A stretch of DNA of 64,000 bases from Streptomonospora nanhaiensis (GTDB lineage: Bacteria; Actinomycetota; Actinomycetes; Streptosporangiales; Streptosporangiaceae), in assembly GCF_013410565.1 (NCBI RefSeq), contig NZ_JACCFO010000001.1:2418001-2482000 (forward strand), in the 5' to 3' direction. Below, one piece after another: positions 1 through 64,000 of this stretch. A program made the position numbers and the translations under genes. How positions within the stretch are numbered: the first letter of the stretch is position 1; every line of letters begins with the position of its first letter. The notes below the pieces were generated by a model. It searched no databases, was not told the DNA's origin, and saw only the letters and a list, made by a program, of their open reading frames with translations.

Positions 1-95
1 GGCGCGGCCGACGGGGCGCGCGAGGCGCCGGGAGCGGCGGGAGGGCCGGGGCGGGCGGATCCGCCGGGCCGGGCGGGCGGGCGCGCCCGTGCGGC

Positions 96-890
96 TCAGG
101 CGCGGCGGTCGGCTCCCTCGGCGGTGAACAGGTAGTTGCGGTGCCCCTCGCGCACCCGGTCGGCGTCGCGCCAGGCGCGGGCCACCCACACGCGCATCCG
201 GTAGCCCATCGCGGCCAGCCGGTCGGCGACGTCGGCGGCGCGGGCGCCGTACTTGGCGAGGTGGCGGTCCTCGATCTCCAGCAGCAGGGCGGGGCGGTGG
301 CGCTCCAGGGTCGCGGCGCCGCCGTCGATGACGGCGAGTTCGGCGCCCTCCACGTCGGCCTTGACGAAGTCGAGGCGGTCGAAGCCGAGTTCGGCGGCGA
401 GGGAGTCGAGGGTGCTGACGGGCGCGGTCACGGTGCGCGCGGCGGAGAACTCGGTGTTGGGGCCGGGCGAGGCGGCGCCGGTGGTGAGGTAGGCGCGGCC
501 GTGCACGGGCAGGCCCCGGCGCAGCGGCAGGCTGAGCGTGCCGGTGCCCTCCTCGCGGGCCAGCGCGCGGCGCAGGACGCGCACGTTGTCGGCGCCCAGG
601 GCGCTGGCGGCCGTGGTCAGGAAGCGCGCCGGGCCGGGCAGCGGCTCCACGGCGTAGACCGCGCCGGCGGGGCCCGCCAGGTCGGCGAGGGTGAAGGTGT
701 AGAGGCCGTACTCGGCGCCGACGTCCAGGCAGACGGCGCCGGGCCGGACGACCTCGGCGAGTCCGGCGACCTCGCGCTCGATGAAGAACGCGTGCGGGGA
801 CAGGCCGCGCAGGGCGGCGCCGACCGCGCGCAGCGGCGCGGGGCCGCTGCGGGGGGCGGGGACGTCCTGCGGCCGCGGTCGAGTGGTCAT
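96..890 (-). CDS. FkbM family SAM-dependent methyltransferase
   Basis: 264-residue protein with the FkbM methyltransferase layout: a SAM-binding glycine loop DVGAEYG at residues 56-62, an acidic strand end (VEPLP) about 20 residues later, and the family motif KADVEGAE in the C-terminal half. FkbM enzymes O-methylate sugars, polyketides or other small substrates; the substrate cannot be read from sequence. ATG start with AGGG about 7 nt upstream. It stands alone: trpS ends about 200 bp upstream in the same direction. Cytoplasmic, no signal peptide. Family call firm, role unknown. Confidence 0.85.
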   Translation of the reverse strand: MTTRPRPQDVPAPRSGPAPLRAVGAALRGLSPHAFFIEREVAGLAEVVRPGAVCLDVGAEYGLYTFTLADLAGPAGAVYAVEPLPGPARFLTTAASALGADNVRVLRRALAREEGTGTLSLPLRRGLPVHGRAYLTTGAASPGPNTEFSAARTVTAPVSTLDSLAAELGFDRLDFVKADVEGAELAVIDGGAATLERHRPALLLEIEDRHLAKYGARAADVADRLAAMGYRMRVWVARAWRDADRVREGHRNYLFTAEGADRRA

Positions 891-1091
891 GCCGTATCCC
901 TGAAAGACGTGTGGCGAGGTATGGCGACGGGTACGCGGTGCCGGACGGGATTCGTCCGGTGTGCCGCCGGGGTTTGGGCCGGGCCCGAAACCGCCGCGGC
1001 TCGGCCATGCTAATCCCGCGGCGGCCCGGCCGCACGCACCGGCGCGGCCGCGCGTGCGCGGGCCGGCGGGCGCTGGGGCAAGCCCTGCGCC

Positions 1092-2102
1092 CTAGTCGAT
1101 CCCGACGGCGCGGCGCACCTTGGCCAGGGTGGCGCGGGCGCGCTCGCGGGCGCGCACGGCGCCGGCCGCCAGCACGTCGTCCAGCTCGCTGCCGGGCGCC
1201 ATCAGGTCGTCGTAGCGCGCGCGCATGCCGCCGAAGCGGGCGTTGAGCACCTCGAACAGCTCGTTCTTCAGCTCGCCCCAGCCCATGCCGCCGGCCTCCA
1301 GGCGCTTGCGCACGGCGTCGGTGCGCTCGGGCTCGGCGAAGTGGGTGAGGAGCTGGAAGGGCACCGAGGTGTCGGGGTCCTTGGGGTCCTCGACCGGGGT
1401 GGAGTCGGTGGGGATGCGCCGGATGAGCTTCTTCAGCTTGTTCTCCGGCATGAACAGCGGGATGTGGTTGTCGTAGGACTTGCTCATCTTGCGGCCGTCG
1501 ACGCCCGGCAGCACGCTGCCCTGGCCCTCGGGGTAGGAGCCCTCGGGGATCGGGAAGCTGTAGGTGTCGCCGTAGAGGTGGTTGAACGCCCCGGCGATGT
1601 CGGCGGTGTACTCGATGTGCTGGACCTGGTCGCGGCCCACCGGCACGACGTCGGCCTCCATCACCAGGATGTCGGCCGCCATGAGGATGGGGTAGTTGAA
1701 CAGCCCCATGTTGACGCCGGCGTCCAGTTCGGTGCTGCCGGCGGCCTCGTTGCGGTCGCGCGCGGCCTTGTAGGCGTGCGCCCGGTTCATCATGCCCTTG
1801 GCGGTGACGCTCGCGAGGATGGTGGCCAGCTCGAAGACCTCGGGGATGCTGGACTGGCGGTAGAGCACGGTGCGCTGCGGGTCGAGCCCGCAGGCGAGCC
1901 AGGTGGCGGCGACCGACCGGATGTCCTCGCGCAGCTTCGCCGGGTCCTTGACCGTGTTCAGCGAGTGGTAGTCGGCGAGGAAGTACAGCGTCTCGTTGGA
2001 GTCCGCGGCGGCGAGCGCGGGCTGGATCGCGCCGATGTAGTTGCCGAGGTGGGGCATGCCGGAGGTCTGGATCCCCGTGAGGTAGGTCTTGGTCGCTGCC
2101 AT
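1092..2102 (-). CDS. trpS: tryptophanyl-tRNA synthetase
   Basis: Class I aminoacyl-tRNA synthetase of 336 residues that charges tRNA-Trp. The HIGH-type signature is PHLGN at residues 17-21 and KMSKS lies at 205-209; length matches bacterial TrpRS. The reading frame is open far upstream into the kinase gene, but homology begins at MAATKTYL and a -10 element (TAAACT) ends 7 nt before that ATG, so this start is preferred and the message is probably leaderless. The upstream kinase gene ends about 75 bp away with a hairpin between. Confidence 0.96.
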   Translation of the reverse strand: MAATKTYLTGIQTSGMPHLGNYIGAIQPALAAADSNETLYFLADYHSLNTVKDPAKLREDIRSVAATWLACGLDPQRTVLYRQSSIPEVFELATILASVTAKGMMNRAHAYKAARDRNEAAGSTELDAGVNMGLFNYPILMAADILVMEADVVPVGRDQVQHIEYTADIAGAFNHLYGDTYSFPIPEGSYPEGQGSVLPGVDGRKMSKSYDNHIPLFMPENKLKKLIRRIPTDSTPVEDPKDPDTSVPFQLLTHFAEPERTDAVRKRLEAGGMGWGELKNELFEVLNARFGGMRARYDDLMAPGSELDDVLAAGAVRARERARATLAKVRRAVGID

Positions 2103-2109
2103 GCGGCCG

Positions 2110-2115
2110 AGTTTA
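2110..2115 (-). promoter_or_regulatory. -10 element of trpS (leaderless)
   Basis: TAAACT on the minus strand, 7 nt upstream of the trpS ATG, fits TANNNT. Transcription would start at or next to the ATG. No strong -35 is evident. Confidence 0.5.
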
Positions 2116-2129
2116 TCGGGGCGCCGGAA

Positions 2130-2171
2130 GGCGGCCGGACCGGCGGCGCGGGGCCGCGCGGACCGGCCGCC
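2130..2171 (-). terminator. hairpin downstream of the kinase gene
   Basis: GGCGGCCGG and CCGGCCGCC form a 9-bp stem whose loop contains a second GC hairpin. It lies just after the kinase stop at 2177 and before the trpS promoter. No U-tract, as is common in actinomycetes. Confidence 0.45.
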
Positions 2172-2176
2172 GCGTC

Positions 2177-4063
<1,887 letters not shown>

Positions 4064-4638
4064 GGCTGAATCCATTCCATACCGGGCACAGGCCACTCGC
4101 ACGGCCGCCGGAACCGGCCCAGCGCACACGCGCGTCCGCCGTCCCCTGCGGGGACCGTCGGGCGGCGTCGTCCTGAGCGGCACCGGCCGGACGGACGGTA
4201 AGCCACTACCGTTCCGACGCGGCCGGCCCGGCACCCGTTCCGCCGTTGCCGCGCGAGGGCCTCTCCCGGTGTGACGCGGGCGGGCCGCGCCCGGGTTCGG
4301 CGGCCGTCGCCGTCGGCTGCCGTGCGGGGGGCGGGCCGGCGGTGGCGGCGGTGCGCGGCGGATCGACCGGTCCGCCGCGTCCGGCGGGGTCGGTCGGGGT
4401 TGACCGGGTGGGGTTGACGGGGTGGGGGGCCGTACGGGCCGAGGCGGCCGCCGAACCCGGCGAGGGCCGGGGGCCGCGCCCGCCCCGGGCGCCCAGCCCG
4501 CGGGCTGGGGCGAAGGGCGCCCCTTCGCCCCCCGGAGACGGCGCGCGGGCGGGGTTGAGCGCCCTCCCCCGAGGGGTTCGGGTGCTCGGCCCCGCCCGCG
4601 CGCCGCCGTGCCCCTCGCCGGGCCCGCCGCCGGTGCGG
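4064..4638. other. intergenic region with GC hairpins
   Basis: About 575 bp between two minus-strand genes. The part next to 4063 should carry the kinase promoter. The part next to 4638 holds stacked inverted repeats (see the terminator at 4507-4602). I see no convincing gene; open frames here are low-complexity. Confidence 0.5.
4507..4602 (-). terminator. composite terminator after the metalloprotease gene
   Basis: Two hairpins: a 10-bp stem GGGGCGAAGG/CCTTCGCCCC (4507-4531), and a 13-bp stem CGCGCGGGCGGGG (4542-4554) with its complement (4590-4602), whose loop carries a further CCCTC/GAGGG hairpin. They lie 37-130 nt beyond the stop at 4639. Confidence 0.5.
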
Positions 4639-5718
4639 CTATCCGGCCGGCGGCGCGGGCGCCGGGGCGGGCGCCCCGTCGGGTGTCCGGGGCTCGACCT
4701 GCGCGCCCGGACCCTCGGGCGGCGCCGGCCGGGCCTGCGTGCGGCCGCCCGAGCGGAAGGCCTCCCAGTGCTCGGCCATCCGCCGCGCCTGGCCCCGGGT
4801 GAAGTTGTTCAGGCACGGGTCGTCGCTGTAGTCCATGAAGTTGTGGACGGGGTCGGCGCCCCGCTGGGGGCAGGTGTCGCTGTCCTCGGGGCAGCCGCTG
4901 GACTGCTCCCGCTGGTAGGGCGTGTCGTCCACGTAGTCGCCCGGCCGCTCGCAGCCGTTCTGGAAGGTGTGGAACAGGCCGAGCCAGTGCCCGGTCTCGT
5001 GGACGGCCGTGTAGCCGAGGTTGTAGTTCTGCCGGCTGCCGCCCGGCACGGTGCGGTAGTCCACCACCACGCCGTCGTTGGCGGGGGCGCTCTCGTACTC
5101 CTGCGGGAACGTCGCCTGGCCGAGCACGCCCTCGCCCATGTTGACCAGGTAGAGGTTGAGCGTCTCGGGGCCGCCGCGGCGCAGCCGCTCCTTGGCCTCC
5201 TCGGCGTGGGAGGTGAAGTCTGCGAACCAGGCGTCGTCGGCGGTGCGGGTGATGTCGCGCAGATCGAAGGAGAAGCCGGTGTCGGCTCCGGCGAACCCGC
5301 CGGAGAACGCCTTGTTCAGCACGTTGACCTGCCGCTCGACCGTGCCGTCGCCGACGTTTCCGGTGCCGTCCTCGGCGTGGACGACGTGCACGACGAGGGG
5401 CACGGTCCCCCCGGCGGCCGATTCGGCGGGCGCCTGCTGGCGGCGCAGCTCCTCGCGCAGCCGCTGGTCGTAGTCGGCGGCCTGCTCGGCGCTGAGCATG
5501 CCGGGGTCGTCGCGGCGCGCCTCGGCGGCGCGGGCGGCGGCGCCCTCCGGCGGGCAGTCGGGCGGTGCGGGGTGGTCCCCGGTCTGGGCCTGGGCCGCGG
5601 AGGTGGCGACGACCCCGGCGAGGGCCGCCGCGCCGACCAGCAGGCCGCCCCACGCCGTGACAGTCCTGACCGGTTTGCGAATCTTCGTGCCCCTCGGGGC
5701 CTTTCCACCTTGATTCAT
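4639..5718 (-). CDS. secreted zinc metalloprotease (M43 pappalysin-like)
   Basis: 359 residues from ATG 5718. Twin basic residues and a hydrophobic stretch (about 22-44, ending near AAQA) give a signal peptide. The catalytic motif is HETGH at 240-244 with the third ligand His250 (HExxHxxGxxH), followed by a Met-turn MDYS; paired Cys residues suggest disulfides. This matches M43B metalloproteases, which cleave extracellular proteins. The C-terminal 40 residues are Pro/Ala-rich. An in-frame start 75 nt further upstream would displace the signal peptide from the N-terminus, so the shorter form is preferred. Substrate unknown. Confidence 0.85.
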   Translation of the reverse strand: MNQGGKAPRGTKIRKPVRTVTAWGGLLVGAAALAGVVATSAAQAQTGDHPAPPDCPPEGAAARAAEARRDDPGMLSAEQAADYDQRLREELRRQQAPAESAAGGTVPLVVHVVHAEDGTGNVGDGTVERQVNVLNKAFSGGFAGADTGFSFDLRDITRTADDAWFADFTSHAEEAKERLRRGGPETLNLYLVNMGEGVLGQATFPQEYESAPANDGVVVDYRTVPGGSRQNYNLGYTAVHETGHWLGLFHTFQNGCERPGDYVDDTPYQREQSSGCPEDSDTCPQRGADPVHNFMDYSDDPCLNNFTRGQARRMAEHWEAFRSGGRTQARPAPPEGPGAQVEPRTPDGAPAPAPAPPAG

Positions 5719-5959
5719 TACACGGACGGTAGTTGTGTGGTTACCGCACGCCTGTCCCGGCGCACCCGCGTTGCGAAGTGTTTGCCCGGCCATGGGCGGT
5801 CATTGCGCGGCGGTTTGGGGGCATCCGCCCGAAACCGGACCGGGCGGAGGGCCCGCCCGCGCCGGGGACACGGCGGCGGGGGCGGGCGCCCCTCGGCGCG
5901 CCCGACCCCCGCTGTGCTGTCCGGTGTACGCCGGTCCCGGCTGTGTCTCCTGTGCCGGG

Positions 5960-7675
5960 CTATCGGCCGCCCGTGGCCCAGGTGCGGATCTTGGCGATAC
6001 GGGCGCGGATCTGGTCGGCGCTGGCCTGCGCGATCGCCGGACCGCCGCACACCCGCCGCAGCTCGGTGTGGATCACCCCGTGCGGCTGCCCGGTGCGGTG
6101 GTGCCAGGCCCCCACCAGGGTGTTCAGCTCCTTGCGCAGCTCGGCCAGCACCTCGTGGGCCGGGGGCTCGTAGGCGTCCTTGGGCGCCTTGCGCTCGTTG
6201 GCCCGCCGCTCGCCCTTGCGCTTGCGCAGCAGCTGGGCGACCTGGTCGGGCTCCAGCAGGCCCGGCAGCCCCAGGAAGTCCTCCTCCTCGGGCGAGCCGG
6301 GGGCGCCGCCGCCGAACTCGGCGCCGTCGTAGAGGACGCGGTCGAACTCGGCCGACGCCTCCATGGTCTCGAACGGCAGCTCCTCGCCGGCGTCGGGCGT
6401 GTCGCGCTTCTTGCGCGCCTCGTCGAGCAGGTCCTGCTCGGGGTCGAAGTCGCCCTCGCGGATCGGCCGGTCCAGCGCGTGGTCGCGCTCGCGCTCCATC
6501 TCCCCGGCGTACTCCAGCAGGCTGGGCACCGAGGGCAGGAACACCGAGGCGACCTCGCCGCGCCGCCGCACCCGCACGAACCGGCCCACGGCCTGGGCGA
6601 AGAACAGCGGCGTGCTGGTGGAGGTGGCGTAGACCCCGACCATCAGCCGGGGGACGTCGACGCCCTCCGACACCATGCGCACCGCGACCATCCACCGCTC
6701 GTCGGACTCGGCGAACTGCTTGATCTTCTTGCTCGCCGTGGGGTCGTCGGAGAGCACCACCGTGGCGCCGCGCCCGGTGATCTGGCGCAGGATGCGGGCG
6801 TAGGCGCGGGCGTTCTCGTGGTCGGTGGCGATCACCAGGCCCCCGGCGTCGGGGAAGCTGTTGCGGACCTCGGTGAGGCGGCGGTCGGCCGCCGCCAGCA
6901 CCCGCTTGATCCAGTCGCCCTTGGGGTCGAGCGCGGCGCGCCACGCCTGCGCGAGGGCGTCCTGGGTCAGCGGCTCGCCCAGGCGCGCGGCCAGTTCGTC
7001 GCCGGCGCGGGTGCGCCAGCGCATCTCACCGGAGTAGGCCATGAAGATGACCGGGCGCACGACGCCGTCGGCCAGCGCGGGGGCGTAGCCGTAGCTGTAG
7101 TCCCACGAGCACCGGCGCACGCCGTTGTGGTCCTGGACGTAGTCCACGAAGGGGATGGGGTTGACGTCGGAGCGAAAGGGCGTGCCGGTGAGGGACAGCC
7201 GCCGGGCCGCCGGGTCGAAGGACTCGCGCACGGCGTCGCCCCAGCTCAGCGCGTCGCCGGCGTGGTGGACCTCGTCGAAGATGACGAGCGTGCGGCGGGC
7301 CTCGGTGCGGTTGCGGTGCAGCGCGGGGTGGGCGGCCACCTGCGCGTAGGTGACGGCGGCCCCGATGTACTGCTTGCCCAGCGCCCCCTGGCCGTTCTTG
7401 AAGTCGGGGTCGATGGCGATGCCGAAGTAGGCGGCGGCCTCGGCCCACTGCTTCTTCAGGTGCTCGGTGGGGCAGACGATCGTGATGGCGCGCACCACGT
7501 GGCGGGCCAGCAACTCGCTGGCGAGGGTGAGCGCGAACGTCGTCTTGCCGGCCCCGGGCGTGGCCACCGCGAGGAAGTCGCGCGGCTCGCGCCGGAAGTA
7601 CTCCTCGAACGCTTCGCGCTGCCATTGCCGCAGGCCGGCGAGGCGTTCGTCGGTCGTGGTGTCAACAAGCGTCAT
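5960..7675 (-). CDS. superfamily 2 DEAD/DEAH-box helicase
   Basis: 571 residues. Walker A GAGKT (41-45), Walker B DEVH (134-137), motif III-like LTGTP, and motif VI QAVGRFVR identify a two-domain SF2 ATPase of the type III restriction/UvsW-like branch common in actinobacteria. After the helicase core (about 1-400) comes an acidic linker and a C-terminal helical region (about 470-571). It probably acts on DNA, but no nuclease domain or partner gene is adjacent. Minus strand, monocistronic, ATG start. Confidence 0.85.
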   Translation of the reverse strand: MTLVDTTTDERLAGLRQWQREAFEEYFRREPRDFLAVATPGAGKTTFALTLASELLARHVVRAITIVCPTEHLKKQWAEAAAYFGIAIDPDFKNGQGALGKQYIGAAVTYAQVAAHPALHRNRTEARRTLVIFDEVHHAGDALSWGDAVRESFDPAARRLSLTGTPFRSDVNPIPFVDYVQDHNGVRRCSWDYSYGYAPALADGVVRPVIFMAYSGEMRWRTRAGDELAARLGEPLTQDALAQAWRAALDPKGDWIKRVLAAADRRLTEVRNSFPDAGGLVIATDHENARAYARILRQITGRGATVVLSDDPTASKKIKQFAESDERWMVAVRMVSEGVDVPRLMVGVYATSTSTPLFFAQAVGRFVRVRRRGEVASVFLPSVPSLLEYAGEMERERDHALDRPIREGDFDPEQDLLDEARKKRDTPDAGEELPFETMEASAEFDRVLYDGAEFGGGAPGSPEEEDFLGLPGLLEPDQVAQLLRKRKGERRANERKAPKDAYEPPAHEVLAELRKELNTLVGAWHHRTGQPHGVIHTELRRVCGGPAIAQASADQIRARIAKIRTWATGGR

Positions 7676-7821
7676 GCTGCGGTTCCCCTGGTACTCACTC
7701 GGATGAGGGTATCCGCCCGAGCGGGCCGGAGCGGCGGGGAACGGCGGGCGCGTTGGTCACTTCCGCGCGGGGCCGGAGCGCGGAAGGCGGCGGGGGCAGG
7801 GCCGGTGGTGTCGTGGCGGTT

Positions 7822-8316
7822 TCACAGGCCGGCGGCCCGCCTGCGCTTCGCGGCCTCGCCTTCCCACGCGCGCCGGGCGGCCGCGGCCTCCCCGAGGTTG
7901 CGCTGCCTGGACTCGCCCTCCTGCGCGCGCCGGGCGGCGTCTGAGGCGGGGCTGACTCGCCCGGCCGATCCGACCGCCCGGGAGAGAGCACCGCGCGGGA
8001 AGTCGAGGCGGCGAGCCGCATCACCCTGCCCCGGCCGGAGGCCGCGAGGGGCGTCCGCGCCGGAGACCCGCCGGGCCGCCTGGTTCTCCTGGGCGAGGGC
8101 CAACTGCTGCCCGTGGGCCGCGACGATGGCCTCGGGAACGCGGTCGTTGCTCTGCAACCGCTCTTGCGTGGCCGCCATCCGCTCCACGGTGCGGTCCAAG
8201 GCGGGGTCGGCACCTCGTACCTGTGCCGCCTCCTGCGGTGAGAAGGTCGGCGACCGCGTCTCGGCTTCCAGCGCTTGGCTCACGCGCTTTGCCGCCTGCC
8301 CGCCCACATCTGCCAT
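7822..8316 (-). CDS. hypothetical Ala/Arg-rich helical protein
   Basis: 164 residues from ATG 8316 (AGG 7 nt upstream; a GTG 18 nt further upstream is possible). Predominantly helical, with Ala/Arg/Glu repeats and a basic C-terminus (EAAKRRRAAGL); no signal peptide, membrane segment or motif I know. Composition recalls the small proteins at 17-24.6 kb, but I see no sequence homology and the promoter shared by those genes is absent here. Function unknown. Confidence 0.55.
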   Translation of the reverse strand: MADVGGQAAKRVSQALEAETRSPTFSPQEAAQVRGADPALDRTVERMAATQERLQSNDRVPEAIVAAHGQQLALAQENQAARRVSGADAPRGLRPGQGDAARRLDFPRGALSRAVGSAGRVSPASDAARRAQEGESRQRNLGEAAAARRAWEGEAAKRRRAAGL

Positions 8317-8502
8317 ATGCCTGGCGATGCGCACGCGGCGGGGTTCAGGTCACCACTGTTCATGAAGTAGTTCAGGACGCTATTCACGGGGGAACGTTAG
8401 CGAAAGCGGGCGTTGACCGAAACCCGCTCACACACGGGGACATCGGCCACGGGCGAGCGCCGAGGCCGACCGGTGCGTACACCGTGTCGGCCGGTTCCGC
8501 CT

Positions 8503-8901
8503 CTACCGTCCTCGTCCGGCGGCGCCCCGGCGGGTGGGGGTGGGGCGGGCGTCGGGGCGTGCGGGCTGCGCGGCGCGCCGGCGCCGCCGGGCGGCGCCCA
8601 CCGTGCTCCTGCTCATGCGCGCCCCCCGGTTCAGCTCCCTGCGCAAGGTCGCGCGCACCCGTGCCGCGCGCTCCGCGCGTTCGGCCTGCTGGGCCGCCGC
8701 CTTCTGCTCGGCCAAGCCGGCCTCAATACGTTCGACGGTTGCGGCCGTCTGCTGGCTGGCGCGCCGGGTATCCTCCACGGCCTGTCGCCGACGCTGCACG
8801 GCGTCCCGGACGTTGTAGGCGATGGCCTGGACGGCCCAGACCGCGAACATGATCGCGAAGGCACCGCCCACGCTCGCCAAGGCCAGCATCGGAAGACTCA
8901 T
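8503..8901 (-). CDS. small membrane protein with coiled coil
   Basis: 132 residues: one N-terminal membrane helix (about 8-30), then a long Gln/Ala/Arg/Glu heptad-like region (about 35-95) likely forming a coiled coil, then an Arg/Pro-rich basic tail. A -10 element (TAGGCT) ends 6 nt before the ATG, so the mRNA is probably leaderless, which supports the start. No family recognised. It could be a membrane-tethered scaffold; that is speculation. Confidence 0.6.
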   Translation of the reverse strand: MSLPMLALASVGGAFAIMFAVWAVQAIAYNVRDAVQRRRQAVEDTRRASQQTAATVERIEAGLAEQKAAAQQAERAERAARVRATLRRELNRGARMSRSTVGAARRRRRAAQPARPDARPTPTRRGAAGRGR

Positions 8902-8907
8902 GGCGGG

Positions 8908-8913
8908 AGCCTA
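8908..8913 (-). promoter_or_regulatory. -10 element of the small membrane protein gene (leaderless)
   Basis: TAGGCT on the minus strand, 6 nt before the ATG at 8901; fits TANNNT at leaderless spacing. Confidence 0.5.
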
Positions 8914-8954
8914 GCCAACACGGGACGGGCGGAAGGTAACCGTTCGGTGAAGGT

Positions 8955-8991
8955 TCGGCGCCCTGCGGCGGTTCCCGCCGCAGGGCGCCGA
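8955..8991 (-). terminator. strong hairpin after the sortase operon
   Basis: A perfect 17-bp stem (8955-8971 with 8975-8991) and a 3-nt loop, 12 nt beyond the stop of the 55-residue membrane protein gene. The strongest hairpin in this part of the window. Confidence 0.75.
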
Positions 8992-9002
8992 CCGGAGGGG
9001 CG

Positions 9003-9170
9003 TCAGCCGCCCTCCACCTCCACCGCGCCGTCGTTGAACGGCATGTAGGGGTCGATCGCCGGGAAGACGTAGAACCACAGGCCGGCGGCGATGCCCGCCA
9101 CCAGCACGAGGGCCAGCAGCAGCTTCACCGGCCAGGGGCCGGGCAGCACGCGCCAGATCAGGCCGTACAT
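9003..9170 (-). CDS. small membrane protein of the sortase operon
   Basis: 55 residues, easily missed because of its size. ATG at 9170 lies 7 nt beyond the sortase stop, so translation is probably coupled. The sequence has a short N-terminal amphipathic stretch (MYGLIWRVLP), a membrane helix (about 15-37) and a short acidic outer tail ending EVEGG. From memory, a similar short membrane protein follows class E sortase genes in other actinobacteria. Role unknown; it could help the sortase. The coding call rests on the operon position, clean hydrophobic profile and following terminator. Confidence 0.8.
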   Translation of the reverse strand: MYGLIWRVLPGPWPVKLLLALVLVAGIAAGLWFYVFPAIDPYMPFNDGAVEVEGG

Positions 9171-9177
9171 CAGCGCA

Positions 9178-9984
9178 TCACTCCCCCGCCGCGGCCTGGG
9201 TCTCGGGGGCCATGTCGGCGATGTTCTCGGGCATGCCCTCGTCCTTGGGCCGGGTGTCGGTCAGTTCGGCGTGGATGATCAGCCGGTGGGTGTTGTTGAG
9301 CCGGGGCGCGCACGTCGTCAGCGTCAGCAGGGACCGCTGCGGGTCCTCGTTGTTCTCCGGGTCGAAGGGGTCGGGGTCGACCACCTCCACCTGGTCGGGG
9401 GTGACCGTGCGCTCCTCGATCACCTCGTAGGTGTAGAAGTTGTCGGCGTCCTCCACGACGATCTCGTCGCCGTTCTCCAGCAGGTCCAGATCCCAGAAGA
9501 TGCCGGGCGTGCGGTGGCCCGCCACCGCGTAGTTGCCGCGCTGGCCGGCGGCCGTGGCGTCGCCGCCGCTGACCGCGTCGTCGCCGTAGTGGCCGGGGCT
9601 GTAGCGGATGTCCTCCTGGCTGACCCCGTTGACGACCACCCACTGCAGGTCCAGTTCGGGGATGTAGAGGCGGCTGTTGGCCGAGCCGGGCAGCGGCTCG
9701 GAGTCGGGGCCGCGGGCCTCCTGCTGCTCCCACTGGTCTTCCAGGCCCTGGGCGAGCTGGTCCTGCTCGCGGTCGGTCTCGAACTGCTTGCCGTAGACCT
9801 CGTAGGCGGCGAAGAACAGCATGAGCAGCCCGGCGGTGAACAGCAGCTCGCCGATACCGCGGACGATCCCGCGCGCGATGTCGCCGCCCGAGCGCGCGCG
9901 CGGAGCGTGGGGGTGCCTCCTGCGGCCGCGGGAGCCGCGGCGGCGCGCCCCTCGGTGCGAATGGCGTTCGCCTGTGTAGACCAT
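9178..9984 (-). CDS. class E sortase
   Basis: 268 residues. A very basic cytoplasmic N-terminus (1-40) precedes one membrane anchor (about 43-62), so the catalytic domain is outside. The sortase triad is visible: His157 (AGHR), Cys225 (TLTTC) and Arg234 (NTHR). The TLTTC signature and actinobacterial context indicate class E, which typically recognises LAxTG-type signals and links proteins to peptidoglycan. No sorting substrate is in the window. Forms an operon with the 55-residue membrane protein. An acidic linker (65-100) separates anchor and enzyme. Confidence 0.92.
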   Translation of the reverse strand: MVYTGERHSHRGARRRGSRGRRRHPHAPRARSGGDIARGIVRGIGELLFTAGLLMLFFAAYEVYGKQFETDREQDQLAQGLEDQWEQQEARGPDSEPLPGSANSRLYIPELDLQWVVVNGVSQEDIRYSPGHYGDDAVSGGDATAAGQRGNYAVAGHRTPGIFWDLDLLENGDEIVVEDADNFYTYEVIEERTVTPDQVEVVDPDPFDPENNEDPQRSLLTLTTCAPRLNNTHRLIIHAELTDTRPKDEGMPENIADMAPETQAAAGE

Positions 9985-10306
9985 GTGACCTGCCGTCGAC
10001 GTGCCGCCCCGTGCGCGCCCGGGCGCTGAGAGCGGGGCGCGTGGCCCGGGGCCTGGGCATGGCGGTGCGGGTGGTGGGGAGTCCGCGCGTTCGGCTCCAT
10101 TGGGCCGAATGCGGCGATCTGTCCAGTGAGGAGCCTACCGCGCCCGCGGGGGCGGGACAGCGGTCATCGGCGGATCGCGGGCGGCCTGGTTCGGCCGCCG
10201 GGCCGGGGACGGGGGCAGGGCCGGCGAGGGCGTCCGCGCGGCGCTACGCGGCGGCGGTCGTGCGGGTGCCCGGGTGCGGGCCGCGCCCGGGCCGCCGCGC
10301 AGCCCG
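9985..10306. other. intergenic region upstream of the sortase gene
   Basis: 322 bp without a credible gene. It holds an inverted repeat TTCGGC-N8-GCCGAA at 10090-10109, about 105 nt upstream of the sortase start, which could be an operator or part of the sortase promoter region. Confidence 0.4.
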
Positions 10307-10561
10307 CTACTGCATCATCTCTTCGTAGATCTTCTTGCACTCCGGGCAGACCGGGAACTTCTTGGGGTCGCGGTTGGGGACCCAGACCTTGCCGCACAGC
10401 GCGATCACCGGGTTGCCCGTGACCGCGCTCTCGGTGATCTTGTCCTTCTGCACGTAGTGCGCGAACCGCTCGCGGTCGCCGTCGTCGTGCGAGATGTCCG
10501 GCCGGGTCTCGCTGTCCGGCTTGACCTTGCTCACAACGTCCATGGCCGTGTCCATCGCCAT
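10307..10561 (-). CDS. DUF3039 domain protein
   Basis: 84 residues from ATG 10561, with GAGGTGAGG as ribosome-binding site. The domain shows a HYVQK motif, a central ALCGK and a C-terminal CPEC, so it likely binds zinc through three Cys and a His. DUF3039 is an actinobacterial family of unknown function. The frame is open upstream to 10696, but that part is Arg-rich and lacks homology, so the shorter start is used. It lies downstream of the yqgE-like gene. Confidence 0.88.
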   Translation of the reverse strand: MAMDTAMDVVSKVKPDSETRPDISHDDGDRERFAHYVQKDKITESAVTGNPVIALCGKVWVPNRDPKKFPVCPECKKIYEEMMQ

Positions 10562-10717
10562 CGTGCCCTCACCTCCTCGGTGCTCACACGCGGTGCCTCC
10601 CTCGCGGCACCGCTCCTGCCTCGCCGCGCGGCCGGCGTGGGCGGGCGGGGGCCTTGCGCAGGCGCCGTCGCCGCTTCCGTGTCGCGCTTCCTCCACGGTA
10701 TCGGCAGCGGCCCCCGC

Positions 10718-11305
10718 TCAGTTCAGGCTCGGGTCGTCGGGAAAGGTCGAGACCAAGGCGAGATCGCCGCCCTGGCGGCGCAGCACCCGCGGCCACAGGG
10801 AGTCGGGGTCGGCGGAGAACACGTCGTCGGCGACGGCGGGCAGGACGTACCAGGCGCCCTCGGCGATCTCGCCGGCGAGCTGGCCGGTGCCCCAGCCCGA
10901 GTAGCCGGCGAAGACGCGGAAGCGGCCCAGCGCGCCACCCAGGATCTCGGGCGGGGTGTCGAGGTCGACCACGCCCAGGCCGTCGACCCGGGAGCCCTCG
11001 TGGGTGCGGCCCTCAAGCGGGCGCCAGCCCAGCGGCGCGTGGCCGCCGCCCGCCAGGCCCAGCGCCAGCCCGGCGCCGGTGCCCACGGGCCCGCCGGAGA
11101 ACATCACGGCGGGGTCGCTGGCGAACCCGCTCCAGTCGCCCAGCACCTCACCGACGGGGAGGTCGGAGGGCCGGTTGACGATGACGCCGAGGGTGCCCTC
11201 GTCGGGGTCGTCGTCGACGACGAACACCACGGCCCGCCGGAAGTTGGGATCCTCCAGCCGGGGCGTGGCCACCAGCAGGCTCCCCGTGAGGGTCGGCTCG
11301 CTCAT
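10718..11305 (-). CDS. YqgE/AlgH family protein
   Basis: 195 residues with the hallmarks of UPF0301/AlgH: N-terminal SLLVATPRLEDPNFRRAVVF, a conserved NRPS-type segment (VIVNRPSDL) and GPV/GYSGWGTGQL near the C-terminus, where the family usually ends with W-G-QLE. Cytoplasmic; molecular role unresolved, linked in Pseudomonas to regulation of alginate genes. ATG start with GGTGGAG upstream. No operon partner is evident. Confidence 0.92.
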   Translation of the reverse strand: MSEPTLTGSLLVATPRLEDPNFRRAVVFVVDDDPDEGTLGVIVNRPSDLPVGEVLGDWSGFASDPAVMFSGGPVGTGAGLALGLAGGGHAPLGWRPLEGRTHEGSRVDGLGVVDLDTPPEILGGALGRFRVFAGYSGWGTGQLAGEIAEGAWYVLPAVADDVFSADPDSLWPRVLRRQGGDLALVSTFPDDPSLN

Positions 11306-11401
11306 GCTCCACCTTTACCCCGATCGCGGCGTGGACGCCAACGGCGCGGCACCGGCTGTGGAGGGCCGGGCGGGCGCCGGGGCGGCCCGCCCGGGGCGGC
11401 C

Positions 11402-12865
<1,464 letters not shown>

Positions 12866-13236
12866 GTAAGCTCCTCTGATTCACGGATCTGGCACAGGTC
12901 GCGACGTGCCTTGGCGTGCCGGGTGCCTTGGCGGCGGGGGGAACTCGGCCGGGCGCCGGGGCGCGGGGCGGTCGCTGCCGCGGCGGCGCGGGGCAGAGGC
13001 CGGGCACCGGCCGGCCGGACGGCCGCGTCAAGCCGCATCTCTCATAGTGCCATCACCACCGCTCGTTCCGTGCGGCCTCATCGTGAGAAAGCGGACATCG
13101 CACACGGTATTCCGGATTGTTCCGCGCCGTGTCGCCTCCCGTCCGGTTCGGCGGCGGCGGATGCGGTGGGGCGGCGGTGGCAGGGCGGAGAGGACGGCGG
13201 CCGGGCTTTGCGGCCGGGGCCGCCCGCCCGCGGCGG
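12866..13236. other. intergenic region, malic enzyme promoter
   Basis: 371 bp. A less GC-rich patch at about 13030-13110 contains, on the minus strand, TATGAG and TACCGT-type -10 candidates and probably drives malic enzyme. The end near 13236 has GC-rich inverted repeats that may terminate the upstream gene. No gene seen. Confidence 0.4.
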
Positions 13237-13959
13237 CTACTCCTGGGCGGCGCGCTCGCGGACCACGCGCTCGATGATGTCGGCGCACGTGGCCAGGTCG
13301 ATCACGGTGGAGTCCAGCACCAGGTGGTAGAGCGCGGCCGAGGCGGGGTCGCGCTGGTAGAAGCGGCGCACGTAGGCGGCGCGGGCGCGGTCGTTGTCGC
13401 GCAGGTCGCGCATGGTGGGCGGGCTCCACAGTTGGGCGTGGCCGGCCTCGCGGTCGTCGCCGTCGCCGCCCTGGCCGTGCGCCGGTTCGCGGCCGGTGGA
13501 CTCGCGCAGCACGGTTGCCTGGCGCAGCCGCCGCTCGGGCGGGCCGTCCAGCCGCACGTGCACGGCGCGCGGGGTGTCGGCCAGGACCGCGGCGCCCGCG
13601 CGGCCCAGGATCACCCCGCCGGACTCGGCGACCTTGCGGATCACCTGCTCGGTGCGGTCCACGAACTCGTGGTCGAACAGCAGGCGCCCTTCGCCGTCGG
13701 CGGCGGGGATGTAGGTCATGTCCACGCTGCCGGGGGTGATGGCGGGCAGCCGGGCGGCGCTCGCCAGCAGCCGCTGGAAGCCGGTGGGGGCGCGGTCGTC
13801 GTGCTCCAGGACCTCTTGGAGGGAGCAGCCGATCTCGCGGGCCACGGCCGTGGGGATGGCGCGGTCCACGAACGGCACCCCCAGCCGCTCGGCGAGGGAG
13901 GGGCCGACCACGCTGCCGCCCGCCCCGAAGGTCGCGGAAATCGTCACCACGTGGGTCAT
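13237..13959 (-). CDS. cytidylate kinase-like protein
   Basis: 240 residues starting MTHVVTISATFGAGG, where the last part is a P-loop-like GAGGSVVG. Matches the cytidylate-kinase-like family (PF13189), which shares the nucleotide kinase fold but whose substrate is uncertain; it is not the housekeeping Cmk. A conserved RAGAAVLADTP segment and a basic lid region follow. A longer in-frame start exists at 14070, but that extension is Arg/Gly-rich and has no similarity. Monocistronic. Confidence 0.85.
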   Translation of the reverse strand: MTHVVTISATFGAGGSVVGPSLAERLGVPFVDRAIPTAVAREIGCSLQEVLEHDDRAPTGFQRLLASAARLPAITPGSVDMTYIPAADGEGRLLFDHEFVDRTEQVIRKVAESGGVILGRAGAAVLADTPRAVHVRLDGPPERRLRQATVLRESTGREPAHGQGGDGDDREAGHAQLWSPPTMRDLRDNDRARAAYVRRFYQRDPASAALYHLVLDSTVIDLATCADIIERVVRERAAQE

Positions 13960-14089
13960 CGCAGCCACCGCCCGGTGTCGGCTGTGCTCTTCCGTGCCAG
14001 GGTGGTACCCGCAACGGGGCGGACCTAGCCGCCCGCCGCCCCATATGTGCCGGTTTGATGACCGGCGCACGCGCGCGGCGGCCCGGGGC

Positions 14090-14127
14090 GTCCGCCCCGC
14101 CCCGCGCGGCGGCGGGGCGGGGCGGAC
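14090..14127 (-). terminator. perfect hairpin downstream of the thioredoxin/TPR gene
   Basis: 16-bp perfect stem (14090-14105 with 14112-14127), 6-nt loop, 80-117 nt beyond the stop at 14207. Confidence 0.65.
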
Positions 14128-14206
14128 CAGCAGCGTCGACGGATCCGGGCCGCCCGGGCGAGCGCCCGGGTGCCGGCCGCGGCGCGGTGGCCGGTGCGGT
14201 CGGCGG

Positions 14207-15154
14207 CTAGAACAGCGCCGAGGTGAGGGCGCGCCGCGCCTTGCCCACGCGGGGGTCGCCGGGCGGCAGGATCTCGAACAGCGACAGCAGGTGCTTGCGG
14301 GCGCGGTCGCGGTCGTCCTCGCTGGTGCGCTTGACCGTGGCGATCAGCCGGTCGAAGGCGTCCTCGATCTTGCCGCCGTACATGTCGATGTCGGCGACGT
14401 TGATCTGGGCCTCGACGTCCTGGGGGTCGTCGGCGGCGGCCTTGCGCGCGGCGTTGGCGTCGAGGGCGTGCACCCGGGTGAGCAGGCGGACCTGCGCCAG
14501 CTTGGACTTGGCCTCGTCGTTCTTGGGGTCGGCCTCGACGGCCTTGGCGTAGACGGCCTCAGCGGCGGCGAAGTCGCCGCGCTGCAGCGCCTCCTGCGCC
14601 TCGACGTCGGCGGGGTCGCCCCCGCCCGCCGGTCCGGCCGCCTGCTCCTCGCCCGCCTCGCCCTGGGGGCCCAGGCCCGCGTACTCCTGGGGGAGGATGC
14701 CCTGCTGGCGCAGGCCGTCGAAGACCTGGCCGAGCCAGTCGCGGAGCTGGTCGTAGTTGGCGGGGCCGACGGGGCCGGGCACGACCTGCCCGCCGATGAC
14801 CATGGCCACCATGGGCACGCCGGGCACGCGCAGCGCCTGGGCGATCTGCGGGCTGGCCTGGACGTCGACCTTGGCGACGGCCCACTGGCCGCCCGCCTCG
14901 ACCGCGAGCCTGTCGAGGGCCTTCTCGACCTGGTTCGACTGCTCGGAGCGGGTCTGGAGGACCGCGAGGATGACGGGGGCGCTCATCGAGCGTTCGAGGA
15001 CCTCCTGCTGGAAGTTCTCCTCGCTGATGTCGATGGCGTAGGGGTTGGCGTGACCGGACGACGCCTCGGCCTGCCGCTTGGCCTCGCGTTCCAAGGCCGC
15101 CTTGCGAGCACCGAGGTCGACCGCGCCCTGCATGGAGTAGTCCGAAGGCTGCAT
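14207..15154 (-). CDS. thioredoxin-fold/TPR co-chaperone (CnoX/YbbN-like)
   Basis: 315 residues. An N-terminal thioredoxin domain (about 70-175) has SEQSN at the usual CxxC site, so it is not a disulfide reductase. A low-complexity Gly/Ala/Glu linker and four TPR-like helices (about 215-315) follow. This is the CnoX/YbbN layout, a holdase that guards unfolded proteins and works with GroEL or DnaK. The ATG at 15154 has GGAGG 4-5 nt upstream; earlier in-frame starts lack a site. Monocistronic, followed by a strong hairpin. Confidence 0.9.
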   Translation of the reverse strand: MQPSDYSMQGAVDLGARKAALEREAKRQAEASSGHANPYAIDISEENFQQEVLERSMSAPVILAVLQTRSEQSNQVEKALDRLAVEAGGQWAVAKVDVQASPQIAQALRVPGVPMVAMVIGGQVVPGPVGPANYDQLRDWLGQVFDGLRQQGILPQEYAGLGPQGEAGEEQAAGPAGGGDPADVEAQEALQRGDFAAAEAVYAKAVEADPKNDEAKSKLAQVRLLTRVHALDANAARKAAADDPQDVEAQINVADIDMYGGKIEDAFDRLIATVKRTSEDDRDRARKHLLSLFEILPPGDPRVGKARRALTSALF

Positions 15155-15222
15155 GCCTCCATCCTGCCGCATGCGGGAGGTCGCGAGTGAAGTATCCACA
15201 GGCCGAGTCGGGTCACACCGGA

Positions 15223-15399
15223 CTACAACTCGCCCGCCTTGACCCCCGCCAGGAAGGCACTCCACTCATCCTCGGAGAACCCAAGGCACCCGAGGTCCCG
15301 GTGCTGGGTGTCGCGGACCAGCGTCTGCTTGCCTTCGGACACCTCGACGCAGTTGGCGCCCTTCGGCCCGCTGTAGCTGCTCTTGTGCCAGCCTCGCAT
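15223..15399 (-). CDS. DUF397 domain protein, copy 1
   Basis: 58 residues beginning MRGWHKSSYSG, with the DUF397 signature W-x-KSSYS, CVEV, VRDT and a closing WSAFLAGVKAGEL. DUF397 proteins are small partners of XRE/DUF5753 regulators (BldB/WhiJ-type systems, often toxin-antitoxin-like). GGTGAGGG precedes the ATG. It lies 12 nt after copy 2 and is nearly identical over its C-terminal 38 residues, a recent tandem duplication. Confidence 0.9.
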   Translation of the reverse strand: MRGWHKSSYSGPKGANCVEVSEGKQTLVRDTQHRDLGCLGFSEDEWSAFLAGVKAGEL

Positions 15400-15539
15400 C
15401 GCCCTCACCTACTACAGCTCGTCTGCCTTGACCCCCGCCAGGAAGGCACTCCACTCATCCCCGGAGAACCCAAGGCACCCGAGGTCCCGGTGCTGGGTAT
15501 CGCGGACCAACGTCTGCTCGCCCTCGGAGACCTCGACGC
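15237..15539. repeat. tandem duplication of the DUF397 gene unit
   Basis: About 15237-15350 recurs at 15426-15539, an offset of 189 bp, with only scattered substitutions (mostly synonymous or in the variable N-terminal third of the protein). The unit equals one DUF397 gene plus spacer. Confidence 0.85.
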
Positions 15540-15591
15540 ACTCACCGCCACTGCCGTCGCTATAGCTACTCTTGTGCCACTCTCTGCACAT
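15412..15591 (-). CDS. DUF397 domain protein, copy 2
   Basis: 59 residues, MCREWHKSSYSD..., same domain as copy 1. Its ATG lies inside the end of the XRE gene (26-bp overlap), so its translation should be coupled to the regulator. Main differences from copy 1 are in residues 12-18 (DGSGGE versus GPKGAN), which may set partner specificity. It was found by direct translation of the 180-bp frame. Confidence 0.88.
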   Translation of the reverse strand: MCREWHKSSYSDGSGGECVEVSEGEQTLVRDTQHRDLGCLGFSGDEWSAFLAGVKADEL

Positions 15592-16384
15592 TGTCTATCT
15601 CCTTGATCCGCTTGAGAGATTCAGCCGGGGACAGCGCCTCGCCTTGGACCAGCCCGAAGATCGTACTGAGTTCGGCGGTCTCCTGCGGTTTGGTGATGCT
15701 ACGGCCTCCCAACGGATCGTCGATGAACGCGACGACTCGGGAGTCGTCCAGGTTCATCAGACGGAAGGCACTACACAGGCCGGGATGCCGGGGCACATCC
15801 GACATCAGGTACAACCGGATGTTTCCACCCTCCGCCAGATCGATCAGACGCTGCCGCTGCTCATGCATGATCTGCACGTTCCCGACCACGCGCGAAATCG
15901 CCACCTCTTCGACAACAAAGCACAGCAAAGGTCGCGTATCCGCCAGGTGCGCCATTCGCTCGACTCGCGTCTGCACCATGTATTCGACCTCTTCCGCCGT
16001 GCTGCGCACCTTGCGAGCACTGATGAGGCTCCGCGCGTAGTCTGCGGTCTGAAGCAGGCCGGGGACCAGTATCGAGTGGTACTCGCGAATCTCTCGCGCC
16101 CGCCGCTCCATCTTCAGAGCGTTCTTGAACTCTCCTGGCACATGGGCGTCTTGGACCAACTCCTCCCACAGTTGCCGAAGCGCGCCCCCGGTCGTAAGCG
16201 CGTCATCGAGGGCTTCCACCTTGTCACGTGGTGGCCATCGTGTGCCCGCCTCGTACTTGCCGATCATCTGGCGGCTTATGCACGCCTTTCGACCGAGGGA
16301 GTCCATCGTCTCCCCGGCCAGCCGCCGCGTCTGACGCAACTCCGTTCCCCAACGCTTCCATTTTTCGTTCACACGCTCCACCAT
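15566..16384 (-). CDS. XRE-family regulator with DUF5753
   Basis: 272 residues from ATG 16384. An N-terminal helix-turn-helix (about 10-65, with SRQMIGKYEAG as recognition part) is followed by DUF5753 (about 90-270; motifs ILVPGLLQTADYAR, RVERMAHL). This is the usual length of DUF5753 regulators. It overlaps the first of two DUF397 genes, the standard regulator/partner arrangement. Base composition is clearly lower in GC than the surroundings and codon use less biased, suggesting transfer. The frame continues upstream but without similarity. Likely autoregulated through the palindrome at 16443-16458. Confidence 0.92.
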   Translation of the reverse strand: MVERVNEKWKRWGTELRQTRRLAGETMDSLGRKACISRQMIGKYEAGTRWPPRDKVEALDDALTTGGALRQLWEELVQDAHVPGEFKNALKMERRAREIREYHSILVPGLLQTADYARSLISARKVRSTAEEVEYMVQTRVERMAHLADTRPLLCFVVEEVAISRVVGNVQIMHEQRQRLIDLAEGGNIRLYLMSDVPRHPGLCSAFRLMNLDDSRVVAFIDDPLGGRSITKPQETAELSTIFGLVQGEALSPAESLKRIKEIDNVQRVAQE

Positions 16385-16442
16385 GTGAGCGATTATGCGC
16401 CACCAAGGCTCACTCTCGCGCCGTGTTCTCAATAAGGGAAGA

Positions 16443-16458
16443 ACTATGTATCCATAGT
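16443..16458. promoter_or_regulatory. candidate operator between xre and zinc-finger genes
   Basis: A perfect inverted repeat ACTATG-TATC-CATAGT in the 146-bp divergent intergenic region, 59 nt from the XRE start and 73 nt from the plus-strand gene. Position and symmetry fit the binding site of the XRE regulator; inference only. Confidence 0.45.
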
Positions 16459-16530
16459 GGCAGGTCAGCCTGGGAGCGGGCATGCTGGAAGCACGAACCG
16501 AGCAGCACCATCCGAACCCCGGAGGCGCGA

Positions 16531-16851
16531 ATGGAAAAGACAGAAGGGTGGGAATGTCGGCTTTGCACCAGGCCCAACAACACTGAGGAGGTATGCGGGT
16601 ACTGCGGAAATCCTTTGAGCGCCAATGCGACGCTCCCGCCGCTCCCGCATAAAAGACCCGTTCGACGGGTCCGAAGGGCCTCCCGGATCCGGCCCTACGT
16701 GCACCGGCACTTCCGGCACCACCCAGTACCCGACTCCCCTCCCCCCGGCACTCCCTGGTCGGGACGAGGGTTGAGGGAGGAGGGCGCCGTCGCGGGCGCT
16801 CTCCCAACGGCGGTCGGCTGTCTCACCAGCACTGCGGCCACCGCCGGATAA
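16531..16851 (+). CDS. small protein with RanBP2-like zinc finger
   Basis: 106 residues; GGAGG sits 5 nt before the ATG. Residues 7-25 read W-x-C-x2-C-x3-N-x5-C-x2-C (Trp7, Cys9, Cys12, Asn16, Cys22, Cys25), which is the RanBP2-type zinc-finger pattern with one spacer residue fewer. Residues 35-75 are Pro/Arg/His-rich and look disordered. Divergent from the XRE regulator and in the same lower-GC island. Could bind RNA or protein; function unknown. The tail after residue 60 is weakly supported as coding, but there is no earlier stop. Confidence 0.65.
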   Translation: MEKTEGWECRLCTRPNNTEEVCGYCGNPLSANATLPPLPHKRPVRRVRRASRIRPYVHRHFRHHPVPDSPPPGTPWSGRGLREEGAVAGALPTAVGCLTSTAATAG

Positions 16852-16908
16852 GGCGGGGTAGGGCATAGCCCCGCCGGGCGGGGAGTGCCAGCCCCCGCCC
16901 ACAACACA

Positions 16909-16950
16909 GAGGGGCGGCCGCGTTCTTCTCCCACGTTGCGGCCGCCCCTC
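16909..16950. terminator. bidirectional terminator
   Basis: 13-bp perfect stem GAGGGGCGGCCGC (16909-16921) with its complement (16938-16950), 16-nt loop, between two convergent genes ending at 16851 and 16960. Confidence 0.7.
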
Positions 16951-16959
16951 GCCCGTAGC

Positions 16960-17394
16960 TCAGAGCGTGCGCGCCTTGGTCATGGTGTGCGGGGCGCCGT
17001 TGACCGCAGGCCGCTCGCTCCGCGTCAGCCCCTTGTCGAGGCTCACCTTGGCGCCCTTGGCGAGGTCCGTGACACCTGGGCGCTCGCCGCCCTTCTTCTT
17101 CAGAAACACCGAGCCCAACTTCGCGGCCACGGCCGCGGCCGCGCCCTGGGGGTCGCCGTTGGCGGGCGCGGCGGGCGCGTCCAGGTTGATGGCGTCCATG
17201 CCCGGGATGCCGACCGCGGTACCGACGGCGGCCCTGGTCATGCCGCGCGCAGCGCCCTCAAGCAGCTTCGCCATCTCCGCCCCGGACCGGACCGCCTCCG
17301 GGCCGTCTGTCGGCGCCACCTGGGGCTGCGGCTCCTCGTCGCGCACCTCGACCGCCGCGCGCAGGTCCATCTTCTCATCTTGGGAAAACGCCAT
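16960..17394 (-). CDS. hypothetical protein A of the shared-promoter cluster
   Basis: 144 residues from ATG 17394 (GAGAGG upstream). An acidic N-terminus (1-35) is followed by a Gly/Ala-rich, weakly hydrophobic middle (about 40-100, e.g. MTRAAVGTAVGIPGM) and a basic end. No family recognised and no clear homology to the neighbours, but it carries the same promoter (17453-17481). An in-frame ATG at 17457 would include the promoter in the coding region, so it is rejected. Confidence 0.65.
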   Translation of the reverse strand: MAFSQDEKMDLRAAVEVRDEEPQPQVAPTDGPEAVRSGAEMAKLLEGAARGMTRAAVGTAVGIPGMDAINLDAPAAPANGDPQGAAAAVAAKLGSVFLKKKGGERPGVTDLAKGAKVSLDKGLTRSERPAVNGAPHTMTKARTL

Positions 17395-17452
17395 TGTCGC
17401 CTCTCGCTTTCCACGTATGGCACTGAAACCGGACGGGGCAGGGTCCGGAAAG

Positions 17453-17481
17453 ATCATTGTCGTTCACCGCGGGTTCGACAA
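17453..17481 (-). promoter_or_regulatory. shared-type promoter of gene A
   Basis: Minus strand: -35 TTGTCG (17481-17476), 17-bp spacer, -10 AATGAT (17458-17453), followed by CCGGACCCTGCCCC. The -10 ends 58 nt before the ATG. One of seven near-copies in the cluster. Confidence 0.7.
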
Positions 17482-17491
17482 CCCGAAACGG

Positions 17492-18114
17492 CTATGCCGT
17501 AGGTCCCTTCTTCGCGCCCGGGGACGGCGGCAGGCGACGGGCCGCGTCGGCGGTGGCTTTGCGCTTGCCGCACCGCTCCACCCGGCGGCGCGGACGGTCG
17601 CGCAGGACAGGCGTCGGCCGGTCCGCCGCACGAAGGGCGGCCTCGTGCCGCTCCAGCTCACCGGACACCCGGTCGAGGTGCCGCGCCTTCAGTTCACCGA
17701 CGGCGGTCTGCCGCTCCACGTCCCGCGTCCTGCCCTCGTAGTGGGCGATCGCCTGAGCGGCCACCTGCGCGGCCTCGCCCGTGCTGCCGGGCACGGACTC
17801 GACCGGCCCGAGGAGCCAGCCGCCCGGCTCGTGGTAGGACGTGTCCGACAGCGCGCGGGTGGTCATGCGGATCCAGGCGTCCACCTGCCGCATGAACCCG
17901 GGATCGAGGCGGGGGCTGCCTTTGCGGCCTGCGTGGCGAGTTCGGCGCTCTTGTCGGCCATCGTCTCGGCCGCCTGCCTCATGGCCTTCACCGCGCGCCG
18001 GAAGTCCTCGCGCTTCCGGTAGACCTGGCTCCTCAGTTCCGGAGAGACCCGCTCCAGCACCGGCACCAGGTTCTGGAAGTAGTCGGTCTCCGCGCGGTAG
18101 TACTGCTCCGCCAT
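17492..18114 (-). pseudogene. hypothetical protein B (paralog of C and D), frameshifted
   Basis: Starts MAEQYYRAETDYFQNLVPVLERV at 18114 and aligns with C and D, but that frame ends after 83 residues (stop at 17863). The homologous remainder, with the family EPGGW motif and an Arg-rich basic tail, continues in the -1 frame to 17492. The switch lies near 17900-17925, next to a CCCCC run; one missing base would restore a protein of about 207 residues. It could be a true mutation, a homopolymer sequencing error or slippage. Its -35 is also the least conserved of the seven. Confidence 0.7.
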
Positions 18115-18173
18115 CTCTCTCCTTCCCCCCCCGCACCGCTCAGCGGACAGGGCGGAGTCCGTAGTGCACAGGG

Positions 18174-18203
18174 ATCATGCCGCACGGCCGCGCCCGCGCA
18201 CGG
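18174..18203 (-). promoter_or_regulatory. shared-type promoter of gene B (degenerate -35)
   Basis: -10 CATGAT (18179-18174); the -35 would be CCGTGC with an 18-bp spacer. Downstream CTGTGCAC is identical to that of gene C. The weakest member of the set. Confidence 0.55.
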
Positions 18204-18215
18204 CCGGCGGGAGCG

Positions 18216-18860
18216 CTACGCGGAACGCCCCGGACGGCGCCCGGTGGCCCGGCCCTGACGGACGGCGGCGGTTGCCCGCCGGCGGCCTGCCCTCACCGTG
18301 GTGCGCCGCTGCGCGGTCCGGCCTCGGGGGGTGTCCCGGGTGACCGGCGGCTTGGCGGCGGCCTCGCGAGCGGCGGACCGGGCGGATTCGCGCTCCCGGT
18401 AGTGGGCGACGACATCGGCGAGTTCACCGGCGAACGCGTTCGCCTTGGCCGTCCGGGTCTGGGCGACCTCCGTCTTGCCGCGGTACACGCGGGCGCCTAT
18501 GGCGACCCTGGTCGCGGCGTCCCGGGGCGGATCGTTGGAGTAGACCCACAGGTTGGGCTCGTTGAAGGCGCTCTCGTCCACGAGCCGTTCGCCCCTGTGC
18601 AGCAGGGTCCGCAGGCGGTCGACAGAGGCGCGGGAGCCGTCGGCGTCCGAGAGCGGCGTGTCGGGCAGGCCGCGGACGATCTCCTTCAACTCGGCGAGCC
18701 GCCCCGCCACGGCGCGGGCGGCCTTCCGCAGCTCACCGGCGGCGGCCTGGTAGTCCCTCCGGGCACCGGCGTACTGCTTTTGAAGCTCGTCGGAGGCCAG
18801 GTGGAGAACGGGCGCCAGCATGGCGTGGTAGTCGCTCTCGTGCGCGTGGATCGCAACCAT
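18216..18860 (-). CDS. hypothetical protein C, intact reference member of the paralog family
   Basis: 214 residues from ATG 18860. Helical N-terminal region: SDYHAMLAPVL (9-19), DELQKQY (24-30), heptad-like Ala/Leu/Arg to about 63; then a middle with EPNLW (101-105) and a second helix rich in Lys/Arg/Ala (TAKANAF). The last 45 residues are strongly basic and Thr/Arg-rich (RTTVRAGRR, ending GRSA). No signal peptide or membrane span, so likely cytoplasmic; the tail could bind nucleic acid. Paralogous to B and D along its length. Unknown family to me. Confidence 0.75.
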   Translation of the reverse strand: MVAIHAHESDYHAMLAPVLHLASDELQKQYAGARRDYQAAAGELRKAARAVAGRLAELKEIVRGLPDTPLSDADGSRASVDRLRTLLHRGERLVDESAFNEPNLWVYSNDPPRDAATRVAIGARVYRGKTEVAQTRTAKANAFAGELADVVAHYRERESARSAAREAAAKPPVTRDTPRGRTAQRRTTVRAGRRRATAAVRQGRATGRRPGRSA

Positions 18861-18933
18861 CGCTCGCCTCTCGTGTCCGTGCCGCGCGCCCCCGGCCGCG
18901 AGCCGGAAGGTGGGAAGGGCGGTGTGCACAGCG

Positions 18934-18962
18934 ATCATGGTGCACTCCCGCGCGCCGCACAA
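18934..18962 (-). promoter_or_regulatory. shared-type promoter of gene C
   Basis: -35 TTGTGC (18962-18957), 17-bp spacer, -10 CATGAT (18939-18934), then CTGTGCAC. The -10 ends 73 nt before the ATG at 18860. Confidence 0.7.
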
Positions 18963-18974
18963 CCCGTGGAGACG

Positions 18975-19603
18975 CTAGGCGGAGCGCCCCCGGCCGCTCT
19001 CGGAGGAGTCCGGGCGGCGGCCGGCGGCGGCGCGGCCCCGCTGGCGCCCCGCTTTGATCGTGGTGCGCTGCCGACGGCCGGAGCCTCGGGCGTTGTCACG
19101 GGTAGGCGTGGGCACCTGGGCGGCGGCGTTGTCCGCCGCCTCGGCGGGTGGGGGCGTCCCGTGCTCCGCGATGGCGGCGTCGAGCTTGGCCAAAAACTCG
19201 TTCGCCTTCGACGTCCTGTGCTGGACGGTCTTCGTCTGCCGTTCGTAGAGGTTTGTGCCCGCGGCGACCAGACGAGCCAGCCGGAACGTCCTATCGAGGG
19301 CGGACCCGGGGTAGTCCCAGTAGGCGGGCTCGCGGGGAGGGGAGTCGGCCCAGAAGTACTCCGCCTGCGCCAGCACCTTCCCAAGCGCCTCCCAGCGTTC
19401 GTGGTTGTCCGTGGAGGCTTCACGGATCTCGCGGATCCGCTTGAGCCTTTCCGTCAACCCGCTCTCGGCTGCGCGCAGCGGCTTCAGGGCGTCCCGGTAT
19501 GCCTTCCTGGCGTCGCCGAACTGCTCCGCGACGACATGGGGCACCTTGCCAGCGCCGGCGCGAGCCTCTCGTAGTAGTCGCCTTCTCTGAAGAACGTCTT
19601 CAT
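18975..19603 (-). pseudogene. hypothetical protein D (paralog of B and C), frameshifted
   Basis: Starts MKTFFREGDYYERLAPALAR at 19603, matching the start of C, then the frame closes within 40 residues. Homology resumes one base out of phase at VPHVVAEQFGDARKAYRD and runs to the stop at 18975, including PAYW in the EPxxW region and a tail RTTIKAGR...GRSA nearly the same as in C. A single missing G in the AAGGTG stretch near 19544 would give the exact length of C in this region. Otherwise the protein looks well conserved, so decay is recent, or it is a base-calling error, or the ribosome slips. Confidence 0.72.
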
Positions 19604-19659
19604 GGCGTGTCCCTCGTCTCTTCTCCTCGCTTCCGGGACCGGCCCCGGACGTTCGGACG

Positions 19660-19688
19660 ATGATGGCGGCCCGCCCCCGGTTGCACAA
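19660..19688 (-). promoter_or_regulatory. shared-type promoter of gene D
   Basis: -35 TTGTGC (19688-19683), 17-bp spacer, -10 CATCAT (19665-19660), followed by CCGAACGTCCGGGG. The -10 ends 56 nt before the ATG. Confidence 0.7.
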
Positions 19689-19741
19689 CCCCGGTCCACC
19701 GGCACGCGCGACGGGTGAGCGCCTTCGCGCACACGGAAACG

Positions 19742-19780
19742 GAAGGGGGCGGCCGGACCGATGCGTCCGGCCGCCCCTTC
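19742..19780 (-). terminator. icmA terminator
   Basis: 16-bp stem with one bulged G (19742-19758 with 19765-19780) and a 6-nt loop, starting 27 nt after the icmA stop and ending upstream of gene D's promoter. It insulates the two units. Confidence 0.7.
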
Positions 19781-19807
19781 GCGTGCCGCGCTGCGCCGCG
19801 CGCCGTC

Positions 19808-21577
19808 CTAGAGCCGGGGGTCCTCGGTATAGGTGCCGAACTCCTGGCCCATCGTGCCGCAGATCTCGCCCAGGGTGGCCTCGGCGCGGGCGGCCTGGAG
19901 GATGACCGGGATCAGGTTGGGCCGGGCGGGGTCGCGCACGGCGTCGAGCAGGTCGGACAGCGCGGCGTCGACGGCGGCCTGGTCGCGCTTGGCGCGGCGC
20001 TCGGCCAGCACCCGCCGCTGCTCCTCCTCGACCTCGTGGCTGATGCGCAGGGTCTCGACCTCGCCGGTGATGGTGGAGGTGTGGCAGTTGACGCCGACGA
20101 TGCGCTTCTCGTCCTTCTCCAGCGCCTGCTGGTACTGGAACGCCGACTCGGCGATCTCGGAGGTGAACCAGCCGTTCTCGATGCCCGCCAGGATGCCGGA
20201 GGTGATGGGGCCGATGGCGTGCTCGGCGGCGTCGCGGCCGGCCGCCGCGGCGTCCTCGGCGCGCTCGGCCTCCTTGGCGGCGCCCATGCGCTCGATGCGC
20301 TCGAAGATCCGCTCGGCCTCCTCCTCCAGCCGGTCGGTGAGCGCCTCGACGTAGTAGGAGCCGCCGAGCGGGTCGGCGACGTTGACCACGCCGGTCTCCT
20401 CCATGATCACCTGCTGGGTGCGCAGCGCGATCTCGGCGGAGGTGGCGGTGGGCAGCGCCAGGGTCTCGTCGAGGGCGTTGGTGTGCAGGGAGTTGGTGCC
20501 GCCCAGCACCGCCGACAGCGCCTCGACGGCCGTGCGGACCACGTTGTTGTAGGGCTGCTGGGCGGTGAGGGAGACGCCGGCGGTCTGGGTGTGGAAGCGC
20601 AGCCACATGGCCCGGTCGTCGGTGGCGCCGAAGCGGTCGCGCATCCAGCGGGCCCAGATGCGGCGGGCGGCGCGGAACTTGGCGATCTCCTCGAAGAAGT
20701 CGATGTGGGCGTCGAAGAAGAACGACAGCCCGCGCGCCAGTTTGTTGACGTCGAGCCCGCGCGAGAGCCCCAGTTCGACGTAGCCGAACCCGTCGGCGAG
20801 CGTGAAGGCCAACTCCTGCGCCGCCGTGGCCCCGGCCTCGCGGATGTGGTAGCCCGACACCGACAGCGGCTTGAACGCCGGGATGTTCTCGGTGCAGTAC
20901 TCCATCAGGTCGCCGATGAGGCGCAGGTGCGGCTCGGGCGGGTACAGCCACTCCTTCTGGGCGATGTACTCCTTGAAGATGTCGGTCTGCAGGGTGCCGT
21001 TGAGCGTGGTGATGTCGGCGCCCTGGCGCTCGGCGGCGACCAGGTACATGCAGAAGACGGGGATGGCCGGGCCGCTGATGGTCATGGACGTCGTGGTCTC
21101 GTCCAGCGGGATGCCGTCGAACAGGACGTCCATGTCGGCGGCGGAGTCGACGGCCACGCCGCAGTGGCCGACCTCGCCCAGCGCCATGGGGGCGTCGGAG
21201 TCGTAGCCCATGAGCGTAGGCATGTCGAAGGCCACCGAGAGCCCGCCGCCGCCGGAGGCCAGGATCATCCGGTAGCGCTCGTTGGTCTGGCGGGCGTTGC
21301 CGAAGCCGGCGAACTGGCGGATGGTCCAGGGCCGCCCGCGGTAGCCGGTGGGGTACAGGCCGCGGGTGAAGGGGAACTCCCCCGGCCACCCGATGCGCTC
21401 GAACCCGGGGACGTCGGCGCCGGGCGGGGGTCCGTAGACCGGATCGACCGGTTGCCCGGACAGCGTGGTGCGGGGTTCGGGCGCGGCGGCGCCGCGCCCC
21501 TGGCGCGGTGCCCGCGCGGCGTCGTAGCGCGCCTGCCAGCGGGCCCGGCCCGCGGCGATCTCCTCAGCCTTGGCCAT
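19808..21577 (-). CDS. icmA: isobutyryl-CoA mutase large subunit
   Basis: 589 residues with the acyl-CoA mutase catalytic barrel but no C-terminal cobalamin-binding domain (no DxHxxG), ending [14 protein letters not shown]; a separate small subunit is therefore needed. Two substrate-specificity positions differ from methylmalonyl-CoA mutase: Phe89 in TIRQFAGF (Tyr in MCM) and Gln207 in EYIAQKEW (Arg in MCM). Phe plus Gln is the known pair of isobutyryl-CoA mutase, which interconverts isobutyryl- and n-butyryl-CoA with adenosylcobalamin. Leaderless start with TAATAT 6 nt before the ATG. The IcmB subunit is not in the window. Automated annotation would probably say methylmalonyl-CoA mutase. Confidence 0.9.
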
Positions 21578-21583
21578 GCCCCA

Positions 21584-21603
21584 ATATTAGGACGTCCAAC
21601 TAA
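21584..21603 (-). promoter_or_regulatory. icmA -10 element with overlapping palindrome
   Basis: TAATAT (minus strand, 21589-21584) ends 6 nt before the ATG. Immediately upstream, and overlapping it, is TTAGGACGTCCAACTAA (21587-21603) with a perfect GGACGTCC core. There is no good -35, so a regulator could bind here to activate or repress. Confidence 0.5.
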
Positions 21604-21872
21604 ATTTGTATAGGAACCGCGCGCCGCGCCCGTTACGCGAGGAACGCCGCGCGGGAGGCCGCGGGAGCGCCGGCGCGCGGTGCCGCGCGGACTCGGCCGC
21701 GCTGGGGGTCGGCCTTGCCCAGCGCGACGCCCTTGGGCGCGTCCGCTCCAGTTCTCGTGGCCGGGGACCGCACGCGTCGTCCGCGGATCGTAGGACGGGT
21801 ACGGCTTCAGCGCCGATCGTCGAGGCGGCCGTGGTCGGGCACGGCGGCTCCGTGGGGGCGGAAGGGGAGGTG

Positions 21873-23025
21873 CTAGCGGTGGTTGTGCGCGCGCCGGGCT
21901 CCGCCGGGCGAAGTTCGGCGAGGCCTCGCGGGCTGGATGACCGTGCGCTTGGGCTCGCGCTGTGGGGACGCGGCGGCGTCGCGGGGCGGGCGCGGGGCGT
22001 CGGCGGCCGCGGCGCGGTCGGGGCGGTGCTCGGGGGCGGGAGCCTCCGCCTTCACCCCGTCCGACTTCAGCACGGCGCGGGCCGTGTCGGCCATCTGGGC
22101 GATCGACGCCCGCTGATCGACCAGGGCCACGATCTCGCGGGTGAGGAAGCGTTTGGCGTCCTTGACGATGGAGACGGGGTCTTGCTGCCGCTCGGCCCCG
22201 GCGAGCGGGGCGAGACTGACCTCCCGCGTCAGTCTGCTGTCCAGGTAGGTCACCGTCGTCTTGACGACGAAGGCGGCGTCGAAGTCCTCGTGGCCGGGCA
22301 CTCCGACCTCGGGCGGGATCCGCTCGGCCGCGGCCCGCAACTCGCGCATCTCCTTCGCCCGCGCCAGGCGGACCTCGCTGTAGCGGTCCAGCAGGTCGGA
22401 GTAGGACGCCGCGTGGTGCGCCGTGGCCGGGTCGGCGCGGACGGCCTCCAAAGCGCCCTGGACGGCCCTGTCGTCCACCTCAAACTCCCGGTAGGAGGAG
22501 CGGCCCGCGCGGGCCGCTCGCAGGGCGTCCCCCAGGACCCGCTCGGTCGTCGCCAGCGCCTCCCGCGCCCGCGCCGCCGCTGCCATGGACCTCGCGGTCT
22601 CGTAGGAGAGGCGGCGGGTGTCGGACTCCAGGGTGCGCTTGGCGCCGTCGACGACCGCGGCCCCGTGGGAGCGTTCCGTCGGATGCCGCAACCGCTGCCG
22701 CCGGCCCGCCTGGAGTTGCAGCGTGGGGGCCGGTGTTCTCCCGCTTGGTCTGGCGGTCCGTCTCCGACAGCCGCTGCCAGGCGTCGGCGAGGCGGGGGTT
22801 CTCGGAGGACGCCGTCAGCTCGCTGACCTTCTCCTCGAACGCCTTTCGGAAGTCCGAAAGCTCCCAGGCCGCCCGGCCGAGGACCCCCCTCGCCTCGGCG
22901 TAGCCCTCCCGGGCCGCGACGTTCTCCCGCCGCAGGTCGGCATAGGAGCTTTCACCGGGCCGGTGGACCTCGAATCGCAGGTAGGGCGTGATCGACGCGT
23001 CTTCGACGGGAGGTTCGAACGACAT
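21873..23025 (-). pseudogene. hypothetical protein E of the shared-promoter cluster, frameshifted
   Basis: Begins MSFEPPVEDASITPYLRF at 23025 and reads as a charged helical protein to about residue 95 (TDRQTKREN). The same frame then turns into low-complexity Arg/Gly sequence (stop 22480), while plausible coding continues in the +1 frame to 21873 (EFEVDDRAVQGALEAV, YSDLLDRYSEVRLARAKEMRELR, an acidic-basic Pro-rich tail). Removing one C from the CCCCC run near 22725-22735 joins them into about 383 residues. An alternative is two overlapping genes, the second starting at TTG 22691. Function unknown. Confidence 0.6.
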
Positions 23026-23086
23026 GAGCGGCTAACGGGGCGGGGGGCGGTCCGGAACGGCGGGGAAGGGGGTCGGGTCGTGAGTG

Positions 23087-23115
23087 ATCATGGCGGTTCG
23101 CCGCCCTGCGGACAA
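23087..23115 (-). promoter_or_regulatory. shared-type promoter of gene E
   Basis: -35 TTGTCC (23115-23110), 17-bp spacer, -10 CATGAT (23092-23087), followed by ACGACCCGACCCCC. The -10 ends 61 nt before the ATG at 23025. Confidence 0.7.
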
Positions 23116-23168
23116 CCTCCCTCCGCCGGGCGTTCACCGGGCGGACCGGGCGGCGCGGACGGGTGCGG

Positions 23169-23846
23169 CTACGCCTTCGAGGCGCCCCGGCCGTCGCGGG
23201 CCCGCGGGACGGGGGCGCGCGAAGGCTGGGTCGGGCCGGGACCGGAGCGCGCGCCGCGCCTCCCCGTGAGCCGGCCCGCCATCTCGCCCGCGATCCTCCG
23301 CGCGGGGTGGTCCTGCGTCTCCCGTGCCTCCCCCGCTTCGCGGGGGGTGTCGAGCTCCTTCTGGAACGCCTCGATGGCCGCGAGGTCCTCGCGCATGCTC
23401 GCGGACTGCTTGCCGATCCTGGCGGTGTCCTGCCGGAGCGCGTCGATCACCTCCTGCAGGGCCTGCCGAGCGTACGTCGGGGAGACCATGGACCGCACCC
23501 GTTCGGTGAGGCCGCTGTTCTGGTTCTTCAGCACCTCCGCCACGGCACCGGTCTTCGACAGGTCGGTGGGCTGGGACTGCACGACGTGGATCGCCGTCAT
23601 CAGGCCGTTCAGCCGATCCGCGGCCGGATGGTTGTTCTCCCGTGCCTGGTCCCGGAGGCTATGCACGGTCGAGAGCTTGGTTGACAGCTTCTCGCGGGCG
23701 CTGCGCCACGCCTCCACGGCGTCCTGCCACTGTGCGGCCGCCGTACCGAGCTCCTCACGCACGGAGCCCTTGGCCTGGGCCATCAACTGCTCCAGGTACG
23801 CCAGTCCGTCCTGGTTCACACCGTCCGCGGAACCGCTCTCGACCAT
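23169..23846 (-). CDS. hypothetical helical protein F of the shared-promoter cluster
   Basis: 225 residues from ATG 23846 (GGAGG 5 nt upstream). Almost entirely helical by composition: QLMAQAKGSVREELGTAAAQWQ near the start, a central segment (about 85-125), then another helix pair to about 175; the final 50 residues are Arg/Pro/Gly-rich and basic. No signal peptide or membrane span. Same general architecture and promoter as C but no clear sequence homology. Unknown function. Confidence 0.72.
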   Translation of the reverse strand: MVESGSADGVNQDGLAYLEQLMAQAKGSVREELGTAAAQWQDAVEAWRSAREKLSTKLSTVHSLRDQARENNHPAADRLNGLMTAIHVVQSQPTDLSKTGAVAEVLKNQNSGLTERVRSMVSPTYARQALQEVIDALRQDTARIGKQSASMREDLAAIEAFQKELDTPREAGEARETQDHPARRIAGEMAGRLTGRRGARSGPGPTQPSRAPVPRARDGRGASKA

Positions 23847-23908
23847 GCCGCCTCCGTTGTCCGACACGAGCACGCTGGGATGACGGACGGGGGCGGGGTC
23901 CGAAACGG

Positions 23909-23937
23909 ATGATGGCGTGGGAACGTCCGCACGGCAA
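23909..23937 (-). promoter_or_regulatory. shared-type promoter of gene F
   Basis: -35 TTGCCG (23937-23932), 17-bp spacer, -10 CATCAT (23914-23909), followed by TTTCGGACCCCGCCCCC. The -10 ends 62 nt before the ATG. Confidence 0.7.
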
Positions 23938-23977
23938 CCCCGGGGCCCGCGCGGACCGCTTCACGCGCGCCCCGACC

Positions 23978-24604
23978 CTACCGGGCGCGGCCCCGGGCCG
24001 GGCCCTCGCCCGGGCGCGGTCCCCGGGCCGGGACGGTCCTTCGCCGCGCGGCGGCGGCCTTCGGCGACCTCGGCAGCCGGGCGTCGCCGCCCCGCGCGCG
24101 CTCCGTTGCCGCGAGCTCCGTCCGGATCCGCCGGACGGCGTCGCGGGCGTCCACGGTGGCCGCGACCAGGGTGCCGTGGCGGTCCTCCAGGCTCTTGCGG
24201 GCCTGGTTCACCTGGGCGGCGGCATCGGCCACCACCTGCCGGGAGTGCTCCACGGGCTCGGCGCCGGGGCCGGGCGGGCGCGAGGCGAGGACCACGGCCT
24301 CCGGCGGGCGGGCCGCCTCGGCGATGCGCTCCCGCAGGGCGGACAGGTCGGCCAGTCCGGCGGGGCGGTCCGCGCCCAGGGCCTCGACCTCGCGCTGGGT
24401 CCGGGCGGCCTGCTCGTCGGCCCGCCGGGCGTCGTCGCCGCCCGCGCCCCAAGCCGCGCGGGCGTGGTCGTACTCCTCCAGCGCCCGCTCCAGCAGCCCG
24501 ACCTCCGGCGCGGGCCGGGTCCCTCCGGCCCCGGCCGTGCGCAGCCGTTGCAGGTCCGCCTGGATGGCCGTGGCGTCCACGGCGCCGAAGTGGTCGTCGG
24601 GCAT
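23978..24604 (-). CDS. hypothetical helical protein G of the shared-promoter cluster
   Basis: 208 residues from ATG 24604. Ala/Arg/Glu-rich helices (about 10-70, LLERALEEYDHARAAW; 70-100; 115-165, VADAAAQVNQARKSLEDRH) and a 40-residue Pro/Arg-rich basic tail ending GPARGRAR. No signal or membrane region. No family known to me. Grouped with A-F by promoter, size and tail rather than by sequence homology. Confidence 0.7.
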   Translation of the reverse strand: MPDDHFGAVDATAIQADLQRLRTAGAGGTRPAPEVGLLERALEEYDHARAAWGAGGDDARRADEQAARTQREVEALGADRPAGLADLSALRERIAEAARPPEAVVLASRPPGPGAEPVEHSRQVVADAAAQVNQARKSLEDRHGTLVAATVDARDAVRRIRTELAATERARGGDARLPRSPKAAAARRRTVPARGPRPGEGPARGRAR

Positions 24605-24658
24605 GCCGCACCTTCCGTCGTGGGGGGTCTGCGAGCGGCGGGGTCGGGGCCGAGGACG

Positions 24659-24687
24659 ATGATCGCGCCTGGCGGCCGTCCTGGCAA
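24659..24687 (-). promoter_or_regulatory. shared-type promoter of gene G
   Basis: -35 TTGCCA (24687-24682), 17-bp spacer, -10 GATCAT (24664-24659), followed by CTCGGCCCCGACCCCG. The -10 ends 54 nt before the ATG. Confidence 0.65.
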
Positions 24688-24840
24688 TCTTCCCGGCCCG
24701 GCCCGCCCTCCCGCGCCCGGTTCACCCTTCCCCGCACGGCCCGCGCGGCGGCGGGCCGGGGGGCTCGCGACACTGCACCGCGTCGCCGCGCCCGCCTCGT
24801 GCGCACGAACGCGGGCGAGTGCGGCCCGGCTCCGGCGCCC

Positions 24841-25371
24841 TCAGCGGCCGGCCGCGCCGCCCTTGTCCGCCGGGAAGTCGCCGAACTCCACCCGGAGCTT
24901 GGTGAACATGGCGTGGATCCGCCAGTTCTCCTCGTCGGAGTAGCAGTCGAGGCCGAAGTCCATGGCGGTGAGGTCGCGGGTGGCGTCCTCGACCACCTGG
25001 CGGCCGCTGTCGGTGATCTCGGCGAGGGTGCCCCGGCCGTCGCTGGGGTTGGGCTTGCGGCGCACGAAGCCCTGGCGCTCCAGGCGGTCGATGGTGTTGG
25101 TGACGCTCGTGGGGTGCACCATCAGCCGTTCGCCGATCTTGCCCAGCGGCAGGGCGCCCGTGGAGCTGAAGGTCAGCAGCACCAGCGCCTCGTAGCGCGC
25201 GAAGGTCAGCTCGTAGGGTTTGAGCGCGGCGTCGAGCTGGCCGAGCAGGATCTGCTGGGCGCGCATGATCGAGGTGACCGCCGCCATCGCCGGGTTGGCC
25301 CCCCAGCGGCGCGTCCAGTTCTCGTGCGCCCGCTCGATGGGGTCGAACGGAAGATTAAGCGGGTTACCCAC
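24841..25371 (-). CDS. MarR family transcriptional regulator
   Basis: 176 residues from GTG 25371, giving an N-terminus VGNPLNLPFDPIERAHENW. The winged helix-turn-helix spans about 65-125: recognition helix region MVHPTSVTNTIDRL and wing NPSDGRGTLAEI. MarR proteins are dimeric repressors usually controlled by small ligands. TACAGT lies 6 nt before the GTG, so the mRNA is probably leaderless. It sits between meaB and the gene cluster around icmA; regulation of acyl-CoA mutase genes is plausible but not shown. Confidence 0.93.
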   Translation of the reverse strand: MGNPLNLPFDPIERAHENWTRRWGANPAMAAVTSIMRAQQILLGQLDAALKPYELTFARYEALVLLTFSSTGALPLGKIGERLMVHPTSVTNTIDRLERQGFVRRKPNPSDGRGTLAEITDSGRQVVEDATRDLTAMDFGLDCYSDEENWRIHAMFTKLRVEFGDFPADKGGAAGR

Positions 25372-25377
25372 CCCGCC

Positions 25378-25383
25378 ACTGTA
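25378..25383 (-). promoter_or_regulatory. -10 element of the marR-type gene (leaderless)
   Basis: TACAGT on the minus strand, 6 nt before the GTG start; fits TANNNT. Confidence 0.5.
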
Positions 25384-25533
25384 TCGAGCGCCGGGCGCGG
25401 CCGATCCCCCACACCCTGTGGTCACCGCAGCTCGGCGGGGTTGCCCCCGCCTCCGCCGGTGCGGAAAAAGACGGCGCCCTCCTGCGGTCGTGCGTCGGCG
25501 GGTACCGAAGGGCGCCGGCCGGCGCCCCGCCGG

Positions 25534-26478
25534 TCAGCCCTCCAGCGCGGCCAGCACGGAGTCGGCCGCCGCGTAGGGGTCGCCGCCCGCGGCGACCTCA
25601 CCGGCGAGCGCGTCGAGCGCGGCGTGGCCGCGCACGTCGGCCAGGCGCTCCACGAGCGCGGCCATCGCGATGGCCTCGATCTCGCGGCGGGCGCGGGCTC
25701 GGCGGCGGCGCTCCAGTTCGCCCGTCGCGCGCAGGTGGGCGGCGTGGTCGTCCAGGCGTTTGAGCAGGTCGTCCACCCCCTCCCCCTTCGCGGCGGACAT
25801 GGCCACCACCGGCGGCTTCCACTCCTCGGGAGCGCGGTCGACCTGCGCGACCATCTGGCGGAGATCGCGGACCGCGGCCTGGGCGCCCTCGCGGTCGGCC
25901 TTGTTGACCGCGAGGATGTCGGCGATCTCCAGCACACCGGCCTTGCCCGCCTGCACGCCGTCGCCCATGCCCGGCGCGGCCAGCACCACCGTGGTGTCGG
26001 CGTGGGCGGCGATGTCGACCTCGGCCTGGCCCACGCCCACGGTCTCGACCAGGACGTGGTCGAACCCGGCCGCGTCGAGGACCCGCAGCGCGTGCGGCGT
26101 GGCCCACGACAGCCCGCCCAGGTGGCCCCGGCTGGCCATGGAGCGGATGTAGACGCCGGGATCGGTGGCGTGCTCCTGCATGCGCACCCGGTCGCCCAGC
26201 AGCGCGCCGCCGGTGAACGGGGAGGAGGGGTCGACCGCCAGGACGGCCGCGGTCTCGCCGCGCGCCCGCAGCGCCGCGACCAGCGCGCTGGTGGAGGTGG
26301 ACTTGCCCACCCCCGGCGGCCCGGTCAGCCCGGTGATGCGCGCCCGGCCGGCGGCGGGGGCCAGTCCGGCGGTGATCTCGCGCAGTTGCGGCGCGGCGTT
26401 CTCCACCAGGGAGATCGTCCGCGCCAGGGCCCGGCGGTCGCCGCCGCGCACCCGCTCCACCAGCTCGCCGACCTGCAT
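25534..26478 (-). CDS. meaB: MeaB-type G-protein chaperone of acyl-CoA mutase
   Basis: 314 residues from ATG 26478 with GGAGGGAG upstream. P-loop GPPGVGKST (53-61), switch region DPSSPFTGGALLGDR, ETVGVGQ, and NKAD specificity motif place it in the MeaB/ArgK G3E family. It gates loading of adenosylcobalamin onto the mutase and exchange of damaged cofactor. With the mutase at 19.8 kb identified as IcmA, IcmA is a likely client, though a methylmalonyl-CoA mutase elsewhere is also possible. The in-frame extension to 26688 is not conserved. Confidence 0.94.
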   Translation of the reverse strand: MQVGELVERVRGGDRRALARTISLVENAAPQLREITAGLAPAAGRARITGLTGPPGVGKSTSTSALVAALRARGETAAVLAVDPSSPFTGGALLGDRVRMQEHATDPGVYIRSMASRGHLGGLSWATPHALRVLDAAGFDHVLVETVGVGQAEVDIAAHADTTVVLAAPGMGDGVQAGKAGVLEIADILAVNKADREGAQAAVRDLRQMVAQVDRAPEEWKPPVVAMSAAKGEGVDDLLKRLDDHAAHLRATGELERRRRARARREIEAIAMAALVERLADVRGHAALDALAGEVAAGGDPYAAADSVLAALEG

Positions 26479-26782
26479 CGGGCTCCCTCCGCGTCCGCTC
26501 CGACCGCGGCCCGTGGCCCAGCCGCCCCGGTCGCCGCATGTCCAGAGGCCCGAGTATGGCAAACGCCGCACACCGGGGGTACCGACGCCCCGGGTGGGCC
26601 GGGGATGACGCCGTGACCCAATCTCCACCGGCCGCATGTGGCCCCGATCCGGCGGCGGCGGTTTCCGCCGCGGACCTGCCCGCGGCAACGGCGCCGGGTT
26701 AGCCTTCGAAGCAGGAATTCCGCTTTTCCTCTTTCTCCTTTCCCCGGTATCCGGAGGTTTCCGCCACCGAAAGGCGAACCAC
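26479..26782. other. divergent promoter region, meaB / trypsin-like gene
   Basis: 304 bp. A plus-strand TAGCCT (-10-like) lies near 26700, followed by a pyrimidine-rich stretch (about 26719-26748) in the likely 5' leader of the protease gene. No gene seen. Confidence 0.4.
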
Positions 26783-27670
26783 GTGAAAAAACCACCGGAA
26801 AAGTCCGTCCCGAATTACATGGGGCGCGTTCTCACCCCCGCGGGAGCCCCGCTGGGCACGTGCTTCCAACTGGCCCCCTCGGTGATCGCCACGGCCTGGC
26901 ACGTCGCCCGGGAAGCCGTGTCGCTGGGCGACGGCGGCCCCCTTCGCCTCGACGCGCTCGCCGAGGGTGCGGACAATCCCGTGCGGACCGCCGAGATCGT
27001 GCGCGAGGACCGCGCGCGCGACCTCGCCGTCCTGCGCGCCGAATCCGCCTTCGCCGGCAGCGTCCGGCTGCTGCGGCCCGCCGCGTCGGTCAACCGCGCC
27101 GAACCCCTGGTGATCGTGGGCCACGCCGAACTCCGCGAGGCGGCCGGGGCACCGCGGCCCCGGTCGCTGGAGGCGCTGGGCACCTGGCAGGGGATCGTCA
27201 CCCGCACCGACGACGTCCTGCTGGGCCGGATCACCGCACCCGACGTGCTGCGCGGCATGAGCGGCGCACCGGTCCGCCGGCGGCGCGACGACGCCGTGGT
27301 GGGCGTGGTCTCGGGCCGCTACAACTCCACCGACGGCTGGCTGGAGCACAGCGTGTGGGTGGCCCGGACCGAGGACCTGCGCGCCCTGTGCGCGGGCCTG
27401 GCCGACCTGGACGGCGGCGGCCCCTGGGCGGAGTTCGCGGCCGCGGCGGGCGCGGTCGCGGCGGCCGAGGCCGCCGACGCGGCGCTGCGCCGGGGCGGGC
27501 CCGGAGCTTCTGACGGCGCGCCGGAGGCCGCCGTCGCCCCACCGCTCACCCCGTCGCCCGGCGCCGATCCGCCGGGGCCCGAGGCCGCCGAGGCGTCCGG
27601 CACCCGCGGCGGTCCGGCCGCCGACGACGGCGAGGGCGGCCTGCTGGGGTGGCTGCGCGACCTCTTCTGA
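26783..27670 (+). CDS. trypsin-like serine protease of a conflict-type cassette
   Basis: 295 residues from GTG 26783 (AAAGG upstream). Triad residues are visible: His40 (TAWHVA), Asp80 (RDLAVL) and Ser160 (GMSGAPV), so it should be active. No signal peptide, so it acts in the cytoplasm. Residues 215-285 are Ala/Pro/Gly-rich linker, and the protein ends in an amphipathic GLLGWLRDLF. Such N-terminal trypsin-like domains, next to Trypco-domain genes, are described effectors of NTP-dependent biological conflict systems; here no STAND ATPase is fused or adjacent. First of three plus-strand genes. Confidence 0.85.
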   Translation: MKKPPEKSVPNYMGRVLTPAGAPLGTCFQLAPSVIATAWHVAREAVSLGDGGPLRLDALAEGADNPVRTAEIVREDRARDLAVLRAESAFAGSVRLLRPAASVNRAEPLVIVGHAELREAAGAPRPRSLEALGTWQGIVTRTDDVLLGRITAPDVLRGMSGAPVRRRRDDAVVGVVSGRYNSTDGWLEHSVWVARTEDLRALCAGLADLDGGGPWAEFAAAAGAVAAAEAADAALRRGGPGASDGAPEAAVAPPLTPSPGADPPGPEAAEASGTRGGPAADDGEGGLLGWLRDLF

Positions 27671-27884
27671 GGCCGCCCTGCCGCCCGCCGCATCCGCCCG
27701 GCCCCGGCGACCCGCCCGCCGGCCTTCTCCGCGGCACCCGGTGTCCCCCGCTCCCCCGTACGCGCGGCCTCCCGTGCTCCCGCTCTCACGGCGCCCCGCG
27801 CCGCACCGCCCGTCCACGACGCGCGATGCGGCACCCGATTCCGGCTCCCTCTTCCCCCACCTGACCCCGACAGGAGTCCTTGCC

Positions 27885-28352
27885 GTGGATTCGTTCCTGC
27901 GCCCCGGTGACCGGGGCTATGCGTTCTGGCTCGACCGCGTGTCGTGGTCCAACCGGCACCCCATGACCCTGCCGCTGCTGCTGGCCGACGGGCAGCGCAC
28001 CGACCTCCCCATCGCCCCCGGCCACGCGTTCATCCGCGAGGCGGACGGTCTGCTGCTGCGGTTCACCTACGTGGACTCCGCGGGGCGCGACTACCAACTG
28101 GCCCTGGACTTCACGGGCGAGGACCCCGACGGCACCTACCGTCCGCTCATCAACCCCCGGTCCCTGCTGGCGCTGCTGCGCCGGCCCACGCCCGTGGGCG
28201 TCGCGGTCGCTGTCGGCGCGCCGGCGCTGCGCTACCTGGTGCGGGAGTTCTTCGACTCCGACGGCCTGCCGCCGGGCACCGGGTACTACGTGCAGCCCTC
28301 GGGCGGCATGGTGATCAGCGGCGCCGCCGTTCTGCAGCGGGCCGAGCGGTGA
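27885..28352 (+). CDS. unknown protein of the trypsin/Trypco cassette
   Basis: 155 residues from GTG 27885, AGGAG 8 nt upstream. Beta-rich by composition with several aromatic positions (GYAFWLDRVSW; FTYVDSAGRDYQLALDF), one weakly hydrophobic helix (about 103-115, VGVAVAVGAPAL) and a Gly-rich end. No family recognised. Its stop overlaps the start of the next gene by 4 bp (GTGA), so both are translationally coupled. It lies 214 bp after the protease gene and probably belongs to the same functional unit; may be sensor, adaptor or inhibitor. Confidence 0.7.
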   Translation: MDSFLRPGDRGYAFWLDRVSWSNRHPMTLPLLLADGQRTDLPIAPGHAFIREADGLLLRFTYVDSAGRDYQLALDFTGEDPDGTYRPLINPRSLLALLRRPTPVGVAVAVGAPALRYLVREFFDSDGLPPGTGYYVQPSGGMVISGAAVLQRAER

Positions 28353-28693
28353 GCACCGAACTGGTGCCGGTCACCATCGACGGCCAGGACGTCTACATCG
28401 AGGTGCGGCGGCTGCCGGGGTCGGAGCCGACGTCGTCGGCCCGGCTGGAGGCCGCCGGCCGCAAGGCGGTCGAGGCCCTGGATCTGGCCCAGGACGCCGT
28501 GGTGTCGGTGGCCGCGCGGTTCGCCTCGACCGTGGCCGACCTCGGCCGCCAGGCGGTGCGCCCGGAGTCGGTGTCGGTGGAGTTCGGGATCACCATCGCC
28601 ACGGAGGGCAACGTCATCCTGCTGAGCGGATCGGCCCAGGCGTCGCTGTCGGTCGTGCTGACCTACCCCTGCCGCCCACCCCGCGCCGACTGA
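28349..28693 (+). CDS. Trypco1-type (CU044_2847 family) protein
   Basis: 114 residues from GTG 28349. Layout matches the trypsin-co-occurring domain 1 family: N-terminal strand pair (LVPVTIDGQDVYIEV), a central helix (about 35-70, ending STVADLG), then a conserved RPESVSVEFGITIATEGNVI block and a final strand. Known members accompany trypsin-like proteases in predicted immune/conflict operons; their biochemical role is unproven. Overlaps the preceding gene by 4 bp, and a bidirectional hairpin follows. Confidence 0.85.
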   Translation: MSTELVPVTIDGQDVYIEVRRLPGSEPTSSARLEAAGRKAVEALDLAQDAVVSVAARFASTVADLGRQAVRPESVSVEFGITIATEGNVILLSGSAQASLSVVLTYPCRPPRAD

Positions 28694-28728
28694 CCCGCCC
28701 CGGGGCGGTGGACCCCGCCCGGCCCCAC

Positions 28729-28759
28729 CCCCGGCGGCGGGGCCGCGCCGCCGCCGGGG
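28729..28759. terminator. bidirectional terminator
   Basis: 12-bp stem CCCCGGCGGCGG (28729-28740) with its complement (28748-28759), 7-nt loop, in the 93-bp gap between convergent genes. Confidence 0.6.
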
Positions 28760-28786
28760 CACGGGGCCGGAGGGCCGCCCGGGTTG

Positions 28787-29416
28787 TCAGGCGGGGTCGC
28801 GGTCGCCGGTGGTGCCGTCGGTCTGCTCGCGGAGGATGTCGAGGTGGCCGGCGTGGCGGGCGGTCTCCTCGATCATGTGGACGAGGATCCAGCGCAGGGA
28901 CACCGGGCCGAGTTCGTCGTGGTCGGCGGCGTGGTCGAGCGCGTGGTCGGCGACGGCCGCGCGGGACCGGGCGCACTCGCGTTCGTAATCGGCGATCACC
29001 GCGGCGATCGGGGTGTGGTCGGGGACGGTGAACGTGGACTCCACGGCCGCGAGGAGCGGCCGCAGCTCGTCCTCGACGGCGGGGTCGGCGCGCAGGACGC
29101 GCTGGAACCAGTTGCGCTCGACCAGGGTGAGGTGGCGCAGCACCCCGGCCACGGTGGTGTCGGAGGGCACGAGGCGGCGCCGGGAGTCGGAGTCGGTGAG
29201 GCCGCGCGCCTTGCGGGCGGCGGCCCAGCGCAGGTAGTCGAGGAACCCGGTGAGGGTGGCGCGCTCGTCGGCGGTGGTGGTGCCCAGCACCCACGGTGCC
29301 ACCTGGTCGACGGTGAGGGGGCCGGGCAGCGGGGCGGTGTCGCCGACGGGGCGGGCGGGGTCGGTGGAGGCGGAGAAGGCGGCGGGGGCGGTGGGGCCGG
29401 GTGTCGCATCCGTCAT
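28787..29416 (-). CDS. DinB/DUF664 family protein
   Basis: 209 residues of the DinB four-helix fold. Candidate metal ligands are the His in LRHLTLVE and the two His in ETARHAGHLDI, the typical three-His set. In actinomycetes this family includes mycothiol- or bacillithiol-dependent S-transferases, so a detoxification role is plausible; substrate unknown. Residues 1-40 are Ala/Pro-rich. TAGATT lies 7 nt before the ATG, suggesting a leaderless message. Convergent with the conflict cassette. Confidence 0.88.
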   Translation of the reverse strand: MTDATPGPTAPAAFSASTDPARPVGDTAPLPGPLTVDQVAPWVLGTTTADERATLTGFLDYLRWAAARKARGLTDSDSRRRLVPSDTTVAGVLRHLTLVERNWFQRVLRADPAVEDELRPLLAAVESTFTVPDHTPIAAVIADYERECARSRAAVADHALDHAADHDELGPVSLRWILVHMIEETARHAGHLDILREQTDGTTGDRDPA

Positions 29417-29423
29417 AGGGGCG

Positions 29424-29429
29424 AATCTA
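29424..29429 (-). promoter_or_regulatory. -10 element of the DinB-type gene (leaderless)
   Basis: TAGATT on the minus strand, 7 nt upstream of the ATG at 29416. Confidence 0.45.
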
Positions 29430-29566
29430 GGCCGCCGGCGCCGGCACGGGAAGCGTTGGTCCGGCGGCTGTGGACAACCCCGGCCGCGTCCGCCCCGGAC
29501 ACGGGCGCGGCCCGGCCCGCCGGCGCCCCTCGGGCTCCGGCCGGCCGGGCCGCCCGGCCGGTGGGG

Positions 29567-30760
29567 TCAGGCCCCCGGAACGCGGAGCAGCAGCGCGTCG
29601 CCCTGGCCGCCGCCCCCGCACAGGGCCGCCGCGCCCAGGCCGCCGCCCCTGCGGCGCAGCTCGTAGACCAGGTGCAGGGCCAGCCGCGCGCCCGAGGCGC
29701 CGATGGGGTGGCCCAGGGCGATGGCGCCGCCGTCGGGGTTGACGATGTCGGAGTCCTCGGCGATTCCCAGGTCGCGCATCGACTGCACGGCCACGCTGGC
29801 GAACGCCTCGTTGATCTCGATGAGGTCGAGGTCGGAGACCTGGAACCCGGCCTTGCCCAGCGCGTGCCGGATGGCGTTGGAGGGCTGGGACTGCAGCGCG
29901 TTGTCGGGCCCGGCGACGTTGCCGTGCGCGCCGACCTCGGCCAGGACCTCGCAGCCCAGCTCCTCGGCCTTGGCGCGGCTCATCACGACGACCGCGCAGG
30001 CGCCGTCGGAGATCTGCGACGACGACCCGGCGGTGATGGTGCCCTCGGGCGAGAACGCCGGGCGCAGCCGGGCCAGGGTCTCGACGGTGGTGTCGGGCCG
30101 CACGCCCTCGTCCTCGGTGACCAGCCGGTCCTCGCCCTTGCGCTGGGGCACCCGCACCGGCACGATCTCGGCCTCGAACCGGCCGTCCTTGACGGCGGCG
30201 GCGGCGCGCTGGTGGGAGCGGGCGGCGAACGCGTCCTGCTCGGCGCGGCCGATCCCCAGGCGGGCGTTGTGCCGCTCGGTGGAGGCGCCCATGGAGTCGC
30301 CGTCGAAGGCGTCGGTCAGGCCGTCGTGCGCGGTGGCGTCGAGGACCTCGATCGAGCCGTACTTGTAGCCGTGCCGCGACTTGGGCAGGAGGTGGGGGGC
30401 GTTGGTCATGGACTCCATGCCTCCGGCCACGACCACGTCGAACTCCCCGGCCGCGATGAGCTGGTCGGCCAGCGCGATCGCGTCCAGGCCCGACAGGCAC
30501 ACCTTGTTGATGGTCAGCGAGGGCACGCTCATGGGGATACCGGCCTTGACGGCGGCCTGGCGGGAGGGGATCTGCCCCTGCCCGGCCTGGAGCACCTGGC
30601 CCATCACGACGTAGTCGACCTGCTCCCCGCGGATGCCGGCGCGCTCCAGGGCGGCCCTGATCGCGAAGCCGCCGAGGTCGACGGCGGAGAATCCGGCGAG
30701 GGAGCCCAGCAGCCGGCCGATGGGGGTCCGCGCTCCACTGACGATGACGGATCCGGGCAT
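29567..30760 (-). CDS. acetyl-CoA C-acetyltransferase (thiolase)
   Basis: 397 residues from ATG 30760, GGAGG 7 nt upstream. Catalytic Cys88 (INKVCLSG), His in GHPIGASG, and second Cys in [12 protein letters not shown] make a complete thiolase. Converts two acetyl-CoA to acetoacetyl-CoA or the reverse, feeding the C4 acyl-CoA pool used by the dehydrogenase at 34.6 kb and the mutase IcmA. The frame stays open far upstream but overlaps the epimerase gene, so this start is chosen. Divergent from the epimerase (105-bp gap). Confidence 0.95.
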
Positions 30761-30865
30761 TGGCGTGCCTCCGTAGTGTTTGAGCGGCTTTCGACTTCGC
30801 GCCACACCTCGTCTGCCACCATACATAGACGCCCCCCGGCCGCAGCTTGAGGAGGTTGGAGTCCC

Positions 30866-31312
30866 ATGCTGACCCGCATCGACCACGTCGGAATCGCCTG
30901 CGTGGACCTTGACGCGAGCATCGCGTTCTACCGCCGGACCTACGGCTTCGAGGTGGCCCACGAGGAGGTCAACGAGGAGCAGGGGGTGCGCGAGGCCATG
31001 CTGCGCGTCAACGGCACCGACGACGGCGGCGCCACCTACCTGCAACTGCTGGAGCCCACCCGCGACGACTCCCCCGTCGCGAAGTTCCTCGCCCGGCACG
31101 GCGAGGGCGTCCACCACATCGCCTTCGGCACCGCCGACGTGGCGGGCGCCGCCGAGGAGGTCGGCGGCAGGGGCGTGCGCGTGCTCGACCCCGCCCCGCG
31201 GCACGGCTCGATGGACTCCCGGATCGTGTTCCTGCACCCCAAGGACTGCGGCGGGGTCCTCACCGAGCTGGTGCAGGCCGCTGACCAGGGCGGCGGCCGC
31301 GGCGAGGGGTGA
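30866..31312 (+). CDS. mce: methylmalonyl-CoA epimerase
   Basis: 148 residues, vicinal oxygen chelate fold. Metal ligands are visible as His7 (RIDHVGIA), His in GVHHIAFG and Glu in VLTELV; length is typical. Interconverts (R)- and (S)-methylmalonyl-CoA in propionate and branched-chain catabolism. ATG start with GAGGAGGTTGGAG upstream. Divergent from the thiolase and followed by the Scy/FilP-like gene, the same neighbourhood I recall from Streptomyces, where mce sits beside scy and filP. Confidence 0.94.
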
Positions 31313-31914
31313 GGCGGAGCGCCGGGCCGCGCCGTCCGGCGGCGCCGGCGCGCGGCCGGGGCCGCCGGAAGAACCGGTCCAGACCGCCCTTCTTTAGCAC
31401 ACATCGGGGCGTTTGGCCCTCTTGCGGCACTATGCTGTTAATGCGTCACTGGACCCGTGGCGCGTCCCGCCACCCCGCGGGAGGCGTCGGCCAGGTGTAA
31501 CGAAACCGTCACATTGGGCATCGCCGCACGTCTCGGCACCGCCGTTTGCACCGGGAACCGTTCGGTGTGCCGGAAACCCTCCTCCGCGGGGCGTTGAGCT
31601 TGATAAAGTCTGCTAGCTGCCGGGTTTCCCGGTACGACCACCGTCCCCCGCCCGTCGCGGCCGGCCGAGTCGGGCACGTCGCGAACGGCGTCCGCGGCCC
31701 ACGGCCGAACAAAACGTGCATCTCCGTATCAATGGAGTGAACCGCCAACGCGGGCCCCGCTCGTCGGAGTACCCTCCCCCGAGAGGTACCCGCACAACCG
31801 CCGGATCGTGGCGAGAGGAGCGGCAGCACGTGCCGAAGCGTCATCGCCCGCGCCTCGACTCGACACGAACATCCGTCCAGAAGCCGTCTCGTCACTCGTT
31901 CAGGATTCCGCCAC
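31313..31914. other. long leader region before the coiled-coil gene
   Basis: 602 bp with no credible gene; frames here lack similarity and codon bias. GC is lower than average between 31400 and 31740. Possible plus-strand promoter elements: TTGCGG with TATGCT around 31421-31437, and TTGAGC/TTGATA followed by TAGCTG around 31594-31618. The downstream gene may therefore have a leader of 300-450 nt. Confidence 0.4.
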
Positions 31915-33225
31915 ATGTCGTCGTCCGATATTGAAGCCCAGCTCACCAATTTCTTCGAGGAAGGCAACCAAGCCACCGAGTTCGACGTGGTGCTGCGCGG
32001 TTTCGACCGGCAGCAGGTCCTCTCCTTCGTCGACCAACTGAAGTCCGAGCTCCAGCGCGCCAGGGAAGAGTCCGACCGCCAGCGGAACGAACTTGCCGAG
32101 GCCAAGCGCCAGCTCCAGGAGCAGGAGCGCCCCACCTACTCCGGTCTGGGCGCGCGCATCGAGCAGCTGCTGCGCCTCGCCGAGGAGCAGGCCACCGAGC
32201 TCGTCCAGGGCGCCCGCGCCGAGGCCAACGACATCAAGGCCGAGGCCAAGATCGAGGCCGCCGAGATGCGCTCGGCCGCCGAGAACGAGTCCACCGAGCT
32301 GCGCGCCAGCGCCCAGCGCGAGGCCGACGAGATGCGCGCCTCCGCCGAGGGCGAGGCCGATGAGATCCGCACGACCGCCCGCCGCGAGGCCGACGAGCTG
32401 ACCTCCACCACCGAGCGCGAGGTCCAGAAGAAGCGCTCGGCCGTCGACCACGAGATCGCCGAGAAGCGGGCGACCTTCGAGGGCGAGATCGCCAAGCTGC
32501 GCACCACCACCGAGCGCGAGTGCGCCCAGGCCCGCGCCTCCGCCAAGCGCGAGCGCGACGAAACCCTCCAGACCGCCAAGCGCCAGGCCGACGAGATGCG
32601 CGCCCAGGCCCAGCGCCTGCTTGAGGAGAGCGAGGCCAAGCGGGCCCAGGAGGAGGCGGAGTTCGAGATCCAGCTCGCCGCCCGCCGCGAGGAGGCCGAG
32701 CGCCAGGACGCCGAGCGGCTGGCCGCCGCCCAGGCCGCCACTCAGAAGCTCGTGGCCGAGGCCGAGGAGCGGGCCGCCAGCGCCGAGCAGCGCGCCACCA
32801 AGGCCAGTGCCCAGGCCGAGCAGACCCGCCGCGACGCCGAGCAGCACGCCAAGCAGCTCGTCGCCAACGCCAAGAAGAACGCCGAGCAGATCACGGCCGA
32901 GGCCAAGTCCAAGGCCGAGCACCTGGTCAGCGACGCCAAGGCCGAGGCCGAGCGCATCCGCGGCATCGCCCAGCACGAGGTCGACGAGCTCAGCCGCCAG
33001 CGCGACAGCATCCAGTCGCACCTGGACCAGCTGCGCCAGCTCCTGGGCGGTGGCGGCGGCGCCCCCGCGGCCCCGGTCGCTCCCGAGCCCGCCCCGGTCG
33101 CCGCGGCCGAGCCTCCGGCGGCCATCGAGTCCAAGGGCCAGGGCGGCCAGCGCTCCCCGCGCCAGCCGGTCGGCGCCGCCTCGGGCCGCAAGAACAACGA
33201 CGACGAAGACTGGTGGCAGGAGTAG
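31915..33225 (+). CDS. Scy/FilP-like coiled-coil cytoskeletal protein
   Basis: 436 residues. The N-terminus (about 22-43, FDVVLRGFDRQQVLSFVDQL) resembles the DivIVA/Scy amino-terminal segment. GLGARIEQLLRLAEEQA follows, then about 300 residues of unbroken heptad coiled coil rich in Ala/Glu/Arg, and a disordered Pro/Ala/acidic tail (386-436). In Streptomyces, Scy and FilP organise polar growth and give stiffness to hyphae; the location beside mce is the same. At 436 residues it is nearer FilP than the very long Scy, but it has the DivIVA-like start. AGGA precedes the ATG. Confidence 0.85.
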   Translation: MSSSDIEAQLTNFFEEGNQATEFDVVLRGFDRQQVLSFVDQLKSELQRAREESDRQRNELAEAKRQLQEQERPTYSGLGARIEQLLRLAEEQATELVQGARAEANDIKAEAKIEAAEMRSAAENESTELRASAQREADEMRASAEGEADEIRTTARREADELTSTTEREVQKKRSAVDHEIAEKRATFEGEIAKLRTTTERECAQARASAKRERDETLQTAKRQADEMRAQAQRLLEESEAKRAQEEAEFEIQLAARREEAERQDAERLAAAQAATQKLVAEAEERAASAEQRATKASAQAEQTRRDAEQHAKQLVANAKKNAEQITAEAKSKAEHLVSDAKAEAERIRGIAQHEVDELSRQRDSIQSHLDQLRQLLGGGGGAPAAPVAPEPAPVAAAEPPAAIESKGQGGQRSPRQPVGAASGRKNNDDEDWWQE

Positions 33226-33280
33226 GCCCCACAGCCTGCCCGGCTTCCAGGACACCGCGGCCTACGGGCCGCAACGCGAC

Positions 33281-33325
33281 GGCGGCGGCCCCGCTCCCGG
33301 TCTCACCGGGGGCGGGGCCGCCGCC
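33281..33325. terminator. bidirectional terminator
   Basis: 20-bp stem with a single G-U type mismatch (33281-33300 with 33306-33325), 5-nt loop, between convergent genes ending at 33225 and 33380. Confidence 0.75.
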
Positions 33326-33379
33326 GTTGTGCGCGGGGCGCTCCGGACCGCGGCGCGGACGCGCCGGCCGGGCCCCGGG

Positions 33380-34123
33380 TCAGGCGGGGGTGCTGAAGGT
33401 GTCGCGCTCGTAGGGGCCGTCCCACTCCTGGGGCAGCGGCGCGGCCTTGGGCGCGACGCGCTCGACCACCTCGTTGAGCACGCGGCGCACGTACGGCTCG
33501 CCCACCCACAGGTGCTTGGCGCCCTCCACCCCGATGACCTCGGCCTGGGGCACGCGCGCGAAGCGCCGCCGGGCCTCGTCGGGGCGCAGGTAGTCGTCGA
33601 ACTCCGGCACCAGCGCCACCAGCGGCTTGCCCGACCGCCCCCAGGTGTCCAGGTCGGCGTCGGTGGCGCGGTGCAGCGGCGGCGACAGCAGGATCGCGCC
33701 CGCGACCTCGGGGTCGCAGCCCCACTTCAGCGCCAGTTCGGTGCCGAACGACCAGCCCAGCAGCCACGGCGCGGGCAGCCCCTCGAACTCGGCGAACTCG
33801 ATGGCCGCCGCGACGTCGAAGCGCTCGGTCTCGCCCTCGCCGAACTCGCCCTCGCTGGTGCCGTGCCGCGACGACGTGCCCCGCGTGTTGAAGCGCAGCA
33901 CGGCCACGTCGGCCAGCGCGGGCAGCCGGAACGCCGCCTTGCGCAGCACGTGGCTGTCCATCATCCCCTCCGCCGTGGGCAGCGGGTGCAGGCACACCAG
34001 CGTGGCGACGGGGTCGCGGCCCTCCGGCAGCGCGAGTTCGCCCACCAGGCGCAGGTCGTCGGCGGTGTGCAGGGTGACGGCGCGGCGCTCGGCGGGCAGC
34101 ACCGTGGTGGCGCGGATCTGCAT
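33380..34123 (-). CDS. alpha/beta hydrolase
   Basis: 247 residues from ATG 34123 with GAGGAG upstream. Nucleophile elbow GWSFG, a likely acid in EFDDY, and catalytic His in GAKHLW complete the triad; LHPLPTAEGMMDSHV and FNTRGTSSR form the oxyanion-side loops. The dienelactone-hydrolase/YqiA-like branch is likely; cytoplasmic. Substrate unknown. The preceding zinc-ribbon gene lies 86 bp upstream in the same direction. Confidence 0.88.
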   Translation of the reverse strand: MQIRATTVLPAERRAVTLHTADDLRLVGELALPEGRDPVATLVCLHPLPTAEGMMDSHVLRKAAFRLPALADVAVLRFNTRGTSSRHGTSEGEFGEGETERFDVAAAIEFAEFEGLPAPWLLGWSFGTELALKWGCDPEVAGAILLSPPLHRATDADLDTWGRSGKPLVALVPEFDDYLRPDEARRRFARVPQAEVIGVEGAKHLWVGEPYVRRVLNEVVERVAPKAAPLPQEWDGPYERDTFSTPA

Positions 34124-34209
34124 GGCTCCTCGGTTCGGTGGAGGTGCGGGTCGAAGAGGTCGGGCGGCGGCAGCGGCGCGGCGGCCCGACGGGCCCGCGC
34201 CGCGCGGGT

Positions 34210-34536
34210 TCAGCGCCGGGGGTGGCGCACGCCCCGGTGGGTGCGCCGCTCCCAGCACGAGGAGTGCCAGTGGCGGCGGTCCTCGCCGTCGCCGAAGGGC
34301 CGCCAGGCCACGACGTGCGGCATGCCCGGCGGGATCTCCTGGTGGCAGCCCGGGCAGCGGTAGTGCTTGGCGGCGGCCGCGCCGCTGATGCGGCGGATGA
34401 CCCACTCGCCGTCGGGGCCGTTCTCGCGGGCCTGACCGCCCGTGATGCGCAGGAACAGGGCGTCGTCGTCACCGGACGGGCGGCCGCCCCCCTTGCGGAG
34501 GGCGCCGCGGCGGGAGGTGTTGCGGCGCGGGCTCAC
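34210..34536 (-). CDS. small zinc-ribbon protein
   Basis: 108 residues from GTG 34536. A C-terminal zinc site: CPGC, then His, and HWHSSC about 30 residues later, within a region resembling actinobacterial proteins sometimes labelled ATP/GTP-binding. The N-terminus (1-25) is basic. TACCCT ends 6 nt before the GTG, consistent with a leaderless mRNA. Function unknown; from memory, conserved near the 3-hydroxyacyl-CoA dehydrogenase in Streptomyces. Confidence 0.75.
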   Translation of the reverse strand: MSPRRNTSRRGALRKGGGRPSGDDDALFLRITGGQARENGPDGEWVIRRISGAAAAKHYRCPGCHQEIPPGMPHVVAWRPFGDGEDRRHWHSSCWERRTHRGVRHPRR

Positions 34537-34542
34537 CCCTCC

Positions 34543-34548
34543 AGGGTA
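34543..34548 (-). promoter_or_regulatory. -10 element of the zinc-ribbon gene (leaderless)
   Basis: TACCCT on the minus strand, 6 nt before the GTG at 34536. Confidence 0.4.
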
Positions 34549-34621
34549 GGGGCGCCGCCGGGAGGTCCGGGCAGCGGCCCGCCCACCGGCGCGCGCTCCG
34601 CCCGCGCCGCCGAAGGCGGTG

Positions 34622-35812
34622 TCAGCGCAGGGACTGGCGACCCTCGCGCATGAGGTCAACCAGCAGCGGCGCCCACTGGATCGACGCCAGGTGGGCGTTG
34701 GCCATGCCGCCCAGCACCCCGGTGACCCAGTCGACGCCGCGCTCGTCGAGGAGTTCGAGGGGGCCCTTGGGGTAGCCGCAGCCGAAGCGCATGGCGGTGT
34801 CGACGTCCTGGGCGGTGGCGTAGCCGTCGCCGACCATCCGCAGGGCGTCGTCGATGTGGGGGGCCAGCAGCAGGCCGGCGAGGTCGAACCCGTGCGCGCC
34901 GGAGCGCACCCGCTCGGCGAGGACGCCGGTGGGCGGCTCCTCGGCGGGGTTGTCGGCGCCGCCGTAGACGTAGAAGCCGCGCCCGGTCTTGCGGCCCAGC
35001 CGGCCGGCGGCGACCATGCGCCGCAGCAGGGGCGCCGCGACGAACCGGGGCGAGCGGAACTCCGCCCACAGGACGTCCATGACCGCCAGGCAGACGTCCA
35101 GGCCGACCAGGTCGGCCAGGGTCAGCGGGCCCATGGGCAGGCCGGCGTCCTTGGTGACGGCGGTGTCGATCTCCTCGCGCGAGGCCAGGCGGCGCTCGTA
35201 GACGCTGACGGCGTCGTTGATGTAGGGCACCAGCAGCGCGTTGGCGACGAACCCGGCGCGGTCGCCGGCCACCACGGGGGTCTTGCCGATGCGCTTGGCG
35301 ACCTCGGCGGTGACCGCGACGGTGGCGGGGGCGGTGGAGACGGTGGCGACCACCTCGGTCAACTTCATCACCGGCGCGGGGTTGAAGAAGTGCAGGCCCA
35401 CGACCTTGTCGGGGCGCCCGGTCAGCGCGGCGATCTCGGTGACCGACAGGGAGGAGGTGTTGGTGGCCAGGATGGTGCCCGGCGGGCAGATGCGGTCGAG
35501 GTCGGCGAACACGTCGCGCTTGAGGTCCATGCGCTCGGGCACGGCCTCGACGGCGAAGTCCGCGTCGGCCAGGTCGGCGCGGTCGGTGCTGAAGGAGATG
35601 CGGCCGAGGATGGTGCGCTCCTCCTCGGCGGTGAGCTTGCCCTTGTCGACCGCCTTGGCCAGCGAGCGCTCGACGTGGGCGCGGCCGCGTTGCAGCGCCG
35701 CGCCGTCGATCTCGACCCCTGTCACGTGGAAACCCGCGCGGGCGAACACCTCGGCGATACCGGCGCCCATGGTGCCCAGCCCGACCACACCGACCTTGTC
35801 GAATTCCTGCAT
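34622..35812 (-). CDS. 3-hydroxybutyryl/3-hydroxyacyl-CoA dehydrogenase
   Basis: 396 residues from ATG 35812 (AAGG upstream; GTG 9 nt further upstream possible). Rossmann domain with GLGTMGAGIAEVFARAG, catalytic His in LHFFNPAPVM, and HCDH C-terminal domain ending GRKTGRGFYVYG. A second, shorter C-terminal domain (about 310-396; HIDDALRMVGDGYAT, GCGYPKGPLELLDERG) follows, which makes it about 110 residues longer than the simple enzyme. Uses NAD(P) to interconvert 3-hydroxyacyl-CoA and 3-oxoacyl-CoA, supplying butyryl-CoA metabolism upstream of IcmA. Confidence 0.93.
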   Translation of the reverse strand: MQEFDKVGVVGLGTMGAGIAEVFARAGFHVTGVEIDGAALQRGRAHVERSLAKAVDKGKLTAEEERTILGRISFSTDRADLADADFAVEAVPERMDLKRDVFADLDRICPPGTILATNTSSLSVTEIAALTGRPDKVVGLHFFNPAPVMKLTEVVATVSTAPATVAVTAEVAKRIGKTPVVAGDRAGFVANALLVPYINDAVSVYERRLASREEIDTAVTKDAGLPMGPLTLADLVGLDVCLAVMDVLWAEFRSPRFVAAPLLRRMVAAGRLGRKTGRGFYVYGGADNPAEEPPTGVLAERVRSGAHGFDLAGLLLAPHIDDALRMVGDGYATAQDVDTAMRFGCGYPKGPLELLDERGVDWVTGVLGGMANAHLASIQWAPLLVDLMREGRQSLR

Positions 35813-36011
35813 GGGGATCACCTTACGCGTTGGTAGCCCGACGCGGCGGCCCGAGGGTCGTGCAGCGGGTCACGGGGCGGTGCCCGCGGGCGGCGCCGGG
35901 CGGTGGCGGGCGCGGGACCGGGCGGGGCCGCGGCGGGGCGGAACGGCGGCGGGGGCCGGCGGCGCCGGCCCCCGCCCGGGCCGCGGCGCGCGCACGCGCC
36001 GCGGCCGCGCC

Positions 36012-36398
36012 TCAGCAGTCGACGAGTTCGGGCTCCTGGTTGAGCAGTTGGGCCCGCGGGGTGACGAAGTCGGTGTAGGCGGAGTCGGCCTCGGGGCGGA
36101 ACAGGGCCACCCGGTGGCAGTTCTGGAAGGCCAGGCGCATACCGAAGTGGCGCTCGACGGCGCCGCGCATGGCGTCGCTGGCAAGGAGGCGCAGGAGTTG
36201 GCCGCGCTCGGCCTCGCCGGGCGGCGGTACCTCGTTGGCCTCGTAGCCGGCCTCGGCGGTCGCGGCGCGCTCGGCGACCCCGCTGACCACACTCCAGGCG
36301 TACGGCAGTGACTCCTGGATGCAGGCGATGAAGTCGGCGTCCGAAACCGGGCCGCGCCTCGCCTTGCTCAGAAGTTCCGGTGAAACCGTCAGCGACAT
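36012..36398 (-). CDS. SCO5389 family protein
   Basis: 128 residues, MSLTVSPELLSKARRG at the start and LRLAFQNCHRVALF/QLLNQEPELVDC near the end; matches the actinobacterial SCO5389 family of unknown function in sequence and in position next to nucS. No signal peptide or membrane segment. Conserved Cys and His in FQNCHRV could be functional. ATG start with AGGGAC upstream. Confidence 0.85.
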   Translation of the reverse strand: MSLTVSPELLSKARRGPVSDADFIACIQESLPYAWSVVSGVAERAATAEAGYEANEVPPPGEAERGQLLRLLASDAMRGAVERHFGMRLAFQNCHRVALFRPEADSAYTDFVTPRAQLLNQEPELVDC

Positions 36399-36567
36399 GG
36401 GATGTCCCTATCTAACTAAGTCGGTGGGTCTGTGGCAGACCGCCGCGCGAACCCCTCCCTGACCGGGGGAAACCGGTCGGATTCGCGCACCTTCCTGCGA
36501 CGTTAGCCCCCGCGCGCACAGACGTCACGGGACGTCAAGGCCATACCTGACTAGCCTCGACGCCATA

Positions 36568-36588
36568 TGAAAATAGTTATCGTTTTCA
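36568..36588. promoter_or_regulatory. candidate Fur/Zur-family box
   Basis: TGAAAATAGTTATCGTTTTCA, an imperfect palindrome. Its inner 19 bases fit the 9-1-9 Fur box at 13 of 19 positions and share the TGAAAA/TTTTCA ends of actinobacterial Zur sites. It stands out in AT content. It is 115 nt before nucS and 170 nt before the SCO5389-like gene; neither is a known metal gene. Confidence 0.45.
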
Positions 36589-36687
36589 ATCGACGCCACC
36601 GAAAGCGCTGAAACACCCGCCCGGCACGGCGTGAGGCGCGCCACACCCCACTCTCGGGCGGCTCCCGCGGCGGTCCCCGCGCGCGGC

Positions 36688-36693
36688 TAGGAT
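36688..36693 (+). promoter_or_regulatory. -10 element of nucS (leaderless)
   Basis: TAGGAT ends 8 nt before the GTG start at 36702. Confidence 0.45.
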
Positions 36694-36701
36694 CGTGCAG
36701 C

Positions 36702-37379
36702 GTGAGACTCGTGATCGCCCGGTGCAGCGTCGACTACGTCGGCCGCCTCACCGCCCACCTGCCCATGGCCCCCCGGCTCATCCTCTTCAAGGCCGACGGT
36801 TCGGTGTCCGTCCACGCCGACGACCGCGCGTTCAAGCCGCTGAACTGGATGAACCCCCCGTGCACGGTGCGCGAGTCCGCCGACGACGACGGCACCCCGA
36901 TCTGGACGGTCACCCACGGCAAGTCCGGCGAGAAGCTGGTCCTGCGCATCGAGGAGATCAGCCACGACAGCTCCCACGAACTGGGCGTGGACCCGGGCCT
37001 GCAGAAGGACGGCGTCGAGGCCCACCTCCAGGAACTGCTCGCCGAGCACATCACCACCCTGGGCGAGGGCTACACCCTCATCCGCCGCGAGTACCCCACC
37101 GCCATCGGCCCGGTCGACATCCTCTGCCGCGACGGCTCGGGCGCCACGGTCGCCGTGGAGCTGAAGCGGCGCGGCGACATCGACGGCGTGGAGCAGCTCA
37201 CCCGCTACCTCGAACTCCTCAACCGCGACCCCGCGCTCAGCCCGGTGCGCGGCATCTTCGCGGCCCAGGAGATCAAGCCGCAGGCGCGCGTCCTGGCCAC
37301 CGACCGCGGGATCGGCTGCGTCACCCTCGACTACGACGCCCTGCGCGGCATCGAGCCCGACACCCCGCGCCTGTTCTGA
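36702..37379 (+). CDS. nucS: endonuclease NucS (mismatch repair)
   Basis: 225 residues from GTG 36702. N-terminal DNA-binding domain ([25 protein letters not shown]) and a C-terminal RecB-like nuclease with the PD-(D/E)xK core: Asp in GPVDILCRD and Glu-Leu-Lys in VAVELKRRG, then QLTRYLE. NucS/EndoMS cuts mismatched DNA and replaces MutSL in actinobacteria, working with the sliding clamp. Length is normal. Monocistronic. Confidence 0.95.
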
Positions 37380-37737
37380 GCGCCCCGGCACCCGCGGCCC
37401 GCGCTCGCGGCGGGCCGCCCGAGCGCGCCCGGCGCCCTCCTGGCCACCCGGTCCGAACCGGGTGACCCCCGCGGACACCGGCCGCCGCGTCCCTCACGCG
37501 GCGGCGGGCGCCTCATGCCCATCGGCCCCGGTACGCTCCTGCTTCCACCACCCCAATGCGGGAACCGTTCATCACACCACACAACTCCGACATCACGGAA
37601 GGTGTGTGGCTGAATGTGGCAAGTATGCGCGTATCGTCTTGCTGTGGCGCGACCCCGGTGACAGGCTCTCGATACCTCGCACCAGTTGCGCCCACCCCAT
37701 CACCCCGGGTAGAGGGCGCGCCCACAGGAGGACTCAA
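37380..37737. other. 5' region of the M28 peptidase gene
   Basis: 358 bp, no gene seen. A lower-GC patch (37550-37660) contains an inverted repeat CCACACA ... TGTGTGG (about 37576-37613) and a candidate promoter TTGCTG-N17-CAGGCT near 37638-37667. I looked for a c-di-AMP (ydaO) riboswitch here and did not find one. Confidence 0.4.
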
Positions 37738-39303
37738 GTGCCCACCCGTGAACCTGGACAATCCCCCCGGTCGGCCCGCCGCACCGGACGCCTGAGCGGC
37801 CGCGGGCCCGCCGGCGGCACGGGCCGCGGCGGCGCCACGCGCCTGATCGGCGCCGGCTCCGCCGTCGTCCTCGCCCTCGGCCTCGGGCTGGCCCCCGGCA
37901 CGGCGCACGCCGACGACGCGGTGCTGCCGACCCTGGTCACCCCCGACGGCATCCGCGAGCACCTGGAGAACCTCTCCACCATCGCCGAGTACAACGGCGG
38001 CAACCGGGCCACCAACACCCCCGGCTACGACGTCGCGGCCGACTACGTGGTCGACCAGCTCAAGCGCGCGGGCTACAAACCGCGCCGTATCGACTACGAC
38101 TACGAGCTGTGGGTGGAGAACTCCGACCCCGTCCTGGCCCAGACCGCGCCCGAGCAGCGCGAGTTCGCCTACCCCGACGACTTCGCGACCATGAGCTACT
38201 CCGGGCCCGGCGACGTCACCGCGCCGGCCGTGGCGGTCAACACCGGCAGCGCCGAGAGCGGCTGCGCCGCCGAGGACTTCGCCGGCTTCCCCCAGGGCGC
38301 CATCGCGCTGATCATGCGCGGCACCTGCACCTTCCAGCAGAAGACGCAGAACGCCGCCGACGCGGGCGCCGCCGGCGTGGTCGTCATCAACAACGTCGAG
38401 GGCCCGGTCAACGGCACGGTCGGCGAGACCTCGGCCATTCCGGTCGTGGGCGCCACCGCCGCCGCCGGCGAGGCGCTGCTGGCGGCCGGCGAGGGCCTGG
38501 AGCTGCGCCTTGCCGTGGACTCCGAGGTCCGCGCGGAGTCCTCCTACAACATCGTCGCCGACAGCCGCCGCGGCCGCGCCGACAACGTGGTCATGGTCGG
38601 CGCCCACCTCGACGGCGTCCCCGAGGGCCCCGGCATGAACGACAACGGCAGCGGCGTGGCCACCGTCCTGGAGACCGCCCAGCAGTTCGCCAAGCTGGAC
38701 GACCCCGCCAACCGCGTGCGGTTCGCGTTCTGGGGCACTGAGGAGGAGGGCCTGGTCGGCTCGACCCGCTACGTCGAGGGCCTGTCCGAGCGCGAGCGCG
38801 AGCGGATCGCCCTCTACCTGAACTTCGACATGCTCGGCTCGCCCAACTACGGCCGGTTCGTCTACGACGGCCGCGGCGAACTGGACGACTCCCTGCCGCC
38901 GCCCTCGGGCTCGGCCGCCATCCAGAAGACGTTCGAGGACTACTTCAGCGACCGCGGCCTGGTCACCGAGCCGACGGCGTTCAACGGCCGCTCCGACTAC
39001 AGCGCCTTCATCGAGGCGGGGATCCCCTCGGGCGGCCTGTTCAGCGGCGGCGACGGCACCAAGACCGAGCAGCAGGTGGAGTACTACGGCGGCACGGCCG
39101 GGGTGGACTTCGACCCCAACTACCACACCGCCCAGGACGACCTCGACAACGTCAACATGGAGGCCGTGGACCAGCTCTCCGACGGCGTGGCCTACGCCGT
39201 GGAGACCTTCGCCCGCAGCACCCTGCCGGTGAACGGCGTGGCCCGGACCTACCAGGCCCAGGGGTTCGACCCGGCCCGCAAGGGCGACCTCTGGCTGCGG
39301 TAA
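37738..39303 (+). CDS. secreted M28 family aminopeptidase
   Basis: 521 residues from GTG 37738, with AGGAG 8 nt upstream. A signal peptide with a long basic n-region (1-36), hydrophobic core (about 37-52) and cut site near AHADD. A PA domain (about 150-265) is inserted before the zinc peptidase domain. The co-catalytic zinc ligands appear as His (GAHLDGV), Asp (NDNGSG), Glu-Glu (TEEEG), Asp (NFDMLGS) and His (NYHTAQD). Secreted aminopeptidases of this type trim peptides for nutrition. A perfect 16-bp terminator follows the stop. Confidence 0.93.
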   Translation: MPTREPGQSPRSARRTGRLSGRGPAGGTGRGGATRLIGAGSAVVLALGLGLAPGTAHADDAVLPTLVTPDGIREHLENLSTIAEYNGGNRATNTPGYDVAADYVVDQLKRAGYKPRRIDYDYELWVENSDPVLAQTAPEQREFAYPDDFATMSYSGPGDVTAPAVAVNTGSAESGCAAEDFAGFPQGAIALIMRGTCTFQQKTQNAADAGAAGVVVINNVEGPVNGTVGETSAIPVVGATAAAGEALLAAGEGLELRLAVDSEVRAESSYNIVADSRRGRADNVVMVGAHLDGVPEGPGMNDNGSGVATVLETAQQFAKLDDPANRVRFAFWGTEEEGLVGSTRYVEGLSERERERIALYLNFDMLGSPNYGRFVYDGRGELDDSLPPPSGSAAIQKTFEDYFSDRGLVTEPTAFNGRSDYSAFIEAGIPSGGLFSGGDGTKTEQQVEYYGGTAGVDFDPNYHTAQDDLDNVNMEAVDQLSDGVAYAVETFARSTLPVNGVARTYQAQGFDPARKGDLWLR

Positions 39304-39320
39304 CCGTCCTACCGCAGACG

Positions 39321-39359
39321 GCGCCCGTGGACGAGGTGATGCGCCTCGTCCACGGGCGC
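39321..39359 (+). terminator. terminator of the M28 peptidase gene
   Basis: Perfect 16-bp stem GCGCCCGTGGACGAGG (39321-39336) with complement (39344-39359), 7-nt loop, 18 nt after the stop. Confidence 0.8.
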
Positions 39360-39578
39360 TCCGTGTGGCCGGACCCGCCGCCCTGCGGTAGGCGCGGCCG
39401 GCCGGCCGGTGCCGCGCGCCGCGAATGCTCCCCCCTACCAGGGTGGATGGCCCGGCCCCCCGACCCCGGCCATCCACCCCAGCGGTCGCGGCGCGCCGCT
39501 CGCGCCGGCGCGCGCTGGTTGGTCGAATGGCCCCCGCTGTTCACACCCGAACAGCACCGCGCGCCCGGCGATCCGGAT

Positions 39579-39595
39579 AACTACTCTGAGTAGTT
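39579..39595. promoter_or_regulatory. perfect 17-bp palindrome, candidate operator
   Basis: AACTACT-CTG-AGTAGTT, 7-bp arms around 3 bases, 112 nt before the adenosyltransferase start. Likely protein-binding site; the regulator is unknown. Confidence 0.4.
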
Positions 39596-39693
39596 CACCC
39601 ACTCCATAAGGTATCAGCACCGCGTTGGGCCCACACCCACTGATGCCGAACGGTTATCCGCGGACGCCGCCGCCGCGCGCGGGGCGCGCCGCC

Positions 39694-39699
39694 TAGAGT
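39694..39699 (+). promoter_or_regulatory. -10 element of the adenosyltransferase gene (leaderless)
   Basis: TAGAGT ends 7 nt before the ATG at 39707; no ribosome-binding site is present. Confidence 0.5.
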
Positions 39700-39706
39700 T
39701 GGCGCC

Positions 39707-40318
39707 ATGACCAACCACCGCGACCCCGACTCCCCGGTCGTGCTCTCCCGGATCTACACCCGCGTGGGCGACGACGGAAGCACCGCCCTGGGCGATTTGA
39801 GCCGCACCCGCAAGACCGACCTCCGCCTGGCCGCCTACGCCGACGTCGAGGAGGCCAACGCCGCCATCGGCACCGCGCTCGCGCTGGGCGGCGACATCCC
39901 CGACGACGTCCGCGCCGTCCTGGGCCGGGTGCAGAACGAGCTGTTCGACCTGGGCGCCGACCTGTCCCGGCCGGTGGTGCCCTCCGACGACACCGCCGAG
40001 TACCCGCCGCTGCGCGTGGAGCCGGCCTACGTCGAGCGCCTGGAGGCCGACTGCGACCGCTACAACGCCGACCTGCCGACCCTGCGCAGCTTCCTGCTGC
40101 CCGGCGGCACGCCGGCGGTCGCCCTGATGCACACCGCACGGGTGGTCGTCCGCCGCGCCGAGCGCTCCGCCTGGGCGGCGATCGAGGCGCACGGCGACAC
40201 GGTCAACCCGCTGACCGCCCGCTACCTCAACCGGCTCTCCGACCTGCTGTTCGTCCTGTGCCGGGTGCTGGCCCCGCACGGGACCGAGGTGCTGTGGAAG
40301 CCGGGCGGCGAACGCTGA
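39707..40318 (+). CDS. cob(I)yrinic acid a,c-diamide adenosyltransferase (PduO type)
   Basis: 203 residues. N-terminal ATP site RIYTRVGDDGSTALGD, the later RVQNELFDLGADL and the C-terminal LNRLSDLLFVLCR are PduO-type hallmarks. Transfers the adenosyl group of ATP to cob(I)alamin, making the coenzyme needed by IcmA and other mutases. The leaderless promoter supports the start and argues against a B12 riboswitch in a leader. Convergent with the gene at 40405. Confidence 0.95.
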   Translation: MTNHRDPDSPVVLSRIYTRVGDDGSTALGDLSRTRKTDLRLAAYADVEEANAAIGTALALGGDIPDDVRAVLGRVQNELFDLGADLSRPVVPSDDTAEYPPLRVEPAYVERLEADCDRYNADLPTLRSFLLPGGTPAVALMHTARVVVRRAERSAWAAIEAHGDTVNPLTARYLNRLSDLLFVLCRVLAPHGTEVLWKPGGER

Positions 40319-40404
40319 GCCGGCGTCCCGAGCAGCGGTGAGCGGCGGTGGGACGGCCGTGCGCGCCCGCGCGCGCCGCGCGCCCACCGCCGCTTTGGCG
40401 CGGG

Positions 40405-40707
40405 CTAGCCCGCGCCCTCGGCGAGTTCGCGCTCGACCGCCTCGACCTTGCCGGTCAGGCCGTCGGTCATCCCCTCGCGGATGTCGGCCTTCAGCACCAG
40501 GCTGACCCGCGAGGCGCCCTCGCCCGCGGCGGCCACCGCCCGCTTGACGACGTCCATGACCTCGTCCCACTCGCCCTCGACGCTGGTGAACATCGCGTCG
40601 GTACGGTTGGGCAGGCCGCTCTCACGCACCACGCGCACGGCGCGCGCCACCGCCGGGGCGACCGAGTCGCCGGTTCCCATCGGACTCACTGAGAATGCCA
40701 CGATCAT
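40405..40707 (-). CDS. MTH1187 family thiamine-binding-like protein
   Basis: 100 residues starting MIVAFSVSPMGTGDSVAPAVARAVRVV; matches the MTH1187/YkoF-like small ferredoxin-fold family that can bind thiamine-like ligands. Whole domain, normal length. TAGGCT lies 6 nt before the ATG, so leaderless. Downstream function unproven. Confidence 0.9.
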   Translation of the reverse strand: MIVAFSVSPMGTGDSVAPAVARAVRVVRESGLPNRTDAMFTSVEGEWDEVMDVVKRAVAAAGEGASRVSLVLKADIREGMTDGLTGKVEAVERELAEGAG

Positions 40708-40713
40708 GGGGCC

Positions 40714-40719
40714 AGCCTA
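40714..40719 (-). promoter_or_regulatory. -10 element of the MTH1187-type gene (leaderless)
   Basis: TAGGCT on the minus strand, 6 nt before the ATG at 40707. Confidence 0.5.
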
Positions 40720-40783
40720 GGCGGGCGGCCGCGCCCTGTCGCGGAAGGGGCGCCCCCGGCGCACCGGCGGGCACGTGCACGGC

Positions 40784-41269
40784 CTAGGACTCCCAGTGGG
40801 TCCCCGGCGGCATCGACTCCAGCCACGACAGGAACCCGGTGAGCGCGCCCTCGGTCATCGCCAGCTCATAGACCGGCTCCTTGGGGTCGGAGCCGTCGGC
40901 GGCCAGCCAGCCGACCTCCACGACCACCAGGTCCATCGTCAGCTCGGTCAGGTCGGCCGGCGTGGGCGTGCGCCGGTTCATAACGACGAGGCCGCGGCGC
41001 GACAGGTGTGCTGTCGGCCGCGGCCACAGGGAGAAGATCCGGTACCAGCGCAACTCCTGGCTGCCGTAGCGCCCGAACCCCATGCGCCAGGGGGTTGGGC
41101 GGGGCCCCGCCCCGACGCGCAGGTAGCACTCGACACCGCCGCCGCCCCGCTCCAGGACGAACCGCCGACCGGTGACGGCGAGCAGGCCCAGCAGCGTCAG
41201 CACCAGGAGCGCGATGAAGACCCATTCGGCGACGAGAAACCACGCCTGGCCCAGTATCCGCTCCCGCAC
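40784..41269 (-). CDS. DUF2550 family membrane protein
   Basis: 161 residues with one N-terminal membrane helix (about 9-33) and a soluble domain with Arg/Trp-rich motifs (MGFGRYGSQELRWYRIF, SRRGLVVMNRR). DUF2550 occurs directly downstream of atpC in many actinobacteria, as here (28-bp gap), so it is probably co-transcribed with the ATP synthase operon. Function unknown; the PH-like fold is a guess. Confidence 0.88.
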   Translation of the reverse strand: MRERILGQAWFLVAEWVFIALLVLTLLGLLAVTGRRFVLERGGGGVECYLRVGAGPRPTPWRMGFGRYGSQELRWYRIFSLWPRPTAHLSRRGLVVMNRRTPTPADLTELTMDLVVVEVGWLAADGSDPKEPVYELAMTEGALTGFLSWLESMPPGTHWES

Positions 41270-41297
41270 TGACGCCTCTCCTCGCTCGGCCCGCCGC

Positions 41298-41711
41298 TCA
41301 GACGGTCTCGCCGACGGCCTGGAGGCGGCTGCGCGCCCGCGCGGCCCGCGCCAGGCTCTCCACGTCCTCGGGCGACAGGCCCCCGGACTCCACGTCGCGC
41401 AGCGCCGCCTTGGCGCGCTCGACGTCGATGTCCTCGGCCAACTCGGCGACCTCGGCCAGGATCGAGACCCGGTTGTCCTGGGACACGACCATGAAGCCGC
41501 CGTGCACCGCCGCCCGGACCTCGCCGTTCTCGCGGCCGCCGAGCACCCGCACCACCGCGCCCGGCGCGAGCAGCGCCAGCACCGGGGTGTGCCCGGGCAT
41601 CACGCCGACCTCGCCTTCGGTGGTCTTGGCGATGACCATGTCGCCCTCGCCGGCCCACAGCTCGCGCTCGGGCGAGACGATCTCGACGAAAAGCTTCTTC
41701 GACACTGCCAC
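41298..41711 (-). CDS. atpC: ATP synthase epsilon subunit
   Basis: 137 residues from GTG 41711. N-terminal beta-sandwich (LFVEIVSPERELWAGEGDMV, GVMPGHTPVLALL) and a C-terminal Ala/Arg helical part (about 90-137). Part of the F1 central stalk and an inhibitor of ATP hydrolysis. Last F1Fo gene of the operon. It is separated from atpD by 73 bp containing a strong hairpin, so its level may be set separately. Confidence 0.95.
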   Translation of the reverse strand: MAVSKKLFVEIVSPERELWAGEGDMVIAKTTEGEVGVMPGHTPVLALLAPGAVVRVLGGRENGEVRAAVHGGFMVVSQDNRVSILAEVAELAEDIDVERAKAALRDVESGGLSPEDVESLARAARARSRLQAVGETV

Positions 41712-41740
41712 AAACTCCTCTGCTCGTGGGCGGTTTCACG

Positions 41741-41775
41741 GGGACGCGGCCGGCCGAACCGGCCGGCCGCGTCCC
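41741..41775 (-). terminator. hairpin between atpD and atpC (attenuator or partial terminator)
   Basis: Perfect 15-bp GC stem (41741-41755 with 41761-41775) and a 5-nt loop, 10 nt beyond the atpD stop and 30 nt before the atpC start. The other intergenic gaps among the F1 subunit genes have nothing like it. Confidence 0.55.
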
Positions 41776-41784
41776 GCGAAGCGC

Positions 41785-44153
<2,369 letters not shown>

Positions 44154-44156
44154 GGG

Positions 44157-45800
44157 CTACTTCCCGGAACTCTTGGCGACCTTGATGGTCTCCTGGCCGA
44201 CCTGGCTCTCCTCAAGCGCCTCGGCCTCCTCCTCGGTGCCCAGCACGGTGCCGGCCGAGGTCTGGAAGGTGGCCTTGAAGTCCGCGATGGCCTCCTTGAG
44301 CGCGGCCTCGGTCTCGTCCTCGAACTTCTCGCTCTCGCGGATGTTGTCGAGGATCTTGCCGTGCTCCCGGGAGAGGTAGTCCAGGAAGTCCTCCTCGAAG
44401 CGGCGGACGTCCTCGACGGGGACGTCGTCGAGCTGGCCGGTGGTGCCCGCCCAGATCGAGACGACCTCCTTCTCCATCGGGAAGGGGGCGTACTGGCCCT
44501 GCTTGAGCAGCTCCATCAGCCGCTCACCGCGCTCCAGCTGCGCCTTGGAGACCGCGTCGAGGTCGGAGCCGAACGCGGCGAACGCCTGCAGCTCGCGGTA
44601 CTGGGCCAGGCCCAGCCGCAGCGAACCGGTGACCTTGCGGATGGCCTTGGTCTGGGCGGCGCCACCGACACGCGACACCGACACACCGACGTTGATCGCC
44701 GGGCGCTGGCCCTGGTTGAACAGGTCGGTCTCCAGGAAGACCTGGCCGTCGGTGATGGAGATGACGTTGGTGGGGATGTAGGCCGACACGTCGTTGGCCT
44801 TGGTCTCGATGATCGGCAGACCGGTCATCGAGCCCGCGCCCATCTCGTCGGAGAGCTTGGCGCAGCGCTCCAGCAGCCGGGAGTGCAGGTAGAACACGTC
44901 GCCGGGGTAGGCCTCGCGGCCCGGCGGGCGGCGCAGCAGCAGCGACACCGCGCGGTAGGCCTCGGCCTGCTTGGTGAGGTCGTCGAAGACGATCAGCACG
45001 TGCTTGCCGTCGTACATCCAGTGCTGGCCGATGGCCGAACCGGTGTAGGGCGCCAGGTACTTGAAGCCGGCGGGGTCGGAGGCCGGGGCGGCGACGATGG
45101 TGGTGTACTCCATCGCGCCGGACTCCTCCAGCGCGCGGCGCACGCCGGCGATGGTGGAGCCCTTCTGGCCGACGGCGACGTAGATGCAGCGGACCTGCTT
45201 CTTGGGGTCGCCCGACTCCCAGTTGGACTTCTGGTTGATGATCGTGTCGATGCCGATCGCGGTCTTGCCGGTCTGGCGGTCGCCGATGATGAGCTGGCGC
45301 TGGCCGCGGCCGATCGGGGTCATCGAGTCGATGGCCTTGATACCGGTCTGCATCGGCTCGCCCACGGGCTGCCGCTTCATGACCGAGGGGGCCTGGAGTT
45401 CGAGGTCGCGACGCTCGGTGGTCTCGATCTCGCCCTGGCCGTCGATCGGGTTGCCCAGCGGGTCCACGACCCGGCCGAGGTAGTTGTCGCCCACCGGCAC
45501 CGAGAGCACCTGGCCGGTGCGGCGCACCGCCTGGCCCTCCTCGATGTGGGTGAAGTCGCCCAGGACGATGGCGCCGATCTCGCCGATCTCCAGGTTCTGG
45601 GCCAGGCCCAGGGTGCCGTCTTCGAATTGCAGCAGCTCGTTCGCCATCGCCGAGGGAAGGCCACCGACGCGCGCGATTCCGTCACCGGAGTAGGTGACGG
45701 TTCCGATCTCCTCGCGTGCGGCGGCGTCGGGCTCGTACGACTGGACGAAGCGCTGCAGCGCGTTCCGGATCTCCTCCGGCCGGATCGTCAGCTCCGCCAT
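44157..45800 (-). CDS. atpA: ATP synthase alpha subunit
   Basis: 547 residues; nucleotide-binding loop [24 protein letters not shown] and the usual N-terminal [13 protein letters not shown]. Non-catalytic F1 subunit. The C-terminal 35 residues (after about 510) extend beyond the E. coli protein, typical of actinobacteria where the extension suppresses ATPase activity. 77 bp after atpH. Confidence 0.98.
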
Positions 45801-45877
45801 CTCACGTATGTCCTTGCTCTCGAATGGCGCCGCGTTGCCCGGCGCCGGTGCGTTGTGCTTGGGGGTGGATCGTCGCC

Positions 45878-46686
45878 TCAGCCGGCCAGGCGGCGCCGGA
45901 CCTCACTCAGCCGCCCGGCGATCGTGCCGTCGATGACCTCGTCGCCCACGCGGATGGACAGGCCACCCAGGACCTTGGGGTCGACGTCGATGTTCAGGTG
46001 GATCGGCCGGCCGTAGGCCCGCGAGAGGGTGGTGCGCAGCCGCTCCTGCTGAGCGTCGCTGAGCGCGACGGCCGTGCGCACCAGGGCGACGTACCGCTGC
46101 GCGCGCTCGGCCACGAGCTGCCCGTAGTACTCCAGGCCCTGCTCCAGGGTACGTCCCCGGGGACGGGTCACGACCTCGGTGACCAGGGCGGACGTGGCGG
46201 GATCGGACTTGCCGCCGAGCAGCGAGCCCACCAGTTCCGCCTTCGCGGCCGGGGTGGCGGCCTCGTTGGTCAGCGCGGCGCGCAGCTCGGGCTCACCGGA
46301 GAGGATCCGGCCGAACCGGAACAGCTCGTCCTCCACCTCGCCCAGCCGCTGCTCGCCCTCGGCGCCGGCGACCGTCGCGAAGACGGCCGCCCGCTCCACC
46401 GCGGCGACCAGGTCGCGCGGGTTGGACCAGCGGGCCTGGACGATGTCGCCGACCACCAGGATGGTGGCGGGCGACACCTTGGCCTCCAGGAGGTTCCCCG
46501 CCAGGCCGGACTTGCCCTCGGCGGGGTTGGCCGGGTCGGCCAGCCACCGCCGGAGGGTGTGCTCCCGGTCCAGCAGGGCCGCGACCTCGAACAGCTCGCG
46601 GCCCAGGGCGGCGGTGTCGGCCGAGGCCAGAACGGATCCCAGCCGCTCGTCGACCGTCTCCAGGGAGGTGCGGCTGATACCTCGCA

Positions 46687-46687
<1 letters not shown>
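45878..46687 (-). CDS. atpH: ATP synthase delta subunit
   Basis: 269 residues, matching the longer actinobacterial delta subunit. OSCP-like N-terminal helices and a C-terminal segment ([38 protein letters not shown]-type) are recognisable. Joins F1 to the peripheral stalk. Its ATG overlaps the atpF stop by one base (TGATG), so translation is coupled. Confidence 0.96.
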
Positions 46688-47244
<557 letters not shown>

Positions 47245-47262
47245 CTAGGTCGAATATGCGGT

Positions 47263-47550
<288 letters not shown>

Positions 47551-47595
47551 CTAGGGGTCGAGACGGCGCACGCGGGTCCCGCGCGGGGAGGGCCG

Positions 47596-48468
47596 CTAGT
47601 GCGCACCCTCCATCGCCTCGCCGATGTAGACCGAGGCGAGCAGGACGAACACGTAGGCCTGGACGGCCATGATGAACAGCTCGAACACCGTGAACACCAG
47701 GAACCCGAACAGCGCGATGCCGGAGTAGAGCACCGACACGCCGCCCAGCAGCGGGCCCATGGGGGTCATGGGGTTGAACATGTAGAACCCGGCGGCCGCG
47801 AACACCGCCAGCAGCAGGTGGCCTGCGAACATCACCGCGAAGAGCCGGACCGCGTGGGTGAAGGGCCGGATCACGAAGTTGGAGATCGCCTCGATCGGCA
47901 CCACGACCGGCAGCAGGTAGCCGGGGACCCCGGCGGGCACCATGCGCGCCTTGAAGTGGGCGCCCACCCCGTGGCGGCGGATGCCCACCGCGTTCCACAG
48001 GATGTAGATGAAGAGCGCCAGCACCGCGGGGAAGGCCAGGTTGCTGGTGACGGGCAGTTGCAGGCCGGGGATCAGACCCATCACGTTCATCGTGAAGATG
48101 AAGATGAACAGGGTGACCATCAGCGGGATGTACTTGTCGCCCGCCTTGCCCATGGTGTTGCGCGTGATCTGGTCCCGCACGAAGCCCACGAACAGCTCGG
48201 CGACGCTCTGCGCCCGGGTGGGGACCACCTTGGGGTTGCGCGTGGTGAAGTACCAGAACGCCATCGACACCAGCGTGGCGATGATCAGGACCAGCAGGTA
48301 CTTGGTGATTCCGGACGTGCCGGGAAGGCCGAACTCCACCCAGGGGGCGGGGAAGAAGAGCTCCGTGGTGGGGGCCTGGAACCCACATCCGAAGTCGTTG
48401 AAGATGTGGCAGCCTTCTTCTTGGGCGGCACTGTGCACGGCAGCACTCCCGTTGGTGTGTACGTTCAC
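47596..48468 (-). CDS. atpB: ATP synthase a subunit
   Basis: 290 residues from GTG 48468, five to six membrane helices. The essential Arg lies in HAVRLFAVMFAGH. N-terminal outside part (1-50) contains Cys residues. Proton channel of Fo. A hydrophilic insertion or extended N-terminus relative to E. coli is usual for actinobacteria. It heads the subunit genes proper; the small AtpI-like genes are upstream. Confidence 0.97.
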   Translation of the reverse strand: MNVHTNGSAAVHSAAQEEGCHIFNDFGCGFQAPTTELFFPAPWVEFGLPGTSGITKYLLVLIIATLVSMAFWYFTTRNPKVVPTRAQSVAELFVGFVRDQITRNTMGKAGDKYIPLMVTLFIFIFTMNVMGLIPGLQLPVTSNLAFPAVLALFIYILWNAVGIRRHGVGAHFKARMVPAGVPGYLLPVVVPIEAISNFVIRPFTHAVRLFAVMFAGHLLLAVFAAAGFYMFNPMTPMGPLLGGVSVLYSGIALFGFLVFTVFELFIMAVQAYVFVLLASVYIGEAMEGAH

Positions 48469-48644
48469 CGGTCCTCGCTCGCTACGCGGACGGTGCGGAC
48501 AGGCTGCGCGACGGCGCCGACCACTACGCTCCCTCGTGGGGCTCCCTCACGGCGAACCCATTCGTCGTGACGCAACTCAATCCTCGATGTATACGGCGGC
48601 ACCGCACCGCGGACCCTGGGCCGCGGGGGTACCGGAGTGGACGT

Positions 48645-48863
48645 TCAGGAGCGGACGTAGGGGACCACGATCAGATAGATCGCGCCCGCCATACCGAGGA
48701 GCACGCCGATCGGCAGGAACACCGTCGGCAACCCCAGCAGCCAGTCCGCCAACCAGCCCGCGCCGCCGAAGACGAGCGGGCCTGCCAGCAGGTAGGAGAA
48801 GACCGTCATCCCGTCGGCCTCCGGCGACTTCGGGGCCTCGCCGGGGGCTGGACGATCGTTCAT
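48645..48863 (-). CDS. AtpZ/AtpI family small membrane protein
   Basis: 72 residues from ATG 48863 (GGAGCGAG directly upstream). Two membrane helices (about 20-40 and 46-68) joined by GWLADWLLGLPTVF. Fits the AtpZ/AtpI group that precedes atpB and helps c-ring assembly or ion supply. Members are short; this is complete. Confidence 0.85.
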   Translation of the reverse strand: MNDRPAPGEAPKSPEADGMTVFSYLLAGPLVFGGAGWLADWLLGLPTVFLPIGVLLGMAGAIYLIVVPYVRS

Positions 48864-48932
48864 CTCGCTCCGGAAGATAGCAGTAAGTGAAACTTGCTCG
48901 CACATCGCCCCGAAGGGGCGCAACCACCGGTT

Positions 48933-49385
48933 TCACCTGTCGTTCCCGACCCCGGCACCGGCCTCGGGCCCGGCGTTCGCGGTGTCGTCACCCGCCGGCT
49001 CCACGTACAACTGGCGGACGCGGGAACTGACGATCGCCTGACCGGTCAGCCAGGCGATGACACAGCCCAGCGAGGTCAGCGCGAACGACATGTGGTCGAA
49101 CGCCGTGGTGCCGCCGAACAGCACCAGCGCGACCGCCAGCACGCCGATCTTGGTCGTGTAGACCACGAACGCGATCGGCAGCAGCAGATGGGGGTGGCGC
49201 TGGCCGGTCCAGGAGACCACGAAGGCCGACACGGCGAAGAAGCCGAGGATCAGCAGCGTGCCGACGGCGGCGCCGATGAGCCCCGGAACGCCCGCCGTGA
49301 CGGTGGCGGCCACTGCGGCCACCACACCCACGGCAGCGGTGGGAATCGCGGCGCCGCGGAGGATCCGGGCGTCGTGTTCCTGCAT
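48933..49385 (-). CDS. AtpI-like membrane protein of the ATP synthase operon
   Basis: 150 residues from ATG 49385 with GGAG upstream. Four membrane helices (about 12-32, 36-58, 66-88, 98-118) and a disordered acidic tail. In Streptomyces a similar protein (SCO5366-type) opens the atp operon. Likely an assembly factor for the c-ring; inferred from position and topology. Confidence 0.85.
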   Translation of the reverse strand: MQEHDARILRGAAIPTAAVGVVAAVAATVTAGVPGLIGAAVGTLLILGFFAVSAFVVSWTGQRHPHLLLPIAFVVYTTKIGVLAVALVLFGGTTAFDHMSFALTSLGCVIAWLTGQAIVSSRVRQLYVEPAGDDTANAGPEAGAGVGNDR

Positions 49386-49673
49386 GAATAAGGCTCCGGT
49401 GGCTGTCTTGGGGTGCTTGCTCGTGAAAGCTATCACAAGGTTTAGGGCACCCGGACGCGGGTGGCCTTTACGCCCACCTTACCCGCGCCTGTCCTGCCGT
49501 GGTCACCGGCCGCTCACGCTTCAGCGCGCCCGCCTGTCGCGATTGTCACCGCGGTCACACCACCGCGGATCATGTGCGCATCTACCCCGCTCTGCCTCCC
49601 GGAGACGGTGTCCGGCGCGGGAACCCCGCGCGGTTTCGGGACGTTGGACGCGTTGGCGCCGGCCTCGGGGCGG

Positions 49674-50834
49674 TCACGGGCGCTCCCCCGCCGACGCCGC
49701 CGGGGCGCCGCGGCCCTGGTCGCGCTCGCGGGCGGCGCGCTCCTCGGCCCGGCGGCGCAGGCGCGGCATCGTGATCAGCGCCACGGCGCAGGCGGCCACC
49801 AGGAGGGTCACGGTCAGCACCACGAACGGATTGTCGAAGACCGAAAGGGAGACCGATGCGAACGCGATGATCGCCGCCCACAGGTACATGAGCAGCACCG
49901 CGCGGGCGTGGGAGTGGCCCAACTCCAGCAGCCGGTGGTGCAGGTGCTTCTTGTCCGGGGCGAACGGCGACTTGCCCGCCATGGTGCGCCGCACCACGGC
50001 GAGCACCAGGTCGGCGAGCGGCAGGGCGATCACCAGCAGCGGCAGCAGCACCGGCAGGAACAGCGCCAGGCCGTGCACGCTGGTGCGGCCCTCGGGGTAG
50101 AACTGGCCGGTCACGGTGATGGTGATCGAGGCCAGCAGCAGGCCCAGCAGCATGGCCCCGGTATCGCCCATGAACACCCGGGCCGGGTTGAAGTTGTGCA
50201 GCAGGAAGCCGATGCACACCCCGGCCAGGATGATGGCGATCATCGCCGGGTAGGACTGCCGTTCGAAGCCCTGGTCCACCGCTGCGACGTAGTAGTAGAT
50301 GAAGAACGCGAACGCCGAGATCGCCACGATCCCCGCGGCCAGGCCGTCGAGCCCGTCGGCGAAGTTCACGGCGTTGATCGTCACCACGATCAGCAGCACC
50401 GACACCATCGTGCCCAGCCACGGCCCGAGGGAGAGCTGGGTGCCGGGCATGGGCAGCCACAGCATCTGCACCCCCGACCACACCATGATCCCGGCGGCCA
50501 GGGTCTGCCCGGCGAGCTTGGGGATGGGGCCCATGCCCCAGCGGTCGTCGATGATGCCGATCACCATGATCACGCCGCCGGCCAGGAGCAGGCCCCGCCA
50601 GGTGGTGTAGACGAACACGTCCTGCAGGTGCGGGAGCCGGTAGGAGATCAGCAGCGCCGCCGCGAAGCCGCCGTAGATGGCGATCCCGCCGAGCCGCGGG
50701 ATGGGCTCGGTGTGGACGTCGCGGTCGCGGACGGGGGGCACCGCGCCGAAGGCGATCGCCGCGCGCCGGACGAACGGGGTCAGCAGGTAGGTGACCGCCA
50801 CGGCGATGACGAAGGTGAGCGCGTACTCACGCAC
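49674..50834 (-). CDS. MraY/WecA family UDP-sugar: undecaprenyl-phosphate transferase
   Basis: 386 residues from GTG 50834, about ten to eleven membrane helices. Family motifs: IIDDRWGM (Asp pair), NAVNFADGLDGLAAG, FMGDTGAMLLG and the cytoplasmic His loop KKHLHHRLLELGHS. This is the WecA/TagO branch, which starts teichoic-acid or other secondary wall polymer synthesis by placing a sugar-1-phosphate on the lipid carrier. MraY proper is usually in the dcw cluster. Directly upstream of the atp genes, as in Streptomyces. Low-complexity C-terminus. Confidence 0.92.
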   Translation of the reverse strand: MREYALTFVIAVAVTYLLTPFVRRAAIAFGAVPPVRDRDVHTEPIPRLGGIAIYGGFAAALLISYRLPHLQDVFVYTTWRGLLLAGGVIMVIGIIDDRWGMGPIPKLAGQTLAAGIMVWSGVQMLWLPMPGTQLSLGPWLGTMVSVLLIVVTINAVNFADGLDGLAAGIVAISAFAFFIYYYVAAVDQGFERQSYPAMIAIILAGVCIGFLLHNFNPARVFMGDTGAMLLGLLLASITITVTGQFYPEGRTSVHGLALFLPVLLPLLVIALPLADLVLAVVRRTMAGKSPFAPDKKHLHHRLLELGHSHARAVLLMYLWAAIIAFASVSLSVFDNPFVVLTVTLLVAACAVALITMPRLRRRAEERAARERDQGRGAPAASAGERP

Positions 50835-51736
50835 GGCGTGTCAGGTGCCTTCCTCGTAGAGCGCGTCGGCTGCTGCGCCGAGCGCGGCGGTGGACGAACG
50901 ACCGCGGCGGCCGCACGCCGGCGGTCGGCTCGGACTCCCCAGCGGACCGGTCGGCTCAGCCGGTCGGGACCGCGGTCGGCGGGCGGGCGCCGCTGGAGCG
51001 GCCGCCGGGCACCGGGGACCGCGGTGGTGTCGAACCTAGCACTACCCGCCGCCGGGATGCGGCAAGACCGTATGACTACATGGCGTGATAAATGTGGCCC
51101 CGGCCACGGAGGCGCCGCCGCCCGGGCCGGGCCGGGCGGCGGAGGCGGCCGGGCGGGGCGGCCCCGGACGGAGCCCGGCGGCGCGCGGGGAGCGGTGGCG
51201 GCGGCGGGCCCGCGCCGCGCGGCGGCCCGGACAATCCGCACCACACCGCCCGGGCGGGTGCCATCGGGCGCGCCCCGGCGGCGCCCGCGGGCCCGCGGGG
51301 AATGCGGGTGGAGCAGCGCCTGACCGGCGCGAAGGGCGCTGCCGGTCGGCGCGCGAGGGGCGGCCAAAAGCGGCTCATGGACAACGCGCTGCGTAGCCGG
51401 TGGAGTTTCCGCCGCCGCCGATCTTTGCGCTTTCTTAGCGCCCGGCCGGCGCTCTCGGCCGGAACCCCCGATCCGGCCGCTCGGGGCCGAGGGCGGGGCG
51501 GCCCGCGCGGCCCGCCCGAGTGCCTTCTCTGGAGAGGTCCATGCCCGCCCGTGGCGGGTACCGCCCGGGCGGGGCGCCGGGCAGGGACCGGGGCCGCGCC
51601 CGGCCGGGACGGCGGCCACCGTAGGACCTTCGCCCCGGCCGGGCCGGCAGCGGCAGCGGCAGGGCATCCCGCCCCGGCCGGCCCGGTCGTTTCCGGCCGG
51701 CCGGGTGGGAGTTCCGCGCGGATCCGCGGACGCGCC
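50835..51736. other. 902-bp region without a recognisable gene
   Basis: GC-rich frames here are low-complexity on both strands. On the minus strand TTGCCG and TAGGTT around 51030-51068 could be the promoter of the transferase/ATP synthase genes. A second lower-GC patch (51360-51440) with GCGCTTTCTTAGCGC-type inverted repeat hints at another promoter or a small RNA. From memory, glyA occupies this place in Streptomyces. Confidence 0.4.
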
Positions 51737-53017
51737 CTAGCCGCCCAGGCGCATGGACACCTCGGTGGTGGTCGCGGGCACCGACAGCACGGCGTCGAAG
51801 GCCGTGCGCACGGGCACCTCCATCACCGCCGACTGCGACCGCATCCGCACCAGCCGGTCCGCCGGGCCCTCCGGCGCGCCGCGCAGGTCCGCCAGGACGG
51901 CGTGGGCGCCGTGTCCCGCCTCGACGATCGCGGCCTCGACGCTGCCCTCGGGCGGCGGCGCCAGCGGGGCCTCGGCCACGCTGAACCCGGCCTCGCTGTC
52001 GTCGGGGTACATCTCCGGCACCCGGTCGGCGGTGTGGGTCAGGGCGACGGCGCGGTAGTCGGCGCCCAGTTCCCGGTGCACGAGGTGGCCCATGGGCAGG
52101 GCGGTGTGGTCGCCGGTGATCGGCGTCTTCTGGATGTGGTTGTTGTGCGCGGCCAGGACGAACCGGGTGCCCGGCGCGGCACGGTCCAGGTGCCACAGCA
52201 GCGTCCGCGCCATGTAGTGCTCGCGCACGGAGGTGTCGAAGCCCAGCCCGCCGCCGGCGAAGAGGTCGCTCATGGCGCCGAACATGTAGTCGGTGTGCGT
52301 GGCGGCCTCCAGCAGGCGCAGCGCGGTGGCGTAGCGGTCGGCGCCGCCGCGCTCGACGTAGACCGGCTCCAGCGCGCGCACGCGCAGCAGCAGCCGCGCC
52401 AGCGCCGCCGTGAGGGCGTCGCGGTCGGCCGCCTCCAGGCGGGCCCAGGCGGGGGCGGCGGCGGCCACCGACTCCCCGCCGAACCGGTCGGCCAGGGCCA
52501 GCGCGGCCTCGGCCCGGGGCAGCGCCTCGGGGTCGACCTCGCGCAGGTAGTCGGCCAGCGGCTCCAGCACCGGGCGCAGGCGGCCGCCGGCGACGGGGAC
52601 GTCGACGCCGACGAACCGCAGCGGGTGGCCGCTGGTGCGGTTGTGGCGGCGCAGCCAGTGCCCCATGTCGGGGGTCAGCCCGGCGTTGGCGGTGCCGCCG
52701 GCTTCGGCCGGGCCGTCGGCGCCGGTGTCGGCGTCGAGCCACCGCTGCAGGGCGAGCCCTTCGGCGAACCCGTACTCGAAGGCGAGGACGGTGAACCCGC
52801 AGCGCTCGGCGAGGAACCGCACCAGGCGCCGCCGGGCGGCGCCGAACTCGCGGACGAAGTGGGCGCCCTCGCCCACGGCGACGACGCGGGCGTCGCCGAT
52901 CACGGCGCGCAGGGGTTCGAGGTCGTCCAGCGGGGCGTCGGGGTCGAGCCCGCCGAGGACGGTGGTGTGCGGTGCCAGCCAGTGGCGGGCACGGAAAGCG
53001 GAGGTGCCGTCGGTCAT
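51737..53017 (-). CDS. erythromycin esterase family protein
   Basis: 426 residues from ATG 53017. The EreA/EreB-type motif VAVGEGAHFVREF near residue 45, FEYGFAEG, and LAAHNNHIQKTP in the middle identify the family, whose conserved His/Glu residues hydrolyse macrolide lactones in true Ere enzymes. Most chromosomal members have other, unknown substrates, so resistance should not be assumed. No signal peptide. The frame remains open upstream to 53257 without similarity. Stands alone. Confidence 0.85.
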   Translation of the reverse strand: MTDGTSAFRARHWLAPHTTVLGGLDPDAPLDDLEPLRAVIGDARVVAVGEGAHFVREFGAARRRLVRFLAERCGFTVLAFEYGFAEGLALQRWLDADTGADGPAEAGGTANAGLTPDMGHWLRRHNRTSGHPLRFVGVDVPVAGGRLRPVLEPLADYLREVDPEALPRAEAALALADRFGGESVAAAAPAWARLEAADRDALTAALARLLLRVRALEPVYVERGGADRYATALRLLEAATHTDYMFGAMSDLFAGGGLGFDTSVREHYMARTLLWHLDRAAPGTRFVLAAHNNHIQKTPITGDHTALPMGHLVHRELGADYRAVALTHTADRVPEMYPDDSEAGFSVAEAPLAPPPEGSVEAAIVEAGHGAHAVLADLRGAPEGPADRLVRMRSQSAVMEVPVRTAFDAVLSVPATTTEVSMRLGG

Positions 53018-53333
53018 GTTCCAGCGCTCGTTTCTCGGTGGTTCGGGTGAAGGGTCACCGGAGGCACCGGACGCGAACGGTGGCGGGGCGATGCGCCCAC
53101 GCGCCACCGACCGGGGGCGGTAGGCCCCGGTCGCGCACCGGTGGAGCGGACGGCTAGAGGAACAGGCTTCCGGTCGGCATACCCGCCACGCTACCAGCGG
53201 CGCACGGCCACGCCGAAGCGCTTTTCCCACCCCGCCGCACCGGCCCGTCCGACCCACTGCCCCTCACCGTCCCGGGGCCGGAGGGACACGGGAGCGGGCG
53301 CGGGAAACCCGCACCGGATTGGGCCGGGGGCGC

Positions 53334-53999
53334 TTACGTGCCGCAGGGGCCGTCCGGGAGCAGGCCCACGGGGTCGGTGAGGATGGCGGCGGCGCGCCAG
53401 CCGTCGCCGTCGCGGCGCATGGTGAACCCCGTCCACTGGATGGGCTCGGTCGGCGCGGGCACCACGGCGGTCTGGTCCAGGCAGGCGTCGATCTGCACCA
53501 GGTCGGGGGTGTAGCGGCCCACCGCGATGTGGTGGAAGACGAACCGGCCGGCCGGTGCCGGGCGGTCCTCGGCCAGGCGGTCGCTCAGGGTGCCGGCCGC
53601 CGGCGAGCCGGGCACGGCGCGGGCCAGCACGGCGTCCTCGTCGCCGCCGTGCAGCGCGCGCAGCAGCGCGGCCTGGAGCTCCACGACCGCCGCGACGGCC
53701 GCGCGGTCGGGGTCCTCGCCGGGCGGGTTCTCGGCGACGACGGTGACCCCCTCGGGCAGCGGGGCCAGGGGTGTGAGGGGCGCGGCGGAGGTCCCGGCGC
53801 CGGCGGCCGGGCGGCTCCGCACGCCCGCCTGGTCGCCGCCGGGGCCCACAGGGGCGCCGCAGGCGGTCAGGATCAGTGCCGTGGCCAGCGCGGCCGCCGC
53901 CGAGGCGGCGCGCCCGGCCGGGCCGGGCCCGTCGCCGGGCGGGCCCCAGCGGCCCTCGGCGCCCGCCGCACCCGCCCCGCGCCGTTGTCCTGCACGCAC
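53334..53999 (-). CDS. lipoprotein, unknown function
   Basis: 221 residues from GTG 53999. Basic/Gly-rich n-region, hydrophobic core (about 31-46) and lipobox LTAC with the lipid-modified Cys near 47, so it is membrane-anchored outside. The mature part (about 85-221) has a single domain with a likely NTF2-like or Mce-associated type fold (helices then RFVFHHIAVGRY, GFTMRRDGDGWRAAAILTDP). No family certain. The start is uncertain since the ribosome-binding site is weak. Confidence 0.7.
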   Translation of the reverse strand: MRAGQRRGAGAAGAEGRWGPPGDGPGPAGRAASAAAALATALILTACGAPVGPGGDQAGVRSRPAAGAGTSAAPLTPLAPLPEGVTVVAENPPGEDPDRAAVAAVVELQAALLRALHGGDEDAVLARAVPGSPAAGTLSDRLAEDRPAPAGRFVFHHIAVGRYTPDLVQIDACLDQTAVVPAPTEPIQWTGFTMRRDGDGWRAAAILTDPVGLLPDGPCGT

Positions 54000-54090
54000 C
54001 CCGCACCCGCTTTCTCGCCGCTGCCGGCACCCGGCCGGCGGCCCCTCGGCCGACCGGCCCGACCAACGCCGTGGCAGCGCGACAACGGAC

Positions 54091-54939
54091 TCAGGGTGTG
54101 CTGCCTCCCGGCTTCTCCGGGCCTGAGACGTCGGGGGCGGGCGCGCCGGTTCCCTCGCCGTCCGGGCGCGGCCGCGCGGACTCCTCGTCCGCGCCGCCTC
54201 CGGCCGCCGCCTCGCCGGCGGTGCCGCCGGGAGCGGCGCCGGGCGCGGCGGAGTCCTCGGGCGCGTCCTCGGGCGCCGTGGTCGGGCGCCGCTTGGCCAC
54301 CCCGATGACCGTGCCGCACACGGCGCGCAGCCGCTCGACCGGGATGGCGCCGTCCCGCAGCACGCGCGGCACCGCGTAGGTGAGATCGACGATGGTGGAG
54401 GGGGTCTGGTCGGCGCACGGGCCGCCGTCAAGGTAGACCGCGACGGACTCCCCCAGCTGCTTCTCGGCGTCCTGGGCGGTGGTGGCGGCGGGCCGCCCGG
54501 AGAGGTTGGCGCTGCTGACCGCCATCGGCCCGACCTCCTTCAGCAGCTCCAGGGCCACCGGGTGCATGGGCATGCGCACCGCGACCGTGCCCTTGGTGTC
54601 GCCGAGGTCCCAGGACAGGCTCTGGGCGGCCGTGCAGACGATGGTGAGCGGCCCGGGCCAGAACTCCTCGATGAGGTCCTGGCCGTAGTTGCCCAGGTCC
54701 TCGATGAGCGCCTGGGCGGCGCGCACCGACCCCACGAGCACCGGCGGCGGCATGTCGCGGCCCCGGCCCTTGGCCTGGAGCAGGCCGGAGACGGCGCTCG
54801 GGCTGAAGGCGTCGGTGCCGATGCCGTAGACGGTGTCGGTGGGCAGCACCACCAGCTCGCCCCGGCGCACGGACGAGGCGGCATCGGCGATGCCGTCCGC
54901 GCGCTCCTGCACGTCAGCGCAGTCGTAGCTGCGGCTCAC
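54091..54939 (-). CDS. threonylcarbamoyl-AMP synthase (Sua5/YrdC)
   Basis: 282 residues. YrdC domain (about 15-205) with LVVLPTDTVYGIGTDA, the KGRGRDMPPPVLVG substrate loop and SSANLSGRPA. Makes threonylcarbamoyl-AMP for the t6A37 modification of ANN-decoding tRNAs. The final 65 residues are a disordered acidic Pro/Ala tail instead of a Sua5 domain. Followed and preceded by translation genes prmC and prfA in the same direction. Confidence 0.94.
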   Translation of the reverse strand: MSRSYDCADVQERADGIADAASSVRRGELVVLPTDTVYGIGTDAFSPSAVSGLLQAKGRGRDMPPPVLVGSVRAAQALIEDLGNYGQDLIEEFWPGPLTIVCTAAQSLSWDLGDTKGTVAVRMPMHPVALELLKEVGPMAVSSANLSGRPAATTAQDAEKQLGESVAVYLDGGPCADQTPSTIVDLTYAVPRVLRDGAIPVERLRAVCGTVIGVAKRRPTTAPEDAPEDSAAPGAAPGGTAGEAAAGGGADEESARPRPDGEGTGAPAPDVSGPEKPGGSTP

Positions 54940-55064
54940 CTGCGGTCACCTCTTCTCTCGTCGGCGCCCACCGGGCGCGCGGGTCGTCGGTCCGGTGGCG
55001 GCCCCGGCTCCGCGCCGGGCGCGGAGCGCGGGAGGTGCACCGGACCGCTCGCTCACGAATCCGC

Positions 55065-55918
55065 TCAGTCCTCGGCCCGGCGCATGACGACGAACCGGTC
55101 GCGGTGGGCGAGGTCCTTGCGGTTGCGGACGTCGCGCCAGCCCAGCTCCTCGGGGAACAGGCGCGGGATGTCGATGCCCTGGCCGTCGCCGTGCTCGATG
55201 GCCATGGCGCCGCCGGGGCGCAGCAGCCGGCGGCCCACCGCCTCCAGGCTCCGGATGAGGTCGAGGCCGTCGCGCCCGGCCCACAGCGCGGGCGCGGGGT
55301 CGTGGTCGCGCACCTCGGGCGGCAGGACCGCGGAGTCGGTGGTGGGCACGTAGGGCGGGTTGGAGATCAGCAGGTCCAGCCGGCCGTCGAGGTCGGGCAG
55401 CGCGGTGCGCATGTCGCCCTGGTGGGCGTGCACCCGGTCGGCGTGCCCGCTGGCCTCGATGTTGCGGCGGGCCCAGCCCAGCGCCTCGGGGTCGATGTCG
55501 ACGGCGTGCACCCGCGAGCGGGGCACCTCCTGGGCGATGGAGATGGCGATGGCGCCGGACCCGGTGCCCAGGTCGGCGACCAGGGGGTCGGCGACGTCCA
55601 TGGCGCGCAGGGTCTGGATCGCCCAGTCGACCATGATCTCGGTCTCGGGCCGGGGGACGAACACGCCCGGGCCCACCCGCAGCTCCAGGTAGCGGAAGTA
55701 GGCGCGGCCGGTGATGTGCTGAAGGGGCTCGCGCGCGGCGCGGCGGGCCACGCACTCCCAGTACAGCGCGTCGAAGTCGGAGTCGGCGACCTCGTGCAGC
55801 TGCCCTCGACGAACGCCGTGCACATACGCCGCCAGCTCCTCGGCGTCGGTGCGGGGCGAGGGGACGCCCGCGTCGGCCAGCCGGAGCGTGGCGCGGGCGA
55901 CCTCGTCGAGCAGGAAGT

Positions 55919-55922
<4 letters not shown>
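55065..55922 (-). CDS. prmC: peptide chain release factor N(5)-glutamine methyltransferase
   Basis: 285 residues. SAM-binding [17 protein letters not shown] and catalytic NPPY in [12 protein letters not shown]-terminal helical domain binds the release factor. Methylates Gln of the GGQ motif of RF1/RF2, here the product of the upstream gene. Start overlaps the prfA stop by 4 bp (ATGA), so the enzyme is coupled to its substrate. Confidence 0.96.
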
Positions 55923-56986
<1,064 letters not shown>

Positions 56987-57139
56987 TTCTCGCTTACCAG
57001 CTTCCGTGGATGGCGTTCGGGTCGGTCCGGCGGGCGCGCCCGGCCGCCGGTGCGCGGACCGGGGGGCACCTACGACGAGCGGCGCCGGACGCGCGGGCCG
57101 AACGGGTCGGCTCCGCGCGCTCCGGCGCCGCGGGGCAGG

Positions 57140-57349
57140 CTACTGGCGCTTGCCGAAGCGCTTCTCGAAGCGGGCGACCCGGCCGCCGGTGTCCATGATC
57201 TTCTGCTTGCCCGTGTAGAACGGGTGGCAGGCCGAGCAGACGTCGGCCCGGATCACGCCGGAGGTGGCGGTGCTGCGGGTGGTGAAGGTGTTCCCGCAGG
57301 TGCAGGTGACCTCGGTGACAACGTACTCGGGGTGGATGTCGGCTTTCAC
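57140..57349 (-). CDS. rpmE: 50S ribosomal protein L31 (zinc-binding type)
   Basis: 69 residues from GTG 57349, AGGAGAT 4 nt upstream. Cys16, Cys18, Cys38 and Cys41 (CTCGN, VCSACHP) make this the zinc-binding (C+) form. The zinc-independent paralog, usually repressed by Zur, is not in the window. Lies upstream of prfA in the same direction. Confidence 0.96.
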
Positions 57350-57558
57350 GTGGATCTCCTCGCTAGGGGCGGTCGCCGGGCGCACTCGCGCGGGCGCACA
57401 CGGGGCACACGGGCGCGTCGAGCGCAAGGACTCGTCGGGTGTGCGTGAACCGGTACCGCGGCGGTCGATATACCAGTTTGCCAGACCTTCAACGAAGAAC
57501 CGACCAGCGGCTATTCCGCCGGCCGCGCGCGGGCGCTCCCCCGCCCCGGGGCGGGGCC

Positions 57559-58833
57559 TCAGCCGTCCTCGCCGCGGCCGGTGTCCTCCACCGGCTCGGT
57601 GGGGTGGTCGCCGGGCGTGGGAGCGGGCCGGTCGCCGTGGACGGGGCACAGCGCGGTCTCGATCATCGCCCAGGCGGGCGGGTCGGGGTCCTTGGTGTAG
57701 CGGGCCTGGAAGAGGGTGAGGTGGCGGCCGCCGCCGTGCACGGTCCAGGTCCGGTAGCCGGGGATGTTGCCCGAGTGCATCCACACGTCCAGCCCGCAGG
57801 TGAGGGTGTAGCTGCGCGGCCCCAAAGCGAACCCGTAGCCGTCGTCGGTGACGGCCTGCACCTCCAGCATCCGGGCGAGGGTGGGCTTGCTCAGGAGCCG
57901 GCCGCCCAGCAGCGCCTCCCAGAAGCGGTTGACGTCGCTGACCGTCGAGACGACCTGGGCGGTGCCGTACCAGCGTGTGGGGTTGAAGTGGGTGATGTCG
58001 GTGGGCTCGGGCGCCAGGCCGGGCGCGGGCGCCGCGGCGAGGTAGGCGTGCATCGCCGGGCCGGGGACCTCGCTGTCGGTGGGGATGGAGGTGTCCTCCA
58101 GGCCCAGCGGGGTGAGCACGGCGCGGTCCACGGCCTCGGTGTAGGGGCGGCCGGTGACCTTCTCGATGACCATCGCCGCCAGCACGTAGTTGGTGTTGGA
58201 GTACTCGACGTCGGTGCCGGGCTCAAACACCGGGCCGCGCCGGTTGGCGATGGCCACCAGCTCCTGCGGGCGCCAGCGGCGGTGCGGGTCCTCGCGGACG
58301 TCGGGCATGGCCCGGTTGTAGCTGAAGACGCCGCTGGTGTGGCTGAGCAGCATGCGCAGGGTGATCCGCTCGCCGCCGTCGAGGACCCCGGGCAGCAGCT
58401 CCTCGACCGTGTCGTCCAGGTCCACGCGGCCCCGCTCCACCAGGTGCAGCAGGGTGGCGGCCACGAACGGCTTGGACAGGCTGGCCACGCGGAAGTGCGC
58501 CTGGGGGTCCACGGGTGCGCCGGTGGCGCGGTCGGCCACGCCGGCGACCCCGTTCCAGGTGTCGCGGCCCTGCTCGTCGACCACGGCGAGTTCGGCCACG
58601 GCGCCGCTGGAGCCCTGCCGCACGACCCGGTTGAGGGCCTGCTGGAGGGCGATCTGCTTGTCGGCCGAAATCCCGGCGGCGGGGCGGTCGCCGTCGTCGG
58701 CCGCGGGAACCGCGGGGGCGGGGTCGGCCGCGCGATCGGTGGCACCGAGGACCAGCACCTGGGCCGCGGTGATGACCGCGGCGGCGGCCAGCGCCCCGGT
58801 TGCCAGGAGTGCCCAGTTCTTCCTGCTTTCCAT
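57559..58833 (-). CDS. serine hydrolase, beta-lactamase/D-Ala-D-Ala carboxypeptidase family
   Basis: 424 residues from ATG 58833. N-terminal membrane helix or uncleaved signal (about 8-31), so extracellular. Active-site SLSK at 118-121 (SxxK), YSN in DVEYSNTN, and a third motif HSG in WMHSGNIPG. Class C beta-lactamase-like fold; may trim peptidoglycan stem peptides or hydrolyse other esters. The last 30 residues are Pro/Asp-rich. Not likely a true resistance enzyme. Confidence 0.9.
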
Positions 58834-59021
58834 CAGGCCGAAATGGAAACACGGATCGGGGCCGTACGCGACTCGGACAGCCCGCGCGGAGGGGGTTTCG
58901 GGCCCCCGCGTGCCGGGGCGCGGCCCCGGCCCACCCGCCCGAACTGGGCACACGCCGCCGGCGGTGCGGCGCGGTGCGATCCAGCCCACACCGGCCGGGC
59001 CGCGCGCGGGAGGGGCCGGTG

Positions 59022-60893
59022 TCAGCCCGCGCGGCCGTCCTCGGGCGGCGCGGGCGCGTCCGCGTGCGGCGGGCGGCCGGGCGAGCGGCGCAGCAGCACC
59101 GCGATCCCGGCCAGCCCGGCGGCCACTGCCGCCAGCAGCGCCAGGCCCGCGTTGAGGCCGACGCCGTAGGTGAGCAGGTAGGTCAGTGCCCCGGCCGCCA
59201 GCAGGTAGTAGACCAGCGGGATCGCGGTCTGGCGGATGAGGTCGCCCTCGCGGCCGACGAGGCCCACCACCGCCGACGCCGCGACGACGTTGTGCACGGT
59301 GACCATGTTGCCCGCGGCGCCGCCGACCGCCTGCCCGGCCACGACCGACTCCGGCGGCACACCGATCCGCTCGCCGGTGGAGAACTGGAACAGCGAGAAC
59401 ATGAGGTTGGACACGGTGTTGCTCCCGGCGACGAACGCGCCGAGCGCGCCGATCCAGGGGGCCATCAGCGGCCACGCCCCGCCGGCCAGCTCCGCCGCGC
59501 CCCGGGCGAGCGTGAGGGGCATGCTGTCGAGGTCGCCGGCGCCGAACTCCGCACCGGAGTTGATGAACACCCGCACCAGCGGCACGGCGAACAGCAGCGC
59601 GACGGCGGCGCCCGCGAGCTGCCCGCCGGCCATCCGCCAGGACGCGGCGACCTGCCGGGCGCTCATGCGGTGCAGGAGGCAGGTGGCCACGCTGACGAGG
59701 ATGAACACCGCGCCGGGCGAGTACAGCGGCTGCACGGCGTCGCCGATGGAGGTGCCGAACAGGTCGCGCGCGCCCAACTCGACGCTCTGCAGCCAGGCGG
59801 TGAGGCCGGGCACCATGCGGGTGAGCACGAGCAGCGCGGCCACCAGCAGGTAGGGCGACCACGCGCGCAGCAGGCCGATGGCGGGGCGTCCCGCCGCTCC
59901 CCCGGCGCCGTTCGTACCGCCGGTGCCGCCGGTGCCGCCGGAGGGGCCGTCGCCGTCACCGGGGCGCAGCGTGCCCGACCAGCGCGCGGGCCAGGCGGCG
60001 CGCGGGCCGAAGTCCCAGGGCACGGCCGGCAGCAGGAAGCCGCGCCGCGCGGCCGCCACCACGATCAGCAGCCCGGTAAGCCCGCCCAGCAGCGAGGTGA
60101 ACTCCACGCCCAGGAGCGCGTTGTAGAGCACCGAGGGGACGGTCATGGCGAAGGCGGAGAACAGCGCGAACGGCCACACCGCGAGGCCGTCGGCGAAGCG
60201 GCGGCGCTCGCCGTAGAAGCCGCACAGCAGGCAGCACAGGAACAGCGGGACCAGGGTGCCGATGATCCCGTGCACGATCGCGGTCTGCAGGCCGACGCGC
60301 TCCACGAGTCCGGCCACCGTCAGCCCGAGTTCGGCGGCGCGGCCCTCCACCTCCGGCGCCCCCGCCAGCCCGCCGTCGACGCCGACGAGGATGGGCGTGC
60401 CCACGGCACCGAAGCTGACCGGGGTGCTCTGGATGACCAGGCCCACCATGACCGCCGCCATCGCGGGGAAGCCCAGGGCCAGCAGCAGCGGCGCGACGAC
60501 CGCGGCGGGGGTGCCGAACCCCGAGGCGCCCTCGATGAAGCCGCCGAAGAGCCAGCCGATGATCACGGCCTGCACGCGCCGGTCGGGGCTGATGCCGGTG
60601 AAGGTGGCGCGGATGGTGTGGATGGCGCCGCTCTTGGTGAGAGTTGCCAGCAGCAGCAGCGCGCCGAAGATGATGTAGAGCAGCCCGGCGGCCAGGATCA
60701 GGCCCTGCACCGTGGAGGCCGCCACCGCCGCCCAGTCGGTCCGCCACACCGTGACGGCGAGGGCCACGACGACCGCGTAACCGGCGGGCATGGCGTACTT
60801 GGCGGGCCGGCGGAACCCCACGAGGAGGACTCCCACCAGCAGGATCGGGGCCAGGGCGAGCAGGCTGAGCAGGGCGATGCCGTCCACACGCAC
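59022..60893 (-). CDS. L-lactate permease (LctP family)
   Basis: 623 residues from GTG 60893; another GTG 6 nt downstream (giving [10 protein letters not shown]) is equally good. About 12-13 membrane helices, with family motifs [32 protein letters not shown] and [15 protein letters not shown]. Imports L-lactate or glycolate with protons. A Gly/Thr-rich loop of about 50 residues in the middle (near 325-375) is long for the family. No lactate dehydrogenase is adjacent. Confidence 0.92.
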
Positions 60894-61119
60894 TCCCGGG
60901 GAGACCGGCGGTACACGGTATGCAATCTCCCTGCGCACCTTACGGCGAGGCGCGTGCCGGGTAAAGGGGGGCACAAGGGAAACGCGGGGGAAAACCGTGC
61001 ACCGCAGTACGGCGCGCGCGGACACCGCCGCACGGCGGGACGCGCCGCGGGGCCCTCAGCCGACCGCGGCCGTCCGGTCCCGCGCCGACGCGCGGCGGGG
61101 ACCGGACGGCCTGCCGGGG

Positions 61120-63078
61120 TCAGTGCTCGTTGGGGCCGCCGACCGTGGTCTGCTGCACCTGGAGCAGGAACTCGGTGTTGCTCTTGGTGTCCTTCATGCG
61201 CTCCAGCAGGAGTTCGAGGGCCTGCTGGATGTCGAGGGCGTGCAGCACCCGGCGGAGCTTCCAGATGATCTTCAGCTCCTCGTTCGACATGAGGATCTCC
61301 TCCTTGCGGGTGCTGGAGGAAACCACGTCGACCGCGGGGAAGATGCGCTTGTCGGCCAGGGACCGGTTGAGCTTCAGCTCCATGTTGCCGGTGCCCTTGA
61401 ACTCCTCGAAGATGACCTCGTCCATGCGCGAACCGGTCTCGACCAGCGCCGTGGCCAGGATGGTCAGCGACCCGCCGTTCTCGATGTTGCGGGCGGCGCC
61501 GAAGAACCGCTTGGGCGGGTACAGCGCCGTGGAGTCGACACCACCGGAGAGGATGCGCCCGCTCGCCGGGGCGGCGAGGTTGTAGGCGCGGCCCAGGCGG
61601 GTGATGGAGTCGAGCAGGACCACCACGTCCAGGCCCATCTCGACCAGGCGCTTGGCGCGCTCGATGGCAAGCTCGGCGACCGTGGTGTGGTCCTCGGCCG
61701 GACGGTCGAAGGTCGAGTGGATGACCTCGCCCTTGACCGTGCGCTGCATGTCGGTGACCTCTTCGGGCCGTTCGTCGACGAGCACGACCATCAGGTGGGT
61801 CTCGGGGTTGTTCTCGGTGATCGCGTTGGCGATCGCCTGCAGCACCATCGTCTTGCCCGCCTTGGGCGGCGAGACGATGAGCCCGCGCTGCCCCTTGCCG
61901 ATGGGCGCGACCAGGTCGATGATCCGCGTGGTGAGGATGTTCGGCTCGGTCTCCAGGCGCAGGCGGTCCTGCGGGTAGAGCGGGACCAGCTTGGCGAACT
62001 CCGGGCGGCTGCGGGCCTGGTCGGGCGCCATGCCGTTGATGGTGTCGAGCCGGACCAGGGCGTTGAACTTCTCGCGCCGCTCCCCCTCGCGCGGCTGGCG
62101 CACGGCACCGGTGATCGCGTCGCCCTTGCGCAGGCCGTTCTTGCGGACCTGGGCCAGCGAGACGTAGACGTCGTTGGCGCCGGGCAGGTAGCCGGTGGTG
62201 CGCACGAACGCGTAGTTGTCGAGGATGTCCAGGATGCCGGCGACCGGCAGCAGGACGTCGTCGTCGCTGATGACCGGCTCGGTCTCCTGGCGCTCCCCGC
62301 GCCCGGAGCGGCGGTCGCGGCGGTCGCGGCGGCGGCCGCGCCGGCGGCCGGTGCCGAAGTCGTCGTCGCCCCCGCCGCCACCGCGGCCGGTCTGCTGCCC
62401 GCCCTGGCCGCCGCCCTGCTGGGCGGTGTCCTGGGTCGGGGCCTCGGCGGCGGAGTCCTCGCGGCTGCCCCGGTTGCGGCGGTTGCGCTGCCGTTCACGG
62501 CCCCCGCTCTGGCCGGACTGGCCCTGGGAGTCGGAACCGGACTTCTGGGAGTTGGATGTCTTGGTCACGCTGCTCGCGGGGGTAGAGGTGTCGCCGTCCG
62601 ACGGCCGGTTCTGGTCAGTTGCGTCGTCGCCGCGCTTGCGCGTGGTGCGGCGGGTGCGGGCCGGCTTGTCGGTCCGCTCCGCCTGGTCGGCGCCGCCCTC
62701 GCGGGCGGCGGCCTGCTCGGCCGGGGCCGCCTGCGCTGCGGGCTCGCCCGCCTCGGCGGGGGCCTGCTCGGCGCGCTCGGCGGGCTTGCGCCCGGCGGCC
62801 GCCTGCGGCGCCGCGACCGGGCCGCCCTGCTTGGCCTCGATGGCGGTGATGATGTCGTTCTTGCGCATCCGCCCCGTGCCCGTGATACCGAGACTCGACG
62901 CCAGCCGCTGAAGCTCGGTGAGCTTCAGCGCCGACAGGCCCGTGCCTTGGCTGCGCGACCGAGACGGCGTGCTCTTTCTGGATGAGGTCGCGGCGTCGCC
63001 GGCGTCCACATCGGACGCGGTCGAGTTCTGCTGCGTGCTGACCGCCGCGTCCGTGTGGAGTTCGGTGGTGTCGCTCAC
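61120..63078 (-). CDS. rho: transcription termination factor Rho
   Basis: 652 residues from GTG 63078, GGAAGGA upstream. N-terminal Rho_N helices (LSALKLTELQRLASSLGI; RMRKNDIITAIE), then a long Arg/Gly/Asn/Gln-rich insert (about 95-265) typical of actinobacterial Rho, the RNA-binding cold-shock domain (GILDILDNYAFVR...), and the hexameric ATPase with Walker A SPPKAGKT and catalytic VVLVDERPEEVTDM. Ends ALELLLERMKDTKSN. Terminates untranslated transcripts; the insert broadens RNA binding and can promote condensate formation in relatives. Confidence 0.97.
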   Translation of the reverse strand: MSDTTELHTDAAVSTQQNSTASDVDAGDAATSSRKSTPSRSRSQGTGLSALKLTELQRLASSLGITGTGRMRKNDIITAIEAKQGGPVAAPQAAAGRKPAERAEQAPAEAGEPAAQAAPAEQAAAREGGADQAERTDKPARTRRTTRKRGDDATDQNRPSDGDTSTPASSVTKTSNSQKSGSDSQGQSGQSGGRERQRNRRNRGSREDSAAEAPTQDTAQQGGGQGGQQTGRGGGGGDDDFGTGRRRGRRRDRRDRRSGRGERQETEPVISDDDVLLPVAGILDILDNYAFVRTTGYLPGANDVYVSLAQVRKNGLRKGDAITGAVRQPREGERREKFNALVRLDTINGMAPDQARSRPEFAKLVPLYPQDRLRLETEPNILTTRIIDLVAPIGKGQRGLIVSPPKAGKTMVLQAIANAITENNPETHLMVVLVDERPEEVTDMQRTVKGEVIHSTFDRPAEDHTTVAELAIERAKRLVEMGLDVVVLLDSITRLGRAYNLAAPASGRILSGGVDSTALYPPKRFFGAARNIENGGSLTILATALVETGSRMDEVIFEEFKGTGNMELKLNRSLADKRIFPAVDVVSSSTRKEEILMSNEELKIIWKLRRVLHALDIQQALELLLERMKDTKSNTEFLLQVQQTTVGGPNEH

Positions 63079-63508
63079 TAAGGGTCCTTCCCAAGGAGCG
63101 GGCTCAGGCCGTCATGTGTCGGTAACGGCCGGCCCGGTGGTGCGAACCGGCGGGGGGCCGGGTCGGGCGTGCCCCACGCGGATGTCGGGAACCGTTGATT
63201 CCCCTACCCGATCGCGGCGGGCTCCGGGTACAGCCAGGCGTTGGGGCGATGAGTCCGCGGCCGCCGCCCGTGTTCCACGCTGCCGCCGTCCGCCGGCGAG
63301 GCGACGGTGCTGGCGGGGTGATCGGAGCAACGGGCGCTCCGCGAACTCAACACAGTGGTAACCGTGCGCAGCGATCGCATGGCCAAAACCACGTACATCT
63401 CGGACGCGGAAAACACTGTGGCGGATGAGCACACGCCCCGCAACGGGGCAACTGGTGCTTCACCCAGCCTAACATCACCGGAGCCCACAGCTATTCCTTG
63501 ACACGGGT
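63079..63508. other. intergenic region between thrB and rho
   Basis: 430 bp. The rho promoter must lie here; AT-richer patches at 63345-63420 and 63480-63520 are candidates, and a 7-bp CACAGTG/CACTGTG inverted repeat spans 63351-63420. Rho is often autoregulated through its leader, but I see no specific structure. No gene seen. Confidence 0.4.
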
Positions 63509-64000
63509 CTATGTTTCGATCCTCGCTCCTGACGGATCGATGGCTAGGGGGCGTATGTGCCAATGCTTACCCGTTCGCTCTCGAATTGAATCAACCAGGT
63601 CCTCGTGGATTTGCAGGGCAGCCCCGGTTTCCGGGGCGCCCGCCGGGGCCGGCGCGGCGGCCCCGGTGTCGGCGAGGACCAGGACGGTGGGGCCCGCGCC
63701 CGACACCACCGCGGCGAGCCCGTGGACCTTGCGCAGCTCACGAGCGATCCGCAGGCTCTCGGGCATCGCCGGTTCACGGTAGCGCTCGTGGAGGCGGTCC
63801 TCGGTCGCCTCCAGCAGGAGTTCCGGGTGGCCGGAAACGGCCGCGACGAGCAGGGCGGCGCGCCCGGCCGAGAACGCGGCGTCGGCGTGCGGCACGGCCG
63901 CGGGCAGCAGGCCGCGCGCCCGCTCGGTGGACAGCCGCTCAGCGGGCACGCAGGCCACCGGCGCCACGCGCGGGGACACCGGCACGCCGACGGCCCGCCA
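63509..64000 (-). CDS. thrB: homoserine kinase, C-terminal part (runs off window)
   Basis: 163 residues of the C-terminal half are present; the frame is open to the window edge, so the start is outside. GHMP kinase C-terminal features: AAVPHADAAFSAGRAALLVAAV, RLHERYREP, and the glycine motif AVVSGAGPTVLVL. Phosphorylates homoserine for threonine synthesis. From memory, thrB precedes rho in Streptomyces as here. The context and motifs make the identification good even without the ATP loop. Confidence 0.9.
   Translation of the reverse strand, partial: WRAVGVPVSPRVAPVACVPAERLSTERARGLLPAAVPHADAAFSAGRAALLVAAVSGHPELLLEATEDRLHERYREPAMPESLRIARELRKVHGLAAVVSGAGPTVLVLADTGAAAPAPAGAPETGAALQIHEDLVDSIRERTGKHWHIRPLAIDPSGARIET

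Follow-up and report, generated by a model that had tools for sequence, protein, structure and literature searches.

Gene content of the locus

The locus lies within a 64-kb window, meaning the whole stretch of DNA that was analyzed, in the 6.28-Mb genome of a salt-loving Streptomonospora. On the minus strand the genes follow one another in the order MeaB, MarR, H, G, E, a remnant of F, methylmalonyl-CoA mutase (MCM), D, C, B, A, XRE-DUF5753, DUF397-like, and thioredoxin-TPR. The array comprises up to eight genes (A to H) for proteins of 14 to 42 kDa, and it adjoins a regulator pair. The nearest relative found was Streptomonospora mangrovi S1-112, likewise salt-loving, with which the window strain was compared. 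The genes of the locus are as follows.

23978..24604, minus strand: H, orphan protein with a basic tail; residues 1 to 154 are identical in S. mangrovi and are followed by abrupt divergence
23169..23846, minus strand: G, a remote member of the B/C/D family over its full length, with a similar predicted helix order
21873..23025, minus strand: E, helical protein with a basic tail; paralog of F, possibly related to B/C/D
21660..21810, minus strand: F remnant, reduced to a short stretch from the N terminus; the open frame of F is longer in S. mangrovi
19808..21577, minus strand: MCM large-subunit gene, conserved, splitting the island and having a different upstream region
18975..19603, minus strand: D, family member with a -1 frameshift near 19551
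18216..18860, minus strand: C, intact family member of 214 amino acids, pI 11.0, with a predicted four-helix body and an Arg-rich tail
17492..18114, minus strand: B, family member with a -1 frameshift near 17905
16960..17394, minus strand: A, orphan protein of 144 amino acids, 52 to 55% identical to its S. mangrovi homolog and carrying the promoter-like element described below
15566..16384, minus strand: XRE-DUF5753 (WhiJ-like) regulator, matching HTH_31 and DUF5753; 40% identical in S. mangrovi
15223..15408, minus strand: small DUF397 (BldB-like) protein after the XRE gene, assigned by its KSSYSG and CVEV signatures

The XRE-DUF5753 and DUF397 genes are present in both species that carry the island. 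An earlier note on this DNA, made from the letters alone, had drawn attention to B, C, and D; it overlooked both frameshifts and the adjoining regulator pair, as well as the wider extent of the array and its common promoter-like element.

Sequence family and reading frames

B, C, and D are paralogous, with blastp E values of about 1e-9 to 1e-4, far above shuffles. The claim that they are homologous along their length held for C and D (E=5e-9; 92 bits against at most 37 in 200 shuffles) and for C and B3, the intact S. mangrovi homolog of B (E=9e-9; 56 against at most 29). The EPxxW motif, proposed as common to the three proteins, is invariant in five of five sequences, namely B, C, D, and both S. 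mangrovi copies; all five combine it with full-length similarity, and it lies between helices 3 and 4. The tails of C and D had been called almost identical. The RTT(V/I)(R/K)AGR stretch and the GRSA end are indeed present in both, but outside the 9-mer and the last four residues the tails are merely similar. The chains of the family end in -GPTA (B), -GRSA (C and D), -GASKA (G), and -GRTA (S. mangrovi B3), a possible C-terminal recognition tag.

B and D had been taken as single reading frames, and this part of the earlier description failed: each requires a -1 frame change, and both changes had been read through. The change in D is also seen as a 1-nt gap at 19551 against S. mangrovi DNA. Among the three genes, only C is intact. 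E, which is intact in S. mangrovi, has lost its frame here through an 11-nt deletion near 22732. With B, D, and E frame-broken and F reduced to a remnant, half of the array is decayed in the window genome. All three frame breaks fall within fast-evolving genes. The conserved neighbors MCM, MarR, MeaB, and thioredoxin-TPR have no frame-breaking gap against S. mangrovi, indicating that the breaks in B, D, and E are probably real mutations. Sequencing error is less likely as a general cause, since the breaks are confined to fast genes and the conserved neighbors are clean, and a single-base error in B or D is possible. Programmed frameshifting in B and D is also less likely because no common slippery site is visible, the change in E is an 11-nt deletion, and the S. 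mangrovi B homolog and E are intact.

In S. mangrovi, C and B lie in one open frame, with an intact B homolog behind C, in which the tail of C is missing and a single basic tail stands at the end. This arrangement suggests that the basic tail is a module required once per chain.

Predicted structure and charge

C is a 23-kDa protein with a pI of 11.0 and no hydrophobic segment. Its AlphaFold model (mean pLDDT of 80, pTM of 0.67) contains helices at residues 8 to 19, 24 to 63, 76 to 95, and 115 to 169, followed by a tail (residues 179 to 214) with a pLDDT below 50 that is predicted to be disordered. The charge is +1 for the body and +14 for the last 45 residues, and the model and charges agree with the helical body and basic disordered tail that had been proposed. 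The nucleic-acid or membrane-lipid binding structural role suggested alongside them is putative. The same division applies to B3, C, and D together, in which tails of +10 to +14 per 45 residues sit on near-neutral bodies. The absence of a visible signal peptide could likewise be upheld, and no transmembrane stretch was visible either, the highest 19-residue Kyte-Doolittle mean for B/C/D being at most 0.59. A Foldseek search with the C model gave no PDB or viral match at E<=0.001. Fold matches of C obtained with VIA-align were generic helical bundles, the top Z score of 10.0 being within the range of the tool for common helical arrangements, and they were set aside without counting against any family.

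Relation of the other array genes to B, C, and D

The B/C/D profile aligned with G with an hhalign score of 28.8 over 182 columns, full length and collinear, compared to at most 17.3 for 60 column shuffles and at most 19.2 for unrelated proteins of the window. By profile score G therefore belongs to the family, with EPxxW absent. The AlphaFold model of G is of low confidence (pLDDT of 62) and has a helix order similar to that of C. The paralogy of B, C, and D thus stands, but the extent first given to the family does not, as it reaches past these three genes to G. E scored 20.6, above the shuffles and near the unrelated maximum of 19.2, and F scored 15.0, within the shuffle range. E and F are paralogs of each other (score of 26.4, shuffles at most 18.0), and they may be kin to B/C/D. 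Membership of H found no support, its score of 13.3 being equaled or exceeded by 12 of 60 shuffles, and A has no detectable relation to B/C/D.

A shared promoter-like element

Six genes (A, C, D, E, G, and H) have a 30-nt element in their upstream regions, TTG(T/C)-N20-AT(G/C)ATC, in most cases with GG in front of it; B has a degenerate form.

24658..24687, minus strand: promoter-like element of H (TTGC-N20-ATCATC)
23908..23937, minus strand: promoter-like element of G
23086..23115, minus strand: promoter-like element of E
19746..19777, minus strand: terminator-like hairpin of 13 pairs, between MCM and the promoter-like element of D
19659..19688, minus strand: promoter-like element of D
18933..18962, minus strand: promoter-like element of C
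18173..18203, minus strand: degenerate promoter-like element of B (CCGTGC ... CATGATC)
17452..17481, minus strand: promoter-like element of A

The 64-kb window contains seven matches to the element against 0.09 expected, a post hoc comparison because the pattern was drawn up from these very sites. Six of the seven belong to the six genes named above, lying before them on their own strand, and the seventh, at 61895 on the plus strand, is inside a minus-strand open frame. In 400 kb sampled across the genome there were two matches, both apparently within coding sequence. With a position weight matrix trained on the same sites, the elements scored 34.6 to 45.6 against a best score of 19.3 elsewhere. 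Four copies occur in S. mangrovi, one each in front of H, G, C, and A. No copy was found in the upstream region of MCM.

The spacing of 17 nt between the TTGNNN and NATSAT hexamers is promoter-like, and the H copy passes a sigma-70-type scan. Given this spacing, the occurrence of the element before these genes (degenerate before B), and the terminator-like hairpin before D, A, B, C, D, E, G, and H seem to be transcribed separately, as members of a single regulon. The element could be the promoter of an alternative sigma factor.

Distribution

B/C/D gave nothing convincing in Pfam, NCBIfam, PHROGs, PADLOC, PDB, phages, plasmids, or viral contigs. Among known nucleic-acid binding families, the best Pfam match of C was HTH_62 at 15.7 bits against a cut-off of 27. 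The best PHROGs match had an E value of 0.006 in one of five members, and PADLOC gave none for C and D. A phage or plasmid origin was considered and dropped, there being no matches. When 121 genomes of the GTDB family were searched with the profile, full matches were limited to the window strain and S. mangrovi; S. mangrovi was also the sole return of a GTDB contig scan, and 119 sampled genomes of the phylum held nothing convincing. H followed the same two-species pattern in 100 genomes, plus one marginal partial match. Marginal partial HMM matches in other genera (E of 1e-5 to 1e-2, over short helical stretches) were taken as chance rather than as a wider family. The B/C/D family is new and very narrow. 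The view of it as a new paralogous family without a known domain was confirmed by the family, fold, and genome searches, which matched the sister species only; a clear match to a characterized family, the outcome that would have overturned that view, did not appear in Pfam, NCBIfam, PHROGs, PADLOC, or PDB.

In four other Streptomonospora genomes, this locus held no detectable relative of A to H, XRE, or DUF397. The MarR-MCM or MeaB-MarR gaps of these genomes hold TPR-like proteins and chitinase-like genes. That the gaps flanking MarR are filled by other genes in relatives indicates an insertion-prone locus.

Divergence between the window strain and S. mangrovi

Divergence was estimated with simple NG86 values of dS and dN/dS, which are crude for GC-rich genes, and the flanking genes were therefore used as a control. 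These flanking genes are 96 to 99% identical, with dS of 0.04 to 0.15 and dN/dS of 0.06 to 0.24. In contrast, dS was about 0.5 to 0.9 and dN/dS 0.55 to 1.0 for C, A, B, and G, and dN/dS was 1.1 to 1.55 for E; the value for C was 0.55 (bootstrap range of 0.40 to 0.79). The island genes thus diverge about five times more than the flanks at silent sites. Identity shifts abruptly at the island edges and within H, which is 59% identical after residue 154. The simplest reading of these boundaries is that diverged alleles were exchanged by recombination.

Two further stretches differ from their surroundings. Positions 24143 to 25424 (MarR to the body of H) are 95 to 100%, mostly 98 to 100%, identical to S. 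mangrovi, a higher value than for most of the conserved genes nearby; this stretch stops abruptly inside H and is a possible recent recombination tract. Positions 16500 to 16930, without an assigned gene, are 92 to 100% identical and lie between the diverged A and the diverged XRE gene.

Possible role of the array

Pairs of the XRE-DUF5753/DUF397 kind, named WhiJ/BldB in Streptomyces, occur in many copies per actinobacterial genome, and to our knowledge their targets are mostly unknown, IosA and AbaA being among the few examples. IosA is encoded at the whiJ9-bldB9 locus of Streptomyces venezuelae, where it is activated by WhiJ9 and, when overexpressed, inhibits sporulation (PMC10294661). The protein, a strongly basic cytoplasmic orphan of small size, has no known structural relative, and it adjoins an XRE regulator and a DUF397 protein (PMC10294661). 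C resembles it in charge, small size, lack of relatives or a known fold, and neighborhood, adjoining XRE-DUF5753 and DUF397 genes. On the strength of this analogy, we propose IosA/AbaA-like dosage effectors under a WhiJ/BldB-type pair, in an island recently gained by two sister Streptomonospora species. We hold this explanation as a whole only tentatively, as possible rather than probable. The XRE-DUF5753/DUF397 pair would keep the array genes silent and release them in development or stress, with nearly every gene driven by its own copy of the promoter-like element. In this scheme, the proteins would form oligomers or engage one particular partner through the four-helix body and grip a polyanion (DNA, RNA, or ribosome) with the disordered Arg-rich tail, and their dosage would block or retime differentiation.

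The likeness to IosA and AbaA is one of properties and neighborhood rather than of compared sequences, and it has limits. AbaA genes are multi-copy effector genes beside WhiJ/BldB pairs and form large paralogous sets in most Streptomyces (PMC10294661), whereas B/C/D are confined to two species and match no family HMM. Unlike IosA, the array here has as many as eight genes, which share a promoter-like element and occur in two Streptomonospora species only. The WhiJ9 site (direct repeats of CGXXCTCAAC) is not evident at this locus. H and A, which carry the element without detectable homology to B/C/D, count against an IosA-type role. The XRE protein is 40% identical between the species while the element is conserved, so that XRE may not be the factor reading it, and with four genes (B, D, E, and F) broken in this genome the system may be dispensable.

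Several other explanations share parts of this evidence. The proteins could be lineage-specific nucleoid- or RNA-associated structural proteins that oligomerize through their helical bodies and cover DNA or RNA with their Arg-rich tails, perhaps in spores, with expression from an alternative sigma-factor promoter and the XRE/DUF397 pair as an unrelated neighbor. The tail charges of +10 to +14 per 45 residues on the near-neutral bodies of B3, C, and D, the predicted disordered tail of C, and the shared element with its 17-nt spacing and sigma-70-like score for H are consistent with such a role. However, the array proteins are 40 to 60% identical between the species while the flanks are at 96 to 99%, and conserved nucleoid proteins are rarely so divergent between species this close. 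The loss of half the set should also be costly, and there is no match to any known DNA-binding family. We consider a nucleoid or RNA role rather unlikely. The divergence itself, with silent sites at about five times the flanks and dN/dS of 0.55 to 1.5 against 0.06 to 0.24, would fit a polymorphic conflict or recognition module in which alleles are swapped by recombination and the proteins inhibit growth or act as decoys during competition or conflict with phages. The sharp identity boundaries, the mosaic H gene, the presence or absence among species, and the decay point the same way, and a toxin-antitoxin function has been suggested for XRE/DUF397 pairs (PMC10364602). Against such a module, the array genes have no convincing PADLOC, toxin, or phage family match, no secretion signal, and no recognized variable toxic C-terminal domain or immunity gene, and we regard it as improbable.

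The decay could also mean that these are dying duplicates of an insertion without a present function, the common promoter being a mere relic of tandem duplication. B, D, and E are frameshifted and F is a remnant in the window genome, dN/dS is near 1 for E and G, and the locus is insertion-prone in relatives. However, C is intact with a dN/dS of 0.55 (0.40 to 0.79), and S. mangrovi has open frames for the C-B fusion, A, E, G, and H. The element also precedes A and H, and no test run marked either of them as a duplicate of C. We take a functionless relic to be an unlikely account of the locus.

The most solid new result, on the sequence comparisons made here, is the element-sharing array linked to a WhiJ/BldB-type pair. 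Known XRE-DUF5753/DUF397 pairs have been studied as regulators (PMC10364602), and such a pair occurs with this island; a limited literature search found no published adjacent array of promoter-sharing, helical, basic proteins beside one. A broader formulation is a new class of island in which an XRE-DUF5753/DUF397 pair commands diversifying basic-tailed helical effectors through a private promoter element, swapped between species by recombination and retiming development or discriminating relatives, and this we regard as very doubtful. As candidate effectors of the IosA/AbaA type, the array proteins make the locus a testable candidate for a lineage-specific developmental effector set. It is a compact test case, combining a single regulator pair with several small proteins and the promoter-like element common to their genes; a gene family can also be seen there to diversify and decay between sister species, next to genes that are 96 to 99% identical.

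Neighboring insertion or deletion

A stretch of about 2.1 kb at 26604 to 28720 is missing in S. mangrovi, which has 27 bp there. It contains a trypsin-like peptidase gene (26636 to 27670, plus strand, PF13365), an orphan gene (27741 to 28352, plus strand), and a predicted tRNA-Lys(ctt) at 28405 to 28498 on the minus strand, with an unusual length of 94 nt.
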